Assembly (NCBI GenBank): GCA_017414505.1
Contig: JAFQLQ010000038.1
Coordinates: forward strand, 1-64,000
Reading direction: 5' to 3'
Origin: Clostridia bacterium
GTDB taxonomy: Bacteria > Bacillota > Clostridia > UMGS1840 > HGM11507
DNA: 64,000 nt
Shown one piece after another: positions 1 to 64,000 of the stretch; within the stretch, counting starts at the first letter, position 1; every line of letters begins with the position of its first letter. The notes below the pieces were generated by a model. That model made no database searches and had not been told where the DNA came from. It worked only from the letters and a program-made list of their open reading frames with translations. The position numbers were made by a program, and so were the translations under genes.

Positions 1-360
1 ACTCATTGTAATACCTGCATGTAAGCCTAATGCAGTGAGCAAACTGCTGAATTCTGTAGCAGTAATGTATTGCATTTCAATTGCAGAAAGGTATGAGCTG
101 ATGCTTGCACTACCTACAGTAAGGTTATTTTTGTTATCAAGAGTTTTAATCAAAGAGAAAATATATGTACCTATATATAAAACCCCTATTAACGTTGTTA
201 TTAATGCAACAACAGATTGAATTACTACATCCATTTGAGACCAATCTATTTCCACAAAACTAACAACAATAAACAAAAGCATTAATCCTGCAAATAATGC
301 AAAAGGTATTGCTATTGCTTGAATTACAAATAATATTATGATACCTATTTTATTCTTCAT
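1..360 (-). CDS. Hypothetical membrane protein, N-terminal part (runs off window)
   Basis: An open frame of 120 codons starts at ATG 360-358 and is still open at base 1, so the gene is cut by the window edge. The start is well supported: an AAAGGAGAAAGAGGA stretch lies directly upstream. The visible protein begins MKNKIGIIILFVIQ and has two or three hydrophobic segments (about residues 4-34, 48-68), then a polar part ending near SLLTALGLHAGITM. I do not recognise the family. It is the last gene of the repeat-headed accessory units at this end; the 181-bp element at 405-585 and a TGTCGAA direct repeat lie just upstream. Confidence 0.7.
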   Translation of the reverse strand, partial: MKNKIGIIILFVIQAIAIPFALFAGLMLLFIVVSFVEIDWSQMDVVIQSVVALITTLIGVLYIGTYIFSLIKTLDNKNNLTVGSASISSYLSAIEMQYITATEFSSLLTALGLHAGITMS

Positions 361-373
361 TCCTCTTTCTCCT

Positions 374-390
374 TTCGACAGTATTCGACA
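374..390 (-). promoter_or_regulatory. Tandem TGTCGAA direct repeat (0A-box-like)
   Basis: On the minus strand two perfect TGTCGAA heptamers sit 10 bp apart (384-390 and 374-380), ending 13 bp before the start codon at 360. The heptamer matches the Spo0A box core (TGTCGAA), and Spo0A is known to bind tandem boxes with 10-bp spacing. Here the repeat abuts the ribosome binding site, so a role as an activator site at -35 is unlikely; repression or a different binding protein is possible. Confidence 0.45.
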
Positions 391-404
391 TATCCATAAG
401 GTTC

Positions 405-585
405 GTGTCAAGTCAGGCGAACAGTGAATAATAAGACCTACTAACTTTCCCTGATTATTTCACTGGTTTTTCCTTAAATAAAATTCCTTAGAACCCGCGA
501 GAATACTGGATTTTCTCGCTCCCGATAGTATATGTAAATATTATAAATCGGCAAACTATTCTTTTAAATTGTATGGACTTGACAC
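405..585. repeat. 181-bp intergenic element, copy 1, with 10-bp terminal inverted repeats
   Basis: The element is bounded by perfect inverted repeats GTGTCAAGTC (405-414) and GACTTGACAC (576-585). Inside are a GCGAGAA/TTCTCGC hairpin (497-503 with 513-519), a CCGAT/ATCGG hairpin (522-526 with 547-551) and an outer CAGTGAA...TTCACTG pairing around a conserved ACCTACTAACTTT loop. A second copy at 1298-1456 keeps these stems with compensating base changes. It has no coding capacity. It could be a small non-autonomous mobile element or a structured leader of the downstream minus-strand gene. Confidence 0.65.
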
Positions 586-595
586 AAGAAAAATC

Positions 596-817
596 TTAGT
601 CACAATCTAAAAATAATTGTTCAAGTTCTTTCACATCAAAAATTTCTGCATTACTGATAAACTTTTCAATTTCAACATTACCATTAGCAAAAAATTCTAC
701 TTCCCATCGTTCTCCGGGAATTACAACTTCAACCATTATTGCATCTCTTACTTTATTGAGTTTATAGTATATTTTCTTTTCTTCTAACCTTTCAAGAAAA
801 TCAATTAACTTTTTCAT
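596..817 (-). CDS. Small immunity-type hypothetical protein
   Basis: The 73-aa protein starts at MKKLIDFLERLEEKK. This start was chosen because AGAGGAAG lies 7-8 nt before it; the longer in-frame start at 847 has none. The protein is acidic and soluble, with an N-terminal amphipathic helix, a central strand-rich part (IMVEVVIPGERWEVEFF) and the C-terminal motif VEIEKFISNAEIFD. From memory, similar small proteins occur beside polymorphic-toxin immunity genes in Firmicutes, but no function is assigned. It lies 34 bp after the WapI-like immunity gene and is probably cotranscribed with it. No toxin gene is present next to it. Confidence 0.65.
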   Translation of the reverse strand: MKKLIDFLERLEEKKIYYKLNKVRDAIMVEVVIPGERWEVEFFANGNVEIEKFISNAEIFDVKELEQLFLDCD

Positions 818-851
818 TTTTATTCTTCCTCTCAGTAAATTCAACAAAGTA

Positions 852-1265
852 TTAACCTAAATATTTTTCGTATGTTCCTTTGAAACTTTTAATAAAGTTT
901 TCTATATCTGTTTGGTCTATTGTTTTCTCGAAATTTAATTTATAAGAGCACGAATCATTTAAATTGCATAGAAAACCTTTAATGATAATATGCCCTGTTT
1001 TATTACACGAAAACTCTATGAATTGTTCATTTCCATAAGGCTCTTTAATTAATGCTGTACCATTTAATTTTTCATACATTACAAATATTTTTTCTGCAAA
1101 CACTGCAAATTCCTTTATGTCTATGTCCATAGATGTCTGTGCCGAAAACTCATTGCATTTGAGAGTCGTACTCATAATAGTATTACTTGAATATTTAATG
1201 TCCGTTTCAAAAATATTCATATCCAATTCCATATGCAGTTTGTTAGCTTCTAATATATGTTTCAT
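852..1265 (-). CDS. WapI-like immunity protein
   Basis: The 137-aa protein resembles the WapI-type immunity family, whose members neutralise the C-terminal toxin domain of WapA-like contact-dependent toxins in the cytoplasm. Supporting features are the layout F-x-S/A-Q-T-S-M-D-I-D followed by KLNGTALIKEP, a central NKTGHIIIKG strand pair and the C-terminal FEKTIDQTDIENFIKSF segment. The start at 1265 has AGAAGG 7 nt upstream; the longer start at 1304 would overlap the upstream repeat. The gene is an orphan: no WapA-like toxin is in the window. Identification is from remembered family pattern, so moderate confidence. Confidence 0.55.
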   Translation of the reverse strand: MKHILEANKLHMELDMNIFETDIKYSSNTIMSTTLKCNEFSAQTSMDIDIKEFAVFAEKIFVMYEKLNGTALIKEPYGNEQFIEFSCNKTGHIIIKGFLCNLNDSCSYKLNFEKTIDQTDIENFIKSFKGTYEKYLG

Positions 1266-1284
1266 ATTAAACCTTCTTTCAAAA

Positions 1285-1301
1285 TTCGACAAAGTTCGTG
1301 T
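1285..1301 (-). promoter_or_regulatory. 0A-box-like site, second half degenerate
   Basis: A perfect TGTCGAA (minus strand, 1285-1291) lies 19 bp before the start codon at 1265. A degenerate half site (ACACGAA, 1295-1301) is 10 bp further upstream, and TTGACA lies at the same place on the minus strand (1299-1304). This is the head of repeat copy 2. Confidence 0.35.
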
Positions 1302-1456
1302 CAAGACCGGTGAACAGTGAATAATAGGACCTACTAACTTTACCCTATTTTTTCAACTGTTTTTTCTTTATCACTTTTCATTAGAATCCGCAGGAATATT
1401 AGATTTTCCTGTCCGATATGTAAATATCAAAATCGGCAAACTATTGTATTAAATTT
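1298..1456. repeat. Intergenic element, copy 2
   Basis: This is a diverged copy of the element at 405-585. It shares the GTTCGTGTCAAG head, the ACCTACTAACTTT loop and the AATCGGCAAACTATT tail, but lacks the terminal GACTTGACAC. Its hairpin CAGGAA/TTCCTG (1391-1396 with 1406-1411) replaces CGAGAA/TTCTCG of copy 1 by two compensating base-pair changes. The CCGAT/ATCGG stem (1413-1417 with 1432-1436) is kept with a shorter loop. Confidence 0.65.
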
Positions 1457-1521
1457 TGAAAATTAACATGAGTAAAATTACAGCAAATACACACTTTTTA
1501 TGTTTTTAACAACATAAAACC

Positions 1522-3228
1522 TTAACCCTCCCCGTTAATTTTTATCCACATAACTGGTCGAACCGCAAACTCATCATAATGGACTTGATGACCAGATCTA
1601 TAAACATGACCATCATTGTATACGCAACTAACACTAAACTGATAAGAACCTGGCGTTCTCAGCCACCACATACAATTACCATTATATTTGTTTGCCTGAG
1701 CACCTTTATTTGCTGTATAGGCGGTTGGTTGACATTTAATCTTCTCTAAATCCAAGTATTTATAAACCTCATCTACACTAGCTATATAAATATAATCCTC
1801 TGTGCTTTTTCCGTAGACAGTATTGTATTCGGAATTATTATCCTCAGGCACTTTAACTTTAAAGATCATCTCTTTTTCGGCATTGGAAAATGCATTATTA
1901 ATAAATTCACTATTAAGCCATTTTCTTAATGAACAAGTTTCCCATGTAACATTTGCATAAACAGCGTTATAGGGTTGACAATCAATGGCATATTTACTGA
2001 TAACAAAGATTAGATCATCTTGTTTTTCAAGTACAAGCCAATCAATTTCCTCGTTGCCATTTTGAAGATTATTATCTTGTTCGTATGCTCCAAACGCGAC
2101 ATACTCACCAACCTTGCAGTTCTTTAAACCTTCATAATTTTTTTGGTGCTTAGTCTCCATAACCATATCTTTACTATTTTTAAACTCTTTCAAATCAATA
2201 AAAATATTTATAGCATCATCATATTTTTTGTTATTTAAATAAGCAATTGCTTTTTCGTATTTATAATTAGGAATCATAACATAATTGACAACAAGTGTAA
2301 TAGTAATACAAGTTACAATACATGACATTATCACTGCCGCAATCTTTTTGATTCTTATCAAACGTAATTCCGCTATTCCTTTTTCCTCTAATCTACGTCT
2401 TTCTTCATCAAGCCTTTCCGATTCAATTCGATTTAAATACTCAATATATGTATTTGCAAAATTTTCTTTTGTAAATTTTAATGCACTATTCTTTTGCATA
2501 CCACATATAGAACAAGTATTCTGTGAATTGACAAAACCGCAAACACATTGCCAATAACGTTCTTTAATGATAGCATAAAACTTAGATTCAGTATTTTCTC
2601 TTCTGGCACAATCTATGTGTATTGATTCCAATTTCGATTGATTTGCATCAATCCACTCGTCTTGAATATCATCTACTACTGTTCCATCTGCAAAACAAAT
2701 CTTTTTAACTTTAACTTCTACCTTACGTATAGCATCATTTGGCAATACAGTATAAATTTTTTCGTATTCGTTAGGCTTAACACTTAAATCTTGACCTATC
2801 ACATCAAAAGAATCAGCATCATTCATCTGAACTCTATCGCCAAACGAATTAAAACCTGTCGCAGAAAACATTACCGCCGATATTGCCCTTTGAGAAACAT
2901 TTATAAAATTAACAAATAATACTATTTTTTCAACATCTTTCTTTATTTCCCACGACGTAATATGCACAGGAGAAGAAATATTAACTTGATTATTTAAAAT
3001 GCAACTCGAAAGTTGTTCCATATTCTCTTTAATTTGTGCAGAACTCTCGATTACAACTTTGGTTGTATTAACGCTTTGCTTTGTTAATGCAATAATCAAC
3101 GCGAATATACCAAAGAAAAATCCCCACCAAAACCAATTTTCTTCATATCCTTTATTTTCGATTACCTTATTAACAACAATACCCCATATAATACCACCGA
3201 TAATTGTTCCAAATATAACATATCCCAT
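1522..3228 (-). CDS. Zinc-ribbon membrane protein with C-terminal DUF6273-like domain
   Basis: The 568-aa protein has two N-terminal membrane segments (residues 2-21 and 33-49), an extracellular-type beta region (about 85-200), a RanBP2-like zinc ribbon with Cys228, Cys230, Cys239 and Cys242, and a charged coiled stretch (268-290). A third membrane segment (296-316) is followed by a TPR-like repeat (322-350). The C-terminal half (372-565) looks like DUF6273, a formylglycine-enzyme/lectin-like fold common in Clostridia, with motifs IDWLVLE, WLNSEFINNAF and WWLRTPG. It starts 25 bp after the HEPN gene and is probably cotranscribed. Function unknown; a surface sensor is one possibility. Confidence 0.7.
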   Translation of the reverse strand: MGYVIFGTIIGGIIWGIVVNKVIENKGYEENWFWWGFFFGIFALIIALTKQSVNTTKVVIESSAQIKENMEQLSSCILNNQVNISSPVHITSWEIKKDVEKIVLFVNFINVSQRAISAVMFSATGFNSFGDRVQMNDADSFDVIGQDLSVKPNEYEKIYTVLPNDAIRKVEVKVKKICFADGTVVDDIQDEWIDANQSKLESIHIDCARRENTESKFYAIIKERYWQCVCGFVNSQNTCSICGMQKNSALKFTKENFANTYIEYLNRIESERLDEERRRLEEKGIAELRLIRIKKIAAVIMSCIVTCITITLVVNYVMIPNYKYEKAIAYLNNKKYDDAINIFIDLKEFKNSKDMVMETKHQKNYEGLKNCKVGEYVAFGAYEQDNNLQNGNEEIDWLVLEKQDDLIFVISKYAIDCQPYNAVYANVTWETCSLRKWLNSEFINNAFSNAEKEMIFKVKVPEDNNSEYNTVYGKSTEDYIYIASVDEVYKYLDLEKIKCQPTAYTANKGAQANKYNGNCMWWLRTPGSYQFSVSCVYNDGHVYRSGHQVHYDEFAVRPVMWIKINGEG

Positions 3229-3253
3229 GTCTTATACATCCTTTCCTCTTATG

Positions 3254-4114
3254 TCAATATGAGTCTTCGATAGGAGGTAATATTTCTCCAATATATACAC
3301 TAAAGCCATCATCATATGTCCTATATTTGTGCCATTGCCTTTTAGTTTTTAGATTACAATGCACAAACTGCATTGAAGCTACCATATCAACGGTAGGTTT
3401 AAAAACAAATTCTTTTCCTGTAGCCACCTTTTTATCATGAATCCACCATGTAATTTCATAAAAATTCTCTGGAAAACTGCCATCTACTTCTACCCAAATT
3501 TTATATTCATCTCCAGGTCTAAATGTTATTCTTTCGTATGGTAGTGATAGTTTTTCCGTCTTTGTCTCATCCCTATATCCACATCGTCCCAAAGAATCCT
3601 CTACTCTGACAAAGAATGGAACATTATATTCTCGTTCTTTTCCAATTTTTTCATAGTATGCTTTATAACAATCGATAAAATCGTGAGAATAACATATTGC
3701 TTGTTCGGCTTCTCTGTATGAAATTGGGTTGCCATGATACAATTTGTTTCGAATATCTTTCACTATGGTAAGTCTATTTCTTACTTCCTCTTGACCCGAG
3801 AAATCATTTTCTAGTATTACTTTAAAGAATTCATTATAAAAACTATCTTTACAAAGAAAGTATGCTATATCCTCCATTAAAATGGCATCTATCTTTCTTG
3901 GAAATCTTTTTGGATTTTCTTCCATTCTGCTAGATACAATTCTTAAAATCTCGGTTTTTATTAGGCTATTTCCATCTTCAAATTTGTAGTCAAAATAATC
4001 TGCTCCATATTTTTCGACAAATTTCTCGTTTATAATACGCCTTGACCAATGCTCCAAAGATTCTAATGTTTCTTTAGCACTATTTCTTATTTCGGTTTCA
4101 TCAAATCTAATCAT
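3254..4114 (-). CDS. HEPN-domain protein (Swt1-type), possible RNase
   Basis: The 286-aa soluble protein has an all-helical N-terminal half (1-160) with the motif DIRNKLYHG, in which R122 and H127 give the R-x4-H signature of HEPN RNases. The C-terminal part (about 165-280) is predicted beta-rich, with ITWWIHDKKVATG reminiscent of an Ig-like/PKD fold. HEPN domains with this motif are often RNA-cutting effectors in toxin-antitoxin and phage-defence systems. No MNT antitoxin is adjacent. GAGGAA 8 nt before the ATG supports the start. It is the first gene of a two-gene unit with the zinc-ribbon protein. The HEPN call rests on motif and helix pattern only. Confidence 0.55.
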   Translation of the reverse strand: MIRFDETEIRNSAKETLESLEHWSRRIINEKFVEKYGADYFDYKFEDGNSLIKTEILRIVSSRMEENPKRFPRKIDAILMEDIAYFLCKDSFYNEFFKVILENDFSGQEEVRNRLTIVKDIRNKLYHGNPISYREAEQAICYSHDFIDCYKAYYEKIGKEREYNVPFFVRVEDSLGRCGYRDETKTEKLSLPYERITFRPGDEYKIWVEVDGSFPENFYEITWWIHDKKVATGKEFVFKPTVDMVASMQFVHCNLKTKRQWHKYRTYDDGFSVYIGEILPPIEDSY

Positions 4115-4174
4115 ATAAAGTTCCTCACTAATATTAGTTGCTTTTTATGTGTTTTTAATATGTTTTCCAACATT

Positions 4175-4212
4175 TTCTACACCATTCGACAAAGTTCGTG
4201 TCAAGACTGGAC
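4175..4212 (-). repeat. Fragment of the intergenic element with TGTCGAA repeats
   Basis: The stretch repeats the head of the two longer elements (TTCGACAAAGTTCGTGTCAA on the plus strand from 4185) and then diverges. On the minus strand there is TGTCGAA (4185-4191) with a one-mismatch copy TGTAGAA exactly 10 bp downstream (4175-4181) and ACACGAA 10 bp upstream. It lies about 60 bp before the HEPN gene start. Confidence 0.5.
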
Positions 4213-4256
4213 TAAAAAACACAAAAAATTTTACATCGTTTCTTATAAAACTCAAC

Positions 4257-5603
4257 TTAAATTCTGATATTAACCCATTTTCCTTTTTTAAAGCGTATAA
4301 ACGAGCAGGTAAATCTTACAAGCTGATCGACAAAGATACCCATCCATATACCGAAAATGCCTAACTTCATTATATAGCAGAAAAAATATCCTGCAACAGT
4401 TCGCACAACTGAAATACTGATAGTTGAAACTATTGCTGTATACAAAGTATCTCCTGCACCTCTTAAACAGCCCATATACACAACCTGACGAATCTGGAAC
4501 AGAATGGCAACAATTATAATATAAAGAATCGTTACACCAATCTGAACAATTTCTGCTTCTTTAAAGAAAAGATTCATCGTCCATTTTGCTCCTGCAAAAT
4601 ACAAACCGGCAAGAACAACCGAAATAACCGCGCCTATAGACTGACAAGCCGAGCCGTATTCTCTGGCTTTATCGGGATTACGTTCCCCAAGGCTTCTGCC
4701 TATAAGTGCTACTGCGGCAGTCTGAAGTCCGTCGCCAAACGCAAAGGAAAGGCTCATAATATTTATACAAACCTGATGCGCCGCCATAGCGTATGTTCCC
4801 TGATTTGCCGCCATAACCGCCGTAAGCACAAAACCCACTCGCATAAGAAGCTGTTCGGCAAAAACACTGTAGCCTACTCTTACAATATTTTTAAGGGATA
4901 CAAATGTTGGTTTTATTTTTTCTTTGATTATGTAAGGAATGCTGATAAAGCAATCTTTCTTGGCTATGGATACAATACTCATAACAGATGAAACCACGGT
5001 ACCAAGCACTGTAGCGAGTGCAGCGCCTTTTATACCCAAAGCAGGAAAACCGAATTTTCCGCCTATAAGCAGATAATTGAAAATTATATTTACAATATTT
5101 GAGGTAGTATTGGTACGCATTGTAATTTTAGTATTGCCTGCACCTCTCTGCGCAGAATTTATACCAATCTGAATGCAGTTGAAAATCATACCGCCCATAA
5201 TAATTCTTAAATAGTCCACTGCCATATCCTGAGTATCGGGGGTTGCGCCGCACCACTTTATGATGGTTGGAGCAAAAACAAGAAAAATTACAGAAATAAC
5301 TGCCGCAAGCAGAATTACAAGGGTGAACGAAGTAAGAAAAACCGAATTGGCGGCATCTCTTCTTTTTTCACCAAATCTTCTTGCAACCAATGCTGAAACT
5401 GAAACACTTATAGCCATAAACACAGACAATCCGACAAATTTAGGCTGGGATGTAAGTCCGACAGCCGCAACAGCACTCGGCCCTAAAGAGCTTACCATAA
5501 GTGCATCCACAAGACCTGCAAAAGCAACAAAAAACGATTCTATCATAGATGGAATTGCCATATTAAGTGTTGTTTTCAAAGTATTTTTATTTATCTTAAG
5601 CAT
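4257..5603 (-). CDS. MATE family efflux transporter
   Basis: The 448-aa integral membrane protein has about 12 hydrophobic segments and the two-fold internal repeat of MATE (multidrug and toxic compound extrusion) cation antiporters. Family features include the N-terminal AIPSMIESFFVAFAGLVDAL, the half-linker VSALVARRFGEKR and its counterpart GRSLGERNPDKAREYG. It would export small molecules at the plasma membrane using an ion gradient; the substrate cannot be told. The start MLKINKN has GGAG 9 nt upstream; two longer starts lack a good site. A TTGTTT/17/TATACT promoter lies upstream. Length is normal. Confidence 0.9.
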   Translation of the reverse strand: MLKINKNTLKTTLNMAIPSMIESFFVAFAGLVDALMVSSLGPSAVAAVGLTSQPKFVGLSVFMAISVSVSALVARRFGEKRRDAANSVFLTSFTLVILLAAVISVIFLVFAPTIIKWCGATPDTQDMAVDYLRIIMGGMIFNCIQIGINSAQRGAGNTKITMRTNTTSNIVNIIFNYLLIGGKFGFPALGIKGAALATVLGTVVSSVMSIVSIAKKDCFISIPYIIKEKIKPTFVSLKNIVRVGYSVFAEQLLMRVGFVLTAVMAANQGTYAMAAHQVCINIMSLSFAFGDGLQTAAVALIGRSLGERNPDKAREYGSACQSIGAVISVVLAGLYFAGAKWTMNLFFKEAEIVQIGVTILYIIIVAILFQIRQVVYMGCLRGAGDTLYTAIVSTISISVVRTVAGYFFCYIMKLGIFGIWMGIFVDQLVRFTCSFIRFKKGKWVNIRI

Positions 5604-5690
5604 TTTTGTCATCTCCACACTTAAGTATAACACTACGGGTTTCAAAAAACAATATTAAATTGCCAATTTTTAAACAAAATTCAAATAATC

Positions 5691-5719
5691 TTGATTATTA
5701 AAAAACATTGTGATAAAAT
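5691..5719 (+). promoter_or_regulatory. Sigma-A promoter of the radical SAM gene
   Basis: TTGATT (5691-5696), 17-bp spacer, TAAAAT (5714-5719), 22 bp before the ATG at 5741. Confidence 0.6.
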
Positions 5720-5740
5720 AACCATAAAAAAGGTATTTTT

Positions 5741-6844
5741 ATGCACTACGTTAATTCAAAAACAATTTTATCTGCCAGAAACGGTATGAATTTATACAGG
5801 GGCTGCACCCACGGATGTATTTACTGTGATTCACGGAGCAAGTGTTATCACATGGAACACGATTTTGAGGATATTGAAATAAAGGAAAACGCTGTTTCGC
5901 TTCTTGAAAAAGCGTTAAAAAGCAAACGGAAAAAATGTATGATAGGCACAGGTTCTATGACGGATCCGTATATTCCCCTTGAGGAAAGCGTCGGTAATTT
6001 AAGGAAGTGTCTTGAACTGATTTACGAAAACGGATTCGGATTTACTGTAATTACAAAATCTACGGGAATTTTACGGGATCTTGATTTACTGAAAAAAATA
6101 AACGAAAAAACAAAATGCGTTGTTCAGATGACTCTTACAACTTTTGACGAAAAGCTTGCAAGAATAGTTGAACCAAATGTTTCCACAACAAAAGAACGCT
6201 TTGAAGCTCTTAAACTTTTTCGTGATAACGGTATTCCCACAGTTGTGTGGCTCTGCCCCATTCTGCCTTTTATAAATGATACTGAGGAAAATCTTCTTGG
6301 AATTTTAAACTACTGTAAGGAAGCAGGAGTTTACGGGATAATTTCTTTCGGAATGGGAATGACATTAAGAGAGGGTAACCGTGAATATTTCTACAAGGAG
6401 CTTGATAAAAGCTTTCCTCATCTTAAGGAAAAATACATAAAAACCTATGGTGAAAGCTACGAGCTTTTAAGCCCGAATCATTATAAGCTGATGAAGATTT
6501 TCAGGGAATTTTGTAAAAAGAACAACATAGTTTATGATAATAATAAAATTTTTAAATATTTATCAGAATTTGAAGATAAAAACGAAGCTTTACAAAATAG
6601 CAACAAAAAAACCGTTTGGATTTTCCAAACGGTTTTTTTGTTGCTATTTTGTAGCTTTTTCAACAGTAGCAAGATAACGGGCGTAAGCGTCCTGTTTAAC
6701 CTTTACAACATCGTTCAAGCCCATATTTTCAAGTGTTTTAATGAAATTATCATAGTTATCAAAGCTTTCTCTTCCAACGATGAATTTATTAATCATTTCA
6801 TCGTGATAGCTCTTGATTTCATTGAATTTTGTTGTTGCTATTAA
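5741..6844 (+). CDS. SPL-like radical SAM protein, open frame without its own stop
   Basis: Residues 1-285 (to about 6595) are a radical SAM protein of the spore-photoproduct-lyase-like/Rv2578c family. The Fe-S motif CTHGCIYC gives Cys22, Cys26 and Cys29; GTGSMTDPYIPLE and a TIM-barrel pattern follow. It would bind a 4Fe-4S cluster and S-adenosylmethionine; the substrate is unknown. The family usually ends near 290 aa. Here the frame has no stop there: it runs through a strong terminator palindrome (6592-6652) and then antisense to the end of the solute-binding protein gene until 6844. The last ~80 residues are therefore probably not natural protein. A TAG one frame away at 6598 suggests a lost stop. 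Confidence 0.75.
   Translation: MHYVNSKTILSARNGMNLYRGCTHGCIYCDSRSKCYHMEHDFEDIEIKENAVSLLEKALKSKRKKCMIGTGSMTDPYIPLEESVGNLRKCLELIYENGFGFTVITKSTGILRDLDLLKKINEKTKCVVQMTLTTFDEKLARIVEPNVSTTKERFEALKLFRDNGIPTVVWLCPILPFINDTEENLLGILNYCKEAGVYGIISFGMGMTLREGNREYFYKELDKSFPHLKEKYIKTYGESYELLSPNHYKLMKIFREFCKKNNIVYDNNKIFKYLSEFEDKNEALQNSNKKTVWIFQTVFLLLFCSFFNSSKITGVSVLFNLYNIVQAHIFKCFNEIIIVIKAFSSNDEFINHFIVIALDFIEFCCCY
6592..6652. terminator. Bidirectional terminator inside a 29-bp perfect inverted repeat
   Basis: Arms 6592-6620 and 6624-6652 are perfectly complementary around a 3-nt loop. The core AAACCGTTTGG/CCAAACGGTTT is flanked by an A run and a T run, so it can end transcription from both convergent genes. 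The outer part of each arm is coding or stop-codon sequence: it carries the TAG of the minus-strand solute-binding protein gene. Confidence 0.85.
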
Positions 6845-8269
6845 AAGCTCTTCATCTGTATGCTTAAGAACAGGAACAATTCTTGAAATTTCACAATCTT
6901 TCCATACATTGATAGCCGCTTTCTGAACATCACTCATATACTGATCGAAATAGTGAGGACTCTGTTCAAACGGGTATCCGCTTGCAACGGTGTACTGAGC
7001 AAGCATTTCAGACATTGCTTTTCCGGGTGTATTGGTGATAAGTTCTGTATATGTGGGAACGCCGTTTTCCATAGTGTAGCTTTCGCCTTCAATACCGAAG
7101 CTTATAAGTCTTCCGCCCTCTTCGCTGTATGCGTAGTCTGCAAGTTTAACTGCAGCAACAGGATCTTTACAGGTAGCACTTATGGAAAGTCCCATACGTC
7201 CTGAAATAGGACTCAGATATTCAATGTTCATATTGTAACGTTTTCCGTCTTCAAGCTGCATCCACGGAACAGCAGAAAGCTTGAATTCGGGATCGATTGG
7301 CGCCATAAGTGTATTAAGACGGGCAAGTCCGCCGCCTGCAAGACCAAACCACATAGCTGCCTGACCGTTGGAAACCTTGGTATCAAACTGATTTCTGTCG
7401 GTAATTGCATAATCCTGGTCAAGAAGACCTTCGTTATAAATTTTGTTCAGCCACATAAGCATTTCTTTGTATTCAGGCTGTACCCAACCGCTCTGAAGAG
7501 TACCGTTATCGTCAATATAGAAATCGCCTACGCCCCACCATGAACATAAGTGATAAAGTCCGTTACCGCTTTCCATTATGAAAGGAATTTCATCCGCTTC
7601 ACCGTTTCCGTTGGGATCGCCTTCTTTAATTGCTTTAAGCACATTATAAAGCTCTTCAACATTGTTTGGTGCTTCAAGACCTAATTTATCCATCCAGTCC
7701 TGACGAATCATGAATCCGTCAAATACTCTTAAATTAGGATCGTTTCTTAAGAACTGGAAGCTGTAAATAAATCCGTCTGCATCTGCAATCTGGGCGTGCA
7801 GAGCAGGATCGTTCTTAAGTATCTGAAGATAGTTTGGTGCATATTTTGCAATAAGATCGTCAAGTCTTAAAATCTGCTCATCGTTATAAGCTTTCTTTTC
7901 CGCACCGTCATCCCAGTAGTTGATGATGATATCCGGTAAATCGTTGGAAGCAAAAAGCAGATTCATTTTTTCTTTTGTTGTGTGCGAGAAGTTCATTTTT
8001 ATACCTGTACGTTTTTCCATTTCGCCAAACAGCGGAATTTCGGAAAACGAACTTTTACCCATAGGTGCACCTAAAATACACGCAACAGAAAGCTCGGTAG
8101 GTGTACTGGTAATGGGAAGTGTAATCTCCTCTGCTGATGCTGTTTTTAAATCAAGCGGATTTTCCGGAGATTCTATTTTTCCTGTTTCTCCGCCCTTGGG
8201 CTGACAACCTGCCAGAATTGCGGCAGAAAGTGCAAACGGCACTATTTTGGTTATCCATTTCTTTTTCAT
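6644..8269 (-). CDS. Extracellular solute-binding lipoprotein of a sugar ABC importer
   Basis: The 541-aa protein has a lipoprotein signal peptide (MKKKWITKIVPFALSAAILAG-C; lipobox LAGC, Cys22) and the layout of family 1 carbohydrate-binding proteins of the LplA type. Supporting motifs are ASNDLPDIIINYWDD, FIYSFQFLRNDPNLR, MIRQDWMDKLGLEAPNNVEE and GNGEADEIPF. It would capture an oligosaccharide at the outer face of the membrane and pass it to the two permeases encoded just upstream. No ATPase is present, which is usual because such importers share an MsmK-type ATPase. The frame ends KATK-TAG within the terminator palindrome. Confidence 0.9.
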   Translation of the reverse strand: MKKKWITKIVPFALSAAILAGCQPKGGETGKIESPENPLDLKTASAEEITLPITSTPTELSVACILGAPMGKSSFSEIPLFGEMEKRTGIKMNFSHTTKEKMNLLFASNDLPDIIINYWDDGAEKKAYNDEQILRLDDLIAKYAPNYLQILKNDPALHAQIADADGFIYSFQFLRNDPNLRVFDGFMIRQDWMDKLGLEAPNNVEELYNVLKAIKEGDPNGNGEADEIPFIMESGNGLYHLCSWWGVGDFYIDDNGTLQSGWVQPEYKEMLMWLNKIYNEGLLDQDYAITDRNQFDTKVSNGQAAMWFGLAGGGLARLNTLMAPIDPEFKLSAVPWMQLEDGKRYNMNIEYLSPISGRMGLSISATCKDPVAAVKLADYAYSEEGGRLISFGIEGESYTMENGVPTYTELITNTPGKAMSEMLAQYTVASGYPFEQSPHYFDQYMSDVQKAAINVWKDCEISRIVPVLKHTDEELLIATTKFNEIKSYHDEMINKFIVGRESFDNYDNFIKTLENMGLNDVVKVKQDAYARYLATVEKATK

Positions 8270-8305
8270 TATTTTTCCCTCATCTTTCTTTATATATTTT
8301 TTTGT

Positions 8306-9193
8306 TTACTCTTTAACCGCACCTATCATTACACCCTTTACAAAAAACTTCTGCAGGAAGGGATAGATGCACAGAATCGGAACTGTTGAAACAATAATTG
8401 TTGCATATTTTATGTTTTCCGAAATCTGAATCTGTTCAATACCGCTGTCGTTTGCGTTCATAAGTGAATTTGTTTCGTTAAGAATAAGAATTTCACGAAG
8501 AAACAGCTGAAGAGGATATTTTGCTCTGTCGTTAAGATAAATCATAGCGTTAAACCAACTGTTCCAGTTACCAACTGCATAATACAGAGTTATAACCGCA
8601 AAAATCGGTTTACAAAGAGGAAATATTACGCTTAACAAAACTCTGAAATGCGAAGCTCCGTCAATACGGGCTGATTCTTCCAGTGCCGCAGGAATCGACG
8701 ACATATATGTACGCATAAGAATTACGTTATACGCACTGATTGCCGTTGGCAGAATAAGTGCCAGACGGGAGTCTATAAGCCCCACATTTTTAACAGTAAG
8801 ATATGTAGGAACCATTCCGCCGTTAACAAACATTGTTAAAACAACAATAAAATTGAAAAAGTTACGGAACGGGAATTTTTTTCTTGAAAGAACATATGCC
8901 GCAACCACTGTAAGTGCTACGTTAACCGCAGTTCCTGCAAAAACGTAAACAAGTGTGTTCATATATCCTGTATATATATCGGGATTATCCAGAACAGCCT
9001 TATATGCCGCTCCATGAAAGCCCTGAGGCCACAAAAGCAAGCCCTCGTGCTTCATAAGCATACTGGGTGAAGACAAAGATGCCATAAGAACATGAACCAT
9101 CGGATAAAGACAAATAAATGTAATGGCTGTTATAATAATTACATTGAATACATCAAAAATTCTGCCGCCGATGCTTTGTTTATATTTATACAC
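8306..9193 (-). CDS. Carbohydrate ABC transporter permease, LplC/YtcP type
   Basis: The 295-aa membrane protein has six hydrophobic segments and the inner-membrane permease loop EESARIDGASHFRVLLSVIFPLCKPI, the EAA motif that docks onto the ATPase. The ending FVKGVMIGAVKE is typical of YtcP/LplC proteins. It forms the import channel with the second permease in this operon. It lies 36 bp before the solute-binding protein gene and 36 bp after the other permease, all on one strand with the AraC regulator first. Confidence 0.92.
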   Translation of the reverse strand: MYKYKQSIGGRIFDVFNVIIITAITFICLYPMVHVLMASLSSPSMLMKHEGLLLWPQGFHGAAYKAVLDNPDIYTGYMNTLVYVFAGTAVNVALTVVAAYVLSRKKFPFRNFFNFIVVLTMFVNGGMVPTYLTVKNVGLIDSRLALILPTAISAYNVILMRTYMSSIPAALEESARIDGASHFRVLLSVIFPLCKPIFAVITLYYAVGNWNSWFNAMIYLNDRAKYPLQLFLREILILNETNSLMNANDSGIEQIQISENIKYATIIVSTVPILCIYPFLQKFFVKGVMIGAVKE

Positions 9194-9229
9194 GTCGGGT
9201 AATTCTCCTTTCTGTTGTTGGTATGTATT

Positions 9230-10165
9230 TTACCATAAAGAGGTGTCGCCCAGCTTGCCGCAAATATAGTTTGTTGTAACAAGAAGGGTTACGTTTATAA
9301 TAATGTTAAACAGGTTTACCGCAGTAGAATATCCGTAATTCGGTGCAGAACCGAATGCAATACGGTAAACATATGAGGAAATTACCTCTGATTTATCAAG
9401 TATAAGGTCGTTGGACATAAGAATTATTTTTTCGTATCCTACCGACATTATATTACCAACACGCATAATAAAAAGTATTATAATTGTCGGCATAATGCTT
9501 GGCAGGGTAACATTTATAAGCTGTCTGAAACGTCCTGCACCGTCAATTGCGGCAGCCTCATACAAATCGGCGCTTACACCTGCAATTGCGGCAAGATAAA
9601 TAATGGAAGACCAGCCTACCTCCTGCCATACCCCCGATAAAACATAAACAGGAGTGAAATATTTCGGTTCAGACATAAACGCAATTCTCTCTCCGCCGAA
9701 AAGTGCAATAATATCATTTATAACTCCGTCACGCTGAACAAAGTTAAGAATAAGACCTACTGCAACAACAAGTGAAATAAAGTGAGGCATATAGCTGATG
9801 GTCTGTACAACTCTTTTATAGCGTCTTAATCTCAGCTCGTTTAAAAGCAGAGCAAAAATTATAGGCGCCGGGAAATCCACAACCAACGATACAATACTGA
9901 TACGCAGTGTATTTACAAGAGTTCTTACAAAGTTCGGGCCGGAAAAGAACATTTTAAAATGTTCAAAACCAATCCACGGACTGCCCCAGATTCCCTTAAC
10001 GGCAGAAAAGTCCTTAAAAGCAAGAACGATACCGCTCATAGGTACATAACAAAATATAATATAGTATGCAAGAACCGGTAAAAACAAAAGATAAAGCTCA
10101 TAATTTTTCTTCATTGCACGAACAAGATCGCTTTTTCCTGAAGTCTTATTTTTCCTAAGTTGCAT
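9230..10165 (-). CDS. Carbohydrate ABC transporter permease, LplB type
   Basis: The 311-aa membrane protein begins MQLRKNK; GAGG lies 7 nt before this ATG, better placed than the ATG two codons upstream. The N-terminal pattern YELYLLFLPVLAYYIIFCYVPM and the EAA loop YEAAAIDGAGRFRQLINVTLPS are typical of LplB-type permeases, and it ends at TSLW as this family often does. It pairs with the LplC-type permease. Its start overlaps the end of the AraC gene by 11 bp, which suggests translational coupling. Confidence 0.92.
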   Translation of the reverse strand: MQLRKNKTSGKSDLVRAMKKNYELYLLFLPVLAYYIIFCYVPMSGIVLAFKDFSAVKGIWGSPWIGFEHFKMFFSGPNFVRTLVNTLRISIVSLVVDFPAPIIFALLLNELRLRRYKRVVQTISYMPHFISLVVAVGLILNFVQRDGVINDIIALFGGERIAFMSEPKYFTPVYVLSGVWQEVGWSSIIYLAAIAGVSADLYEAAAIDGAGRFRQLINVTLPSIMPTIIILFIMRVGNIMSVGYEKIILMSNDLILDKSEVISSYVYRIAFGSAPNYGYSTAVNLFNIIINVTLLVTTNYICGKLGDTSLW

Positions 10166-10868
10166 ATTCATTCCTCGTTTCTTTATTAGTCTGTGTTATA
10201 TAGTACCCCGGGGAAACTCCGGCATACCTGCGGAATACCCGGTTAAAGGTTTCACGGTTATAGAATCCAAGAGAATTCATAACATCGCCTATCGCTTCTC
10301 CGCGCTTAAGCTTCTGCTTTGCAAGCTCCACTCTGCGGACGTTTAAATAGGTTTTAAACTTTACTCCCGTTATTTTAGGGAAAAGCCTGCTCGTATATGA
10401 AAGCGACAGTTCCAGGCTTTCCGCAATATCTGCAAGCGATATATCCGAAGCAATATTTTCATCAATATAGGCGTTTATTTTAAAAAGCAGACTGTACTTG
10501 CCGATTGCAGAAATAAGCGGTTCGGTTTCGAGAACATTAAATAAAGCAAGAAGCTCTTCTTTGAGTTCTTTACCGCTTTTTCCGTAAATTTCAAAATCAA
10601 GTGCCGGAAAATCACAGTTTATACCGCTTTCAAACACTCTTAAATGTTTCAGCAGGCGAACAAGCAAAGATGCAAAATAAAAACGCAGTTCAAGCACCGT
10701 ATACGGGCTGAATTGCTCCCCTACGTTGGCTTCAACAATGTCTGACAAAAGCAGGAGTGCTTCATTAAACTCCCCGTTAAGAAAAAAATTAATGATTTTT
10801 TCTTCGGTTTCGGCGCAATATTCAATTTCTGTTTCCGAAATCGGAAAAATATTGCCAAAGCGATTCAT
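10155..10868 (-). CDS. AraC-family transcriptional regulator
   Basis: The 237-aa protein has a poorly defined N-terminal part (1-130) and a C-terminal AraC-type DNA-binding domain (about 135-232) with two helix-turn-helix units: ISLADIAESLELSLSYTSRLF and IGDVMNSLGFYNRETFNRVF. It is the first gene of the permease and binding-protein operon and very likely controls it in response to the imported sugar. GAGGAA 6 nt before the ATG supports the start. It lacks the receiver domain of the YesN response regulators often found with LplABC, so the signal must act on the short N-terminal part or come from elsewhere. Confidence 0.88.
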   Translation of the reverse strand: MNRFGNIFPISETEIEYCAETEEKIINFFLNGEFNEALLLLSDIVEANVGEQFSPYTVLELRFYFASLLVRLLKHLRVFESGINCDFPALDFEIYGKSGKELKEELLALFNVLETEPLISAIGKYSLLFKINAYIDENIASDISLADIAESLELSLSYTSRLFPKITGVKFKTYLNVRRVELAKQKLKRGEAIGDVMNSLGFYNRETFNRVFRRYAGVSPGYYITQTNKETRNEYAT

Positions 10869-11001
10869 ATTTTTTCCTCACATTTTAAAATTTGAAACGC
10901 AGATAACCACGCTACATTTTTATTATAATATTATAATGCAGCTTGCACAATGGATATATTTAAGAAAAAAAGTGGATATTTTTTAGATTTTCAAAAAAAG
11001 A

Positions 11002-11040
11002 AGTACAGCAATTCTGATTTTTTAATCAGAGTGCTGTACT
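11002..11040. terminator. Terminator after the ynzC-like gene
   Basis: AGTACAGCA-TTCTGATT pairs with AATCAGA-GTGCTGTACT around a short T-rich loop (one internal mismatch), followed on the minus strand by a run of T. The ynzC-like gene ends 8 bp before it. The rest of 10869-11001 holds the AraC promoter region with two TATAAT-like boxes. Confidence 0.75.
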
Positions 11041-11047
11041 CCTATTG

Positions 11048-11251
11048 TTATTTTTTTCTTTCAACTTTTTTCTTGTTGCCTTTTTCATCCACAATATATA
11101 CGTTATCAAGAGTATTTACCATTCCCTGACGGAACTCCTTTATATACTGCTGTCTTAGCTCTGCCTGTTCGGCTTTTTCCGCCTCGGTAAGTCCTTCTGC
11201 TTTGGATTTTTTTGAAAGAAAGTTGATTCTTTTGATTAATTCTTCAGTCAT
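11048..11251 (-). CDS. ynzC: DUF896 (YnzC-like) small protein
   Basis: The 67-aa, charged, helical protein matches DUF896, the YnzC/YneA-operon family: LIKRINFLSKKSKAEGLTEAE, then ELRQQYIKEFR and a tail with DEKGNKKKVERKK. In Bacillus, ynzC lies in the SOS operon with yneA, and the family is a two-helix hairpin of unknown role. Here it follows the dNTP triphosphohydrolase gene by 13 bp and is probably cotranscribed with it. GAGGTGA precedes the ATG by 6 nt. Confidence 0.85.
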   Translation of the reverse strand: MTEELIKRINFLSKKSKAEGLTEAEKAEQAELRQQYIKEFRQGMVNTLDNVYIVDEKGNKKKVERKK

Positions 11252-11264
11252 AATTTCACCTCAT

Positions 11265-12497
11265 TTAATATGCAAGTAATTCTTCAAATGATTTTATTGC
11301 AAAACGGTCTGTCATACCCGAAATAAAATCAATAATTGCCTGAACAAAAATTTCCTTTGTTTCAAGCATATTGAAAATTTTTTCATTTTCAGCTTCAAGT
11401 GCAATTGCTTTAAGCTCACCCTCAGGAACAATAGCCACATCGCAATATTTAGGTAACCATTTTTCAAAAGACGACATAAGTGTGGGATAATATTTCTTCT
11501 GTTCAGCAAGATTTTTCCACGAATATTTTCCGTCATACGCTGAGAGCAAGGTTGAAAAAATCTCTGTTATCACAAGCTCAGAATATCTTCTAAAAGCATC
11601 AAGCCTTTTATTTCCGTAAATAAATTCGTAATTGAAATCCTTTATCTCCTGAAGCTGGTTCAAATACTTTTCGCTTAGGCAAATTCCTGCTTCGGGAGAA
11701 CTGTTCTGACAGATATCAATAATAAGATTATGCATAATAACAGTTGTATTAAGCACACTTTCGTCGTTGGCTCTTGCCATTTTTAGCAACTGACTTTTCT
11801 GAGTTTCGCCTAAAAAGCCAAGACTTATTGCATCTTCTATATCTCTTCCCACATAAGCAATTTTATCGGAAATTTTAACAACACAGCCTTCCCAGGTTAT
11901 CGGCTGAAATTTACCCGGAGAATCAAATTCCTTAAAATCTATAAATTCCGTTCTCGGCTTAAGTCCGTTTTCGTCCACCTCGCCGCAGTGGGAAATTATT
12001 CCGTCACGAACTGCATAGGTTAAATTAAGGTTTTTAGAAACCCTGTAATTATCTTCCAGAAGCTCAACGCAGTCCACAAATCTTAAACCGTTTTTTTCGT
12101 GCCAGAAACTTTCATTAAAATATTCCTTTGAGAGCTTTCTTAAAATTGTTTCTCCATGATGTCCAAAAGGTGCATGACCAAGATCGTGCCCCATTGCAAT
12201 TGCTTTTGTAAGCTCCGTATTAAGCCCCAGAAAGCTGGCAATTGTGTTGCTTACCGATTCCACGTGTGAAACGTGTTCCATCCTGGTACATATATGGTCA
12301 TTATCAATATTGAAAAACACCTGAGTTTTATGCTTTAAGCGCCGATAGGCATTGGAATGCAGAATTCTGGTGTAGTCACGCTCAAAAGCATCGCGAATAT
12401 CGTCAGAACGTGAATACAATTCAACTTTCCGTGCTGTAAGCTTATTCCAGACAGGATTCTGCTCTCCTGCAGCCACATCTATGAATTTTTTATTCAT
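11265..12497 (-). CDS. dgt: Deoxyguanosinetriphosphate triphosphohydrolase-like protein
   Basis: The 410-aa HD-domain phosphohydrolase would split dNTPs into deoxynucleoside and triphosphate, helping to control the dNTP pool. Motifs: FERDYTRILHSNAYRRLKHKTQVF near the N-terminus, metal ligands H..HD in TRMEHVSHVE and MGHDLGHAPFGH, and a later Asp in VVKISDKIAYVGRD. The length fits the longer dgt group. AGAGGTG lies 6 nt before the ATG. A DUF896 gene follows in the same unit. Confidence 0.92.
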   Translation of the reverse strand: MNKKFIDVAAGEQNPVWNKLTARKVELYSRSDDIRDAFERDYTRILHSNAYRRLKHKTQVFFNIDNDHICTRMEHVSHVESVSNTIASFLGLNTELTKAIAMGHDLGHAPFGHHGETILRKLSKEYFNESFWHEKNGLRFVDCVELLEDNYRVSKNLNLTYAVRDGIISHCGEVDENGLKPRTEFIDFKEFDSPGKFQPITWEGCVVKISDKIAYVGRDIEDAISLGFLGETQKSQLLKMARANDESVLNTTVIMHNLIIDICQNSSPEAGICLSEKYLNQLQEIKDFNYEFIYGNKRLDAFRRYSELVITEIFSTLLSAYDGKYSWKNLAEQKKYYPTLMSSFEKWLPKYCDVAIVPEGELKAIALEAENEKIFNMLETKEIFVQAIIDFISGMTDRFAIKSFEELLAY

Positions 12498-12545
12498 TAA
12501 AACACCTCTGTTTGATTTTTTATTATTAAACTAAGATTTTGTAAT

Positions 12546-12904
12546 TTAAATGCCGTTTTCAAAAACAATTTTATCTTCAATATATTCAAGAATTCTTCTA
12601 TGTGTTTTACTAAAGTCATTTTCAGAACTTAAGCACGTTATTTTTGAATATTCTATCTTTTTTTCATTTATTCCAAGCAAATACCATTTCCTTTATAATG
12701 GACACGATAATCTAAATCATCTCCCCAATTAATATCAATTATATCATCACCAACTTCTTCAGACATTTCAAATAATAATTGATTGCTAATCAACACGAGG
12801 ATATTATCATAAATTATATTTATATTTAACACAATAGTTATAAGAATAACAACCACAACCAAAAGTGTTAACCGCCTGCATCCACGTTTCATCATCCACC
12901 TCAT
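12546..12904 (-). pseudogene. Small membrane-anchored hypothetical protein, frameshifted
   Basis: The first frame (12904 to 12668) gives 78 aa with an N-terminal membrane segment (RLTLLVVVVILITIVLNI) and then an acidic beta-type domain ending DDLDYRVHYKGN. The neighbouring frame continues at once as LGINEKKIEYSKITCL and runs to a stop at 12546, reading like a normal protein end (RRILEYIEDKIVF). Adding one A in the A-run of GGAAATGG near 12685 joins them into about 119 aa. The gene is either truly broken or carries a sequencing error. The family is not recognised. Confidence 0.6.
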
Positions 12905-12968
12905 TTATATTTTCGTCAAATTACTACAATCTTACTATGCTCATGTGATATTAGAGACAAAATTTTTA

Positions 12969-13032
12969 AAGGCTTCCCCTTGAGGGGAAGCTGTCACGAA
13001 GTGACTGACGAGGTGTAGATTGCGAAAGCAAT
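12969..13032. repeat. Triple-hairpin interspersed repeat
   Basis: Three perfect hairpins follow one another: GCTTCCCC-TTGA-GGGGAAGC, GTCAC-GAA-GTGAC and GATTGC-GAAA-GCAATC, with GACGAGGTG between the last two. From memory, very similar sequences are scattered between genes in many gut Clostridia. Only one copy lies in this window. The rest of 12905-13110 holds a further CCGCAAGCGG hairpin and no gene. Confidence 0.7.
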
Positions 13033-13110
13033 CGTTATTTCTTAATTTGTTTTTTCACCTCATGCACCGCAAGCGGATGCCGGTTTTTTAGCAATTTCAA
13101 CACATAAGAT

Positions 13111-14154
13111 TTAAATGCAACTGTGTTTCTTTACAAACTTAATAACCTTTAACCAATCTTCACGGCTAAAGTAATGGAGACCCGCCCTCAAATGATATCC
13201 TACACAACCCTCATGATACATATCATTTACCTGTGGTAATCTATCCTCACACACAAAGCCTTGTTTTCTATGTTTTTCATATATTCCGCCTACTGCATAG
13301 CAAGTTAACATTTCAGAATCAGGATCTGCCCATTTATCCTCATCAGCACTTGCTATGTATACATATCTCGGAGCAATTGAAGCTACTAAATAATGCTGGT
13401 CAAAAGGCATATTATATTCATTGTTTACATATTTTTTGTAATTCTCACAAAACCAATACGGAAAGTTTTTGCAGATATCTTCAATTCTTTCCCCTTGTTT
13501 ACCTCTGGAGATTGCCGCACCACTACAACCCGAATTATTAGAATAGGCATACTTAAAGCGCTCATCCGTTGCTGCTGTTAAAAGTGCAGTTTTCCCAAGA
13601 CGGGAATGCCCACACACAATGCTGCAATCAAAATCAAGGCAATCCAAAGTTTGTGCGTAATCCATGGCTCGTTGGGCAGCCCACGCCCACATAGCAATTT
13701 TGCCCGGATCACTTTCGCCTCTTTTTCCATTTTCATAAAGCACTCCTGCAAGACCATTTGTAAAATCATCGTTATCATCAGTAACATCTTTATAGGAGAA
13801 TGAAAGCACTGCGAAACCGTTATCAACAATTTCTTCGACAGGAATATATCGATCAGGAACACAGTCGAAGAAGTTTATGCATATAAAAAACGGATGTTTT
13901 CCCTCTTTATTTGGAATTGTGACATAAAGAGGAAATGTGAGCTCTTTACCGGAGATTTGTGAAGTTATTTCAACTTTTCTCGAAATTGCTTTTCCCGCAC
14001 AGAAATTGGGAATGTAGTTTTCTATCGACTTATAAGATATGCTTTCAGGTTGGGGTGGCATATATCCATATTCCTCTTTCAACAAAATATCAAGCATCTC
14101 ATCCCTTGACATAAAAGGAGGAAGATTTTTTTCTTTCAACATATTTTCAAGCAT
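13111..14154 (-). CDS. CE15-like alpha/beta hydrolase (glucuronoyl esterase family)
   Basis: The 347-aa protein has the layout of carbohydrate esterase family 15, which cleaves ester bonds between lignin alcohols and glucuronic acid of xylan. The nucleophile motif is GHSRLGKTAL (Ser184); the usual family form is GCSRxGK, so His replaces Cys. Also seen are FPYWFCENY, APRYVYIASADEDKWADP and the catalytic His327 in GLHYFSREDW. No signal peptide is visible, so it would act inside the cell, perhaps on imported oligosaccharides. The ATG at 14154 follows GAGGTGA. A TGTCGAA direct repeat lies 55 bp upstream. Confidence 0.8.
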   Translation of the reverse strand: MLENMLKEKNLPPFMSRDEMLDILLKEEYGYMPPQPESISYKSIENYIPNFCAGKAISRKVEITSQISGKELTFPLYVTIPNKEGKHPFFICINFFDCVPDRYIPVEEIVDNGFAVLSFSYKDVTDDNDDFTNGLAGVLYENGKRGESDPGKIAMWAWAAQRAMDYAQTLDCLDFDCSIVCGHSRLGKTALLTAATDERFKYAYSNNSGCSGAAISRGKQGERIEDICKNFPYWFCENYKKYVNNEYNMPFDQHYLVASIAPRYVYIASADEDKWADPDSEMLTCYAVGGIYEKHRKQGFVCEDRLPQVNDMYHEGCVGYHLRAGLHYFSREDWLKVIKFVKKHSCI

Positions 14155-14208
14155 TTAATTTCACCTCATAAAATTATATATTTTATACCTGCTGGATTCA
14201 GGCTATCT

Positions 14209-14225
14209 TTCGACAAAATTCGACA
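14209..14225 (-). promoter_or_regulatory. Tandem TGTCGAA direct repeat (0A-box-like)
   Basis: Two perfect TGTCGAA heptamers 10 bp apart on the minus strand (14219-14225 and 14209-14215), directly after the stop codon of the acetyltransferase gene and about 55 bp before the esterase start. A TATAAA-like box lies about 24 bp downstream. Confidence 0.5.
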
Positions 14226-14226
14226 C

Positions 14227-14991
14227 TCATATAAAGACTGTATAATCCGGATGCCAATTAGTTTTAATAGTAGTTCGTACTATGTTAAGAACAAAAAAAC
14301 ACATAAACAAATTGGAATTTGACTTTTTTAACCAGTCTCTTGCTTTATCTGCAAGGTTTTGTAAATGGTCGTAAAATTGTCCTGCGTGGTATCCATCACA
14401 AATTGAGTGATGGGCTTGCAGGCAGAACGGAAGCTTAACCCTGCCGTTCTCCTTAATCAATTTACCTGTGGTAAATATAGGCGGTAAGTGTGTGCCTGTG
14501 GTGAACACATTGAGGTTGAATGATGTGAACTCTATCCATGGTACAGAAGATATATCAAAGCAATTCTTTGGCATATCAGTCATCGGGAACATTTTACTTT
14601 CATCACAGGTGTCCATAACTTCAACACAGCGGTCGTAGAATTTCTTAAAACTTCGTTCATACTTGCACCATAATACATGGAACTTATCGCTGTTCTGTGG
14701 CATAAATGTGAAAGATGGATTTACTTCATTATAGTATCCGATATCGCCATCCTCATCATGATTAAAACACAGAAATTTGAAATGATTGACGCTGTTAGCT
14801 ATCCACCATATCAATGTCGGATACAGTCTGAGACTGTTGTCCTTCACTCGGTTATATATTTCTGTTATATCCACATTGACGGTAACGCTATAAGTACAGC
14901 GAACGTCATTGTAGTAGTGAAAAAAGTATTCTTTTCTGTCCCACAATTCCATATCTATTTTTGAAAAGATCACTTCTTTGTGTTGTTTCAT
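14227..14991 (-). CDS. Chloramphenicol acetyltransferase-like protein (CatA family)
   Basis: The 254-aa protein carries the CatA active-site motif QAHHSICDGYH (H194, H195, D199) and the substrate motif ISSVPWIEFTSFNLN (147-161). The family transfers acetyl from acetyl-CoA to chloramphenicol or related alcohols, as a cytoplasmic trimer. It differs from classical CatA by about 36 extra C-terminal residues after DKARDWL, which include a hydrophobic stretch (SNLFMCFFVLNIVRT). Whether it gives resistance cannot be told; many chromosomal members have other substrates. No clear ribosome binding site is seen. A TGTCGAA repeat lies 30 bp upstream. Confidence 0.85.
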   Translation of the reverse strand: MKQHKEVIFSKIDMELWDRKEYFFHYYNDVRCTYSVTVNVDITEIYNRVKDNSLRLYPTLIWWIANSVNHFKFLCFNHDEDGDIGYYNEVNPSFTFMPQNSDKFHVLWCKYERSFKKFYDRCVEVMDTCDESKMFPMTDMPKNCFDISSVPWIEFTSFNLNVFTTGTHLPPIFTTGKLIKENGRVKLPFCLQAHHSICDGYHAGQFYDHLQNLADKARDWLKKSNSNLFMCFFVLNIVRTTIKTNWHPDYTVFI

Positions 14992-15020
14992 ACTATCACT
15001 TACAAATTCTTATTTATCTT

Positions 15021-15037
15021 TTCGACAACATTCGACA
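15021..15037 (-). promoter_or_regulatory. Tandem TGTCGAA direct repeat (0A-box-like)
   Basis: Two perfect TGTCGAA heptamers 10 bp apart on the minus strand (15031-15037 and 15021-15027), ending 29 bp before the acetyltransferase ATG at 14991. Confidence 0.5.
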
Positions 15038-15316
15038 ATCTTTATATTCTCATATCAAATTCGGAAAAAATTTTGCAATATACTTGCTCCGTTCGTGAGA
15101 TATAACCTCATTTCATTCCATTACGATATGATATAAGAATGTCACAAAATATTACGAAATCAAAGATTTCTGTATTTTGAAAAACCTTTTATCTCGTCCC
15201 AAAGGAACACATCTCATACGCAGTGCAAATTGCACCACAGGGAATATCGACGATTTCCTGCTTACATGAAATCATTATACAATATTATTGGAATATTTTC
15301 AACACAAAATTAAATA
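15038..15316. other. Hairpin-rich intergenic stretch without a gene
   Basis: No frame of useful length is present. Several small perfect hairpins occur: GAAATC-AAA-GATTTC (15156-15170), GTGCAA-A-TTGCAC (15223-15235) and an 8-bp stem CAGGGAAT/ATTTCCTG around ATCGACGAT (15238-15260). The GATATAA motif recurs (GAGATATAACCTCA, GATATGATATAAG). It may be a degenerate interspersed repeat or a non-coding RNA; the sequence alone does not decide. Confidence 0.4.
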
Positions 15317-15350
15317 AAAACAGACAGAATATTCACATTCTGCCTGTTTT
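15317..15350. terminator. Terminator after the YhcH-like gene
   Basis: AAAACAGACAGAAT (15317-15330) pairs with ATTCTGCCTGTTTT (15337-15350) with one mismatch around a 6-nt loop; on the minus strand a T-rich tract follows. It is just past the stop of the YhcH/YiaL gene. Confidence 0.7.
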
Positions 15351-15355
15351 ATCAA

Positions 15356-15802
15356 TTAAAGCACCTTTACTTTTACAACAATTTTGGTAACATTTTGTTT
15401 TTTATCTGCAATAAGCCCGGGAGTATGGGCATCACAGGGATAAAATACTGCAAATGTATTATCATCAAGAATCAAGCTTGAACTATTTGAATTTTCTTTG
15501 AAAAAAACAACATCCTCCACATAATCCTTTTCAATTTCAAGACCGTCACGGCTGGAATATTCTATTTTTTCACAGCCTTTTACAACAAGCTGTATATCAA
15601 TGTATTTATCGTGAGCCTCCGGAAGACCTTTTTCTTTTGTTTCATAGCTCTGAACCATTGCATAGACATTGTCACCGTCGATATCATAACGTCCTTCTTC
15701 GGGAAGTTTTTCAACTGCATTTTCAAGAAAATCGAATGCCTTTTTAAACAAGGGGTGCATATCCGCATATAAATTTTTGTTTTTTAATTTATCAATTACC
15801 AT
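15356..15802 (-). CDS. YhcH/YjgK/YiaL family protein
   Basis: The 148-aa protein matches DUF386 (YhcH/YiaL/EbgC), cupin-like proteins linked to sugar metabolism; some members open or interconvert sugar anomers such as sialic acid. Typical motifs are EGRYDIDGDNVYAMVQSYETK, the metal-site region AHDKYIDIQLVVKGCEKIEY and FAVFYPCDAHTPGL near the end. The gene stands alone between terminators. Length is normal for the family. The exact sugar is unknown; the nearby CE15-like esterase and LplABC importer hint at plant or host glycan use. Confidence 0.9.
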   Translation of the reverse strand: MVIDKLKNKNLYADMHPLFKKAFDFLENAVEKLPEEGRYDIDGDNVYAMVQSYETKEKGLPEAHDKYIDIQLVVKGCEKIEYSSRDGLEIEKDYVEDVVFFKENSNSSSLILDDNTFAVFYPCDAHTPGLIADKKQNVTKIVVKVKVL

Positions 15803-15837
15803 ATCAGTACTCCTATAATTCTGTAATACTTTATAAA

Positions 15838-15862
15838 AAAGGATGGCGTTTTGCCATCCTTT
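15838..15862 (-). terminator. Terminator of the carD-ispH/rpsA operon
   Basis: AAAGGATGGC and GCCATCCTTT form a 10-bp perfect stem with a 5-nt loop, followed by TTT on the minus strand, 12 bp after the ispH-S1 stop. Confidence 0.85.
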
Positions 15863-15873
15863 GATTTTAAGAA

Positions 15874-17907
15874 TTATTCTTCTGTTGCAGCTTCTTCAAC
15901 AGGAGCTTCTTCAACAACTTCTTCAGCTGCTTCTTCAACAGGAGCAACCTCTTCAGCTGCAGGAGCAGCTTCTGCATCATCAATGATGATGTTTTCAAGA
16001 AGAGCTCTTATGCTTAAGCTGATTTTCTGTTTTTCAAGATCCATATCGATAACTTTTGCTTCAACAACTTCACCGATTTTAAGTTCATCAGCAGGTTTGT
16101 TGATTCTCTTATCGGAAATCTGAGAAATGTGAATCAAACCGTCAACAAAAGGAATGATTTCAGCAAATGCGCCGAAAGGTACAAGACGAACAATTTTACA
16201 TTCGATTGTATCGCCAACCTTAATCTGATTTGCAACTTTAACCCAGGGGTTATCCTCAGCTTTTTTGAAGCCTAAGGAAATTTTCTTTGTTTCCTGGTCT
16301 ATATCCTTGATATAAACTTCAGCAACATCGCCTTCTTTAAGAACTTCAGAAGGATGTTTTATTCTGCCCCAGGACAGCTCGGAAATGTGAACAAGTCCGT
16401 CTACGCCGCCAAGGTCAACGAAAGCACCAAAGTTTGTAAGAGATTTAACAGTACCCTGGTAAACCTTTCCAACCTCTGCACCAGCCCAGAAAGCATCCTG
16501 AAGTTTTTTCTTTTCTTCAACTAAAACAGCTTTGATAGAACCAACTGCTCTTTTTCTTCTTTCATCAAAATCGATGATTTTAAGAGCAACTTCTGTATTC
16601 ATCAGGAAAGAAATATCTTCTGTAAATCTTTCTGTAGCAAGAGAATTGGGAACGAATACTTTTACGGAATCAACAAGAACGGATGCTCCGCCTTTATTGA
16701 TTTCAACAACTTTACCGTTAACAATTTCCTGTGTTTCAGCATAAGCTTTTATCTTTTCTATATTTTTGTAGGAGTCGACCTTTTTCTTGGATAGCAATAC
16801 GTAACCTTCCAAATCATTTTTCTTGATTACCATTGCTTCGATTTCGTCACCTATTTTAGCAACGTCGGATGTTTTTGCCTGAGGATCGTCGGTTAAATCA
16901 TCTAAGGATATAATTCCTACTCCTTTAAATCCTATGATGTTAACATTGATTTCTGTGGGAGAAACTCTGTCCACAGTACCCTTTACCACTTGTCCAATAT
17001 GTAGTGAAGAGTTTAAATAGTTTTCCAAAATATCAGCGAAATTTTCTTCGCCGTTTGGCATTGTTTTTACTTCTGACATAATATTCAGAACCTCCTTTAT
17101 GATATACGCCGGTGTTGATGCCCCGGCTGTAATTCCAATGTTTTTATTTTCAAATCCACCGGATTTCAGCTGTGATGCGTTCTGTATGAGATAAGTTTCA
17201 GGACATACGCTTTTGCATAGCTTGTACAGTTCCTGAGAATTGGAGCTATTTTCTCCGCCTACAACTATCATCATATCATTTCTCTGAGCAATTTCATATG
17301 CTTCAGTCTGTCTTTTTTCCGTCGCACTACATATTGTATCAAAAACTTCTATACAATTACAAGTATTTTTTAAAAATTTAATATAATTGTAAAATTTCTC
17401 TTTGTTAACAGTAGTTTGTGCAACAACGCAAATTTTATCAAAACTTTTTATATATTCTTCGTCAATATCCTCATCAAACACGATGTATGCTGAGTTTTCG
17501 CACCATCCGTTAATGCCTGTAACCTCGGGATGTTCTCTTTTTCCCACTACAATTATCTTATAGCCTTCTTCATATTTTTCTTTTACGATATTATGAATTT
17601 TTTTCACAAAAGGACAGGTTAAATCAATAAATTCAATTTTTCTTTCTTCCAGATAATCATAAACAGCCTTCGGAACGCCGTGTGCACGGATAATAACAGT
17701 TGCATTATTGTCTTTTAAATCGTCAAGCGAATCAATTACCGTAACACCCTTGCTGTTTAAATCCTCAATAACACTTCCGTTGTGAATTATAGGCCCTAAA
17801 GTATAATATTTTTTTTCTTTATCTTCGGCACATTCATATGCTTTTTCTACGGCTCTTTTAACTCCAAAGCAAAATCCTGCACTTTTTGCAGCTTCAATCT
17901 TCATCAT
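15874..17907 (-). CDS. ispH: Fused 4-hydroxy-3-methylbut-2-enyl diphosphate reductase / S1 protein
   Basis: The 677-aa protein joins two functions, a fusion known from Clostridia. Residues 1-285 are IspH (LytB), the last step of the MEP isoprenoid pathway, with cluster cysteines in AGFCFGVKRAVE (Cys13), DLTCPFVKKIH and FDTICSATEKRQ. Residues about 300-640 hold four S1 RNA-binding domains, for example VDGLVHISELSW and VDGLIHISQIS, as in ribosomal protein S1. The tail is an acidic Ala/Glu/Val repeat. It overlaps the plsC stop by 4 bp (ATGA), which suggests coupling, and it ends the carD operon. Confidence 0.95.
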   Translation of the reverse strand: MMKIEAAKSAGFCFGVKRAVEKAYECAEDKEKKYYTLGPIIHNGSVIEDLNSKGVTVIDSLDDLKDNNATVIIRAHGVPKAVYDYLEERKIEFIDLTCPFVKKIHNIVKEKYEEGYKIIVVGKREHPEVTGINGWCENSAYIVFDEDIDEEYIKSFDKICVVAQTTVNKEKFYNYIKFLKNTCNCIEVFDTICSATEKRQTEAYEIAQRNDMMIVVGGENSSNSQELYKLCKSVCPETYLIQNASQLKSGGFENKNIGITAGASTPAYIIKEVLNIMSEVKTMPNGEENFADILENYLNSSLHIGQVVKGTVDRVSPTEINVNIIGFKGVGIISLDDLTDDPQAKTSDVAKIGDEIEAMVIKKNDLEGYVLLSKKKVDSYKNIEKIKAYAETQEIVNGKVVEINKGGASVLVDSVKVFVPNSLATERFTEDISFLMNTEVALKIIDFDERRKRAVGSIKAVLVEEKKKLQDAFWAGAEVGKVYQGTVKSLTNFGAFVDLGGVDGLVHISELSWGRIKHPSEVLKEGDVAEVYIKDIDQETKKISLGFKKAEDNPWVKVANQIKVGDTIECKIVRLVPFGAFAEIIPFVDGLIHISQISDKRINKPADELKIGEVVEAKVIDMDLEKQKISLSIRALLENIIIDDAEAAPAAEEVAPVEEAAEEVVEEAPVEEAATEE

Positions 17908-18479
17908 TTAAGCTCCTCATAAAGCTTTTTAACTTCATCCATTATAACATTTGTAATATGTTTTAAGTCTTTACTGTCCTTATATTCGCTCATATCAAGC
18001 GGTTTTCCGAAAATTACTCTGGATTTTTTGAAAAGGCTGTGTTTTGTAAGAGCACATGGAACAACTGTTGCTCCCGTCTTTTTTATAAGAAGGGCTGCTC
18101 CGTCCTTAGCATCTCTTATTACACCGTCCTTATGTCTTGTTCCCTCCGGGAAAATCATTATCGCCTTACCGGAATTAAGAGCTTCAATTGCTTTTTTTAT
18201 AGCAAGAATATCATTGCTGTTTCTTTTAACAGGAATAACGCCAAGTTTTTTTATTATAGTTCCCAAAAGCGGAATTTTTATCAGAGATTCCTTCGCCATA
18301 AATGAAAATTCTCTTCTGTTTGTAACACCAAGCATTACGGGATCCAGATTACTTGTATGATTGGCACAGAACAAAACTCCGCCCTCAGTCGGGATGTTTT
18401 CACTGTTAATATGTTCAACTCTGTAAAAAAACTTCATTGCCGCTTTACAGATATTTCTTACAACTTTGTATAAACTCAT
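17904..18479 (-). CDS. plsC: 1-acyl-sn-glycerol-3-phosphate acyltransferase
   Basis: The 191-aa protein has the acyltransferase motifs NHTSNLDPV (H-x4-D catalytic pair) and FPEGTRHKDG. It converts lysophosphatidic acid to phosphatidic acid at the membrane; a hydrophobic patch around residues 90-110 fits membrane association. The start MSLYKVV has AGGGG 8 nt upstream and lies 4 bp after the cmk stop; a start 8 codons upstream would overlap cmk. It sits between cmk and ispH-S1, a common Clostridia order. Confidence 0.93.
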   Translation of the reverse strand: MSLYKVVRNICKAAMKFFYRVEHINSENIPTEGGVLFCANHTSNLDPVMLGVTNRREFSFMAKESLIKIPLLGTIIKKLGVIPVKRNSNDILAIKKAIEALNSGKAIMIFPEGTRHKDGVIRDAKDGAALLIKKTGATVVPCALTKHSLFKKSRVIFGKPLDMSEYKDSKDLKHITNVIMDEVKKLYEELK

Positions 18480-18483
18480 ATTA

Positions 18484-19152
18484 TTAACCCCTGATTTTAT
18501 CATTAATTATTTTAATTATTTCTTCCTTTGTCTTTTCAAAGGTATTTACAGAATTATCAACCATAATTGCATCTTCAGCCGGCTTTAGAGGATCTATCTT
18601 TCTGGTTGAATCGTTGTTATCCCGGAATTTTATTTCCTCTAAAATTTTCTCATACGAAACCGTTTCACCCATTTCGGCAAGTTCGGCACAACGTCTTTTT
18701 GCACGAACCTCAGCCGAAGCTGTTATAAAAAGCTTTACATCTGCATCGGGGAAAACCTTTGTACCTATATCTCTGCCATCCATAATAACGCTTTTTGTTT
18801 TACCTATTTCCTGCTGTATTTCCACAAGCTTTTTACGTACTTCTCCCACAACTGCAACCTTTGAAGCATAGGTGGAAACATCTCCGAGACGGATATCCTT
18901 AGAAACGTCTCTTCCGTTTAAATAAATTTTCTGACCGGCTTCTTCATCGTAGGAAATATCAATATTTATTTTATCCATAACAGTTCCTGCGTTTTCGCAC
19001 AAAATGTTATTTTCCTTACAGTAAAGCCCCACTGCGCGGTACATTGCACCTGTATCAACATAGGTTATGCCAAGCTCTTTTGCAACAGCCTTTGATATAC
19101 TGCTTTTTCCCACTCCGGCAGGCCCGTCAACTGCTATTTTATATATTTTCAT
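18484..19152 (-). CDS. cmk: Cytidylate kinase
   Basis: The 222-aa protein has the P-loop GPAGVGKSS near the N-terminus, the CMP-binding DTGAMYRAVG and the motif MDGRDIGTKVFPDADVKLFITAS. It phosphorylates CMP and dCMP in the cytoplasm. The length is normal. It overlaps the HutP-like gene by 4 bp and precedes plsC, consistent with one operon. Confidence 0.96.
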   Translation of the reverse strand: MKIYKIAVDGPAGVGKSSISKAVAKELGITYVDTGAMYRAVGLYCKENNILCENAGTVMDKINIDISYDEEAGQKIYLNGRDVSKDIRLGDVSTYASKVAVVGEVRKKLVEIQQEIGKTKSVIMDGRDIGTKVFPDADVKLFITASAEVRAKRRCAELAEMGETVSYEKILEEIKFRDNNDSTRKIDPLKPAEDAIMVDNSVNTFEKTKEEIIKIINDKIRG

Positions 19153-19598
19153 ACCTTTTCCCCCTCCGGAACTTCGATATAGCTTAATACTCTGTGTCCA
19201 AGCCCCATTGCAATTTCGTTAAGATGCAAAAGACCTATCCCAAAGAACACGCACACAGAAATATGCTCTTTATATCTTGCTATCCCTATTTTTCCGCCTA
19301 CATTAAGGCCGATAGCCTTATCCATAAGCTGATGAAGAGCTTCTCTTGTAGCACCTGCTACGCAACCCTCTTCAACGTGATTTTCACCTATCAAACCTTC
19401 TCTTTTGGCGGAAACAACAGACCTTTCAATTATTTTCATAACAGACGGAATAAATTCTCCGCCAAAATTAACTCCGCAAGAGGAAATTCCGTTTTTATGA
19501 AATTCCTGTTTTAACACATCCTCTTCGGATTTTGAAGCGGATATAGCAATTTTAACTGCACATGCCGCAACTTCCTTACTACCGTACTCCATATTCAT
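19149..19598 (-). CDS. HutP-family protein
   Basis: The ~149-aa protein resembles HutP, the L-histidine and Mg-dependent RNA-binding antiterminator of Bacillus. Shared features are GINVGGKIGIARY-type strands and the C-terminal motif FFGIGLLHLNEIAMGLGHRVL. Clostridial members often lie beside cmk, away from histidine-use genes, so the regulated target is probably different. The start at 19598 is preferred because AAGGA is 9 nt upstream; the ATG at 19607 touches the AAGGA. It lies between the flavoprotein gene and cmk in the operon. Confidence 0.8.
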   Translation of the reverse strand: MNMEYGSKEVAACAVKIAISASKSEEDVLKQEFHKNGISSCGVNFGGEFIPSVMKIIERSVVSAKREGLIGENHVEEGCVAGATREALHQLMDKAIGLNVGGKIGIARYKEHISVCVFFGIGLLHLNEIAMGLGHRVLSYIEVPEGEKV

Positions 19599-19618
19599 AT
19601 TTGTCATTCCTTACTACA

Positions 19619-20833
19619 TTATTTTGAAAGCATTCCTGCAAGATACCCCGTAGAAAAGGCAATCTGCAGATTAAAGCCACCGGTATAAGCGTTAACATCA
19701 AGCACCTCTCCTGCAAAATACAGACCTTTTACAAGCTTGGATTCCATTGTAGAGGGATTTATCTCTTTAACATTTACGCCGCCTTCGGTTATTATAGCCT
19801 CTGAAATATCGCCTTTCCCCGTTATTGAAAGGGTGAAATTCTTTATAAGCTCAAGCAGGGCTTTTCTTTCTTCTTTTGTTATAACATTAACCTTTTTCTC
19901 TGCCGGGATTCCGCAGCGTTCTATAATTACGGGAATCATTTTTTTGGGAAGAAGGTCGTTTAAAGAATTCTGAAAATCTTTATTTATATATTTTTCAAAA
20001 TCCGACAAAATTCTCTTTTCAAGTTTTTCAAAAGACAAAGCAGGCTTTAAATCAATACAAAGTGTATAATTTTCGTTGTCCTTTAAGTGTGCAGAACCTG
20101 ATAAAATTACCGGCCCGCTTACACCAAAATGTGTGAAAAGCATTTCACCAAAATCGTCGTAAATAATCTTTCCCGATTTATTAAGGATTTTTATACCTAT
20201 ATTTTTAAGGGATAAGCCCTGCATTTCAGCAGGATATTTTTCTTTCACATTAAGCGGTACAAGCGACGGTTTAAGTTCTGTTACTGTATGGCCTGCTTTT
20301 TTCGCAAAACGGTATCCGTCACCGGTACTGCCCGTTTTTGGATACGAAAGTCCGCCTGTTGCCACAATTACGTTTTCGCACTCTATTACACTGTCATCTT
20401 CCAGTTTAACACCTTTAACTTCGCCGTTTTCAATTAATATTTCCTTAACCTTTTTATAAACAAAATCGGCATTCCGGGAATATTTTTTAAGTGCAGAAAC
20501 AATATCTGCAGAACGGTCTGAAACCGGGAAAACTCTGTTTCCGCGCTCGATTTTAAGAGGTGTTCCCATTTCAGATATAAGCTTCATCAAATCCTCGTTT
20601 GTAAAAGTATAAAAAGCACTGTACATAAAATTTCTGTTTCTTACAACAAAATCAAAAAATTCCGAAATATCGGCGCTGTTTGTAACATTACAGCGCCCTT
20701 TGCCCGTTATAAGAAGTTTTTTTCCGAGAATGGAATTTTTTTCCGCAACAAGAACTTTTTTATTGTTTTTACAGGCTGTGCCCGCCGCCATAAGTCCGGC
20801 TGCGCCGCCGCCTATAATTACTGCATCATACAA
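19619..20833 (-). CDS. BaiN/YhiN-like flavoprotein (HI0933 family)
   Basis: The 404-aa protein begins with a Rossmann FAD motif, VIIGGGAAGLMAAGTA, and contains the family motif GKGRCNVTNS and a C-terminal FAD contact, GLYFAGEVLDVNAYTGGFNLQIAFSTG. HI0933-family proteins are predicted FAD-dependent oxidoreductases; one member (BaiN) acts on bile acids, but most have no known substrate. The gene lies between lysA and the HutP-like gene in the operon. Confidence 0.9.
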   Translation of the reverse strand: MYDAVIIGGGAAGLMAAGTACKNNKKVLVAEKNSILGKKLLITGKGRCNVTNSADISEFFDFVVRNRNFMYSAFYTFTNEDLMKLISEMGTPLKIERGNRVFPVSDRSADIVSALKKYSRNADFVYKKVKEILIENGEVKGVKLEDDSVIECENVIVATGGLSYPKTGSTGDGYRFAKKAGHTVTELKPSLVPLNVKEKYPAEMQGLSLKNIGIKILNKSGKIIYDDFGEMLFTHFGVSGPVILSGSAHLKDNENYTLCIDLKPALSFEKLEKRILSDFEKYINKDFQNSLNDLLPKKMIPVIIERCGIPAEKKVNVITKEERKALLELIKNFTLSITGKGDISEAIITEGGVNVKEINPSTMESKLVKGLYFAGEVLDVNAYTGGFNLQIAFSTGYLAGMLSK

Positions 20834-20848
20834 TATAAAATCTCCTTT

Positions 20849-22144
20849 TTACAGGTCGTTTCTTATTAAATCTTCGTAAGTTTCTCTTTTAACAACCACT
20901 GTATCAACCCCGTTTTTAACCATTACAACGGGAGGTTTGGGTGTTCTGTTATAATTACTGCTCATAGAATAGTTATAAGCACCTGTTGACATTACAGCAA
21001 GATAATCTCCCGATTTTATTTCAGGCATCATTATATCCTTTGCAATAAGGTCGCCCGATTCACAGCATTTTCCTGCAATTGTAACCTTTTCTGAGGGTTT
21101 GGCATCGGCTCTGTTTGCTACAAGAGCAGAGTATTCTGACTGATAAAGAATAAATCTTGGATTATCCGTCATTCCGCCATCTATTGAAACGTATTTTCTG
21201 ACATTGGGAATATCCTTGACAGAACCAACGGTATAAACAGTTATGCCTGCTTCTCCAACAATTGAACGGCCGGGTTCCATAAGGATTTTAGGAGGATTAA
21301 TCCCCTCTTTTTCGCAAACTTCGTGAATAACCTCGGATACAGCTTCGATATATTTTGAATACTCTATGGGATCATCGCTCTCTAAATATTTAATTCCGAA
21401 GCCTCCGCCAAGGTTAAGCTCCTTAATTTCAACATTAAGCTCATCCTTAATCTGTTTTACAAAACCAAACATTACCTTAGCCGCTTCTTTAAATGGTTCA
21501 AGGTCAAAAATCTGAGAACCTATATGACAGTGAATGCCGGTTACTTCCAGATTTTCGCAGGAAAGAGCGGATTTAATTGCCGTCATTGCTTCGCCCGTTT
21601 CAAGGGCAAAGCCAAACTTGGAATCTATCTGACCTGTCATTATAAACTGATGTGTATGAGCGTCGATTCCGGGTTTTATTCTGAATAAAACGCTTACTTT
21701 TTTTCCAAGCGAACCGGCAATTTTATTGATTCTTTCAAGTTCTTCAAGATTATCAGCAACAATTCTGCCAACATTATTTTCCACAGCAAATTTTATTTCA
21801 TCATTTGTTTTATTATTTCCGTGGAAATAAATTTTTTCTGCAGGAAAATCTGCTTTAAGAGCAGTATAAAGTTCACCGCCGGAAACCACGTCTATACCGG
21901 TATTTTCCTCTTTGCAAACCTTATATATATGCTTGCAGGAAAAAGCTTTTGACGCATAAAGCACCATACCGTTTCCGTTATAGAATTTATTAAGAGAATC
22001 TCTGTACGTTGCTAAATTTTCCCTTATTAAGTTTTCATCCATAATATATAGCGGTGTTCCGTATTTTTCTGCAAGAGTGCAAACATCCATTCCGCCGATA
22101 GTAAGATGATTTTCACTGTTTATATCAAGACATTTTGATATCAT
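20849..22144 (-). CDS. lysA: Diaminopimelate decarboxylase
   Basis: The 431-aa protein is a fold-III PLP enzyme that makes lysine from meso-diaminopimelate. Motifs include [11 protein letters not shown] with the PLP lysine, [34 protein letters not shown] and the C-terminal [11 protein letters not shown] with the catalytic Cys. The start MISKCLD has AAAGGAC 10 nt upstream and overlaps the ispF end by 20 bp. A longer frame start would lie deep inside ispF. Confidence 0.95.
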
Positions 22145-22625
22145 TTTTTTCAGTCCTTTCTTTGAGAATGCACACAGCGTATGCCTTAACTCCATCCATA
22201 TTTCCTGTAAAGCCAAGCTTTTCTTCCGTTGTGGCTTTTACGGAAATATTATTTATATCAGTATTAACCGTATTTGCTATATTCTGACGTATTTTGCCGA
22301 TATGAGGGGCAAGCTTGGGTTTCTGGGCAACTACAATGCAATCTGCGTTGGAAATTTCATAGCCCTTTTCTTTAATAAGCCTGTCCACATGGCTAAGGAG
22401 CTTCATACTTGAAATTCCGCTGTACTTAGGATCTGTATCGGGGAAATGCTTACCAATATCCCCAAGTGCAAGTGCACCAAGCATAGCATCCATTAAAGCA
22501 TGAACAAGAACATCCGCATCCGAATGTCCCAGCAAGCCTTTTTCAAATTCTATTTCTTCACCGCCGAGAATAAATTTTCTGTTTTCGGCATAACGGTGAA
22601 CATCATATCCCATTCCGATTCTCAT
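22125..22625 (-). CDS. ispF: 2-C-methyl-D-erythritol 2,4-cyclodiphosphate synthase
   Basis: The 166-aa protein has the N-terminal metal site [10 protein letters not shown] and the motif [26 protein letters not shown] of IspF. It makes the cyclic diphosphate of the MEP pathway as a trimer. It follows ispD by one base, and the operon ends with ispH, so three MEP steps are encoded together here. The C-terminus overlaps lysA slightly. Confidence 0.96.
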
Positions 22626-22626
22626 A

Positions 22627-23307
22627 TCAAATATTAAGCTTTACAATATTTAGATCATCCGGAGTTGTGATTTTAATATTATCATAACTCCCAAGAGTTG
22701 CTTTTGCTCTTATTCCAACACTTTCTATAAGAGTTGTTTCATCCGTAAAGCTTTCTCCCGTTTTATTAATTTTATCAAAAGCTTCTAAAAGCTCTTTTTT
22801 TGAAAACACCTGTGGTGTCTGGATTATATACACATTATTCCGATTGGGACTTTCTGTAAAAAATCCGTTTTCATCGCCAATTTTTACAGTATCCTTAGCT
22901 TTAACCGCAAGAGTTGCCGCTTTGTATTTTTCGCCGTCCGCAATAACCTTTTTTATATCCTCAATTTTAACAAGAGGCCTTACAGAATCGTGTATAAGAA
23001 CAATTTCGGAGTTTGCTGCAGTTTTTATTATTCCGTTATAGCTGGAATCCTGACGTCTTTCTCCACCTTTTGCAAAGGTGAGTTTCTTGGAAATTCCGTA
23101 ATCAATACTGCTCATTTCGTTAAATTCACTTTCAGAAAAAACAACAACAATTTCATCTATTTCCGGAATTTTATCAAATTTTTCAAGAGAATGTACAAAA
23201 ACAGGTTTATTATTTATTTTATAAAACTGCTTTTTTACATCCATTTGCATTCTGCTTCCGGTGCCTCCCGCAAGCAGAACCGCAGAACAGAATTTATTAT
23301 TTATCAT
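22627..23307 (-). CDS. ispD: 2-C-methyl-D-erythritol 4-phosphate cytidylyltransferase
   Basis: The 226-aa protein has the nucleotide-binding [18 protein letters not shown], the motif [16 protein letters not shown] and [11 protein letters not shown] of IspD. It joins CTP and methylerythritol 4-phosphate in the MEP pathway. It overlaps the carD stop by 4 bp and ends one base before ispF. Confidence 0.95.
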
Positions 23308-23780
23308 ACAATCAGTTCCCTTACAATACTGTCCGCCTCATCATACGAAATATCTGAAATGAAAATAATTTCACTGTACAGAATCTGTTTGGCGTGATTA
23401 AGCATTTTCTTTTCACCTGCAGAAAGATGCTTGGAAGTCTCTCTTTTTATAAGATACTTCAGAACCTCGCCAACCTGCTTTAAATCGCCCGATTTAAGCT
23501 TGTCCATGTTAATGCGGTAGGTTTTGTTCCAGTTTTCTTCGGTAATATCATCGTAAGAAGCAATATAGCTGAATATTTCCTCTATTTCGCTTTTGGACAT
23601 AAGCGGACGCACTCCTATTTTTTCACATGTATCAACAGGCAGCATAACAGGAGCATTCTCGTTTAAAATTTCAAGAAAGTAGTATTTTTTCTTTTCTCCG
23701 AGAATGTCACGTTCCTCTATTGAAATTACCGTTCCTGCACCATACAACGGATATACTATCCTATCCCCTATACCATACAT
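23304..23780 (-). CDS. carD: CarD-family transcriptional regulator
   Basis: The 158-aa protein has the CarD/TRCF RNA-polymerase interaction domain at the N-terminus (MYGIGDRIVYPLYGAGTVI, then ILGEKKKYYFLEI) and a helical C-terminal part. CarD-type proteins bind the RNA polymerase beta subunit and modulate promoter opening. It is the first gene of the long core operon ending at ispH-S1, directly behind a near-consensus promoter. Confidence 0.92.
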   Translation of the reverse strand: MYGIGDRIVYPLYGAGTVISIEERDILGEKKKYYFLEILNENAPVMLPVDTCEKIGVRPLMSKSEIEEIFSYIASYDDITEENWNKTYRINMDKLKSGDLKQVGEVLKYLIKRETSKHLSAGEKKMLNHAKQILYSEIIFISDISYDEADSIVRELIV

Positions 23781-23818
23781 ATAAAAAACCTCGGTTCTTA
23801 TGAGTTTTTATTATTATA

Positions 23819-23847
23819 ATTTTAACATATTATTACTGATTTGTCAA
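23819..23847 (-). promoter_or_regulatory. Sigma-A promoter of the carD operon
   Basis: On the minus strand TTGACA (23847-23842), 17-bp spacer, TAAAAT (23824-23819), 38 bp before the carD ATG. Confidence 0.75.
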
Positions 23848-23851
23848 TAAA

Positions 23852-24691
23852 TCACAATTCAAGCTCTATGGAGGCATTATATATTTCTCTTTTAGGCACG
23901 CCTCTGTCCTCAGCGCATTTTTTTACAGCATCTTTTTTAGAAAGACCGCTTTTAATATAATATTTTATATGTTCTTCTAATGAAAGAGCGTTAAGCTCAT
24001 TTTCCGCTTCTTTTTCTTCGCATCCCTCAACACAGATTACAAATTCTCCAACGGGTTCGTTTTCTTCAAAATATTTAACAGCTTCCTCTGTTGTTGTTCT
24101 TATAACCTGCTCATATTTTTTTGTAAGCTCTCTTGCAACGGAAATATTTCTTACTCCAAACACCTCACAGATGGCTTCCAGGGTTTTTAAAAGCTTATGG
24201 GGAGCTTCGTAAAAAACAAGTGTTGTTTCGTAGTTTTTAAATTTTTCAAGCTCTTTTATTTTTTCGTTTTTCTTTACGGGCAGAAATCCTATAAACGAAA
24301 AACGCTTATTAAGAAAACCGCAAAGTGTAACCGCCGAAATTGCCGCACAGGCACCGGGAACAGTAAGAACCTCTATATTATTTTCAATACAGTCTTTAAC
24401 AAGTTCTGCACCGGGATCGGAAATAACGGGTGTTCCCGCATCGGAAATAAGCGCTACATCCTTACCTTCTTTAAGCTTTGATATAACAACATTCCCTTTA
24501 TACTGCTTATTATGTTCAAAATAGCTTGTAAGAGGTTTTTTTATATCAAAATGGTTAAGGAGCTTCAGGCTGTGGCGTGTATCCTCAGCCGCAATAATAT
24601 CAACGCTTTTAAGTGTTTCAAGCGCTCTTATGGTTATGTCGCCAAGATTTCCTATCGGGGTTGCCACTATATATAATTTTCCGTATGACAT
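23852..24691 (-). CDS. rsmI: 16S rRNA (cytidine(1402)-2'-O)-methyltransferase
   Basis: The 279-aa protein is a tetrapyrrole-methylase-fold enzyme with the family motifs LYIVATPIGNLGDITIRA, IAAEDTRHSLKLLNHF, LISDAGTPVISDPG and FYEAPHKLLKTLE. It methylates C1402 of 16S rRNA with S-adenosylmethionine. It lies 18 bp after the tRNA methyltransferase gene and is probably cotranscribed. Confidence 0.95.
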   Translation of the reverse strand: MSYGKLYIVATPIGNLGDITIRALETLKSVDIIAAEDTRHSLKLLNHFDIKKPLTSYFEHNKQYKGNVVISKLKEGKDVALISDAGTPVISDPGAELVKDCIENNIEVLTVPGACAAISAVTLCGFLNKRFSFIGFLPVKKNEKIKELEKFKNYETTLVFYEAPHKLLKTLEAICEVFGVRNISVARELTKKYEQVIRTTTEEAVKYFEENEPVGEFVICVEGCEEKEAENELNALSLEEHIKYYIKSGLSKKDAVKKCAEDRGVPKREIYNASIELEL

Positions 24692-24709
24692 ATTTTATCA
24701 ACCTTTCGT

Positions 24710-25402
24710 TTATTCTCCAAGAATAAGAGGAGGTGTTAACTTAAGCTCACTTCCGCCGCCTTTTTTACCCTCAATAAGTAAAAGTTTCGGAGAAGCGTTG
24801 GGTTTTGGCATAACAAGAGTTAATGTTTTCGGCTCAATTTTATTCGACTTAAACGCATAAATTACATCAGCCAAACGGTCTGCACGGTGAACCATATAAA
24901 GTTTTCCGCCGTATTTCAAGGCAAATGCCGCGGATTTTACGCAATCATCAAGTGTACACAGAATTTCGTGCCTTGCAATTTTTTTAAATTCATTTTCGTT
25001 CTGAATACCGCTTCCGTCATTTTTATATGGCGGATTAACGGTTACAACATCAAAGCTTTCACTTGAAACGTGTTTTTTTATATCCTTTAAATCTGCCGTT
25101 ATAAAAGACACACGTTCTTCAAATCCGTTTAATTTTACGGTTCGGGATGCCATATCGGTTAAATTGGAAAAATATTCAAGCCCTGTAATATTTTTGCACT
25201 CTGTATTTATGGCAAAAAGAACAGGTATAATTCCGCTTCCGCTGCACAAATCAAGCACTCTGTCCTTGTTTTTTATTTTTGCAAATTTTGAAAGCAGCAC
25301 AGCATCTGTTCCGTATAAAAAGCCTCTTGTATCCTGAATTATTTTATGTTTTTCGTCAAGGGAGTCTATCCGCTCCCACGGTTTTATATCTATATCAATC
25401 AT
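24710..25402 (-). CDS. tRNA1(Val) (adenine(37)-N6)-methyltransferase-like protein
   Basis: The 230-aa class I methyltransferase has the SAM motif VLDLCSGSGIIPVLFA and the adenine N6-type catalytic motif VTVNPPYKND (NPPY). This is the YfiC/TrmN6 family, commonly next to rsmI in Firmicutes. The target base is inferred from the family. A terminator separates it from the ferredoxin gene upstream. Confidence 0.88.
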   Translation of the reverse strand: MIDIDIKPWERIDSLDEKHKIIQDTRGFLYGTDAVLLSKFAKIKNKDRVLDLCSGSGIIPVLFAINTECKNITGLEYFSNLTDMASRTVKLNGFEERVSFITADLKDIKKHVSSESFDVVTVNPPYKNDGSGIQNENEFKKIARHEILCTLDDCVKSAAFALKYGGKLYMVHRADRLADVIYAFKSNKIEPKTLTLVMPKPNASPKLLLIEGKKGGGSELKLTPPLILGE

Positions 25403-25420
25403 AATTTTCTCTCTTAAAAT

Positions 25421-25449
25421 AAGGGACTGCAGCGTCGCTGCAGTCCCTT
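25421..25449. terminator. Terminator between the ferredoxin and tRNA methyltransferase genes
   Basis: A perfect 14-bp stem, AAGGGACTGCAGCG with CGCTGCAGTCCCTT, around one base, followed by TATTTT on the minus strand; it lies about 50 bp past the ferredoxin stop. Confidence 0.85.
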
Positions 25450-25498
25450 AAAATTTAATCTGCATTTTTTCGATGACGGAATATCCGCCCAACCGAAA

Positions 25499-25669
25499 TT
25501 ACGCCTGCTGAGGAGCGCCTACGGGACAAACACCTTCACAAGCTCCGCATTCGATGCAAGTATCTGCATCTACAACATATTTGCCGTCACCTTCGGAAAT
25601 TGCATTTACGGGACATTCTCCTACGCAAGCTCCGCAGCTGATGCAATCATCAGAAATATTATAAGCCAT
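25499..25669 (-). CDS. 2x[4Fe-4S] ferredoxin
   Basis: The 56-aa protein has two clostridial ferredoxin motifs, [16 protein letters not shown] and [15 protein letters not shown], each C-x2-C-x2-C-x3-C-P, so it should carry two 4Fe-4S clusters and act as a low-potential electron carrier in the cytoplasm. The start MAYNISDD has AGGAGG 8 nt upstream; a longer frame start has none. It is a single-gene unit. Confidence 0.96.
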
Positions 25670-25786
25670 TTTACAGCACCTCCTTAGTTTAATCCTTACA
25701 TGACGTGACCTACACTGCCACAAACATATAATAACATACTTTTTCCTATTTTTAAAGTACTTTTTGAAATTTTTTTAAAAATTTTT

Positions 25787-26647
25787 TTAATCTTCCAGTT
25801 TTTTAAGCTCCTGAAGCTCTTTATCGTCAATTTCTGCTTCTGCATTTTTGATGATTTTTATCTGTTTAACTTCATAACTGTTTACCGCTTCGGAATCCTT
25901 AAGAAGCACTCTTAAAGTCTGTCTTAGGGGATTTACATCAATAACGGTTCCCACTCCGTCGGGAGTTTTAACTATAGAACGGGCACGGGGCGTTTTTTTC
26001 CAGATTTCCTCGTAAGTTTCCTGTTCAAAATTAAGGCAGCACATAAGTCTTCCGCAGCTTCCTGAATTTTTATTGGAGTTTATGGAAAGATTCTGGTCTT
26101 TTGCCATTTTTATTGAAACAGGCTGAAAATCACCAAGAAATGTTGCACAGCAAAATTCTCTTCCGCATACACCAATGCCTTTTACAATTTTTGCTTCATC
26201 TCTTACACCAATCTGTCTTAACTCGATTCTTGTTTTAAAAACCGATGCAAGGTCTTTTACAAGCTCTCTGAAATCAACTCTGCCTTCAGCGGTGAAATAG
26301 AACAGAATTTTCCCTCTGTCAAAAGTATATTCCGCATCAAGCAGGTTCATCTCAAGCTTATGCTGATTAGCTTTGTCACGGCAAACCTCAAGAGCTTCTT
26401 TAGCCTTTTCCTTGTTTTCTTCAACAGTTTTTAAATCTGCTTCGGTTGCCACTCTCATAACAGGCTTAAGCGGAAAAACAACCTTATCCTCGGAAACCTC
26501 CTTGTTTGGAACAGCAACAAAGCCTATTTCAACGCCTCTTGCAGTTTCAACTATTACAAAGGTATCTTTATCTATTTTTTCTCCCTTGGGATCAAAATAA
26601 TATACTTTGCCGACTTTTTTAAATTTAACTCCAACAACCTCTACCAT
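25787..26647 (-). CDS. ricT: RicT/YaaT, PSP1-domain protein
   Basis: The 286-aa protein has a PSP1 C-terminal domain. The conserved cysteines lie in CGREFCCATFLGDF and SCGRLMCCLNFEQETY. In Bacillus, RicT forms the RicAFT complex that carries Fe-S clusters and supports RNase Y mRNA maturation, sporulation and competence. The start MVEVVGVKF has AAAGGA 8 nt upstream. It follows holB by 4 bp, the usual Firmicutes order. Confidence 0.93.
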   Translation of the reverse strand: MVEVVGVKFKKVGKVYYFDPKGEKIDKDTFVIVETARGVEIGFVAVPNKEVSEDKVVFPLKPVMRVATEADLKTVEENKEKAKEALEVCRDKANQHKLEMNLLDAEYTFDRGKILFYFTAEGRVDFRELVKDLASVFKTRIELRQIGVRDEAKIVKGIGVCGREFCCATFLGDFQPVSIKMAKDQNLSINSNKNSGSCGRLMCCLNFEQETYEEIWKKTPRARSIVKTPDGVGTVIDVNPLRQTLRVLLKDSEAVNSYEVKQIKIIKNAEAEIDDKELQELKKLED

Positions 26648-26651
26648 ATTT

Positions 26652-27664
26652 TCATCCTTTCTTTTTTGAAAGCTCATGAAGAGCAATCAGTTTATCTATG
26701 ACAACCAGCTTGTAATTTGCATTTCTTAAAATATATTCATTAAATTCTGCCAGTTCGTTTTGCATTTCGTATATTGAATTTATATCCATGCTTTCCGAAT
26801 TTCTGATAATCTCGTTTAAAAAATCAAGATTCATTATAAGCTCTTTGTGTCCTGATTTTACTTTGGCTAAATCGCTTAAATAATTGGAAAGCATAGAAAT
26901 TATTTCTGCATTTATACTTTTATTTTGTACTAAAATTTCTGCAAGCTCATTTATTGCTGTATCCGATTCTGCCAAAAGAAGATAAAAAAAAGCTTTAAGA
27001 ACCTTGCTTCTCAGCTCAAGTCCTGCTTCGTCCTCAATCAGTTCAACCGCTTTTTTTATACTTCCTCCGCAAATTTCAGATATAACTTTTTTATTGTTAA
27101 AATCGCTGTAGTTTTTTTCGGTAAATTGCAGAATTTCCGCAGGTTTTAACGCATCAAACCTTAAATTCACCGCTCTTGAAATGATAGTTGAAAGTATTTT
27201 GTTTATATTTGAGCACACCAGAATTATAACTGCGTATTCGGGAGGCTCTTCAAAAACCTTTAAAAGCGAATTCTGTGCTTCAACCGTCATTAATTCGGCG
27301 TTTTCAAGAATGTATATTTTTCTCTTTCCGTAAAAAGGCTTTAAATACACATCTTTTTTTAAACTCCTTATAGCTTCGACGCCAATTGTGGCTTTTTTTG
27401 TTCCATCCTCGTCTACAGTTAAATCCAGAACCTTTATATCGGGGTGAGAATTGCTTTTTATAAGATGGCAGGATTTGCATTCACCGCAGCTGTCATCAGT
27501 AAAATTTTCACACATAATGCCCATAGAAAAAGCTTTGGCAACTGTTGTTTTCCAACACCGTCAATTCCGCTCATAATATATGCGTGACTTATTTTACCGT
27601 TTTTAATTACAGTTTTTAAAGCATTCTGATTTTTTTCATTCCCTATTATATCTTTAAAAAACAT
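26652..27664 (-). CDS. holB: DNA polymerase III delta' subunit, frameshifted in the P-loop
   Basis: The first frame gives MFFKDIIGNEKNQNALKTVI and the Walker A lead GIDGVGK, then goes out of frame. The neighbouring frame continues as TTVAKAFSMG, the zinc-binding CGECKSC, LKPFYGKRKIYILENAE and NSLLKVFEEPP (sensor region) to a stop at 26652. One extra A in the A4 run at 27548-27551 would restore GKTTVAK and a ~338-aa protein of normal length. The clamp loader is essential, so a sequencing error is the simplest reading. The start has GAGAGG 6 nt upstream. ricT follows by 4 bp. Confidence 0.85.
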
Positions 27665-27722
27665 TTCCAACCTCTCATATTATAACTCTTTTTTTGTGAT
27701 TTTTCAAGTGCAGAAATTTTTA

Positions 27723-27750
27723 TTGACTTTATTTTCAGTTATGATAAAAT
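27723..27750 (+). promoter_or_regulatory. Sigma-A-like promoter of the plus-strand membrane protein
   Basis: TTGACT (27723-27728), 16-bp spacer, TAAAAT (27745-27750), 16 bp before the chosen ATG. Confidence 0.5.
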
Positions 27751-27766
27751 AAAAATGGTGATTAAA

Positions 27767-28387
27767 ATGACAAATTATATAATTTCTGTTTACACTTTTT
27801 TTCTGATATTTGCAATTGCATATTTTTTACCAAAATACAATGATATTCTGTTTATGGTACAGCTGGATAAAAATCTATCCGGAGAAGAACCTTTTTTCGG
27901 AATTGTATGCCGTTTCAGAGAACGTTGTTTCTCCTGTGCAGTGCTTCTTTGTGCGGTTTGTCCCACTCTTGAAAGTATTATCACTTTACAGATGCCTTAT
28001 TTCTTTATTTCTGCGGGATTATCGCTGTATTTATTTATTGTTTTCGCTTTATATCTTACTTCTTCAAGAGAAGTTTTAAAAGAAAGACTTGCGTATTCAC
28101 CGGAAACCGACATTCGGGAAAAAACAGAAAAAAAGCCATTGTGTGAATTTTATCACTATATACTTCACATTTCGATAGTTATAAAGTTAATTCACTTTAC
28201 ATTAACGCTTCCGTATGATTACATCAGTATTTCTATGCTTGAATACCCGGTTTTCTCGGTAATAACAATAATTCTTGCCCTGATTACAGACAGAAAATTC
28301 AAAAAACAAAGTCTGATTATATATTTTACATCACTTTTTATAATTACTGCATTTTCTGTTATTCAGCAGACATTTTTATCGGCATAA
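27767..28387 (+). CDS. Hypothetical membrane protein
   Basis: The 206-aa protein has about six hydrophobic segments (residues 3-23, 50-70, 76-98, 132-155, 162-182, 187-203) and a charged loop near 100-130 (SSREVLKERLAYSPETD). I do not recognise a family. The start at 27767 has GGTGAT upstream; an ATG four codons earlier has no site. It is divergent from holB and overlaps the end of gatD by 12 bp tail to tail, without a terminator between them. Confidence 0.65.
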   Translation: MTNYIISVYTFFLIFAIAYFLPKYNDILFMVQLDKNLSGEEPFFGIVCRFRERCFSCAVLLCAVCPTLESIITLQMPYFFISAGLSLYLFIVFALYLTSSREVLKERLAYSPETDIREKTEKKPLCEFYHYILHISIVIKLIHFTLTLPYDYISISMLEYPVFSVITIILALITDRKFKKQSLIIYFTSLFIITAFSVIQQTFLSA

Positions 28388-29092
28388 GTCAACAATATAC
28401 TGTTTTGCACGCTCCTCACAGCTATCGTCAAGAGGAGCTAATTTTATATCTTCTCCATATTTTCTCTTAAGAGCACGAAGAATTATCTCATCGGCAAGCT
28501 CGGGATTTTTAGGAAGCAGTGCACCGTGAAGATAGGTTCCGAAAAGATTTTTGTAAACAACTCCCTCTTTTTTATCCTCTCCGTTGTTACCGTTTCCGCA
28601 AACAACAGTACCTAAAGGAGCGTTGTTTTCTATATAAGTTCTTCCGCTGTGATTTTCAAATCCAACAATTTTTCCAAAATCGGTTTCAGCAACAACATTT
28701 CCGGTAAAACGTTTGCTTCCCTGCTCTGAGTGCATATTTAAAACGCCAAGACCTTTTTCTTTTTTACCGTTTAAAAAAAGTGATTCTCCAAGCATTTCAA
28801 ATCCGCCGCAAACAGCCAGAACAACACCGGAAGATTCCACATAGCTTTTTAAATCAGCACTTACATTCTGCAGTTTTTTCAAAACAGTAAGCAATTCCTT
28901 TTCCGAACCGCCGCCAATTACTGCTATATCAATACTGTTAAAATCTATCTCATCATTTTCGGAAATTTCAATTACATTAACTTCCATATTACGCCATTCA
29001 ACACGTTTTTTCAGCGCTGTGACATTGCCTTTATCACCATATAAATTAAGAAGCTCGGGATAAAAATGCCCGATATTTAATGTATAGCTCAT
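28376..29092 (-). CDS. gatD: Lipid II isoglutaminyl synthase, glutaminase subunit
   Basis: The 238-aa class I glutamine amidotransferase has the nucleophile motif VVLAVCGGFEMLGESL (Cys about 95) and the catalytic His in LFGTYLHGALLPKNPE. GatD supplies ammonia to MurT, which amidates the D-Glu of lipid II to isoglutamine on the inner face of the membrane. murT lies 2 bp upstream. Confidence 0.94.
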   Translation of the reverse strand: MSYTLNIGHFYPELLNLYGDKGNVTALKKRVEWRNMEVNVIEISENDEIDFNSIDIAVIGGGSEKELLTVLKKLQNVSADLKSYVESSGVVLAVCGGFEMLGESLFLNGKKEKGLGVLNMHSEQGSKRFTGNVVAETDFGKIVGFENHSGRTYIENNAPLGTVVCGNGNNGEDKKEGVVYKNLFGTYLHGALLPKNPELADEIILRALKRKYGEDIKLAPLDDSCEERAKQYIVDLCR

Positions 29093-29094
29093 TT

Positions 29095-30441
29095 TTATCC
29101 TTCCTTTCTGTATTCTTTTTCAAGTTCTTTTAAAATGTTCTGTGCTTCAAATATAACTGTGTAATTTACAAGAAGATAAAGAATTTCGCCGTCTTTCTGA
29201 AGCATTTCCTTAATGGCGGTTTTCAAGTCATTATAAACCTTGCCTTCTTTATTTATATCTGCATATTTAAAGCGTACTTCAAGGTCGTATTTTCTTATTC
29301 CGAGATATGCAATCTTTCCTACTTTACAATCACTCAGCTTTTCAAAATCCACATCCCATATCCAGGAAACATCTTTTCCGTCTCCGGGGTTATCGTTTAT
29401 GGCAACTATAATATCCTTTTTCTTATCATCCGCAAGAACTGTAAAAATTGCCTGGTTAAATCCTGCAGGATTTTTTGCAAGATTAAGAATAACCGGTTTA
29501 CCCAAATCGAATTTTTCCATTCTGCCAATCTGAGGCTTATAGTCGGATAAAATTTCGTTGATATCGGATAAATCCACATTTATTTGCTCAGAAACCGCAA
29601 GTGCGGCAAGAATGTTATAAATATTGTAAAATCCACGATATGCAACATTTATTCTGTTCTTTTTATTGACAGTAAATTTAAGACCGTCAGAAATATCAAT
29701 TCCGGTAGCTTCAACACTTATTTCCGGACGCTTGAAATCACATCCCGGACATTTATAGCTTCCAAGCTGACTGTAATGATAATACTCATATTCAAGCGGT
29801 TTTCCGCAGTATTTACAGAATTGACCTTCTTTAGCTTCGTCAAGATTTATATCTGCATTTTCACTGATACCGAAGGCAATAACTTTTTTTCCGTAATCCT
29901 TGGCAATAGCTGCACAAACAGGATCATCACCGTTTATTATAAGGGTAGTATCCTTTGTTAAATCCAAAGCTTCTTTAAGGAATCCTGCTGTCATTTCAAT
30001 TTCACCGTAGCGGTCAAGCTGATCACGGAATAAATTTGTAATAAGCATAACATCCGGATTAAGGTGTTTGAAAATATGCCTTGCAGAAGCTTCATCAATT
30101 TCAAGAGTGGCATAATCTGCATTTATTTTGCCAAAAAATCCCGTTTTTTCAATAAAAGCGGTAACTGTACCCGGAAGCATATTCGCACCAATTTTATTAC
30201 AAACAACACTGTAGCCTTTTTTCTCAAGAATTGAGCAAATCATATTATTTGTAGTGGTTTTTCCGTTGGTGCCGCAAACTGCGATAATTTGTTTTTTTAC
30301 TTTTTTTGACAGAATTTTCAATATATCAGGGCAAATTTTCATGGCAATTTCCCCGGGGCCCGAAGAGCTTTTTTTACCTGCCATACGTCCTGCAATTATA
30401 AGCATTTTACAAGCCCATACAGCTAATAAAAATCTTATCAT
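29095..30441 (-). CDS. murT: Lipid II isoglutaminyl synthase, Mur ligase-like subunit
   Basis: The 448-aa protein has a Mur-ligase ATP site (AVCGTNGKTTTNNMI), the motif ITNLFRDQLDRYGE, an inserted zinc ribbon with CKYCGKPLEY and CPGCDFKR, and a C-terminal DUF1727 domain (FDLGKPVILNLAKNPAGFNQ). With GatD it amidates peptidoglycan precursors. It starts on the base after the gpsA stop, so the two are translationally linked. Confidence 0.95.
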   Translation of the reverse strand: MIRFLLAVWACKMLIIAGRMAGKKSSSGPGEIAMKICPDILKILSKKVKKQIIAVCGTNGKTTTNNMICSILEKKGYSVVCNKIGANMLPGTVTAFIEKTGFFGKINADYATLEIDEASARHIFKHLNPDVMLITNLFRDQLDRYGEIEMTAGFLKEALDLTKDTTLIINGDDPVCAAIAKDYGKKVIAFGISENADINLDEAKEGQFCKYCGKPLEYEYYHYSQLGSYKCPGCDFKRPEISVEATGIDISDGLKFTVNKKNRINVAYRGFYNIYNILAALAVSEQINVDLSDINEILSDYKPQIGRMEKFDLGKPVILNLAKNPAGFNQAIFTVLADDKKKDIIVAINDNPGDGKDVSWIWDVDFEKLSDCKVGKIAYLGIRKYDLEVRFKYADINKEGKVYNDLKTAIKEMLQKDGEILYLLVNYTVIFEAQNILKELEKEYRKEG

Positions 30442-31440
30442 TTAGTCCATCTCCTCAGCTTTTTTATCTCGTAACATCAAATTTGTCATAGAGTTTGCAA
30501 TATCACATCCGCCGTACAGAACATTATAAGCTTCTTCAACAATCGGCATTTCAACACCGTATTTTTCAGCCAGCTTATATGCACTTTTACAGGTTACAAT
30601 CCCCTCAACGACCATTCCTATTTTATTAATGGCTTCACGAACCGGCATTCCGTTTCCTATAAGAATACCACAGCGACGGTTTCTCGAGTGCATACTTGTG
30701 CAGGTAACAATAAGGTCACCCATACCGGTAAGCCCGAAAAAGGTTTCTCTTTTTCCGCCCATTTTTTCACCAAGACGAACAATTTCTGCCATTCCCCTTG
30801 TCATAATAGCGGCTTTTATGTTATCGCCGTAGCCAAGTCCGTCCGACACGCCTGCACAAAGCGAAATAACATTTTTAAGTGCTCCGCCAAGCTCCACACC
30901 AATTATATCATTACTTGTATAAACACGGAAATAATCGCACATAAACACATCCTGAACAATATTTGCAACTTCTTCATTTTCAGATGCGGCAACTATGGTT
31001 GTAGGCAGTTTCCTGCCTACCTCCTCGGCGTGAGATGGGCCGGAAAGCATGCAAAGCTTAATATCACTGCCAAGCTCTCTTTTTATTACATCAGATAAAA
31101 AGGACAATGTTTTTTCTTCAAAGCCTTTTGCAAGATTAACAACAATCTGATTTTTATTGAAACTGTTTTTTATACCCGAAACAGTTGAAGCAACTGCAAA
31201 AGACGGAACGGCAATTACAATAACATCCTTATCTTTTACAGCTTCTTCGGTATCCATTGTATATTTAATAGTTTTAGGAAGCTTCACATCCGGAAGAAAT
31301 TTTTTATGAACGTGTTGTTCAGAAAGCATTTCATATTCCAGCTTATCAAAGCACCATACAGTAACATTATTCCCTTTACCGGCAAGCAAAGCGGAAATCG
31401 CACATCCCCAGCTGCCCGAACCAAGTATACATATATTCAT
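30442..31440 (-). CDS. gpsA: Glycerol-3-phosphate dehydrogenase [NAD(P)+]
   Basis: The 332-aa protein has the NAD-binding ILGSGSWGCAISALLAGKG, the motif MLSGPSHAEEV and GVELGGALKNVISLCAGVSDGLG of GpsA. It reduces dihydroxyacetone phosphate to sn-glycerol 3-phosphate for phospholipid synthesis. The start at 31440 (MNICILG) is an ATG; a TTG two codons earlier is less likely. It follows plsY by 18 bp, the usual pair. Confidence 0.95.
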   Translation of the reverse strand: MNICILGSGSWGCAISALLAGKGNNVTVWCFDKLEYEMLSEQHVHKKFLPDVKLPKTIKYTMDTEEAVKDKDVIVIAVPSFAVASTVSGIKNSFNKNQIVVNLAKGFEEKTLSFLSDVIKRELGSDIKLCMLSGPSHAEEVGRKLPTTIVAASENEEVANIVQDVFMCDYFRVYTSNDIIGVELGGALKNVISLCAGVSDGLGYGDNIKAAIMTRGMAEIVRLGEKMGGKRETFFGLTGMGDLIVTCTSMHSRNRRCGILIGNGMPVREAINKIGMVVEGIVTCKSAYKLAEKYGVEMPIVEEAYNVLYGGCDIANSMTNLMLRDKKAEEMD

Positions 31441-31458
31441 GGACAAACCGCCTTTCAG

Positions 31459-32073
31459 TTATTTTTTCTGTCCTATCTTGTTTTCTGTTCCGTTTATCAG
31501 TCTTTTTATATTGGTTTTATGCTTAACAATGGCAATAACAGCCAGAAATGTTATATAGCAAACCTTGGCAGGATTGGCACCGGGCAGTACAAAAACCGCA
31601 ACCGCATTTGCCGCACAGCCAAGAACCGAACCAAGTGATACATATCTCGTTATTATAACAACAATAAAAAATACAATAAGTGCAACAACTGCACCTCTCC
31701 AGTCAATCATAAATGACAATGCAAGCGAGGTAAGAATACCTTTTCCGCCTCTGAAGCCGAAAAACACAGGGAAATTATGCCCCATAACAGCCGCAAAACC
31801 GGATAAATAAGCAAACCATATTCCCCATCCGTGAGCATCACCGATTTTTTCAGCTACCCAGAATGCAGCAACTCCCTTTAGCATATCACAAACAACAACA
31901 ACTGCCGCAGGAAGTTTTCCAAGAACACGCAAAACATTTGTTGCACCGGCATTTCCGGAACCGTAATCCCTTACATCCTTTTTATAGAATATTTTACCTA
32001 TCAAAACTGCAAAGTTAATGCTTCCGAAAAGATACCCCATTATTCCGGAAATAAGCAATAATAAAATTTTCAT
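31459..32073 (-). CDS. plsY: Glycerol-3-phosphate acyltransferase PlsY
   Basis: The 204-aa membrane protein has about six hydrophobic segments and the PlsY motifs DVRDYGSGNAGATNVLRVLG, GHNFPVFFGFRGGKGILT and a later basic loop. It moves acyl groups from acyl phosphate to glycerol 3-phosphate. The ATG at 32073 has GGTG 8 nt upstream. It is the first gene of plsY-gpsA-murT-gatD and has a good promoter. Confidence 0.95.
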   Translation of the reverse strand: MKILLLLISGIMGYLFGSINFAVLIGKIFYKKDVRDYGSGNAGATNVLRVLGKLPAAVVVVCDMLKGVAAFWVAEKIGDAHGWGIWFAYLSGFAAVMGHNFPVFFGFRGGKGILTSLALSFMIDWRGAVVALIVFFIVVIITRYVSLGSVLGCAANAVAVFVLPGANPAKVCYITFLAVIAIVKHKTNIKRLINGTENKIGQKK

Positions 32074-32108
32074 ACAATTCACCGCTTTATATTAATATAT
32101 CAACTTAC

Positions 32109-32137
32109 ATTATAACATATAACATCAAATTTCTCAA
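32109..32137 (-). promoter_or_regulatory. Sigma-A promoter of plsY-gpsA-murT-gatD
   Basis: On the minus strand TTGAGA (32137-32132), 17-bp spacer, TATAAT (32114-32109), 35 bp before the plsY ATG. Confidence 0.7.
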
Positions 32138-32142
32138 TAGTT

Positions 32143-32682
32143 TTATTTCATATTTTTCATTATATATACTTTCTGTAAAGCGATAACCGTTTTTGCGTCC
32201 TTGATTTCCCCGTTATCAATCATTTTTATTAAATCTTCCAGCTTGTATTTTTCAACAGAAAGGCGTTCGTCGGAGTCAAAATGAGTTTCTCCGGCAGTTA
32301 AACCCTCTGCAAGATAAAGATGAAGCTTTTCAGAACAAAAGCCCGGAGTGGCATAATAGTGCCCGAGATAAGTATATTTTTCTGCGGTAAATCCGGTTTC
32401 CTCCGATAATTCTCGCTTGCCGCATTCAAAGTGGTCTTCTCCATATTCAAGCTTTCCTGCAGGAATTTCAAGAATTATTTCTTCAAACGGCTTACGGTAC
32501 TGGCGAACCATATAAACATACCCGTCCTTATCATACGCAACAATTCCCACTCCCCCGGGATGATACACAAGCTCTCTTGTTGAAGTAACTCCGTTTTCCA
32601 GAAGCACCTCATCACGGCACACTCTTATAACTCTGCCTTTAAATATTTCCTCAGTTTTTATAGTTTTTTCGCTGTATTCCAT
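32143..32682 (-). CDS. NUDIX hydrolase, ADP-ribose pyrophosphatase type
   Basis: The 179-aa protein has the Nudix box in GKLEYGEDHFECGKRELSEETGF (G-x5-E-x7-R-E-x2-E-E-x-G) and the NudF-type context VRQYRKPFEEIILEIPAGK. It would hydrolyse ADP-ribose or related nucleotide sugars. The start MEYSEKT has AGAGTG upstream and gives the normal family length; a longer frame adds 22 residues without a clear site. Confidence 0.92.
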   Translation of the reverse strand: MEYSEKTIKTEEIFKGRVIRVCRDEVLLENGVTSTRELVYHPGGVGIVAYDKDGYVYMVRQYRKPFEEIILEIPAGKLEYGEDHFECGKRELSEETGFTAEKYTYLGHYYATPGFCSEKLHLYLAEGLTAGETHFDSDERLSVEKYKLEDLIKMIDNGEIKDAKTVIALQKVYIMKNMK

Positions 32683-32789
32683 ATTTTTCACTCTTTTCAA
32701 TTTTTTAGTTATTATAGCAAAATTACCCGTTAAAGTCAATGTAAACACTTTTACTTTTAAAATATTTTTTGCTTTTTTTAAAATATATA

Positions 32790-32818
32790 TTGCAATTTTT
32801 TCAAAAATTTGTTATAAT
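32790..32818 (+). promoter_or_regulatory. Sigma-A promoter of tRNA-Thr
   Basis: TTGCAA (32790-32795), 17-bp spacer, TATAAT (32813-32818), 10 bp before the tRNA. Confidence 0.75.
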
Positions 32819-32828
32819 ATATCAGTAT

Positions 32829-32904
32829 GCTGGTGTAGCTCAGTTGGTAGAGCAGCGCATTCGTAATGCGCAGGTCACGTGTTCGAGTCACGCTACCAGC
32901 TCCA
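32829..32904 (+). tRNA. tRNA-Thr (anticodon CGT)
   Basis: A complete cloverleaf of 76 nt with the 3' CCA encoded. The acceptor arm is GCTGGTG with TACCAGC, the D-loop has AGCTCAGTTGGTAGAGC, the anticodon stem GCGCA closes a loop with CGT at 32862-32864, and the T-loop has GTTCGAGTC. It is a single-gene unit with its own promoter and terminator. Confidence 0.97.
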
Positions 32905-32907
32905 AAA

Positions 32908-32939
32908 AAAGAGATTGTATTTCGGTACAGTCTCTTTTT
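32908..32939 (+). terminator. Terminator of tRNA-Thr
   Basis: AAAGAGATTGT pairs with ACAGTCTCTTT (one G-T pair) around 8 nt, followed by TTTT. Confidence 0.85.
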
Positions 32940-32982
32940 ATTTACATCAAAAAACTGACACCGATTAACGAGGGGCTTATTA

Positions 32983-33747
32983 TTAAGCATTTATACAATA
33001 TTTATTAATATTATCCAAACTGATTTTTAAGCTTTCAAAAGGATTTCTTCTGCAAATATCCTGCTCAACAGCAGCATATTTTACATTATTTTTTATACAG
33101 GCATCGTAAATAGCTTTGTAATCCATATTCCCCTCAAAAATTTCAGCCATTACCATTTCGCTTTTGATTACTGTCATATCTTTAAAATGTACTATATCAA
33201 ATCTGTTGGCATATTTTTCTATATACTGCACAGGACTTGCACCGCCTGCCTGTATCCAGTAAAAATCTGCAGTTATACCTACTTTTTCAGGAGTTGTTTT
33301 ATTTATTATGTATTCAAATCCATTTAAATCTCCGTCTATTTTTTCGAACTCAAAATTGTGGTTGTGATACATAAATTTCAATCCTACATCATATATTTCG
33401 TCAACCGCTCTTGAAATTGAATTCAAGAAAGCATCATACCCCTCTTTTCCTGCGCGGAATTCAGGATTCATAGCTCCCAAACCAATATAATCACAATTCC
33501 ATAATTTGTGCTCTGCAATTAAATTTTTAGTATCATTTACAATTCTGTCATACGGCATATGAGTTAAACAAATTTCCAGTTCATTTTCTTTAACTATTTC
33601 ATTCAACACATTGGGTTCTATCGGCCCGAAACCCGAAACCTGAATACTGTTATACCCCATATCCTTAATTTTCTTTAACGATTCTCTTATATCCTGCTCA
33701 GTTCTTACAAAATCTCTGATAGTATATAATTGTGCTGCAATTTGCAT
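32983..33747 (-). CDS. Sugar phosphate isomerase/epimerase (xylose isomerase-like TIM barrel)
   Basis: The 254-aa protein is an AP-endonuclease-2/xylose-isomerase-like TIM barrel. The N-terminus AAQLYTIRDFVRTEQDI and motifs LTHMPYDRI, FMYHNHNFEFEK and ITADFYWIQAGG carry the metal ligands of the family. It probably epimerises or isomerises a sugar or inositol derivative. It is next to a Gfo/Idh/MocA gene, a pairing typical of such pathways. A palindrome ACACTA...TAGTGT (33767-33787) upstream may be a regulator site. Confidence 0.88.
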   Translation of the reverse strand: MQIAAQLYTIRDFVRTEQDIRESLKKIKDMGYNSIQVSGFGPIEPNVLNEIVKENELEICLTHMPYDRIVNDTKNLIAEHKLWNCDYIGLGAMNPEFRAGKEGYDAFLNSISRAVDEIYDVGLKFMYHNHNFEFEKIDGDLNGFEYIINKTTPEKVGITADFYWIQAGGASPVQYIEKYANRFDIVHFKDMTVIKSEMVMAEIFEGNMDYKAIYDACIKNNVKYAAVEQDICRRNPFESLKISLDNINKYCINA

Positions 33748-33882
33748 TGAAAAATCCTCCTTTTTAACACTATGATAATATTAGTGTAACACCTAGTATA
33801 ATTTTTCACAATTGCAATTTTTGGGTAAAACATTGTAAATATTGCGATACGCAAATTAATAATAAGATATTCACTTCAAAAT

Positions 33883-34770
33883 TTATATTTCAGGAATCTC
33901 TATTTTTACCTCTTCGTTACTCTCAAACGCTTTCACCGTTGCTTCCAGTATATATACAGGAGCAATGTATTCTTTTGTTGTTTTATCCGCTTTGCCTGTT
34001 TTTATAACATTGTAAAATGTTTTAAGCTCCGGCATATAAAAGTCGTCCTGCAGTTTGACTGCTACCGATTCGGCTTCAAAATTATCGGTATAGACAGCTA
34101 CGGTATATCCTCCGCCGTAAAATGCGCTGACATCGTAGTTTTCATAGCTGTATATTGCGTGAACTCCGTTTGCAGTTTTCATTGCGCGTACACTTTTAAT
34201 TTCATATCCGAAAATTGTTGTAAGCATAGCAACAAGGTGCTGTGTATAGAACCAGAATCCGCCGTAAGGACTATCCATGATTACAGGGGCAGAAATGTGT
34301 GCTCCTGTTAAAGTTTCACTGTATTCTTTAACAATTTCTCTGCACTGTAACACGCCTTCGGCAAATTCCAGAGATGAGCCTCCGCTTAAGACAGCTTTGT
34401 GTTTTTTTGCCAGTTCAACCAGCTTTAAAACCTCTTCAACACTTCTGGTTATAGGCTTATCTATCCATACAGGAATTCCTTTTTTTATGTAATTTTCGGC
34501 ATATTTTAAATGATTTGCACCGTCTCTTGCCGTAACCATAACGGCATCCGCTTCTTCTAAAAAAGCGTCCTTATCATCAGCAAAAACGGGACAGGCACTT
34601 TTTTCGGCAATAACTTCCATGCCCTTTTCAACACCCTGTACTCCGGGTTCTCCGAAAACGCCTAAAAGCTCAACATCTTCAAATATTTTATTGCCGTCTT
34701 TCGGTGCGAAAACTCTCGCAAAATCCCAGGAATGGCTGTTTTCACAACCTAATATAGCAAGCTTTATCAT
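33883..34770 (-). CDS. Gfo/Idh/MocA family oxidoreductase
   Basis: The 295-aa protein has the N-terminal Rossmann fold (LAILGCENSHSWDFA, less canonical than GxGxxG), the family motif IKKGIPVWIDKPITRSVEE with the EKP-type lysine in DKP form, and a C-terminal alpha/beta domain. Such enzymes oxidise sugars or inositols with NAD(P). It is shorter than the usual 330-400 aa. It is divergent from the GH31 gene and near the TIM-barrel epimerase; all probably serve one sugar pathway. Confidence 0.85.
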   Translation of the reverse strand: MIKLAILGCENSHSWDFARVFAPKDGNKIFEDVELLGVFGEPGVQGVEKGMEVIAEKSACPVFADDKDAFLEEADAVMVTARDGANHLKYAENYIKKGIPVWIDKPITRSVEEVLKLVELAKKHKAVLSGGSSLEFAEGVLQCREIVKEYSETLTGAHISAPVIMDSPYGGFWFYTQHLVAMLTTIFGYEIKSVRAMKTANGVHAIYSYENYDVSAFYGGGYTVAVYTDNFEAESVAVKLQDDFYMPELKTFYNVIKTGKADKTTKEYIAPVYILEATVKAFESNEEVKIEIPEI

Positions 34771-34903
34771 TATAAAATCTTCCTTTCAGTCTTTATATTC
34801 TGATTATATATTTTTGGCATTTAAAAGTCAATACACTTTTTTCACTTTACATTTGAAAAGTAAAATGATATGCTTTATTCAACAAAATAAAAGGATTGAT
34901 ATA

Positions 34904-36613
34904 ATGAAAAAACTAACTTTCGGAACACCTGAAAAAATTGTTCCTTCTAAATTTTGTAAAAACTTTAATTACGTTGAAAAAGAAATAAATTTTAATACAG
35001 AAAAAATCACTTTTCGTGAAACTGCACGCGGTTGCATTCTTGAAATACCTCTGGATGCAGACGAACAGATTTTCGGCTTCGGATTACAGTTAAAAGGCTT
35101 TAATCACAAAAACCGCAGACTTAAATTAAAAACTAATTCTGATCCCGTTGCACGCACAGGAGATTCACACGCTCCCGTTCCCTTTTTCGTAACAAACAAA
35201 GGTTATGGAATTTACATAGATTCCGCAAGATATCTTGATGTTTTCTGCGGATTTTTAAAGAAGAAAAACAGAGCAAAAGCACAGTGTAAAGCGATATCAC
35301 TTTCCACAGAAGAATTATATCATTTCAACACTACCCCGGAGGAAACTGTTATGTCCATAGAAATCCCCGGTGCAAAAGGTGTTGATATATACATTTTCGA
35401 AGGTAAAAACATAACAGAAATTGTTTCACTTTACAATATGCTCTCAGGCGGAGGATGTGAAGTTCCCGAATGGGGACTTGGAGTGCTTTACCGTGCCAAT
35501 GCTCAGTTTACCGGTGATGAAATTATCAATCTTGCAAAATATATGAGAGAAAACGATATCCCCTGTGATATTATGGGTTTAGAGCCCGGATGGCAGACAG
35601 GAAGCTACCCCTGTACCTTCGTTTGGGATAACAGTCGTTTTCCGGAGCCTCAAAAGGTAATAAACTTCTTAAAAGAAAACGGTTTTCACATAAATTTATG
35701 GGAACACGCTTTTACAAGCCCCGCTTCGCCCATCTACAACGAGCTTTTTGATTATTGCGGAGATTATGAGGTTTGGAAAGGAATTACGCCCGATTTTGCC
35801 TTAAAGGAAGCAAGGGATATTTTTGCCGGATATCATAAAAACAATATTGTAAATATGGGTGTAGATGGCTTCAAATTAGATGAATGCGACAGCGGTGATT
35901 ATGTTAATGACTGGAGCTTCCCCGACTGTTCACGTTTCCCTTCGGGAATGGACGGAGAGCAGTATCATCAGATGTTCGGCGTTTTATATATGCAGACAAT
36001 TCTGCAAGCGCTTTGCGGAACGCCTACCCTTTCTGAGGTGCGAAACGCAGGCGCACTTTGTGCATCGTATCCATTCGTCCTTTACAGCGATTTATATGAC
36101 CACAAAGACTTCATAAGAGGTATTGTGAATTCAGGATTTTCAGGAATTTTATGGGCCCCGGAATTAAGAGATGCCAAAAGCAAAGATGACCTTATAAGAC
36201 GCTTGCAATCCACTGTATTTTCAGTTCAGTGCCTGATAAACGCCTGGTACTGCCCCGATGTTCCGTGGAAAGAATTTGACTGCGAAAATGAAGTAAGAGA
36301 ACTTCTTAAGCTCAGAAAGAGTCTTGTTCCGATGCTAAAAAAAGCATTTGACGAATATAAAGAAACAGGCAAACCACCCATTCGTGCACTGGTATCAGAC
36401 TACACAGACGACAAAGAAACATATTCAATCGACGATGAGTATATATTCTGCGATAATTTGATAGTAGCACCGCTTACCGCAGAAAGTGATGAAAGAGATG
36501 TGTATCTGCCCGAAGGTAACTGGCGTGATTATTTCACCAAAGAGCCTGCAAAATCCGGCTGGTTTAAGGTAAACACAAAAAATATTCCCGTATATGAAAA
36601 AGTTCAGTTATAA
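34904..36613 (+). CDS. Glycoside hydrolase family 31 protein (alpha-glucosidase/xylosidase type)
   Basis: The 569-aa protein has a short N-terminal beta domain (1-175) and a GH31 TIM barrel. Motifs are MGLEPGWQTG, HINLWEHAF and the nucleophile region GVDGFKLDECDSGD (Asp near residue 325), with the C-terminal RDYFTKEPAKSGW sheet end. It would release terminal alpha-linked sugars. No signal peptide is seen, so it should act in the cytoplasm on a sugar brought in by the MFS protein. The ATG has AAAGGAT upstream. It is shorter than most GH31 enzymes (650-800 aa). Confidence 0.87.
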   Translation: MKKLTFGTPEKIVPSKFCKNFNYVEKEINFNTEKITFRETARGCILEIPLDADEQIFGFGLQLKGFNHKNRRLKLKTNSDPVARTGDSHAPVPFFVTNKGYGIYIDSARYLDVFCGFLKKKNRAKAQCKAISLSTEELYHFNTTPEETVMSIEIPGAKGVDIYIFEGKNITEIVSLYNMLSGGGCEVPEWGLGVLYRANAQFTGDEIINLAKYMRENDIPCDIMGLEPGWQTGSYPCTFVWDNSRFPEPQKVINFLKENGFHINLWEHAFTSPASPIYNELFDYCGDYEVWKGITPDFALKEARDIFAGYHKNNIVNMGVDGFKLDECDSGDYVNDWSFPDCSRFPSGMDGEQYHQMFGVLYMQTILQALCGTPTLSEVRNAGALCASYPFVLYSDLYDHKDFIRGIVNSGFSGILWAPELRDAKSKDDLIRRLQSTVFSVQCLINAWYCPDVPWKEFDCENEVRELLKLRKSLVPMLKKAFDEYKETGKPPIRALVSDYTDDKETYSIDDEYIFCDNLIVAPLTAESDERDVYLPEGNWRDYFTKEPAKSGWFKVNTKNIPVYEKVQL

Positions 36614-36626
36614 CGCTGAACTTTTT
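36597..36626 (+). terminator. Terminator overlapping the GH31 stop codon
   Basis: AAAAAGTTCAG (36597-36607) pairs with CTGAACTTTTT (36616-36626); the stop codon lies in the loop region. Confidence 0.8.
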
Positions 36627-36632
36627 ATGATT

Positions 36633-36649
36633 TACGAAAAATTTTCGTA
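36633..36649. promoter_or_regulatory. Likely LacI-type operator (upstream)
   Basis: An odd-length palindrome, TACGAAAA-A-TTTTCGTA, lies just before the -35 box of the lacI-type gene. A related site is at 36698-36715. Confidence 0.5.
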
Positions 36650-36659
36650 GCTCAATCTA

Positions 36660-36688
36660 TTGACTTTTGCTTTTTATGGGATTATAAT
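36660..36688 (+). promoter_or_regulatory. Sigma-A promoter of the lacI-type gene
   Basis: TTGACT (36660-36665), 17-bp spacer, TATAAT (36683-36688), 39 bp before the ATG. Confidence 0.75.
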
Positions 36689-36697
36689 ACCTTTTGT

Positions 36698-36715
36698 TTG
36701 CGAAAATTTTGCGAA
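36698..36715. promoter_or_regulatory. Likely LacI-type operator (downstream)
   Basis: TTGCGAAAATTTTGCGAA lies just past the expected transcription start and shares the CGAAAATTTT core with the palindrome at 36633-36649. Two sites flanking the promoter suggest that the regulator represses its own gene. Confidence 0.45.
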
Positions 36716-36727
36716 GGAGTTTTATTT

Positions 36728-37705
36728 ATGACACTTACCAGAATTGCAAAAGAAGCCGGAGTTTCTGTTTCAACAGTTTCAAAAGCATTAAACGAAAGCA
36801 AGGAAATAAGCAGTAAAACCTCCGAAAAAATTAAAAAAATAGCCCTGAAACAAGGCTATTTTGATAAAAAACGCAAGCTTAAGAAGGAATACAACAAATC
36901 GGATAATTTCAAGGTTGCTGTTTTCTGCCCCGAAATCATCAGCGTTTACTATTCTTCCGTCGTAACCTGCCTGTGTAAAAAACTTGAAGAAGCCGGCGGA
37001 AAAGGGTTTGTACACATAACGAATTTCAACAGTGAAAAAGAGCTTCGTTCCATAGAGCAGTTAACCTGCGATTTGGGGATGTCGGCAGTTATTTCCTTTG
37101 ACAATACTGATTACGGAAAAGATTTTAATTTACCTGTTTTAAAATTATGCCCTTCAAATAAGTATGACAATGTATATTCCGACATTTCACAGGGAATAGA
37201 TTCTGCTGTTTTATTTCTGAAAAACAGCGGTCACAAAAGAATAGGATACATAGGTGAAGAGCTTACAGCAACAAAATTTAATTATCTTAAAAATGCACTT
37301 AAAAATCACGAATTAGAAATAAATCCTGATTATTTTTATAAAAGCTCAGCACGTTTTGAGGAAGCAGGCAGGCAAGGTGCAAATTATCTTGCAAAAAATC
37401 TGCCCGATGCAATCATTTGCGCTTACGACGAGATTGCCATAGGAGCGATTGCGGAATTTAAAAAACTTGGCATACGTGTACCGGAGGATATCAGCGTTAT
37501 AGGAATTAACGACATTCCCTTTTCACCCTACGCAACAACTCCGCTCACATCATTACGTTCTGATATTGAAGAATTATGCAGTATTGGAATCAGGCTTTTA
37601 AAAAACAAGGTTGACAATCCCGGCTACAACGTTGTTCAAAGCATTGCAATTAAATATAAACTTATTTTAAGAGAAACTCACAAGGAGATAAAAAACAATG
37701 GCTGA
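36728..37705 (+). CDS. LacI-family transcriptional regulator
   Basis: The 325-aa protein has an N-terminal LacI helix-turn-helix, MTLTRIAKEAGVSVSTVSKALN, and a periplasmic-binding-protein-like sensor domain with GYIGEELTATKFNYL, IICAYDEIAIGAI and the end TPLTSLRSDIEE. It should bind a sugar and control this cluster. The start at 36728 has AAGGAGT upstream. Its stop overlaps the MFS gene start by 8 bp, so the two are coupled. Confidence 0.93.
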   Translation: MTLTRIAKEAGVSVSTVSKALNESKEISSKTSEKIKKIALKQGYFDKKRKLKKEYNKSDNFKVAVFCPEIISVYYSSVVTCLCKKLEEAGGKGFVHITNFNSEKELRSIEQLTCDLGMSAVISFDNTDYGKDFNLPVLKLCPSNKYDNVYSDISQGIDSAVLFLKNSGHKRIGYIGEELTATKFNYLKNALKNHELEINPDYFYKSSARFEEAGRQGANYLAKNLPDAIICAYDEIAIGAIAEFKKLGIRVPEDISVIGINDIPFSPYATTPLTSLRSDIEELCSIGIRLLKNKVDNPGYNVVQSIAIKYKLILRETHKEIKNNG

Positions 37706-38981
37706 TATTTTCAACACCCCTGAATACAAGCGTTCACGAGGAGCATATACAGGTCAGTGCGCCTTTGAATATTTTGTAAGCATACTTGTAACAGATGCTT
37801 TTTTGGCAAAGCTTTTATCGTCAATGGGCGTAAGTGATGCACTTATTGGAATTATTTCATCTTTTATAAGCTTCGCTTTTCTTTTTCAGTTATTTTCGCT
37901 GTTTCTTGTTCAGAAAATAACAAACACCAAAAAAATTGCAACAATTTTTAATACTTTAAGCTCACTTTTATTTTTATGCGCTTATCTGATTCCATTCATC
38001 CCCTGCGGAAAAACGCTGAAAACAGTTCTTGTTATGCTGTGCATTCTGCTTGGTTACTTCACAAACTATTCTGTAACCTCCATAATTTACAAATGGGGAA
38101 ATTCCTTTGTTCGTCCTACAAAAAGAGCTGATTATTCAGCAACCAAAGAAATGATTTCGCTGGTTACAGGTATGATTTTCACTTTTTTTGTGGGAAAGAT
38201 AATTGACAATTACGAAGCACTCGACAACATAAGAGGCGGATTTTTATTTATTGCCGCAACCATTTTTATTGTAAGTGTATGTAATTTTGTAAGCTTGCTT
38301 ATGATAAGCAAGGAAAGCGATACTGCAAAAACAAAAAAAGCTCCGCTCAAAGCAGTTTTAAAGCATACAATTTCAAATAAAAATTTCTCCAACGTTCTTA
38401 TTTTAACCGTTATATGGGATGTTGCCCGTTACGCAACCATCGGTTTTATGGGCATTTACAAAACAAAAGAGCTTTTGCTGAGTGTTGGCACTGTTCAGAT
38501 TATAAACATAGCCGGAAACTTCTTCCGTTTTGTATTTTCCAAACCAATCGGAAAATATTCCGACAAGCATTCGTTTGTAAAGGGCTTCAAGCTCGCTCTT
38601 TACATAGCCGCAGCAGGATTTTTCATAAACATATTTTCTGCTCCGTCGTCGGTATGGTGTGTTATTGTATTCACCGTTCTGTATTCTGTAAGCATTGCAG
38701 GAACACATCAGAATTCATTTAATATGGTATACAGCTATGTTGATTCCGAATATTTTGTTCAGGCTTCCGCAATAAAAAACAGTCTGGGCGGAATTGTAGG
38801 ATTTTTATCCTCCCTTGTTGCAGGAAAATTACTTTCTGTAATACAAAATAACGGCAACACCCTGTTCGGATTACCTGTTTACGGTCAGCAGGTGCTTTCT
38901 GCAATTTCATTTATACTTATTGTAGCGGCAATAATATTTATAAGGAAAGTAATGGAAAAACAAAAAATTATGATTCAGTAG
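37698..38981 (+). CDS. MFS transporter, probably sugar uptake
   Basis: The 427-aa membrane protein has about 12 hydrophobic segments and the general layout of major-facilitator transporters, with a central loop near residues 205-220 (KESDTAKTKKAPL). It overlaps the LacI-type gene by 8 bp and follows the GH31 gene, so it probably imports the sugar or oligosaccharide that GH31 cuts. The substrate cannot be told from the sequence. Confidence 0.85.
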   Translation: MADIFNTPEYKRSRGAYTGQCAFEYFVSILVTDAFLAKLLSSMGVSDALIGIISSFISFAFLFQLFSLFLVQKITNTKKIATIFNTLSSLLFLCAYLIPFIPCGKTLKTVLVMLCILLGYFTNYSVTSIIYKWGNSFVRPTKRADYSATKEMISLVTGMIFTFFVGKIIDNYEALDNIRGGFLFIAATIFIVSVCNFVSLLMISKESDTAKTKKAPLKAVLKHTISNKNFSNVLILTVIWDVARYATIGFMGIYKTKELLLSVGTVQIINIAGNFFRFVFSKPIGKYSDKHSFVKGFKLALYIAAAGFFINIFSAPSSVWCVIVFTVLYSVSIAGTHQNSFNMVYSYVDSEYFVQASAIKNSLGGIVGFLSSLVAGKLLSVIQNNGNTLFGLPVYGQQVLSAISFILIVAAIIFIRKVMEKQKIMIQ

Positions 38982-38982
38982 T

Positions 38983-39014
38983 AAAAATTGCTGTGGTTCT
39001 CCACAGCAATTTTT
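38983..39014. terminator. Bidirectional terminator between the MFS gene and cwlD
   Basis: AAAAATTGCTGTGG and CCACAGCAATTTTT form a perfect 14-bp stem with loop TTCT; A and T runs on both sides serve both convergent genes. Confidence 0.9.
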
Positions 39015-39705
39015 ATTCTTTTATTTCCATCATTATTTTTATTGAAGAAAGCAGTGCATTTGCAATTTTTTGCTGATAATCGTCCGAATTAAGCAGTTTT
39101 TCTTCCTCTGCATTGGAAATAAATCCGCATTCTGCAATAACCGCAGGAATTGTTATATTTTCAAGGATATGTATATTTCCGCCATTCTTAATTTCACGCT
39201 TGTTTTCGGGATCGACATATTTATTAAACTCCCCTTTCATAACATTTGCAAAGTTTTCGCTTGCAGGGTTATTGGGAGAATAAAAAATCTGTGCTCCGTG
39301 CTGTTTTGCATCCTTAAAGGAATTCATATGAATGCTTACAAACAGCGCATCCTTATATTTATTTGCTATTTCAACACGATTGTTAAGATCAGACATTTTA
39401 ACGCTTTTAACATCTTTATCATTAATCATATCGTCTTTGCTTCTTGTCATTACAAGCCTGATTCTTTCCTTTTTAAGAAGCTCTTTAAGCTTTAATGCAA
39501 TAGAAAAATTTATATCCTTTTCAAGAGAGCCGTTTACGCCTACTGCGCCTCCGTCCATGCCGCCGTGCCCGGCATCAACAATAACAAGTGAATACGGGCT
39601 TACGCTTCGTTGGGTATTGGCATAAATGGTCATTGTTGCGGCAATGGTAAGCACAGTTATTAACAATATTGCAATTAATTTTTTCCCGTCTAATACATAA
39701 AACAT
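39013..39705 (-). CDS. cwlD: N-acetylmuramoyl-L-alanine amidase CwlD
   Basis: The 230-aa protein has an N-terminal membrane/signal segment (LIAILLITVLTIAATMTIYA) and an amidase_3 domain with zinc ligands in IVDAGHGGMDGGAVG, the middle FVSIHMNSFKD and the catalytic Glu in PAVIAECGFISN. CwlD removes peptides from muramic acid so that muramic lactam can form in the spore cortex, so it suggests a spore former. The length matches CwlD. It stands alone. Confidence 0.9.
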   Translation of the reverse strand: MFYVLDGKKLIAILLITVLTIAATMTIYANTQRSVSPYSLVIVDAGHGGMDGGAVGVNGSLEKDINFSIALKLKELLKKERIRLVMTRSKDDMINDKDVKSVKMSDLNNRVEIANKYKDALFVSIHMNSFKDAKQHGAQIFYSPNNPASENFANVMKGEFNKYVDPENKREIKNGGNIHILENITIPAVIAECGFISNAEEEKLLNSDDYQQKIANALLSSIKIMMEIKE

Positions 39706-39726
39706 AAAAAAATTCCCTTTCCGAAG

Positions 39727-39748
39727 TTAGACTGACAGTAGTTATCCG
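39727..39748 (-). repeat. 22-nt leader repeat upstream of cwlD
   Basis: On the minus strand CGGATAACTACTGTCAG followed by T-CTAA (39748 to 39727) lies 22 bp before the cwlD ATG. The same 17-mer, then A-CTAA, is found at 40875-40896 just before the start of the broken small gene, in the same orientation relative to its gene. The arms CTGAC and GTCAG around it can pair in this copy. Confidence 0.6.
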
Positions 39749-39798
39749 TCAGACTTATACTAATATATATGCAGCGAAAAGGAAATTATTATATTTTT

Positions 39799-40347
39799 TT
39801 ATTTTTTATTCTGTGCTTTTAAAATGGGCGAAATTTTCTTGTATATCACCATAGTGATAATTCCTATAACCGCACCCTTACACAAATTAAAAGGAGTTAT
39901 GGTGTAAAGAACAAGATTAAGCTTGGTAATAAAAGGGGCATCTGCCATATAAAGAGGAAGCATTATGTAAAGGTTTGCGAATGCTCCGCCGAGTGCCATT
40001 GCAACAGTGCCCGCAATCATTGCAATTACTGCACCTTTTTTTGTTTTATAAAATTTATAAACCATTCCGATTGCAAAAACATAAACTCCGTTCATAACAA
40101 AATTTGCAAGCTCCCCTACAAATCCCGTACTTGTCATTGTAGTATGCAGAAGATTTTTAATAAATTCTATTATCACACCGGTTAAAGGACCATATGCCAA
40201 AGCACCTATAACCGCAGGCAAATCGGAAAATTCTATTTCAAGAAATCCGCCCACCTTAAGCCCCATAAAGCTTCCTATAACCTGCAGTATAAACGCTATG
40301 GAAGAAAGCATTCCTATCGCTACCACTTTTCTTGTTGAAATTTTCAT
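39799..40347 (-). CDS. ribU: Riboflavin ECF transporter substrate-binding subunit RibU
   Basis: The 182-aa membrane protein has about six hydrophobic segments and the RibU/ECF S-component pattern: VAIGMLSSIAFILQVIG, GGFLEIEFSDLPAVIGALAYGPLTG and NLLHTTMTSTGFVGELANF. It binds riboflavin and works with a shared ECF ATPase module. The start MKISTRKV has GGAG 9 nt upstream. An FMN riboswitch with a terminator lies directly upstream, which confirms the vitamin. Confidence 0.94.
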   Translation of the reverse strand: MKISTRKVVAIGMLSSIAFILQVIGSFMGLKVGGFLEIEFSDLPAVIGALAYGPLTGVIIEFIKNLLHTTMTSTGFVGELANFVMNGVYVFAIGMVYKFYKTKKGAVIAMIAGTVAMALGGAFANLYIMLPLYMADAPFITKLNLVLYTITPFNLCKGAVIGIITMVIYKKISPILKAQNKK

Positions 40348-40390
40348 TTTCTTCATCTCCGTTAATTTATTTATCTGCAAAAAAGAAAAA

Positions 40391-40411
40391 GTCCTTTCAT
40401 TAAGAAAGGAC
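40391..40411 (-). terminator. Riboswitch-controlled terminator before ribU
   Basis: On the minus strand GTCCTTTC-TTAAT-GAAAGGAC is followed by TTTTTC. It lies between the FMN aptamer and ribU, so FMN binding should end transcription here. Confidence 0.8.
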
Positions 40412-40430
40412 GCACTATACTTATAATAAA

Positions 40431-40542
40431 TACAGTTTCTTTCATCCGGACTATACCGTCGGTTCCGGAATTACACCGGATCAGTCTTTCGACTCGCGGA
40501 CTTTACCGCCGGTGAGGAATTTCGCCTCGCCCTGAAACAGAT
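40431..40542 (-). promoter_or_regulatory. FMN riboswitch (RFN element)
   Basis: On the minus strand the conserved RFN blocks appear in order: TTTCAGGGCGAGG, AATTCCTCACCGGCGGTA, GTCCGCGA, GATCCGGTGTAATTCCGG, ACCGACGGTATAGTCCGGAT and GAAAGAAAC, giving the six-arm junction. It senses FMN and represses ribU through the following terminator. Confidence 0.96.
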
Positions 40543-40550
40543 ATGTATGT

Positions 40551-40579
40551 ATTATATGATAAAAATAATTTTTTGTCAA
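40551..40579 (-). promoter_or_regulatory. Sigma-A promoter of ribU
   Basis: On the minus strand TTGACA (40579-40574), 17-bp spacer, TATAAT (40556-40551), directly before the FMN riboswitch. Confidence 0.85.
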
Positions 40580-40597
40580 TAAATTTTAATTTTTTTA

Positions 40598-40626
40598 TAG
40601 ACAAAAATATTTTTTTGGGGTATAAT
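40598..40626 (+). promoter_or_regulatory. Sigma-A promoter of the candidate structured RNA
   Basis: TAGACA (40598-40603), 17-bp spacer, TATAAT (40621-40626). It is divergent from the ribU promoter. Confidence 0.65.
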
Positions 40627-40631
40627 AGATG

Positions 40632-40815
40632 TTGCCAAACAAAATTTTATATTGTTATGTTTTTAGTTGATGTATTTTTATCTAAATTTCGGTAAAAATA
40701 CAAAAGCTCTCATTTCACATCTCTAAATCATAACGATGAGAAAATTTTGTTTGGCGACAAAGCAGAGTCGATTGTATTTTTCGTGCGTCGGCTTTGAGTT
40801 GGCGCATTTTTTATT
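40632..40815 (+). ncRNA. Candidate structured small RNA, 6S-like rod
   Basis: A non-coding unit of about 185 nt lies between its own promoter and a terminator. A 15-bp perfect stem (40634-40648 with 40741-40755) is followed inward by a 9-bp stem (40651-40659 with 40729-40737, one G-T). Then come a large asymmetric bubble (12 nt and 27 nt) and a 9-bp apical hairpin (40672-40680 with 40693-40701). A rod with a central bubble and this size recall 6S RNA, the RNA polymerase decoy, but no sequence match was verified. Confidence 0.5.
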
Positions 40816-40817
40816 TT
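40784..40817 (+). terminator. Terminator of the candidate RNA
   Basis: TGCGTC (40784-40789) pairs with GGCGCA (40801-40806, one G-T) around 11 nt, followed by TTTTTTATTTT. Confidence 0.65.
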
Positions 40818-40874
40818 AGCCTGTTAAGGGCGACAAACTAAAACATACCGAAATTACGCCTTTTCAGGCAGTTT

Positions 40875-40896
40875 CGGATAACTACTGTCAGACTAA
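40875..40896 (+). repeat. 22-nt leader repeat upstream of the broken small gene
   Basis: CGGATAACTACTGTCAG followed by A-CTAA repeats the cwlD leader sequence with one mismatch. It ends just before the AGGAGG ribosome binding site of the gene at 40910. A hairpin CCGAAA...TTTCGG with inner GCCT/AGGC lies directly upstream. Confidence 0.6.
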
Positions 40897-40909
40897 GGAG
40901 GAAATACAT

Positions 40910-41089
40910 ATGCAACTGAGCGACGTTAAATATGAAACTTTTATTGATACCGACGTATTGCTTGTGCGACTAAAAACAAAAACTATTGCGTAAATCTGCA
41001 AGCTTGCCAATGTTGGTGATTGTTCCATGAACGACATAATAGAAATGTTTGTAGAATACGGCGTTGAACATTATGAAACAAATTTTTAA
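40910..41089 (+). pseudogene. Small ribbon-helix-helix-like protein with premature stop
   Basis: An excellent AGGAGG lies 8 nt before ATG 40910. The frame stops at TAA in codon 28 (40991-40993) and then continues without a shift for 31 more codons to TAA at 41087-41089. The joined product would be 59 aa; the second part, with SMNDIIEMFVEYGVEHYE, looks like the C-terminal helix of an Arc/MetJ-type DNA-binding protein. A single A-to-T change (AAA to TAA) would explain the stop. Restart at the internal ATG in MNDII is possible but has no clear site. Confidence 0.5.
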
Positions 41090-41138
41090 CTAAAATATAT
41101 CATATTATATTTTGTTATTACTTTTTTTAAAAAAACAG

Positions 41139-41167
41139 TTGACATTTGGAAATTAATGTTGTATAAT
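41139..41167 (+). promoter_or_regulatory. Sigma-A promoter of rpsF-ssb-rpsR
   Basis: TTGACA (41139-41144), 17-bp spacer, TATAAT (41162-41167), consensus at both boxes; strong, as expected for ribosomal proteins. Confidence 0.9.
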
Positions 41168-41212
41168 AGCTTGTACTGTGTATTATTATGTTTCACAGTT
41201 TCCTTGCATGGA

Positions 41213-41230
41213 GAGAGTCCATGCCGAAAG
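41213..41230 (+). promoter_or_regulatory. Candidate S6:S18 ribosomal-protein leader hairpin
   Basis: In the rpsF 5' leader, GCATGGA pairs with TCCATGC and the outer CTT with AAG, leaving a CGA bulge on the 3' side next to CC. A hairpin with a CCG-containing bulge is the known S6:S18 binding leader, by which the S6-S18 complex represses its own operon. The match is by eye only. Confidence 0.5.
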
Positions 41231-41250
41231 TCCAGAAGGAGGTGTAAAAA

Positions 41251-41547
41251 ATGGTTGAAGTAATCAACAAATACGAAACAATTTTTATCGTAAACCCCAC
41301 ATTTGATGAGGAAAAAAGAAACGGTATTATCGAAAAGTTCAAAGCTTTAATTTCCGAAAACGGTGAAATTACCAATGTTGACGAATGGGGCAAGAGAAGA
41401 CTTGCTTATGAAATTAATGATTTGAACGAAGGTTACTATGTTTTCATCGAATTCACAGCTAAACCTTCATTCCCTCAGGAACTTGAGAGAATTTACAAAA
41501 TCACAGATGGTATCATTCGTGATATCGTTGTAAGACAGGAAGCGTAA
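41251..41547 (+). CDS. rpsF: 30S ribosomal protein S6
   Basis: The 98-aa protein has the S6 pattern NKYETIFIVNPTFDEE, DEWGKRRLAYEINDLNEGYYV and the end ITDGIIRDIVVRQE. It binds 16S rRNA with S18 in the platform of the small subunit. AAGGAGGTG precedes the ATG. It heads the conserved rpsF-ssb-rpsR operon. Confidence 0.98.
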   Translation: MVEVINKYETIFIVNPTFDEEKRNGIIEKFKALISENGEITNVDEWGKRRLAYEINDLNEGYYVFIEFTAKPSFPQELERIYKITDGIIRDIVVRQEA

Positions 41548-41571
41548 GCTTTTGTCGGAAAGGGTGATTTT

Positions 41572-42012
41572 ATGTTAAACAAAGCTATCTTAATGGGCCG
41601 TCTTACCAGAGATCCCGAGTTAAGAACCACTCCCAACGGTGTTAATGTTTGCAGCTTTACTTTAGCTATAGACAGAAGATTCCAGCGTCAGGGAGAAGAA
41701 AGACAAACAGATTTCTTAAACTGTATTGCTTTCGGTCAGAGAGCAGATTTCGTAAGTAAATATTTTATCAAAGGTCAGCTTGCTATTGTTATTGGTTCTA
41801 TCCAGACAAGAAGCTGGGATACTCCCGAAGGTAAAAGATACGCTACCGAAATTATCGCAGATGAAATCAATTTTGCAGGAAGTAAAAAGGATAATCCTGT
41901 TCCCTCTCAGACAGCAGGCAACCCCAATGACTTTTTGCCTCAGTCTTCCGGTCCTGAAGCAGTAAGCGGATTTATGACTACAGACGACGATGATGATGAA
42001 CTACCGTTTTAA
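41572..42012 (+). CDS. ssb: Single-stranded DNA-binding protein
   Basis: The 146-aa protein has the OB-fold start MLNKAILMGRLTRDPELRTTPNGVNVCSF and the acidic tip DDDDELPF that recruits partner proteins. It coats single-stranded DNA in replication and repair. The short, Gln/Pro/Ser-rich linker and the length are normal. It lies between rpsF and rpsR. Confidence 0.97.
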   Translation: MLNKAILMGRLTRDPELRTTPNGVNVCSFTLAIDRRFQRQGEERQTDFLNCIAFGQRADFVSKYFIKGQLAIVIGSIQTRSWDTPEGKRYATEIIADEINFAGSKKDNPVPSQTAGNPNDFLPQSSGPEAVSGFMTTDDDDDELPF

Positions 42013-42037
42013 TTATTAAATGAGGAGGTAATTTAAA

Positions 42038-42280
42038 ATGTCAGAAATGGAAAAACCTTTCAGAAATAAAAGAGCAAGAAGAAAAGTTTGCAGCTTCTGC
42101 GTTGATAAAGTTGAACATATCGACTACAAAGATGTTGCTAAACTTAGAAAATATCTTTCCGAAAGATCCAAAATTCTTCCCAGAAGAATTACTGGAACAT
42201 GTGCTAAACATCAGCGTCAGCTGACTGTTGCTATCAAAAAAGCAAGACAGATCGCTTTAGTACCTTTCACAACAGACTAA
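42038..42280 (+). CDS. rpsR: 30S ribosomal protein S18
   Basis: The 80-aa basic protein has the S18 pattern [33 protein letters not shown] and the end [13 protein letters not shown]. It carries cysteines in KVCSFC, a partial zinc-type N-terminal motif (with Cys in TGTCAKH). AGGAGG precedes the ATG by 9 nt. It is the last gene of the operon. Confidence 0.98.
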
Positions 42281-42294
42281 TAATAATTTTTAAT

Positions 42295-42326
42295 AAAAGA
42301 TACCGTGTTAATGCGGTATCTTTTTA
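42295..42326 (+). terminator. Terminator of rpsF-ssb-rpsR
   Basis: AAAAGATACCG pairs with CGGTATCTTTT around 8 nt. Confidence 0.85.
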
Positions 42327-42363
42327 CTTTATTTACAAAAAATTACTTTTTTCTTATTTATCA

Positions 42364-42392
42364 TTGTATTTTTTTTAATTATGTTATATAAT
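42364..42392 (+). promoter_or_regulatory. Sigma-A promoter of pgi
   Basis: TTGTAT (42364-42369), 17-bp spacer, TATAAT (42387-42392), 35 bp before the ATG. Confidence 0.65.
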
Positions 42393-42427
42393 AATATAAT
42401 AAAAAAACTTAAGGAGATACAATTTTT

Positions 42428-43765
42428 ATGAACAAACCAGTTTTTTCCTATAAAACAGCAGAAAAATTCATAGATAAAGATTTATTCGTTTCAATGGCTG
42501 AAGCGTCAAAAAATGCTATGACTGCTATAGAAAACAAATCCGGTAAAGGTAACGATTTTTTAGGTTGGGTTGACCTTCCCGTAAATTACGACAGAGCTGA
42601 ATTTGAGCAGGTTAAAAAAGCTGCCGCTAAAATAAAAGCAAATTCCGAAGCTCTTGTTGTTATAGGAATAGGCGGTTCTTATCTTGGGGCAAGAGCTGCT
42701 ATTGAATTTTTAAACGGAAATTTCCACAACATCAAAAAGAATGATGCTCCTAAAATTTTCTTTGCAGGAAATTCCATCAGTTCCACATATCATTACGAGC
42801 TTCTTGAAATACTTAAGGATATAGATTTCTCCATTAACGTTATTTCCAAATCCGGAACAACTACCGAGCCTGCCATTGCTTTCAGAATTTTCAAAGAGCT
42901 TCTGGAAGAAAAATACGGCAAAGAAGGCGCAAAAGAAAGAATTTATGTTACAACCGATAAAAACAAAGGTGCACTTTTAAACCTTGCAAAAGAAGAAGGC
43001 TATGAAAGATTCACAATTGCTGACGATGTAGGCGGAAGATTTTCTGTTCTTACTTCTGTGGGCTTGCTTCCCATTGCTGCAAGCGGTGCAGATATTGATA
43101 AATTAATGGAAGGTGCTTCTGCGGCATACACCGATTTGCTTGAAAAGGATTTTGAAAAAAATCAGGCTATGCAGTATGCGGCTGTAAGAAACGTTTTCTA
43201 CAACAGCGGAAAAGCAGTTGAAATTCTTGTTAACTACGAGCCTGCTTTAACATATTTTGCTGAATGGTACAAACAGTTATTCGGCGAAAGCGAAGGAAAA
43301 GACAACAAGGGTATTTTCCCTGCTTCCTTAAACTTCTCTTCTGACCTTCACTCTTTAGGGCAGTTTGTTCAGGAAGGCACAAGAAATATGTTTGAAACTG
43401 TAATAAGAATTGAAAAGCCTCTTTACGATATCGAAATAAAAGAAGATGCTGACAATGTTGACGGTTTGAACTTCCTTGCAGGAAAAACCATGAGCTTTGT
43501 TAACGACAAGGCTTATCTGGGAACTCTTCTTGCTCATACCGACGGAAATACTCCAAACCTTACAATTACAATTGAAGAAAAAAATGAATTTACTTTAGGT
43601 TACTTATTCTACTTCTTTGAAAAAACCTGTGCAATCAGCGGTTACATTCTTGATGTTAACCCATTTGACCAGCCCGGTGTTGAAGCTTACAAAAAGAATA
43701 TGTTTGCTCTTTTAAACAAACCCGGTTACGAAGATTTAAAAGCAGAGCTTGAAAAAAGACTTTAA
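42428..43765 (+). CDS. pgi: Glucose-6-phosphate isomerase
   Basis: The 445-aa protein has the sugar-isomerase motifs [55 protein letters not shown] and the C-terminal catalytic region [12 protein letters not shown]. It interconverts glucose 6-phosphate and fructose 6-phosphate in glycolysis. The length matches the short Firmicutes type. AAGGAGA precedes the ATG. It is a single-gene unit. Confidence 0.97.
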
Positions 43766-43780
43766 TTTTCAGAACTATCT

Positions 43781-43815
43781 AAAATCACACAGAATACCTT
43801 TTTCTGTGTGATTTT
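43781..43815 (+). terminator. Terminator of pgi
   Basis: AAAATCACACAG pairs with CTGTGTGATTTT around 11 nt, perfect 12-bp stem. Confidence 0.85.
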
Positions 43816-43975
43816 AACATAAAATATTAATTTTTTATAATTTTTTTGTAAAATTTTCAAAAAACTGTTGAAATTTTATAAAAAATATAGTATGCTATAT
43901 ATAAGATAAGAATTAAGTATATTTTTACATAGCTCTATTCTTATTGTTAATATAATTTCACGGAGGTTTTGCACT

Positions 43976-44392
43976 ATGATCAGAATTCTAATTGGCCCCA
44001 AGGGCACAGGTAAAACAAAAACTTTTATCAACATGGTAAACGATGCTATTAAAACAGAGAAAGGTAACACTGTTTGCATTTCAACAGGCGACAGACATAT
44101 TTTTGATATTGCATCGGATATCAGACTTGTAAACATAGATGAATTCAGCATTAAAAACGTTGACGCTTTCTACGGTTTGATAAGCGGTATTATGTCTCAG
44201 AATTTCGATATTACTCATATTTTTATAGACAGTATTCTTAAAATTGTTCCCATGAGCTTACAGGAATTTAACGATGTTATCCCCTGCCTTGAGAAAATCA
44301 GTGAAAAATTCAATGTTGAATTTACAATCGCTGTCAGCTCCGAAGCAGATGCTGCTATGGAAAACATCGCAAAATACACAGTTAAGTTATAA
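43976..44392 (+). CDS. Small P-loop ATPase of unknown role
   Basis: The 138-aa protein starts MIRILIGPKGTGKTKTFIN, with a Walker A motif (GPKGTGKT, residues 7-14), and has a Walker B-like strand ITHIFIDSIL. It lacks additional domains. Similar small ATPases are often named twitching-motility-like in Clostridia, but I cannot assign a job. CGGAGG lies before the ATG, and TTGAAA/17/TATGCT about 100 bp upstream is a likely promoter. A terminator follows. Confidence 0.75.
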   Translation: MIRILIGPKGTGKTKTFINMVNDAIKTEKGNTVCISTGDRHIFDIASDIRLVNIDEFSIKNVDAFYGLISGIMSQNFDITHIFIDSILKIVPMSLQEFNDVIPCLEKISEKFNVEFTIAVSSEADAAMENIAKYTVKL

Positions 44393-44407
44393 AAGTTTTT
44401 TTAATGG

Positions 44408-44433
44408 GGGCGAGCATAAAAGCTCGCCCTTTT
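44408..44433 (+). terminator. Terminator of the small ATPase gene
   Basis: GGGCGAGC pairs with GCTCGCCC around ATAAAA, followed by TTTT. Confidence 0.85.
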
Positions 44434-44459
44434 AATGTTATAGCCGAGGAGAGATTATT

Positions 44460-46538
44460 ATGTACAAGCCTGAATTACTTGCTCCGGCAGGCTCTTTAAA
44501 GGTTCTTAAAGCCGCAGTAAACACCGGTGCAGATGCGGTTTATTTCGGTTTGCCCGATTTTAACGCCCGTGCTTCTGCCGTAAATTTTACCAACGAAGAT
44601 TGCTATGCGGCAATGGATTACCTTAAAGCAAGAGGAAAAAAAGGATATATCACTTTAAACACTCTTGTTAAAAACAATGAATTAAAAGAGCTTATAAAAG
44701 CCATAAAATTTATAACCTCCGTAGAAGCTGATGCAGTAATTGTGCAGGATTTGGGCGTTGCCCGGCTTATAAAAAGCATATCTCCCGATCTGGAGCTTCA
44801 CGCTTCCACTCAGATGACCGTTCATAATACCGAAGGTGTAAACCTTTTATATAAAAACGGTTTCAAAAGGGTTGTTTTATCAAGGGAGCTTTCGCTTTCC
44901 GATATTGAAAAAATCAAAAAAAACACCGAAGCTGAGCTTGAGGTGTTTATTCACGGTGCACTTTGTGTTTGTTATTCCGGACAGTGCCAGATGAGCAGTT
45001 TTATAGGCGAGCGAAGCGGAAACCGCGGAAAATGTGCTCAGCCCTGCCGTATGAAATATTCTTTTAACGATGAAAAAGAAAGCAAATATTATTTAAGCTT
45101 AAACGACCTTACTTCCGTAAATGTATTAAATGAGCTTATAAAATTGCAGGTTGAATCCTTCAAAATTGAAGGAAGATTAAAAAGCGAATACTATGCGGCA
45201 ACTGTTGTTGACAGTTACAGAAAAATAATAGACGGTGAAAAGCTCACAAAGGATGAGCTTGATTTACTGTACACTATTTTTAACCGCGGAGGCTATACAG
45301 ACGGTTATTTAACAGGCAAAAAAGGCAGTAAAATGTTCTGCTATTTTAAAAACGAAAATCCTTTTACCGACGGTGAGGATAAGGCAGTAAAAAAATACAA
45401 ACAGATTGTTTCTCAGGATAATAAGGAATTTCTTTTAAAAACACCCGTCTTCTTTGAAATTTTAATAAAAAAAGGTGAATCTCCGGTGCTTAAAGCCACA
45501 AAAAACGGCATTACAAAAGAAGTTGTATCCGAATTTGTTGTAAGTGAAGCAAAAAATGCCCCTGTTACCGAAGAGAAAATTACCGAAAATCTTTCCAAGC
45601 TTGGCGACAGCGGTTATTTTGCCGAAAAAATTTCCGTTACGCTTGACGACAACTGTTATATGCCTTTAAGCGAAATAAACGCATTAAGACGTGAGGCGGT
45701 TCTTCTTTTAAACGACATTGAAGAAGAAAAGCCGGAAAAACGCATTCTCCCCTATTCACGAAGCTTTAAAGCCCGCGAACACAAAAACACCGGTCTTATG
45801 GCAAAGGTAAGAACCGTTAACCAGTATGAAACTGTTTTGAAATTCAGTGAAATAAAATATATTTTAACACCGATAGAAATTTCAGGTGAAATTTCCCAGC
45901 CGGATTTTGATAAAACGGTTATTGCATTACCCCGGATTATGACGGACAGCGAAAAAGATAAAATTCTCGAAAAGCTTCAAAAACTTAAAGAAAAAGGTGC
46001 AAAATACGCACTTGTATCCAATATTTCACATATTGAATATTTAAAAGGCTTTGAATTATTTACCGATCCGTTTATGAACATAACAAATTCTCTTGCTCTG
46101 GAAGAACTTGAGGGTTACAACATAAAATATTTCGGAATTTCTGACGAAATAAACCTAAAAGACATAAGATATCTGGATGAAAAATATCCGATTTTCTGTG
46201 CAGGTTACGGTCACACTTCTCTTATGATTACAGAAAATTGTCTTAAAAAATCAATTACGGGAAGTTGTAACAAGGATGTTTGCTATCTTAAAGACCGTAT
46301 GAACGAAAAATTCAAAATTATATGTTCCGACGGTTGCCGTAATGAAATTTTAAATCCCCACCCCGTTATGGTTGCGGACAAGCAGGAGGATTTCAGGAAA
46401 TGCGGAATAGATTTTATTCTGCTTGATTTTACGGTCGAATCCGCAGAGGAAACAGAAAATATTATAAATATGTTTATAACAGAAAAAAATTCTCTTTCAA
46501 AAATAACCAGAGGTCATTTTTACAGAGGTGCAAAATAA
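44460..46538 (+). CDS. U32 family peptidase with DUF3656 domain
   Basis: The 692-aa protein has the U32 start ELLAPAGSLKVLKAAVNTGADAVYFG and the family signature EVFIHGALCVCYSGQCQMSSFIGERSGNRGKCAQPCR, which holds the cysteines thought to bind an Fe-S cluster. Later parts have FKIEGRLKSEYYAATVV and a long C-terminal extension of the DUF3656 type. U32 proteins include RlhA and TrhP, which add hydroxyl groups to rRNA and tRNA bases, so an RNA-modifying role is as likely as proteolysis. It heads the cell-shape operon and touches the next gene. Confidence 0.92.
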   Translation: MYKPELLAPAGSLKVLKAAVNTGADAVYFGLPDFNARASAVNFTNEDCYAAMDYLKARGKKGYITLNTLVKNNELKELIKAIKFITSVEADAVIVQDLGVARLIKSISPDLELHASTQMTVHNTEGVNLLYKNGFKRVVLSRELSLSDIEKIKKNTEAELEVFIHGALCVCYSGQCQMSSFIGERSGNRGKCAQPCRMKYSFNDEKESKYYLSLNDLTSVNVLNELIKLQVESFKIEGRLKSEYYAATVVDSYRKIIDGEKLTKDELDLLYTIFNRGGYTDGYLTGKKGSKMFCYFKNENPFTDGEDKAVKKYKQIVSQDNKEFLLKTPVFFEILIKKGESPVLKATKNGITKEVVSEFVVSEAKNAPVTEEKITENLSKLGDSGYFAEKISVTLDDNCYMPLSEINALRREAVLLLNDIEEEKPEKRILPYSRSFKAREHKNTGLMAKVRTVNQYETVLKFSEIKYILTPIEISGEISQPDFDKTVIALPRIMTDSEKDKILEKLQKLKEKGAKYALVSNISHIEYLKGFELFTDPFMNITNSLALEELEGYNIKYFGISDEINLKDIRYLDEKYPIFCAGYGHTSLMITENCLKKSITGSCNKDVCYLKDRMNEKFKIICSDGCRNEILNPHPVMVADKQEDFRKCGIDFILLDFTVESAEETENIINMFITEKNSLSKITRGHFYRGAK

Positions 46539-46907
46539 ATGAAAAAAGGCGATTACTTTATTTTATCCGTTCTTATCATATTTTTTGCTCTTTCGGTTTA
46601 TCTTACAAATCCTCTTAAAGAGGCTTCGGATAATCTTAGAGCAATAGTAAGATTAAACGGTGAAATTCACAGTATTTATAAACTTACTGATAATTATAAA
46701 AAAAATGTTGAAATAAAAAGCAATTTGGGTTATAATATACTGGAAATAGATTGTAAAAAACTACGGATTACCGATTCTGATTGCAAAGACAAGCTTGATG
46801 TAAAGCAGGGCTATATTTCCTCTGCCGGGCAGTCTGTTGTTTGCCTGCCTCATAAGCTCATAATAACTATCGAGGGGGATACTGATATAGATTATGTATC
46901 TTACTGA
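46539..46907 (+). CDS. NusG domain II-containing protein
   Basis: The 122-aa protein has an N-terminal membrane anchor (YFILSVLIIFFALSVYL) and a beta-rich extracellular domain matching the NusG_II family: VRLNGEIHSIYKL, LGYNILEIDCKKLRI, DCKDKLDVKQGYIS and VCLPHKLIITIEG. In Clostridia it is regularly found just before the Gx-transporter gene. Its function is unknown. It starts right after the U32 stop. Confidence 0.9.
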   Translation: MKKGDYFILSVLIIFFALSVYLTNPLKEASDNLRAIVRLNGEIHSIYKLTDNYKKNVEIKSNLGYNILEIDCKKLRITDSDCKDKLDVKQGYISSAGQSVVCLPHKLIITIEGDTDIDYVSY

Positions 46908-47400
46908 CAAAATTAAAAAATTAACACTTTTATCCATATTTACGGTTATCGCTCTTGTAATAGGAGCTGCGGAGCTTTATATACCTTTTTTGCCCGGTTT
47001 ACCCGGAATAAAGCTCGGAGTTTCCAACATTGTTATACTTACAGCAGTATATTTTTTCGGCTTTAAAGAGGCTCTTACTGTAGCAGTTTTAAAGGTTCTT
47101 CTTTTAACCTTTATGTTCGGCAACGGAAGCTCTTTTATTTACAGCTTTGCCGGAAGTATTTCTGCAGTTGCTATAATGGGTATACTTAAAAATTTTTCCT
47201 GCTTCTCCCCTGTTGGTGTAAGTATGGCAGGAAGCTTTTTTCATGTTACCGCACAGATGATATGTTCTTTTTTGATTTTAAAATCCAAATACATATTTTC
47301 CTATTATCCCGTAATTCTTTTTTGTTCAGTAATAACGGGCTTTATTACGGGAATAGTTGCAAAACTGATTATCGAAAGGAAAGATAAATTAAAATGCTGA
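46894..47400 (+). CDS. Gx transporter family protein (heptaprenyl diphosphate synthase component I-like)
   Basis: The 168-aa membrane protein has about five hydrophobic segments and the Gx-transporter (Hpre_diP_synt_I) pattern: LYIPFLPGLPGIKLGVSNIVILTAVYFFG and LKVLLLTFMFGNGSSFIYSFAGS. It resembles ECF S-components, so a transport role is more likely than prenyl synthesis. It overlaps the NusG-II gene by 14 bp and mreB by 7 bp. Confidence 0.88.
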   Translation: MYLTDKIKKLTLLSIFTVIALVIGAAELYIPFLPGLPGIKLGVSNIVILTAVYFFGFKEALTVAVLKVLLLTFMFGNGSSFIYSFAGSISAVAIMGILKNFSCFSPVGVSMAGSFFHVTAQMICSFLILKSKYIFSYYPVILFCSVITGFITGIVAKLIIERKDKLKC

Positions 47401-48425
47401 ATTTTTTAAGTAAAGATATAGGTATAGATTTAGGCACAGCCAACACTCTTATATACGTTAAAGGAAAAGGGATTGTTTTAAGAGAGCCCTCTGTTGTTGC
47501 CTGCTCAAAATATGACAGAAAAATCCTTGCAGTAGGCTACGATGCAAAGGAAATGATAGGCAAAACTCCTGATTCCATAAGAGCAATCTACCCTTTGAAG
47601 GAAGGCGTAATTTCCGATTTTCAGATGACTTACGCCATGATAAAAATTTTCTTTCAGAAGGTGCTTAAGGCAAGTGCTTTTACAAAACCGCGTGTTGTTG
47701 CCTGTGTTCCTGCAGGAGTAACCGGTGTGGAACGCCGTGCAGTTGAAGATGCTATTATGCAGTCAGGTGCAAAGGAGGTTTTTATTGTTGAAGAATCTCT
47801 TGCAGCTGCCATTGGTGCAGGGCTTCCCGTTATGGAGCCCAAAGGAAGTATGATACTTGATATCGGCGGCGGAACAAGTGAATGTGCAGTTGTTTCCCTC
47901 GGTGCTGTTGTTACCTCTCAAACAATAAGAATTGCAGGAAATACGTTTGACGAATATATTATGGAATACGTTAAGCAAAAACACAATCTTATTATTGGTG
48001 ACAAAACTGCAGAAGACATCAAAATAAAGCTTGGTACAGTTTCTAATCTTGTAGGTGCAAACGAAAGGCTTGAAATCAAGGGAAGAGACAACATTTCAAG
48101 TCTTCCGAGAAGTATAGAAATTACATCAGCAGAAATTGTAGAAGCATTAAGCGAGCCGATTGACAATATAATTGATGCCCTTAAAGTCACACTTGAAGAA
48201 ACTCCTCCCGAGCTTGCAGGTGACATTGTTACCGGAGGAATAACCATTTCAGGCGGCGGGGCAATGTTAAAAGGTCTGGATGTTGTTTTATCGGAAAGAA
48301 CTTCCCTGCCCGTTTACATTGCAAACGAGCCACTTGATTGCGTAGCAAAAGGCACCGGTATGCTTCTTGAGGAAATTGACACATTAAAAATGGTTCAGAA
48401 TGCCGCACGCAGAAGATTTTACTAA
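47394..48425 (+). CDS. mreB: Rod shape-determining protein MreB
   Basis: The 343-aa actin-fold protein has phosphate-binding motifs DIGIDLGTANTLIYVKGKGIVLREPSVVA and MILDIGGGTSECAVVSLG, and the adenosine site GGITISGGGAMLKGLD. It polymerises under the membrane and guides side-wall peptidoglycan synthesis. mreC, mreD and PBP2 follow directly, so the cell is very likely rod-shaped. Confidence 0.97.
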   Translation: MLNFLSKDIGIDLGTANTLIYVKGKGIVLREPSVVACSKYDRKILAVGYDAKEMIGKTPDSIRAIYPLKEGVISDFQMTYAMIKIFFQKVLKASAFTKPRVVACVPAGVTGVERRAVEDAIMQSGAKEVFIVEESLAAAIGAGLPVMEPKGSMILDIGGGTSECAVVSLGAVVTSQTIRIAGNTFDEYIMEYVKQKHNLIIGDKTAEDIKIKLGTVSNLVGANERLEIKGRDNISSLPRSIEITSAEIVEALSEPIDNIIDALKVTLEETPPELAGDIVTGGITISGGGAMLKGLDVVLSERTSLPVYIANEPLDCVAKGTGMLLEEIDTLKMVQNAARRRFY

Positions 48426-48443
48426 AAAGGAGGAAATTTAAAA

Positions 48444-49337
48444 TTGTATCCAAGAAAGAAAAAGAGATTTCTCCTTTTTATCCTTGTAATTGTACTTTGT
48501 ATTGCATTTATAAAAATAACTGCTGATAACAGGAACAGTGTAAATGTACTGGATAATATAATTTCTTTTGTTACAAAGCCTTTCAACAAAGTGGCTTCAA
48601 CCGCTGTAAACAAGGCGGCTGAAACAGTAAAAACCAACAAAAAAGCTCTTATGGAGCAAAACGCAGAGCTTGAAAAAAAGATTGCCGAGCTGGAAAAGAA
48701 AAATTCAGCACTTAATGCCGCATCTGTTGAAAATGACAGATTGAGAGGTCTGCTTGATTTAAAAGACAAATCACCTCAATATGAGCTTACTGCCTGCAAT
48801 GCTTTTTCACGAAGTATTGCCAATTATTCCGATTCGTTTTTTATTGACAAAGGCTCAAAAGACGGAATTATCCCCAATTTACCCGTAATCGGTTCAAAGG
48901 GATTAATCGGTTATGTTGTTGAAACAGGAAGAAGCTGGTCAAGAGTAAGAACTATTTTAGACGGTGGCAGTAATGTGGGCTGTGTGGTTACACGAACTCA
49001 GAGTACCGCTGTTGCCGAAGGAAACAATGCGCTTTTGCCCAACGGTCTTTTAAGTATGATATTTGTTTCAAAGGATATGAATATTATTGAGGGCGACATC
49101 ATCGAAACCTCCGGTTTGGGGCAAATTTACCCTCCCGGAATAACGATTGGAAAAATTTCCGAAATTACTTCGGATGAAATTTCAAAATCACAGTTTGCAA
49201 CAATTCAGCCGGCTGAAAATTTTGAAAACATCAAAGAAGTTTTCGTTATAACAAAATACATTGAACCGGTTGCGGCAGCCGAAACTGACATTACAGAAGC
49301 TGCAGAAATCCCGGAAGAAACAGTTGTTCAGGAATAG
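48444..49337 (+). CDS. mreC: Rod shape-determining protein MreC
   Basis: The 297-aa protein has an N-terminal membrane segment (FLLFILVIVLCIAFIKI), a coiled coil (residues 55-95, rich in EKKIAELEKKNSAL) and two beta domains of MreC (FSRSIANYSDSFFIDKGSKDG, VTRTQSTAVAEG). The start codon is TTG with AAAGGAGG 10 nt upstream. The C-terminal tail is Ala/Glu/Thr-rich. It links MreB to the outer cell-wall machinery. Confidence 0.94.
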   Translation: MYPRKKKRFLLFILVIVLCIAFIKITADNRNSVNVLDNIISFVTKPFNKVASTAVNKAAETVKTNKKALMEQNAELEKKIAELEKKNSALNAASVENDRLRGLLDLKDKSPQYELTACNAFSRSIANYSDSFFIDKGSKDGIIPNLPVIGSKGLIGYVVETGRSWSRVRTILDGGSNVGCVVTRTQSTAVAEGNNALLPNGLLSMIFVSKDMNIIEGDIIETSGLGQIYPPGITIGKISEITSDEISKSQFATIQPAENFENIKEVFVITKYIEPVAAAETDITEAAEIPEETVVQE

Positions 49338-49357
49338 TAAAAAGGATTGTACCGTAT

Positions 49358-49885
49358 ATGAAAAATCACAGCTTTTCATTCAGCATAAAAAAATTCATAA
49401 TTTTTTTCCTTATTCTTATTATCGGTCAGGCTGTAAGCCCCCATATAAGAATTTTTGGTGTTGCTCCGAATTTTATTTTTATAACAACTCTTGCCGCAAC
49501 GCTGTGTGAAAAAGAACCCGGAATACTTATTTATTCTCTTATATTCGGATTGTTTTACGATTTTATAAACGGTCTTACTTTTGGTGTTTTCACACTTCTG
49601 TTCTTTTTAATTTCATTTGTTTTCGGGAAAATGTATCACACTTATTTTGAAGATATGACTACTATTCAGACTCTGCTTTTTGTATTTGCCTCCGCCGTAT
49701 ACAGCATTGTTATGGCTATGGTAACTGCAAATGCATCACCTGATACAGGTTTTTTATACCTGTTTGTGCGGATTTCACTTATAGAGCTTGTTTACAACTC
49801 AGTTATAGGAATTATCGTTATCAACATATACAAGCGTATTGTTGCAAAGAAAACAATGTCTTACCGAGGTTATTATGGATACTAA
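49358..49885 (+). CDS. mreD: Rod shape-determining protein MreD
   Basis: The 175-aa membrane protein has about five hydrophobic segments and the MreD pattern FFLILIIGQAVSPHIRIFGVAPNFIFI and GLFYDFINGLTFGVFTLLFFL. It overlaps the PBP2 gene by 11 bp. Position after mreBC confirms the call. Confidence 0.92.
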   Translation: MKNHSFSFSIKKFIIFFLILIIGQAVSPHIRIFGVAPNFIFITTLAATLCEKEPGILIYSLIFGLFYDFINGLTFGVFTLLFFLISFVFGKMYHTYFEDMTTIQTLLFVFASAVYSIVMAMVTANASPDTGFLYLFVRISLIELVYNSVIGIIVINIYKRIVAKKTMSYRGYYGY

Positions 49886-51935
49886 CGCCAACACATCAAG
49901 ATTGAAAATTTTTTATATTATAATATGCGTTCTAACAGTTGTCATCATAGGACGTTTATTTGTGTTGCAGTTAATTGAAACAGAAAAGTATTCCTCTGTT
50001 ACCGAAAGCAGACTTACCAAAACAATTCCCCAAAAAGCCCCCAGAGGCGAAATTCTTGACCGTTACGGCCGTCCTCTTGTTTCCAACCGTATGGGTTATG
50101 CTATCGAAATAAAAAAATATGCGGAATCAGATGAAGAGCTTAACGATATTTTATTAAATCTTATACACATTTGTGAAGAAGAATCCGTTGAGTACAACGA
50201 TTCCCTGCCCATCACGCTGGAAGAACCGTTTGTATTTGATTTTGTAAGCGATGAAGGTGTTATCAACAAAAAAATTGCTGAATTCAACAAGTCAATTAAT
50301 ATGCCGGAAAGCTCCACTGCAGAAGAAGTTTTAAACGAGCTTTGCGAAAAATACAGTATTGACCGTTCTTACACTCCGGAAACTGTCCGCAAGCTTGCCG
50401 GTGTGCGTGCTGAAATGGAAACAAGACTGTTTTCAAAACAGACTCCCTATGTGTTTGCACCCGATGTTAATATGAATGTTGTAACAAAGGTAAAAGAAAC
50501 CTATAACAACTACAAAGGCGTAAATATCGTATCCGGATATATAAGAGAATACAATTATCCCGGAATCGCCTCGCATATTTTAGGTCATATGGGGCCTTTA
50601 TACAAAGAAGACTATGAAGTTTTAAAAGAGAAAGGATATACCTTCAACGATGTAATGGGAAAAAGTGGCATTGAACAAATTTGTGAAAGCAATTTAAGAG
50701 GAACCGACGGAACTTACCATATTGAAGAAGATGAATACGGACACATTGTTTCAATGAAATCTGGCACAGCCGCTGTTCCCGGAAACGATGTTGTCTTAAC
50801 AATAGATCTCGACCTGCAGCAAACAGCAGAACAAAGTTTAAACGAGCTTATCACCCAAACACGGCTTTTAGCTATTCAGGGTGAGCTTAACGAAAAAACT
50901 GACTGCAACAGCGGTGCAGTTGTTGTTACAGATATTCATAACGGAGAGGTTCTTGCCCTTGCAAGTAACCCAACCTTTAATCTTCAGCGTTTTAACGAAG
51001 ATTATCAGTCAAATTACGAAAATCCTTATCAGCCTATGTGGAACAGGGCTATTTCCGGTGCATACGAGCCCGGTTCTACCTTTAAAATTATTACCGCCAT
51101 AGGAGCGTTGGAGGAAGGTATAATTGATACCGAAACAGAAATCTACTGCGGAGGAAAATACACTTATTTCAAGGATAGCGGATACACCCCCTCCTGTAAC
51201 GTTAAAAGCGGTCACGGCACTATGAACGTAATTTCTGCAATAGAGCAGTCCTGTAACGTATTTTTCTTTGACACGGGAAGACAGCTTAATATTGAAAATC
51301 TTAATAAATACACCAAAAATTTCGGACTTGGCGAACCAACAGGAATAGAGCTTGCAGGTGAAACCGCAGGTATCGTTGCAAATCCCGAATACAGAAAAAA
51401 AATAGGCGGAGAATGGTATCCCGGTGACGTTATTCAGGCGGCTATCGGTCAGTCTGATAACCTGTTTACACCACTTCAGATGGCAAACTATGTTGCAACG
51501 CTGGCAAATGGCGGAACTCGCTATCAGCCTCATCTTATTAAAAAAATCAAAGAATATTCCACTTCAAATATTATAGAGGAAAAAGCCCCTGTCATTGTTG
51601 ATAAGGTTTCTATGAAACCGGAAACATATAGTGCTGTTATGCAGGGTATGAAATCTGTTACCGAAGATGGTACTGCTTCGGCAACTTTTAAGGATTTTGA
51701 TATATCAGTTGGCGGAAAAACCGGTACTGCCGAGGTTTCAAAAGGTACCCCAAACGCGGTTTTCGTAGCTTTTGCTCCTTTTGAAAATCCGCAGATCGCC
51801 ATTTCCATTATAGTTGAACACGGCGGTCACGGTAATGAGGTTGCACCAATCGCCAGAGACATAATTTCCAAATATTTTAAGGGAGATTTTCTTGAATATA
51901 CTGATAAAAATAAACAAATGTCATTAATTCATTAA
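49875..51935 (+). CDS. mrdA: Penicillin-binding protein 2
   Basis: The 686-aa class B PBP has an N-terminal membrane anchor (IFYIIICVLTVVIIGRLFVL), a dimerisation domain (PRGEILDRYGRPL) and a transpeptidase domain. Its three active-site motifs are SGAYEPGSTFKIIT (S-x2-K), SCN in IEQSCNVFFF (S-x-N) and KTG in VGGKTGTAEVS. It crosslinks peptidoglycan during elongation with MreBCD. The start MDTNANTSRL has GAGG upstream; a start 12 codons earlier lies inside mreD without one. Confidence 0.95.
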   Translation: MDTNANTSRLKIFYIIICVLTVVIIGRLFVLQLIETEKYSSVTESRLTKTIPQKAPRGEILDRYGRPLVSNRMGYAIEIKKYAESDEELNDILLNLIHICEEESVEYNDSLPITLEEPFVFDFVSDEGVINKKIAEFNKSINMPESSTAEEVLNELCEKYSIDRSYTPETVRKLAGVRAEMETRLFSKQTPYVFAPDVNMNVVTKVKETYNNYKGVNIVSGYIREYNYPGIASHILGHMGPLYKEDYEVLKEKGYTFNDVMGKSGIEQICESNLRGTDGTYHIEEDEYGHIVSMKSGTAAVPGNDVVLTIDLDLQQTAEQSLNELITQTRLLAIQGELNEKTDCNSGAVVVTDIHNGEVLALASNPTFNLQRFNEDYQSNYENPYQPMWNRAISGAYEPGSTFKIITAIGALEEGIIDTETEIYCGGKYTYFKDSGYTPSCNVKSGHGTMNVISAIEQSCNVFFFDTGRQLNIENLNKYTKNFGLGEPTGIELAGETAGIVANPEYRKKIGGEWYPGDVIQAAIGQSDNLFTPLQMANYVATLANGGTRYQPHLIKKIKEYSTSNIIEEKAPVIVDKVSMKPETYSAVMQGMKSVTEDGTASATFKDFDISVGGKTGTAEVSKGTPNAVFVAFAPFENPQIAISIIVEHGGHGNEVAPIARDIISKYFKGDFLEYTDKNKQMSLIH

Positions 51936-51942
51936 ATTTTAA

Positions 51943-51971
51943 TTGCATTTATGAAAATTATGTGTTATAAT
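51943..51971 (+). promoter_or_regulatory. Sigma-A promoter of minD-mgsA
   Basis: TTGCAT (51943-51948), 17-bp spacer, TATAAT (51966-51971), 29 bp before the minD ATG. minD thus has its own promoter apart from the mre operon. Confidence 0.7.
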
Positions 51972-52000
51972 AGAAAAAGTGAAAGGATTTTTATCGTATT

Positions 52001-52795
52001 ATGGGTAAAGTAATTGTTATTGCATCCGGCAAAGGCGGTGTAGGCAAAACTGTTGCCGTTTCCAATATTGCCGTTGCTCTTGCAAAATTAAAGAAAAAAG
52101 TTCTTATTGCCGATATAGATATAGGTCTTCGTAATCTGGATTTATATATGGGTGTTGAGGATGTTATTGTTTACGATATTATGGACGTTATTGACAGCAG
52201 TTGTGATATCGAAAAAGCAATTTTCAGATTTCCCAAATACGGCAATCTTGATTTTCTTCCTGCTGCACAGTCGGTTGATAAGGATTTTCTTGAACCTGAA
52301 AAATTCAGGGAGCTTTTCAACAAGCTTAAAAACGAATACGACTATATAATAGTGGACTGCCCTGCAGGAATCGAAAAAGGCTTTAAAAGTGCCATTGCCA
52401 GCTGTGACCTTGCACTTTTGGTTGTTACTCCCGATATGGCATCTATACGTGATGCGGATAAGGTAGTAAATTTACTTAACTATAACGGTATAAATGATGT
52501 AAGATTACTTTTAAACCGTGTTATCCCACAGCTTATTCACAGTGGTGATATGATTCCAATTGACGAAATTATATATACTCTCGGTATTCCCCCTATCGGA
52601 ATAGTTATAGAAGACGTTGCAGTTTTAAAAAGTCAGAGAAGCAAAGCAATTGTTGCTCTGGATTCTTCTTCCGAAGCCGGAAACGAGTTTAATAATATTG
52701 CCAAAAGACTTGATGGAGAAAATATTCCAATTACAAACTTAAGTCTTAAAGCAAAAAGAAATATTTTCAAAAGATTATTTTCAAAAAAATACTAA
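52001..52795 (+). CDS. minD: Septum site-determining ATPase MinD
   Basis: The 264-aa ParA/MinD ATPase has the deviant Walker A ASGKGGVGKTVAVSN, the switch region ADIDIGLRNLDLYMG and DYIIVDCPAGIEKGF. The C-terminal amphipathic helix with KAKRNIFKRLFSKK should bind the membrane. It positions the division site. No minC or minE gene is beside it, although they usually are in Clostridia; mgsA follows instead. Confidence 0.94.
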   Translation: MGKVIVIASGKGGVGKTVAVSNIAVALAKLKKKVLIADIDIGLRNLDLYMGVEDVIVYDIMDVIDSSCDIEKAIFRFPKYGNLDFLPAAQSVDKDFLEPEKFRELFNKLKNEYDYIIVDCPAGIEKGFKSAIASCDLALLVVTPDMASIRDADKVVNLLNYNGINDVRLLLNRVIPQLIHSGDMIPIDEIIYTLGIPPIGIVIEDVAVLKSQRSKAIVALDSSSEAGNEFNNIAKRLDGENIPITNLSLKAKRNIFKRLFSKKY

Positions 52796-52815
52796 TACAG
52801 AAATGAGGAATGATT

Positions 52816-53220
52816 ATGCATATAGCTTTAATTGCACACGACATGAAAAAAGAACTGATGGTTCAGTTTTGTATAGCCTATAAGCCTATATTGAAAAATC
52901 ATACCTTATGCGGAACAGGTACAACCGCAGGGCTTGTATCAGATGCTACCGGCCTTGAGGTGCACAAATTTTTGTCAGGTCCGCAGGGCGGTGATCAGCA
53001 GATAGGTGCAAGAATTGCATACAACGAAATTGACCTTGTTCTGTTTTTCAGAGATCCGCTTACCGCTCAGCCTCACGAGCCGGATGTAAATGCTCTTTTC
53101 AGACTTTGCGATGTTCATAATATTCCCCTTGCAACAAATGTTGCAACCGCAGAGGTTCTTGTAAAAGGATTGGAACGCGGTGACTTTGACTGGAGAAATA
53201 TTGTTAATCCCAAAGCTTAA
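52816..53220 (+). CDS. mgsA: Methylglyoxal synthase
   Basis: The 134-aa protein has the start [19 protein letters not shown], the phosphate site [35 protein letters not shown] with the catalytic Asp, and [23 protein letters not shown]. It converts dihydroxyacetone phosphate to methylglyoxal, a bypass of lower glycolysis. The start at 52816 has GAGGA 6 nt upstream; the ATG two codons earlier touches it. mgsA next to minD and mre genes is common in Clostridia. Confidence 0.96.
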
Positions 53221-53257
53221 ATTTTCATAAACAAGGCAGTTTTTCCTGCCTTAATAT

Positions 53258-53341
53258 GCGAGTGTGCTGGAATAGGCAGACAGGCACGTTTGAGAGGCGT
53301 GTGTCGATGACGTACGGGTTCAAGTCCCGTCACTCGCACCA
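53258..53341 (+). tRNA. tRNA-Leu (anticodon GAG)
   Basis: A class II tRNA of 84 nt with encoded CCA. The acceptor is GCGAGTG with CACTCGC, the anticodon loop TTGAGAG is closed by CACGT/GCGTG, and there is a long variable arm and the T-loop GGTTCAAGTCC. A strong terminator follows. Confidence 0.97.
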
Positions 53342-53342
53342 G

Positions 53343-53380
53343 AAAAAGAGACAGAAATCGACTGGTTTCTGTCTCTTTTT
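53343..53380 (+). terminator. Terminator of tRNA-Leu
   Basis: AAAAAGAGACAGAAA pairs with TTTCTGTCTCTTTTT, a perfect 15-bp stem around 8 nt. Confidence 0.9.
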
Positions 53381-53381
53381 C

Positions 53382-53468
53382 AGCTAAATTCGCTTATGCG
53401 AGCTAAATTGAACAAGTTCAGCTAAATTGCCTTCGGCAACTAAATGTGCTACGCACACTTAGTTAAAT
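53382..53468. repeat. Array of four short hairpins joined by (A)GCTAAATT
   Basis: Four units of about 20-23 bp follow one another: TCGC-TTAT-GCGA, TGAAC-AA-GTTCA, TTGCC-TTC-GGCAA and TGTGC-TAC-GCACA. Each is joined by GCTAAAT or ACTAAAT, and the array closes with TTAGTTAAAT. The stems differ in sequence but the joints are constant. The rest of the gap to 53537 is AT-rich with nothing further visible. Confidence 0.7.
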
Positions 53469-53537
53469 TAATATATATGAATGATAATACATTTAAAATA
53501 TTAACGTATCGATAGGTTAATCATGTTATATTTTAAA

Positions 53538-55070
53538 TTAACCTGCATAAAAAAGCTCTTCAAAGCATTCATCCTCGGGCATTCCGTTAACCTTTCGGGG
53601 CCAATCGGATACTTCTATTAAAAGCCTTACAACCTCGCCATCCTCCCTTGTTAAATCAACAAAGGTTTTTCCGTCGGTCTGGTGTGGTGTAAGCGAAGTG
53701 CCGGAAGGAAGCTCAGTTTCCTCCATTTTGGGCAGAATTTCCGCTTTCAACGGAACAGATGTTACAACATCGTGCCCTTCGTTAAAGGTGTAGGCTTTAT
53801 CAGTCATTTCAGGTTTTCCGTCGGTTTCATTAAGTCTGTAATAGGCTGTTGCGCCCCGTGTTCCTAAAATATTAAAACGTGTTTCCAGCTTTATGGATTC
53901 GGGGTTATTAAAGCACTGTCTGTAAACAGTTCCCTCTTCAAAGCCTTCTTCTATAAACTCGCAATCCACCTCTGTGCCCTGCAGTTCATCGGTTATTTCG
54001 GGCGTTTCGCCATTTATATCCCAGGTAGCGAAAATATGATAATCATTATCAGAAACAGCATCGGAATAAATATAATTTTTACCGCCAATATGCGCCAGAT
54101 ACACATCGTAATCGTAAGCATAGCTCATTTCGTCGGTGTAGGTTTTTCCGTTCACTGTAACCGATAGCATATAGTATGAACCGTAATCATCAGCGGTTTT
54201 TTCTATATAGATTTTGTCTTTCTTTCCGTCCGGTTCCAATAAATCAAAATCTATCTCGTGCCCAGTCGGAAGAGTAACTACATAATTTTCGGGAGTATTT
54301 TTGTATTCCTCATTAAACATATCGGGAAATTCATCAAACCATAATCTGGCAGACAATGTTCCAACCGCATATGCCGCTATTTCATAAGGACTGAACCAGA
54401 AGGTTATCCCCTGATAATCGATTGTCCAGGTGAAATCCTCTTCCCTGTACTTACTGAAAGTGTCCTCCAGATTGAAAAAGGTAACGTCTGCATATTTTTC
54501 GGTTATTTTCTTACTGAGAACAGAGGGAAGCTTTTTGGTATCCTTAATAACTTCTGAAAGTGCAGTTTTTTTGCCCGTTTTGGTATTATAGTTTATTCCG
54601 TTCACATAATAATTGGGATGTACTCCGCCCGAATAAGAATAAACACTCTCAAGCAGACTTACAACAGATTCGTCTGCTCTCTGAAGATAAAGTTTTGCTT
54701 CTGCCTCGCAGTGTGCAGGGTTAAATTCGTTCCACTCCATTTCCTGCGTGATAGATGAAAATTCGTACATAAGAGCCTTTGCTTCGGTGCTGCTTTTTTC
54801 GTTATACTGATAAAAAGCTGCCGCAAGCTCCGGATATACCGAACTGTGATAATCCGAAAGTCTGAGTTTCTGCCAGGTTACCCTTGTTAAAACCTTGTTC
54901 TCGTTCCAGTCTTCCATACCTGTTTTGCCGATCATAACGTCTGCAAAACGGTAAATGCCCTCAAGATTTGGGTTTTTCCATATTTTTCCCGGAATACGGT
55001 TAAAGCATCCGGTAAAGCCTGCGGTTATGCACAATATTATAAAAAAGCATAATATTTTTTTAACCCTCAC
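53538..55070 (-). CDS. Lipoprotein with DUF3298/RsiV-like domain
   Basis: The 510-aa protein has a lipoprotein signal (ILCFFIILCITAGFTG-C; lipobox FTGC). Residues about 70-270 resemble the DUF4163/DUF3298 pair of RsiV-like proteins: SYSGGVHPNYYVNGINYNTKTGKKTALSEVI and ITFWFSPYEIAAYAVGTLSARLWFDE. RsiV is an anti-sigma factor whose outer domain binds lysozyme, but this protein has no sigma-binding part or partner sigma gene. The C-terminal half is beta-rich and unrecognised. The start is GTG with AGGAG 8 nt upstream. Confidence 0.8.
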   Translation of the reverse strand: MRVKKILCFFIILCITAGFTGCFNRIPGKIWKNPNLEGIYRFADVMIGKTGMEDWNENKVLTRVTWQKLRLSDYHSSVYPELAAAFYQYNEKSSTEAKALMYEFSSITQEMEWNEFNPAHCEAEAKLYLQRADESVVSLLESVYSYSGGVHPNYYVNGINYNTKTGKKTALSEVIKDTKKLPSVLSKKITEKYADVTFFNLEDTFSKYREEDFTWTIDYQGITFWFSPYEIAAYAVGTLSARLWFDEFPDMFNEEYKNTPENYVVTLPTGHEIDFDLLEPDGKKDKIYIEKTADDYGSYYMLSVTVNGKTYTDEMSYAYDYDVYLAHIGGKNYIYSDAVSDNDYHIFATWDINGETPEITDELQGTEVDCEFIEEGFEEGTVYRQCFNNPESIKLETRFNILGTRGATAYYRLNETDGKPEMTDKAYTFNEGHDVVTSVPLKAEILPKMEETELPSGTSLTPHQTDGKTFVDLTREDGEVVRLLIEVSDWPRKVNGMPEDECFEELFYAG

Positions 55071-55094
55071 AACAAAAACTCCTTTCGTGTAAAT

Positions 55095-55115
55095 AAGGGA
55101 GCAAAAGCTCCCTTT
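55095..55115 (-). terminator. Terminator after the small lipoprotein gene
   Basis: AAGGGAGC-AAAA-GCTCCCTT, perfect 8-bp stem, with ATTT after it on the minus strand; readthrough into the RsiV-like lipoprotein gene is possible. Confidence 0.65.
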
Positions 55116-55124
55116 AATTTATAA

Positions 55125-55715
55125 TTACTCAGCAAACAGCTCACTAAAAATTCCTTTTATGTAGTCGTCGGAAAGAGCCTCTTCAAAAGATGCAAATTTT
55201 ATTCCCATAAGACCGCAATCCTCTGCACCTTTGTATTCAAAACCTGCAAAGCATTCATTGAATTCTTCCTCGTAGTCAACTTCTTTATATTTATATTTTA
55301 TAAGTTTAACGGGTTTGCCGTCAAAGCTGATGCCAAGATCGATAATTTCACCTTCAAATGATTCAATATCCTCAGATACGGCAGCGCCAAAGAAATAATA
55401 ATCTACAAAAGGCTCGTTACTGCCGATTCCCTCGTAATATTTATAGCCCATAATTTCACCGTCCCAGGAATAATCGTCTGCCAGAAGTGTGCTGATTTCC
55501 CAGGGCTCACCATCGTCATCCTTTTCGCAGTTAAAAAATGCACCGGTGGGTTTTTTTAATGTAATGGGAGTTTCTTCGTCTCCGTAAATCATACTTATTT
55601 CTTCTACAACCTCTTCTTCGATATCGTTTGTACCAACTTCGATATCCTCGTTACCGCATCCAGCAAATGAGAACACCATAATTACTGCCAAAAGCAACGC
55701 AAATAATTTTTTCAT
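55125..55715 (-). CDS. Small acidic lipoprotein of unknown function
   Basis: The 196-aa protein has a lipoprotein signal, MKKLFALLLAVIMVFSFAG-C (Cys20), and a very acidic outer part rich in Glu and Asp (EVGTNDIEEEVVEEI at residues 27-41). Tyr, Phe and Gly are frequent after that. I do not recognise the domain. It lies 54 bp upstream of the second lipoprotein gene on the same strand. It is divergent from the 7TM-LuxR regulator gene and shares its control region, so that regulator may control it. Confidence 0.75.
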   Translation of the reverse strand: MKKLFALLLAVIMVFSFAGCGNEDIEVGTNDIEEEVVEEISMIYGDEETPITLKKPTGAFFNCEKDDDGEPWEISTLLADDYSWDGEIMGYKYYEGIGSNEPFVDYYFFGAAVSEDIESFEGEIIDLGISFDGKPVKLIKYKYKEVDYEEEFNECFAGFEYKGAEDCGLMGIKFASFEEALSDDYIKGIFSELFAE

Positions 55716-55752
55716 TTTGAAATCCTCCGTTTTTTATATTGTTTTTGTGTAT

Positions 55753-55774
55753 AATTTGGTTGACTGAACCAATT
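55753..55774. promoter_or_regulatory. Inverted repeat before the small lipoprotein gene
   Basis: TTGGTT-GACTG-AACCAA lies within AATT flanks, about 40 bp before the lipoprotein start. TATAAT boxes occur on either side of it, so it overlaps a promoter and could be an operator. Confidence 0.45.
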
Positions 55775-55825
55775 ATACATGTTATAATACATTTACATTA
55801 TAATATACAGAAACACAATTCACCA

Positions 55826-55918
55826 CATACTTTTTTAAAATTCCGGTATGGGAAATTGGCATTTTTTCAAAAAAGTATGGGAAAAAGTATGGGATTTTAA
55901 TTCAGAACAGTATGGGGA
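55826..55918 (+). promoter_or_regulatory. Four GTATGGGA boxes, candidate regulator binding sites
   Basis: GTATGGG(A/G) occurs at 55846, 55875, 55887 and 55910, all on the plus strand. A longer inverted repeat, CATACTTTTTT (55826-55836) with AAAAAAGTATG (55869-55879), overlaps them. They fill the gap between the divergent lipoprotein and 7TM-LuxR genes and end 40 bp before the latter. Confidence 0.5.
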
Positions 55919-55957
55919 TGCTGTAAAAATACTAATTTTACTCAGGGGAATAAGCTT

Positions 55958-57019
55958 ATGAAAAAGAAATCTTTTATATGGATTTTTTTATACTTGATTT
56001 CGTTAATTATATTTTCAGGATGCAGTTCTGTTGGTGATAAAACTGCCAGTATGTCATCCATATATCTTGTAACAACAATTCTTTCTCTTATTACGCTTGC
56101 AGGATATTTTTTCACAATAAAAAAGAAAGATTTGTGGTTTGTTGTTTTATTTATTTCGGTTTTTATTGTTAATGCCGGATATTTTTCTTTATCTATTTCG
56201 GACACACTAAGTAAAGCTTTGTGGGCAAACAGAATTTCATATCTTGGCTCGGCTTTCCTGCCCCTTTCCATGATAATGATAATTATGAAGGTTACAAAGC
56301 TTAATTACAGAAAATGGATACCGGGACTTCTTCTCGGCATTACAGTTACTGTGTTTTTAATTGCTGCTTCGCCGGGATTTCTTGATATTTACTATAAATC
56401 GGTAACTTTAGAGCACATAAACGGTGTTTCTGTGCTTTTAAAGGAATACGGTTCGTGGCACTGTGTTTATCTTTTTTATCTGCTTGGCTATTTCGGATTT
56501 ATGGTTGCCACTATTATCCACGCTGTTGTTAAAAAGAAAATCGAATCTGTTTCACACGCAATTATCCTGATTGTGGCGGTTTTTGTTAATATTCTGGTAT
56601 GGCTTCTTGAACAGTTTGTTAAAATAGATTTTGAATTTTTATCGCTTTCCTACATAATAACCGAGCTGTTTCTTATCGGCGTTTATATTATGATTCAGAA
56701 TCAGGAAATCCTTATCGCTTCGCTTCAGGCAAAAATTGCAGTTGCTTCGGATATGCCTGTAAAAAAGATGAAAAACGATTCACCCGAATTTAAAGAAAAA
56801 TGTGAATTTTTCAGAGAACAAATTGCTTCCTTAACCGCTTCGGAAAAAGCAATTTACGATTGCTATGTGGCAGGAATGTCCACAAAAGAGGTTCTGGCGG
56901 AGAAATCCATTGCGGAAAGCACGCTAAAATATCACAACAGAAATATATACGGAAAATTAGGTGTTTCTTCCAGAAAAGAGCTTCTGGAATGCGCAAGAGC
57001 AATAAAGAATGAAGAATAA
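55958..57019 (+). CDS. Membrane-bound regulator: 7TM sensor with LuxR-type DNA-binding domain
   Basis: The 353-aa protein has about eight hydrophobic segments over residues 1-250, matching the N-terminal 7TM region found on some histidine kinases (pattern LWANRISYLGSAFLPLSMIMII). A linker follows, then a LuxR helix-turn-helix (about 290-350) with LTASEKAIYDCYVAGMS and STLKYHNRNIYGKLGVSSRKEL. There is no kinase or receiver domain. It should sense an outside or membrane signal and act on DNA from the membrane, as a one-component system. The first residues look like a lipobox (FSGC) but are probably a first membrane helix. Confidence 0.85.
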   Translation: MKKKSFIWIFLYLISLIIFSGCSSVGDKTASMSSIYLVTTILSLITLAGYFFTIKKKDLWFVVLFISVFIVNAGYFSLSISDTLSKALWANRISYLGSAFLPLSMIMIIMKVTKLNYRKWIPGLLLGITVTVFLIAASPGFLDIYYKSVTLEHINGVSVLLKEYGSWHCVYLFYLLGYFGFMVATIIHAVVKKKIESVSHAIILIVAVFVNILVWLLEQFVKIDFEFLSLSYIITELFLIGVYIMIQNQEILIASLQAKIAVASDMPVKKMKNDSPEFKEKCEFFREQIASLTASEKAIYDCYVAGMSTKEVLAEKSIAESTLKYHNRNIYGKLGVSSRKELLECARAIKNEE

Positions 57020-57024
57020 AAATA

Positions 57025-57064
57025 CAGCTCCCTCATTGTCAGCAGCTGAGGGAGTTGCTTTTTG
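57025..57064 (+). terminator. Terminator of the 7TM-LuxR gene
   Basis: CAGCTCCCTCA pairs with TGAGGGAGTTG (one G-T) around 11 nt, followed by CTTTTT. Confidence 0.85.
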
Positions 57065-57086
57065 TATTTACTTTTAATTTTACCTA

Positions 57087-57115
57087 TTGCAAAATTTTAA
57101 ATTTTGTTGTATTAT
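57087..57115 (+). promoter_or_regulatory. Sigma-A promoter of ilvBN
   Basis: TTGCAA (57087-57092), 17-bp spacer, TATTAT (57110-57115), 42 bp before the ATG. The short leader leaves no room for a T-box. Confidence 0.6.
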
Positions 57116-57157
57116 TAGTATGTATAGTTATAATTTATAAATTGAGAGGACTGTCTT

Positions 57158-58828
57158 ATGATATTATCAGGAGCAGATATAATAGTAAAAACCCTTATCG
57201 AACAGGGAGTTGATACCGTTTTCGGATATCCGGGCGGTCAGATTATTGATGTTTACGATTCCCTTTATAAATACAGGGACGAAATTAATCACATTCTTAC
57301 TGCACACGAGCAGGGTGCGGTTCACGCTGCCGACGGTTACGCAAGAACAACCGGCAAAACAGGTGTAGTTATTTCCACCTCCGGCCCCGGTGCAACAAAT
57401 CTTGTTACCGGAATTGCAACAGCTCATCTGGATTCTGTTCCGGTAGTTGCAATCTGCGGAAACGTTAACAGCAAACAGCTTGGAACTGACAGTTTTCAGG
57501 AAATTGATATAACCGGTATAACTCTGCCCATTACCAAACATAATTACATTGTCGGCAATGTAGAAGACCTTGCAGATACCATAAGAGAGGCTTTCCGCCT
57601 TGCAAAATCAGGTCGTCCCGGCCCGGTTTTAATTGATGTGCCAAAGGATATTCAGATAGCTTTCTGCAATTACGAGCCCGAAGCCCCCTACCCCGAGCCC
57701 GAAAAACGCATAAGCAAAAAAATCGAATCCGCAATGGAATGTATTTCGGATTCCAAAAGACCGTATATTTATTTCGGAGGCGGAGCAGTTTCTTCCGATG
57801 CTCAGGAGGAAATTTTAAAGCTTGCCGAGCTTATTGATGCGCCAATCGGATGTTCCCTTATGGGGCTTTCTGCAATTCCCACCAACCACCCCAGATTTTT
57901 GGGAATGCAGGGAATGCACGGAAAATACGCTTCTTCAATGGCTATGCACAATTCTGACTGTATTATTGCCCTTGGTGTTCGTTTCAGCGACAGAGCAACG
58001 GGCAACAAAAATAAATTTGCCACAACTGCAAATATTATTCACGTTGATGTAGACGGTGCTGAATTTTCAAAGACCGTAAAGCCTGCTTATTCCCTAAGAG
58101 GAGATGTTAAGCTGACGGTTAAGAAAATGCTTACTCTTCTTAATAAACAAGAACGCCCCGACTGGAGCGAAGAAATAAAAAAATTCCGTCAGACGGAATT
58201 TGAAAACAGAGATACAAGAGACGGTTTAACACCGTATAATATACTTAATTTACTTAATACCTACACAAAGGACAGCACCCCCATCGTAACCGATGTAGGT
58301 CAGCATCAGATGTGGACTGCACAGTATGCTGAATTTCGTAGTCCGAGAAGATTCGTTTCCAGCGGCGGACTTGGCACAATGGGCTTTGGCATGGGTGCTT
58401 CAATAGGTGCTCAGATGGGAACAGGTGAAAGAACTGTTCTTGTGACAGGCGACGGAAGCTTCAAAATGAGCTTAAACGAGCTTTCCACCGCAGTTTCGAA
58501 TAAAACTCCCATTGTTATTCTTATTTTCAACAACGGCGTTTTAGGAATGGTTCGTCAGTGGCAGACCTTTTTCTACGAAAAGCACTATTCCTGCACCACT
58601 TTGGAGCAACAAACCGATTTTATTGCAGTTGCAAAGGCTTTCGGTGCAGACGGGGTAAAGGTATCAAGCTTAGACGAGCTTACAAAGGCTTTTGACAAGG
58701 CTTTTTCAGCAAACGGGCCTTTTGTTATAGACTGTTTAACCGATAAGGACGAGCTTGTTCTTCCTATGATGCCGCCTGACGGCTCAATGTCGGATATAAT
58801 TGTAAAGGTTGGTGAAGAAAATGCCTAA
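57158..58828 (+). CDS. ilvB: Acetolactate synthase large subunit
   Basis: The 556-aa thiamine diphosphate enzyme has the N-terminal TVFGYPGGQIIDVYD, the catalytic Glu in LTAHEQGAVHAADGYAR, the FAD region and the ThDP motif VTGDGSFKMSLNELSTAVSNKTPIVILIFNN. It joins two pyruvates, or pyruvate and 2-oxobutyrate, in branched-chain amino acid synthesis. The gene for the regulatory subunit overlaps its end by 8 bp. Confidence 0.97.
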   Translation: MILSGADIIVKTLIEQGVDTVFGYPGGQIIDVYDSLYKYRDEINHILTAHEQGAVHAADGYARTTGKTGVVISTSGPGATNLVTGIATAHLDSVPVVAICGNVNSKQLGTDSFQEIDITGITLPITKHNYIVGNVEDLADTIREAFRLAKSGRPGPVLIDVPKDIQIAFCNYEPEAPYPEPEKRISKKIESAMECISDSKRPYIYFGGGAVSSDAQEEILKLAELIDAPIGCSLMGLSAIPTNHPRFLGMQGMHGKYASSMAMHNSDCIIALGVRFSDRATGNKNKFATTANIIHVDVDGAEFSKTVKPAYSLRGDVKLTVKKMLTLLNKQERPDWSEEIKKFRQTEFENRDTRDGLTPYNILNLLNTYTKDSTPIVTDVGQHQMWTAQYAEFRSPRRFVSSGGLGTMGFGMGASIGAQMGTGERTVLVTGDGSFKMSLNELSTAVSNKTPIVILIFNNGVLGMVRQWQTFFYEKHYSCTTLEQQTDFIAVAKAFGADGVKVSSLDELTKAFDKAFSANGPFVIDCLTDKDELVLPMMPPDGSMSDIIVKVGEENA

Positions 58829-59324
58829 ATACACAATTGCGGTTCTGGTAAGAAACGAATTTGGTGTCCTTAACCGTGTAACAAGTATGTTCAGAAGACG
58901 TCAGTTTAATATAAGCTCACTTACCGTTAGCGAAACCGAATCGGATAAATATTCCCGTATAACAGTTACCTATAACGGCGATCCCGATTTTCATCATCAG
59001 ATTATAAATCAGCTTTATAAACTTGCGGATGTTTGCAAAGTTAAAGAGCTTGACGGCGACGGAGCTATTTCTTGTGAGCTTATGCTTATAAAAGTAAAAA
59101 ACGAGCACGCTACCCGTGACGATATACGAACTGCCGCAGAAGCATTCAAAGCAGAAATTGTGGACTATACGCTGGATTCAATAATTATGCGTATAACCGG
59201 CGACAGCAGACGTATTGACGATTTTATCGCCCTTATGAATTCGTTTACCATCCTTGAAATATGCCGTACCGGCGTTGTTTCGCTGGAACGCGGAAAAAAT
59301 ACAATTATAACTGAAGAGGAATAA
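58821..59324 (+). CDS. ilvN: Acetolactate synthase small (regulatory) subunit
   Basis: The 167-aa protein has the N-terminal ACT domain TIAVLVRNEFGVLNRVTSMFRRRQFNISSL, which binds valine for feedback inhibition, and the C-terminal regulatory domain with ELMLIKVKN and the end TGVVSLERG. The start MPKYTIAV is an ATG with GGTGAAG upstream; a TTG four codons earlier is less likely. It overlaps ilvB by 8 bp. Confidence 0.97.
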   Translation: MPKYTIAVLVRNEFGVLNRVTSMFRRRQFNISSLTVSETESDKYSRITVTYNGDPDFHHQIINQLYKLADVCKVKELDGDGAISCELMLIKVKNEHATRDDIRTAAEAFKAEIVDYTLDSIIMRITGDSRRIDDFIALMNSFTILEICRTGVVSLERGKNTIITEEE

Positions 59325-59330
59325 AAAAAT

Positions 59331-59354
59331 GGAAGTATTCAGATGAATACTTCC
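59331..59354. terminator. Bidirectional terminator between ilvN and the SLH gene
   Basis: GGAAGTATTC-AGAT-GAATACTTCC, perfect 10-bp stem; GTTTTTTA follows on the plus strand and TTTTTTTA on the minus strand. Confidence 0.9.
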
Positions 59355-59362
59355 GTTTTTTA

Positions 59363-62300
59363 TTAGAATTCTGTATCAGCAGTTATATCAACAATGATTG
59401 CAGCTAAAACAGTTCCGTCATATTCATAAACTACCAGATAGTCATCGTTATATGTAGTACCATCCCACTCATTTGTTTCAACGATACTTGCATCGATATC
59501 TTCAGTAGCATATACTTTATTTGTTGAAGGTCTGTATAACATTGAAGGAACGGTAATTGGAACTCTTAATATATTATTAGCAGAATCATCCCATGTTATA
59601 ACGTTGTTTCTGTATTTATCTACCTTACAAGCATACAACCAACCATCAGCCTCTGTCATACCCAAGTAGTCAGATTTCTTTTCGCCCTGACAAGCATAGC
59701 TCGAAGAAGGGATTGCAGCAGGGTCGGCTAATTCAGCAGATGTAATAATTACAGTTACATCCGAAGCAACATCATCACCCGTGTACTGGATAACGTCACC
59801 TTTAGCAAGGCTATGTCTTGAATAACGAGTCTTTTTGTCAGTTCTGTAGATATCAGTATTATCAGTTACCATAATAGAAACACCTTCACCGTTAACCATA
59901 CCTGCCAAAGTTGTAGCATTATCGCCATCTTCAGTTATTCCGCTGCCAACTCCCGTTACATACATAACCGGAACAGGTGGTGTGATAACAGGAATGATTG
60001 GCTCGGATACTGTTGGCATTTCATAAACAACAGCCGCCGCCATATTATAATTTTCTGTATCGACAATAAGCTTCATTTTATAAACTTCTCCATGAGCAAA
60101 TTCATTGGAATATACTAAGCTGTAATCAGTTTCTACTGAAGAATGTAAAGCTTGCTTACATGACCACACCGGAGTTTCTTCTGTGATAATTATGCCTGCA
60201 ATCGTATTTGCAGAAGCATTGTATATTATTCCGCTTGAAGAATAATCTTTTACAACATACTTTCCATTGTTTAATGTTTCAATACCACATATATAGCCCC
60301 ATGATGATATTGTGCCATTTTCCGTATAAATCTCTGTGATTTCACCCAAACCATTTACTTCGTAAGCAACGATTTCACCGATTAACCCGGAAAGAACAGG
60401 TTTAACAGTTGGTATAGAACCGGTCGTATCTAACAGAGTATCTTTTGTGTAAGCAACTTTGTCGATAGAATTGTTCTTAGCAAAGTAATAAGTTTTAAAT
60501 TCACCTGCCTGATCTAAAATTACAATAGCAGGTTCGTCTTCAAAATCAACTGTATCTACATCAGCGTTAAATACATAACCAAATGTTCTGGATGCTGTGT
60601 TTAATTCAGCCTTAAGGATAACACCGTAAGCATCAACATAGAACGTACCGGTATCTCCTATTTCCAGAGAAGCAAGGTTTTTGTAATATTTTCCATCAAT
60701 GGAGTATTTACCTTCGGAACTGTCATAAGCCTTAACTGTACCGGTAATTCTATTGTCGGTTACAACAACTTTAAGATATTTATACCCACCATCATCGGAT
60801 TCATAAACATTCAGGATATTACCTTTTTTGATATCCTCAAATTTAATTAAATTACCTTTTTCATCAAAGATATCAAATGCTGTGTCTACACTTTCAGGAT
60901 CAAGAACAACGCTCTTCTGCAGACCGCTCGCTTCGTCATCCTGAGCGATTTTATATATTTTTGTATTGATTTCGCCAACAACCATTGATTTATAGGTTAT
61001 GGCAAAAGCGATATCGTAATCACCATCATTGTCGTTGTCAATAAAATCAACTGACATATATTCAGAGTTATCACATCTGGAAAATTCTGTAAAGAATGAG
61101 TATGTGATATCAGCTGTGCTCTTATTTTCAAAAGCTACAAAATTATAATCAAGCTTTAATGAAAATGTGCGTGGATCGTTGTCATCATTCCTATAGTAAG
61201 AAAGCTTAGTTGTGCCGTTAGAAGAAGGCTGAGGAGCAAACTGTTCTTTTGTAAGAGTAAAAGTTACGTTTCTGCCGGCTTTAGGCAACATAACTAAAAC
61301 CGTCTCATCTTTTGCTTTGTTATCCAGATACATAACGCAGGAATAACCTTTGTTTTCATTAGGAGCAACTTTTGTTTCGTCGTAAAGTACAATAATGTTC
61401 TTCAGAGACTGAGCTGTTGTTCCATAGTAATTGTAGTAATCAGTTTTTTCGTAAGCTTCAACAACTTTTGTAGGCCAAATTGTAGCTTTCTTAGCTGCTG
61501 TTGGATCAAAGGAAACTGCAGCAACTGTAGCTTCAATTTTATCAACGTGTGCATAATGAGTTAAAATAGTTTTGTAATTATCGGGAATGCCCCATTGTGG
61601 GGAATCACCGAATGAGGTCTGTTCCATCATAGGTACAGTAAGTGCATTATATAGCATTTGTGCAACGGATTTTCTTGTTGCAGCATCAATGTAAAGCTGA
61701 TTGTTTTCACTTACAACGCCTAAATCACAGGCTTCAAGCAAATATGCTATGCCTTTATCACCCTCAACATTTTTCAGTTTTGGATCATAACCCAACATAG
61801 AAATAATATATTCTATGGTCTCTCCGTATGTAATATTATCTTCAGGACGGAAATTTCCGCTTTTTTCTTTAATTATTCCATATGTTGATGCAACATTTAT
61901 ATATCCTGCTGCCCAGTGTTCACCTGTTACGTCGTCAAAAGAGGTGTCAATTCCTGCCAGCGACTGGCTTATTTTTTCATATCCAAGGATTCTTACAAGC
62001 ATAGTAACAAACTGTGAACGACTGATATTTTCAAGAGGCTTGATAGTACCGTCTTCATATCCGTTTATATACCCAAGCCTGTTAAGGATATAAAATGCTT
62101 CAAATCCGCTTTCCGAGGAAGTTAAATCACTAAACGGAGATGGGATATAAGGCTGATTTGATGTTTCTTCTGACGAATCGTCTTCGGGGATATTTCCACC
62201 GCTTTCACCGGGAGTGTTTTCAATTAATGTTTCCGAATAATTTAATATAACTCCGTAGATATCCTTATAGAAATATCCCGACATTCCGATTTCCAGGGGA

Positions 62301-64000
62301 ACAGCATTTTCATAGGCTTCGTTGTTTATAATGTACTTAGCCTCTGATGCATCGTAACCTCCAACAGTACCCTGAATATAATTTCTGCTTACAATAATAT
62401 CATAATATGAATATCCGTTATCCTCTGATGTAAATACATTCAGTATATCCCCTGCTTTGATATCTTCAAAAGCAAGAATATTACCATTTTCGTCCTTTAT
62501 TGAATATATGCAATATTCATCATAAGGATTAAGCTGAATAAAGGCTTTTGCATTATTAAATGTATTACTGAATTCAATTCTGTACAAAGATTTAGTTACA
62601 CCTGATACGGCTCCGGAAAAATATTCTTTACCTATAACAATATCATAATCTCCGTCTGAATCGGTATCAATAAGCTGAACTTCCGGATAGCAACGTCTGT
62701 ATAAGTTATCCCGGAATTGAGAATAAGTTATACCGGAAAATGACATATTATTATAGAAGCCGACTGCAGAATCAAGTTTGGCTGTTTTTACAGAAGCAGA
62801 GCTTGCACTTGTTATATATTCTACAGAACTACTGTTTACATAAGATATTTGATTTTTGGTTAAATTAAGCGTTGCACAATTGCTGTCGGGATACATAGCT
62901 ATCATTGTTATAATGTCAGAAGACATATCAGCATAAGCACAAACGGGATAATATTTTATTAAATCAACATTTTTTTGATAATTCACCGTTAAATTGTTAG
63001 AATATCCATTAAGACTGAATTGATCTTTAAACTGTTCCGAAACATTTGTAAGTGTAAATGTTATAGTTTTATTTCCCGGTTCAAAGGGAATTGATGTAAC
63101 AAAACCATTTACTCTTGCAATTTTATTAAGCGAAAGCAAAGTAGAATAATTTTCAGGAATAGAATATTCCAAAGAAGAGCCAAAGGAAGTTTGTTCCATC
63201 ATAGGAATTTCCAGAGAATTATAAATCATCTTTGCAATCTGACGTCTTAGCAGGGCTTCACCGGAAGTGCCTGTAACACCATCTAAAACACCCAGAGAAG
63301 ATGCCTGAATTAAAAATTTAACTTTCGATTCATCGCAAACAGGTCTGTAACCAAGTGCAGAAACAACATACTCAACTGCATCATCAAAAAGAATTGCTTC
63401 GTCGGGATTGAATGTTCCCGTTGAGGAGGGAAGCATTTTTTTATTTGTTGCTATATTAATATACGGAGCTGCCCAATGGTCAGATGAAACATCAGAAAAT
63501 CCTGTTTCTTTGCCAGCAAGAATTTTTGCAGCTTTTTCATAACCCGAAGCACGAACAAGTGTTGTTATAAATTCAGCACGTGTCATAGTTGCATCAGGAG
63601 TTACACTACCGTCGTCATGTCCGCTTAGAAAACCTAATTTATTAAGCATATAAAATGCCTCAAAATCCGCATCACTTGCAGAAAGGTCGTTAAAAGGATT
63701 GGATAATCCGTAACCGGAAACAACTGATAAATTTGAGCCCGTAACCAAAGTTTCTGTGTCTGCCGAAGTATCAATAATCAAAGCAATTTTACATTCATCG
63801 CCATATTTGTAATACCACACGTAATCATCATTGTTATGACTGTAGTAAAACAAATCCGTTTCGGCATTGTAAAGCGATACATTCTCAGAAATAATTCTTC
63901 TGGAATATGGACGGTATATATAGGTTGGCACAGAAGAGTTTATAGTATATTCTTTGCTGTCGCCGCCAAATACCGCAATGTCGTTTGAATAAGAGTATAA
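59363..64000 (-). CDS. Very large SLH-domain surface protein (N-terminus outside window)
   Basis: The frame is open from the window edge (64000) to the stop at 59363, 1545 residues, with more N-terminal sequence missing. It has two SLH blocks (residues from the edge about 102-270 and 622-800), each with FEAFY-LN-LG, an AEF/SQFVT-LVR strand, a DHWAA/EHWAA turn and a PMMEQTSFG end. Each block is followed by a ~320-residue beta-rich module with a Ca-type loop (DTDSDGDYD near 445, DNDNDGDYD near 988) and the end GYFYKDIYGVIL or GTFYVDAYGVIL. So half the protein is a tandem duplication. SLH domains anchor proteins to cell-wall polymers. No enzyme motif is seen. Confidence 0.85.
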   Translation of the reverse strand, partial: LYSYSNDIAVFGGDSKEYTINSSVPTYIYRPYSRRIISENVSLYNAETDLFYYSHNNDDYVWYYKYGDECKIALIIDTSADTETLVTGSNLSVVSGYGLSNPFNDLSASDADFEAFYMLNKLGFLSGHDDGSVTPDATMTRAEFITTLVRASGYEKAAKILAGKETGFSDVSSDHWAAPYINIATNKKMLPSSTGTFNPDEAILFDDAVEYVVSALGYRPVCDESKVKFLIQASSLGVLDGVTGTSGEALLRRQIAKMIYNSLEIPMMEQTSFGSSLEYSIPENYSTLLSLNKIARVNGFVTSIPFEPGNKTITFTLTNVSEQFKDQFSLNGYSNNLTVNYQKNVDLIKYYPVCAYADMSSDIITMIAMYPDSNCATLNLTKNQISYVNSSSVEYITSASSASVKTAKLDSAVGFYNNMSFSGITYSQFRDNLYRRCYPEVQLIDTDSDGDYDIVIGKEYFSGAVSGVTKSLYRIEFSNTFNNAKAFIQLNPYDEYCIYSIKDENGNILAFEDIKAGDILNVFTSEDNGYSYYDIIVSRNYIQGTVGGYDASEAKYIINNEAYENAVPLEIGMSGYFYKDIYGVILNYSETLIENTPGESGGNIPEDDSSEETSNQPYIPSPFSDLTSSESGFEAFYILNRLGYINGYEDGTIKPLENISRSQFVTMLVRILGYEKISQSLAGIDTSFDDVTGEHWAAGYINVASTYGIIKEKSGNFRPEDNITYGETIEYIISMLGYDPKLKNVEGDKGIAYLLEACDLGVVSENNQLYIDAATRKSVAQMLYNALTVPMMEQTSFGDSPQWGIPDNYKTILTHYAHVDKIEATVAAVSFDPTAAKKATIWPTKVVEAYEKTDYYNYYGTTAQSLKNIIVLYDETKVAPNENKGYSCVMYLDNKAKDETVLVMLPKAGRNVTFTLTKEQFAPQPSSNGTTKLSYYRNDDNDPRTFSLKLDYNFVAFENKSTADITYSFFTEFSRCDNSEYMSVDFIDNDNDGDYDIAFAITYKSMVVGEINTKIYKIAQDDEASGLQKSVVLDPESVDTAFDIFDEKGNLIKFEDIKKGNILNVYESDDGGYKYLKVVVTDNRITGTVKAYDSSEGKYSIDGKYYKNLASLEIGDTGTFYVDAYGVILKAELNTASRTFGYVFNADVDTVDFEDEPAIVILDQAGEFKTYYFAKNNSIDKVAYTKDTLLDTTGSIPTVKPVLSGLIGEIVAYEVNGLGEITEIYTENGTISSWGYICGIETLNNGKYVVKDYSSSGIIYNASANTIAGIIITEETPVWSCKQALHSSVETDYSLVYSNEFAHGEVYKMKLIVDTENYNMAAAVVYEMPTVSEPIIPVITPPVPVMYVTGVGSGITEDGDNATTLAGMVNGEGVSIMVTDNTDIYRTDKKTRYSRHSLAKGDVIQYTGDDVASDVTVIITSAELADPAAIPSSSYACQGEKKSDYLGMTEADGWLYACKVDKYRNNVITWDDSANNILRVPITVPSMLYRPSTNKVYATEDIDASIVETNEWDGTTYNDDYLVVYEYDGTVLAAIIVDITADTEF

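Follow-up and report, generated by a model that had tools for sequence, protein, structure and literature searches.

Integrons are the textbook platform by which single genes are captured and shuffled, and the Firmicutes are among the dominant phyla of the animal gut. The core at which integrons recombine has the sequence GTTRRRY/RYYYAAC (PMC8876359), and integrons are very rare in Firmicutes (PMC9024848). Here we describe a structured intergenic element at the start of a contig (JAFQLQ010000038.1) of a Clostridia bacterium, together with the accessory genes that it accompanies. The window is the whole stretch of DNA that was analysed, 64,000 nucleotides long. It belongs to a large and so far undescribed family of folded DNA or RNA sequences from gut Clostridia, and no description of it was found in the open-access literature.

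The element in the window and across the Clostridia

An earlier note on this DNA had described a duplicated element with a fragment, copy 1 being bounded by a perfect 10-bp inverted repeat. Both observations are real. The two copies align over 175 columns and are 79% identical (E 7e-28); a 3'-end fragment lies at window positions 4184-4210, of which 24 bp (4184-4207) match copy 2 exactly (E 2.6e-7). The terminal inverted repeat of copy 1 is complete (GTGTCAAGTC at 405-414 and GACTTGACAC at 576-585), and in copy 2 one arm is kept while the other has degraded to GAAAATTAACATGAG (about 1459-1473). The window begins at base 1 of the contig and the array continues past the contig end (Table 1).

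Table 1. Features of the cassette array, listed in the direction of reading on the minus strand
Feature	Position in window	Strand	Remarks
MATE transporter, host gene ahead of the array	4257..5603	-	array starts about 46 bp past its stop
Solo left end CCAGTCTTGACAC, array start	4198..4210	-	adjoins host T-run TTTTTTAGT (4211-4219)
Leader of cassette 1	4140..4197	-	one TGTCGAA box (GAACTTTGTCGAATGGTGTAGAAAATG...)
Cassette 1 gene, 286 aa	3254..4114	-	no Pfam match
Cassette 1 gene, 568 aa	1522..3228	-	DUF6273 domain
Element copy 2, full	1298..1475	-	hairpin of type B, ACAGGAA/TTCCTGC; the 3' arm is preserved, the 5' arm degraded
Cassette 2 gene, 137 aa	852..1265	-	WapI-like immunity protein (passes the PF24716 cut-off)
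Cassette 2 gene, 73 aa	596..817	-	no assigned family; sub-threshold Ago N-domain match
Element copy 1, full	401..590	-	type A hairpin; after gene 817-596, before gene 360-1
Leader of cassette 3	361..400	-	follows copy 1; boxes TGTCGAATACTGTCGAA in tandem, spaced 10 bp, with a ribosome-binding site after them
Cassette 3 gene	1..360	-	5' 120 codons only, contig end

Two other features of the window may be mentioned. A 63-bp near-perfect palindrome at 6591-6653, with a AACCGTTTGGATTTTCCAAACGGTT core and long T/A runs, lies at the ends of two converging genes and is likely a bidirectional terminator, and an FMN riboswitch is found on the minus strand at 40430-40543 (116 bits).

The earlier note had proposed a search of the bacterium's own genome and of related Clostridia, and a comparison with Rfam. 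The own genome holds two full copies. With a loose threshold the element was matched in 22 of 148 relatives, and it occurs in 34 of the 391 genomes sampled from the class Clostridia, which belong to 23 of the 222 genera and carry 11 family labels. The Rfam covariance models gave no match at the gathering score and no relevant one at a permissive E-value, and no element matches were obtained in phage, plasmid and viral collections. The 61 stretches that carry the element in named genomes all come from metagenome-assembled or uncultured Clostridia, Oscillospiraceae, Eubacteriales or Ruminococcus, and the animal source, where given in the title, is the ruminant gut (goat, sheep, deer, buffalo, yak). 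From the fetched loci we gathered 98 distinct copies or partial copies.

Anatomy and pairing of the element

The anatomy is described on the sense strand, which is the minus strand of the window. The 5' part consists of an arm, TTTACTCGTGTCAAGTC, and an AT-rich stretch closing with AGTTTGCC, followed by the stem CCGAT/ATCGG. The main hairpin takes the form GCGAGAA/TTCTCGC or GCAGGAA/TTCCTGC in the family and is followed by a variable middle. There is also an optional second hairpin module, which repeats together with its linker (AACAAGGTTCT...GGTTCTTATT) and is present in none to two or more copies; its stem has two differing sequences, each able to pair. The 3' end, TATTATTCACTGTTCTCCTGACTTGACAC, is highly conserved, and the length of the whole element ranges from 140 to 370 bp. 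Helix 1, formed by the terminal arms, is paired in only 65% of the cells of the alignment, and many copies are without the 5' arm. Terminal inverted repeats with at least 8 of 10 positions paired are seen in 15 of 36 module-free copies and are decayed in the others.

Comparing the two copies in the window, the earlier note had pointed to a hairpin in which two base pairs are swapped while pairing is kept. This is confirmed (GCGAGAA/TTCTCGC in copy 1, ACAGGAA/TTCCTGC in copy 2) and extends to an alignment of 36 sequences, where the swapped positions are GC in 22 and AU in 14 sequences, and AU in 20 and GC in 16, with pairing kept in 36/36; the main hairpin as a helix is paired in 98.8% of cells. 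The arms CCGAT/ATCGG are indeed kept while their loop lengths differ, but the ACCTACTAACTTT loop described as constant varies across the family and is often ACCTACTATTTTT. Fully paired hairpin arms number 54 of 63, compared to a mean of 34.7 and a maximum of 43 when the arms are shuffled. The number of independent pairing changes is small because most of the change is a single two-base haplotype switch, to which a rare third form is added. Moreover, three hybrid copies (L133 6120-6357, L057 9689-10002 and L125 7191-7292) combine a 5' hairpin arm of one type with a 3' arm of the other, which breaks the pairing; they show that exchange has taken place inside the element, in or near the hairpin loop. 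Selection on the fold of the element is therefore likely but not strongly proven, given the few independent changes and the hybrids. The earlier suggestion of an undescribed RNA motif under such selection holds in that one hairpin co-varies, and is weakened in that this covariation comes mainly from two allelic forms.

No terminator was found within the elements of the window, nor a good -10 box beyond their 3' end. The TTGACA at the 3' end was considered as a -35 promoter box and rejected, a -10 with at least 5/6 matches being present in 2% of cases compared to 5% of shuffles. We also looked for element 3' ends lacking the CTTGACA end, which could have placed the crossover, and none were evident on inspecting a loose scan.

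Cassettes, array starts and leaders

The elements had been thought to head the genes downstream of them. The element belongs instead to the gene before it and is not a leader of the downstream gene: the upstream gene is co-oriented with the element in 83 of 83 cases, with the element at a median of 47 bp past the stop codon, and the gene downstream runs in the same direction in 71 of 76. Among pairs of elements, 9 have the upstream gene in common, 14 the downstream sequence (some of these downstream pairs being other repeats) and none both. At loci with a common upstream gene the first part of the element is also common, above the background of unrelated copies; at loci with common downstream sequence this first part is not common beyond background. 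Detailed alignments reveal gene-plus-element blocks that are 90-98% identical between loci and have unrelated flanks, and 32% of alignment ends are no more than 60 bp away from an element or solo end, about five times the 6.9% expected by position. Cassettes carry the element with the preceding gene, shuffle between genomes and form short head-to-tail arrays. A small mobile element that moves cassettes, as had been suggested, is thus well supported by the blocks with differing neighbours, by the strict orientation and by the empty site described below. The suggestion that the cargo is immunity and defence is right for the WapI-like gene and for about 3 of 70 cassette genes matching defence ATPase models. 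It is too narrow for the whole, as the cargo is broadly accessory; the 70 genes belong to diverse families that include S-layer domains, hydrolases and TPR proteins.

The first cassette of an array is preceded by the last bases of the element alone, CCNGNCTTGACA, found 2-4 nt after a T-run, and the sequence around these T-runs differs from locus to locus. Taking 60 motif matches as solo ends, 51 have at least 4 T within 12 nt, compared to 9.6% in nearby sequence. For 24 of the 60 a same-strand stop codon is no more than 30 nt away, compared to 6.5% for random positions. The solo ends linked to arrays are all in the orientation of the array. Of 148 genomes, 12 contain the pattern T4 N2-5 CCTGACTTGACA; most of these carry the element, and the control gave no matches. 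At their right ends, arrays often break off in a truncated element, and the breakpoints vary. Another repeat family, ATATCGAGCAAACGAAGTTTGCATATCGAC, was observed repeatedly just before solo left ends, and AAAGCCTTCCCCTTGAGGGGAAGG repeats just after some left ends (L071:4415-4626, L128:623-843, L248:5644-5835).

An empty site was found in one set of related genomes. In G004 the end of a host gene reads AAATTTTAAT/TGAAAAAACAAAAAAATCCCG (longer read ...CAGTATAAATTTTAAT/TGAAAAAACAAAAAAATCCCG; the slash marks the junction), and in its relative G005 the same gene end runs on as TTTTAATCC/TGACTTGACAC. The insert of G005 is about 5.1 kb long, starts at the last bases of the element, CCTGACTTGACAC, after the stop codon at TTTTAAT, and consists of cassettes and other genes, after which the same terminator sequence resumes. 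A third species, G008, has a left junction identical to that of G005 with a different gene next, so that the junction falls at the identical base in two species and is empty in the third. The host gene is an SGNH-like esterase of about 270 aa (L246 reverse complement 1358, L245 1479, L247 1612). This is a single case, and independent insertion in G005 and G008 or loss of an array in G004 both fit. A second empty site was sought for G050, where the sampled relatives had no orthologous flank, and one for the window's own array through its MATE/radical-SAM flank, which gave distant homologues only. Read by eye, neither the 72 full copies nor the empty site shows an obvious target-site duplication.

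The leaders have a motif of their own. TGTCGAA occurs within 60 nt in 50% of 138 distinct leaders, compared to 0.4% when shuffled, and successive boxes are mostly 10 bp apart. Tandem boxes reach 2.45 per kb in leaders and 0.004 elsewhere in the fetched loci, a density about 590-fold higher. A search of the bacterium's own genome with the strict leader pattern found nothing. The Spo0A box has TGTCGAA as its core (PMC3485338), and the cassette leaders likewise contain this sequence, often in tandem at 10-bp spacing. This is the geometry expected of a Spo0A-type operator, and the boxes could be one; they could equally be arm sites of a recombinase.

Possible mechanisms and known systems

The element probably serves as the 3' end at which a mobile gene cassette recombines. 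The gene-plus-element blocks, the empty site and the solo ends at T-runs point to a unit that would consist of a leader with TGTCGAA boxes, one to three co-directional accessory genes and the structured element just past the last stop. Arrays begin at the precise end CCTGACTTGACAC, which is placed 2-4 nt after a T-run and often directly behind the stop codon of a host gene. Joining the conserved TTATTCACTGTTCTCCTGACTTGACAC end to a second end of this kind or to T-rich target DNA would be the work of a site-specific recombinase or transposase, which may use a folded single strand (terminal arms, middle hairpins, variable extra modules) as IntI uses attC. An excised circle would carry the predicted junction ...TTCACTGTTCT-CCTGACTTGACAC..., and Spo0A, or a regulator with the same box, may act on the leaders. 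We have less confidence that there is a dedicated site-specific recombinase than that the cassettes move. Two observations speak against this account: arrays vary at their right ends, which a conservative recombinase by itself would not yield, and many copies are without a 5' arm.

No mobilising enzyme linked to the arrays was found among the integron integrase, reverse transcriptase, serine-recombinase triplet and neighbour transposases that we looked at. The integron integrase IntI (TIGR02249, cut-off 265 bits) was found in 0 of 18 element-carrying genomes, which are incomplete MAGs, the best single piece scoring 86.9 bits. The commonest tyrosine recombinase of the carriers, of about 290 aa, adjoins dacF- or spoIIM-like genes and from this neighbourhood looks like the housekeeping XerD. 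Tandem large serine recombinases, in triplets where complete, lie upstream of an element in four genomes (L107:3-4713, L087:2762-4541, L168:6855-11697 in the genome region of L133, and L114:1-1840). In L107 and L087 the last recombinase ends 29 or 52 bp ahead of the element; in L133, too, the array comes after a triplet, and in L114 one is partly seen at the contig start, so they could be what mobilises the cassettes. This is improbable, as similar triplets occur in other Clostridia without the element, nothing in the element-carrying G002, G005 and G015 matches them at E<=1e-20, and the triplet may just be cargo; as a general mobiliser it was rejected. The precise left end beside a T-run and the variable right ends are also what would result if an RNA were copied and inserted at T-runs by target-primed reverse transcription. 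That reading we find the least credible of those considered here. Its polarity would require an antisense transcript, and an RVT_1 protein is present in only 2 of 9 element-carrying genomes (none in G002, G003, G005, G050 and G086), so that a reverse transcriptase as common mobiliser was discarded with 7 of 9 carriers lacking it.

The element could also be a repeat like BOX or a MITE: a non-autonomous transposon, with terminal inverted repeats and a variable set of hairpin modules inside, that is served by a transposase in trans. Its copies would then shuffle the genes through homologous recombination of the ordinary kind. In agreement with this, some copies have terminal inverted repeats, the hairpins are modular, the position is intergenic, and truncated copies and clustering with other short repeats are seen. 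It is the strongest of the rivals, although still unlikely. Random insertion would not give the complete upstream co-orientation or the tight spacing past the stop, the insert at the empty site contains genes and not just the repeat, the ends read by eye showed no target-site duplication, and no transposase recurs among the neighbours. Alternatively, the element could be retained for regulation as a cis-acting RNA, be it an attenuator, a riboswitch or a 3' UTR element, and the arrays would be simple operons. It lies co-directionally between genes, one helix is almost always paired with compensatory changes, and read-through transcripts may be possible because the window's elements have no terminator and no good -10. 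This too has little probability, though a shade more than the serine-recombinase reading: the element is absent from Rfam, its flanking genes are unrelated and never conserved as a pair, pairing-breaking hybrids occur, and regulation alone leaves the solo ends at T-runs and the empty site unexplained.

These arrays could tentatively be seen as a second, independent bacterial gene-cassette system, with integron-like arrays and a structured site, unrelated machinery, T-rich insertion often behind stops and leaders wired to Spo0A-type boxes; we consider this possible and hold it with reserve. A cassette platform over at least 10 families of gut Clostridia, carrying immunity, defence and surface genes, would partly explain their exchange of accessory genes. 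If true, the uniqueness of the integron solution would become a directly testable question.

Among known systems, IMEs and ICEs with serine recombinases in Firmicutes share the serine-recombinase triplets beside a few arrays, but most element arrays are without a nearby recombinase. The BOX elements of Streptococcus pneumoniae, which are MITE-like, are also intergenic and modular, with variable internal hairpin modules, a predicted stable RNA fold and clustering with other repeats; the Clostridia element differs in that it is tied to the upstream gene, always in the same orientation, and moves with genes. A third comparison is with integron cassettes and attC sites. Different from these, the element is 140-370 bp long, and its arrays are short, scattered over many loci at T-runs and often truncated at the right end. 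They have no IntI above the cut-off, and the 72 elements compared have no GTTRRRY/RYYYAAC at a conserved position, only isolated chance matches. Sites of the attC kind, which recombine as a folded single strand, are conserved in structure over sequence; in the element the main hairpin covaries, the terminal arms are often decayed and the sequence itself is well conserved. In both systems a cassette holds one to a few accessory genes and closes with a structured site made up of terminal arms and a variable middle, the orientation is uniform (83/83 here), the arrays begin at a simpler site and the order is shuffled (0 locus pairs with both neighbours in common). Lacking IntI and the core, two traits that define an integron, the cassette array is not one, but it works like an integron cassette array.
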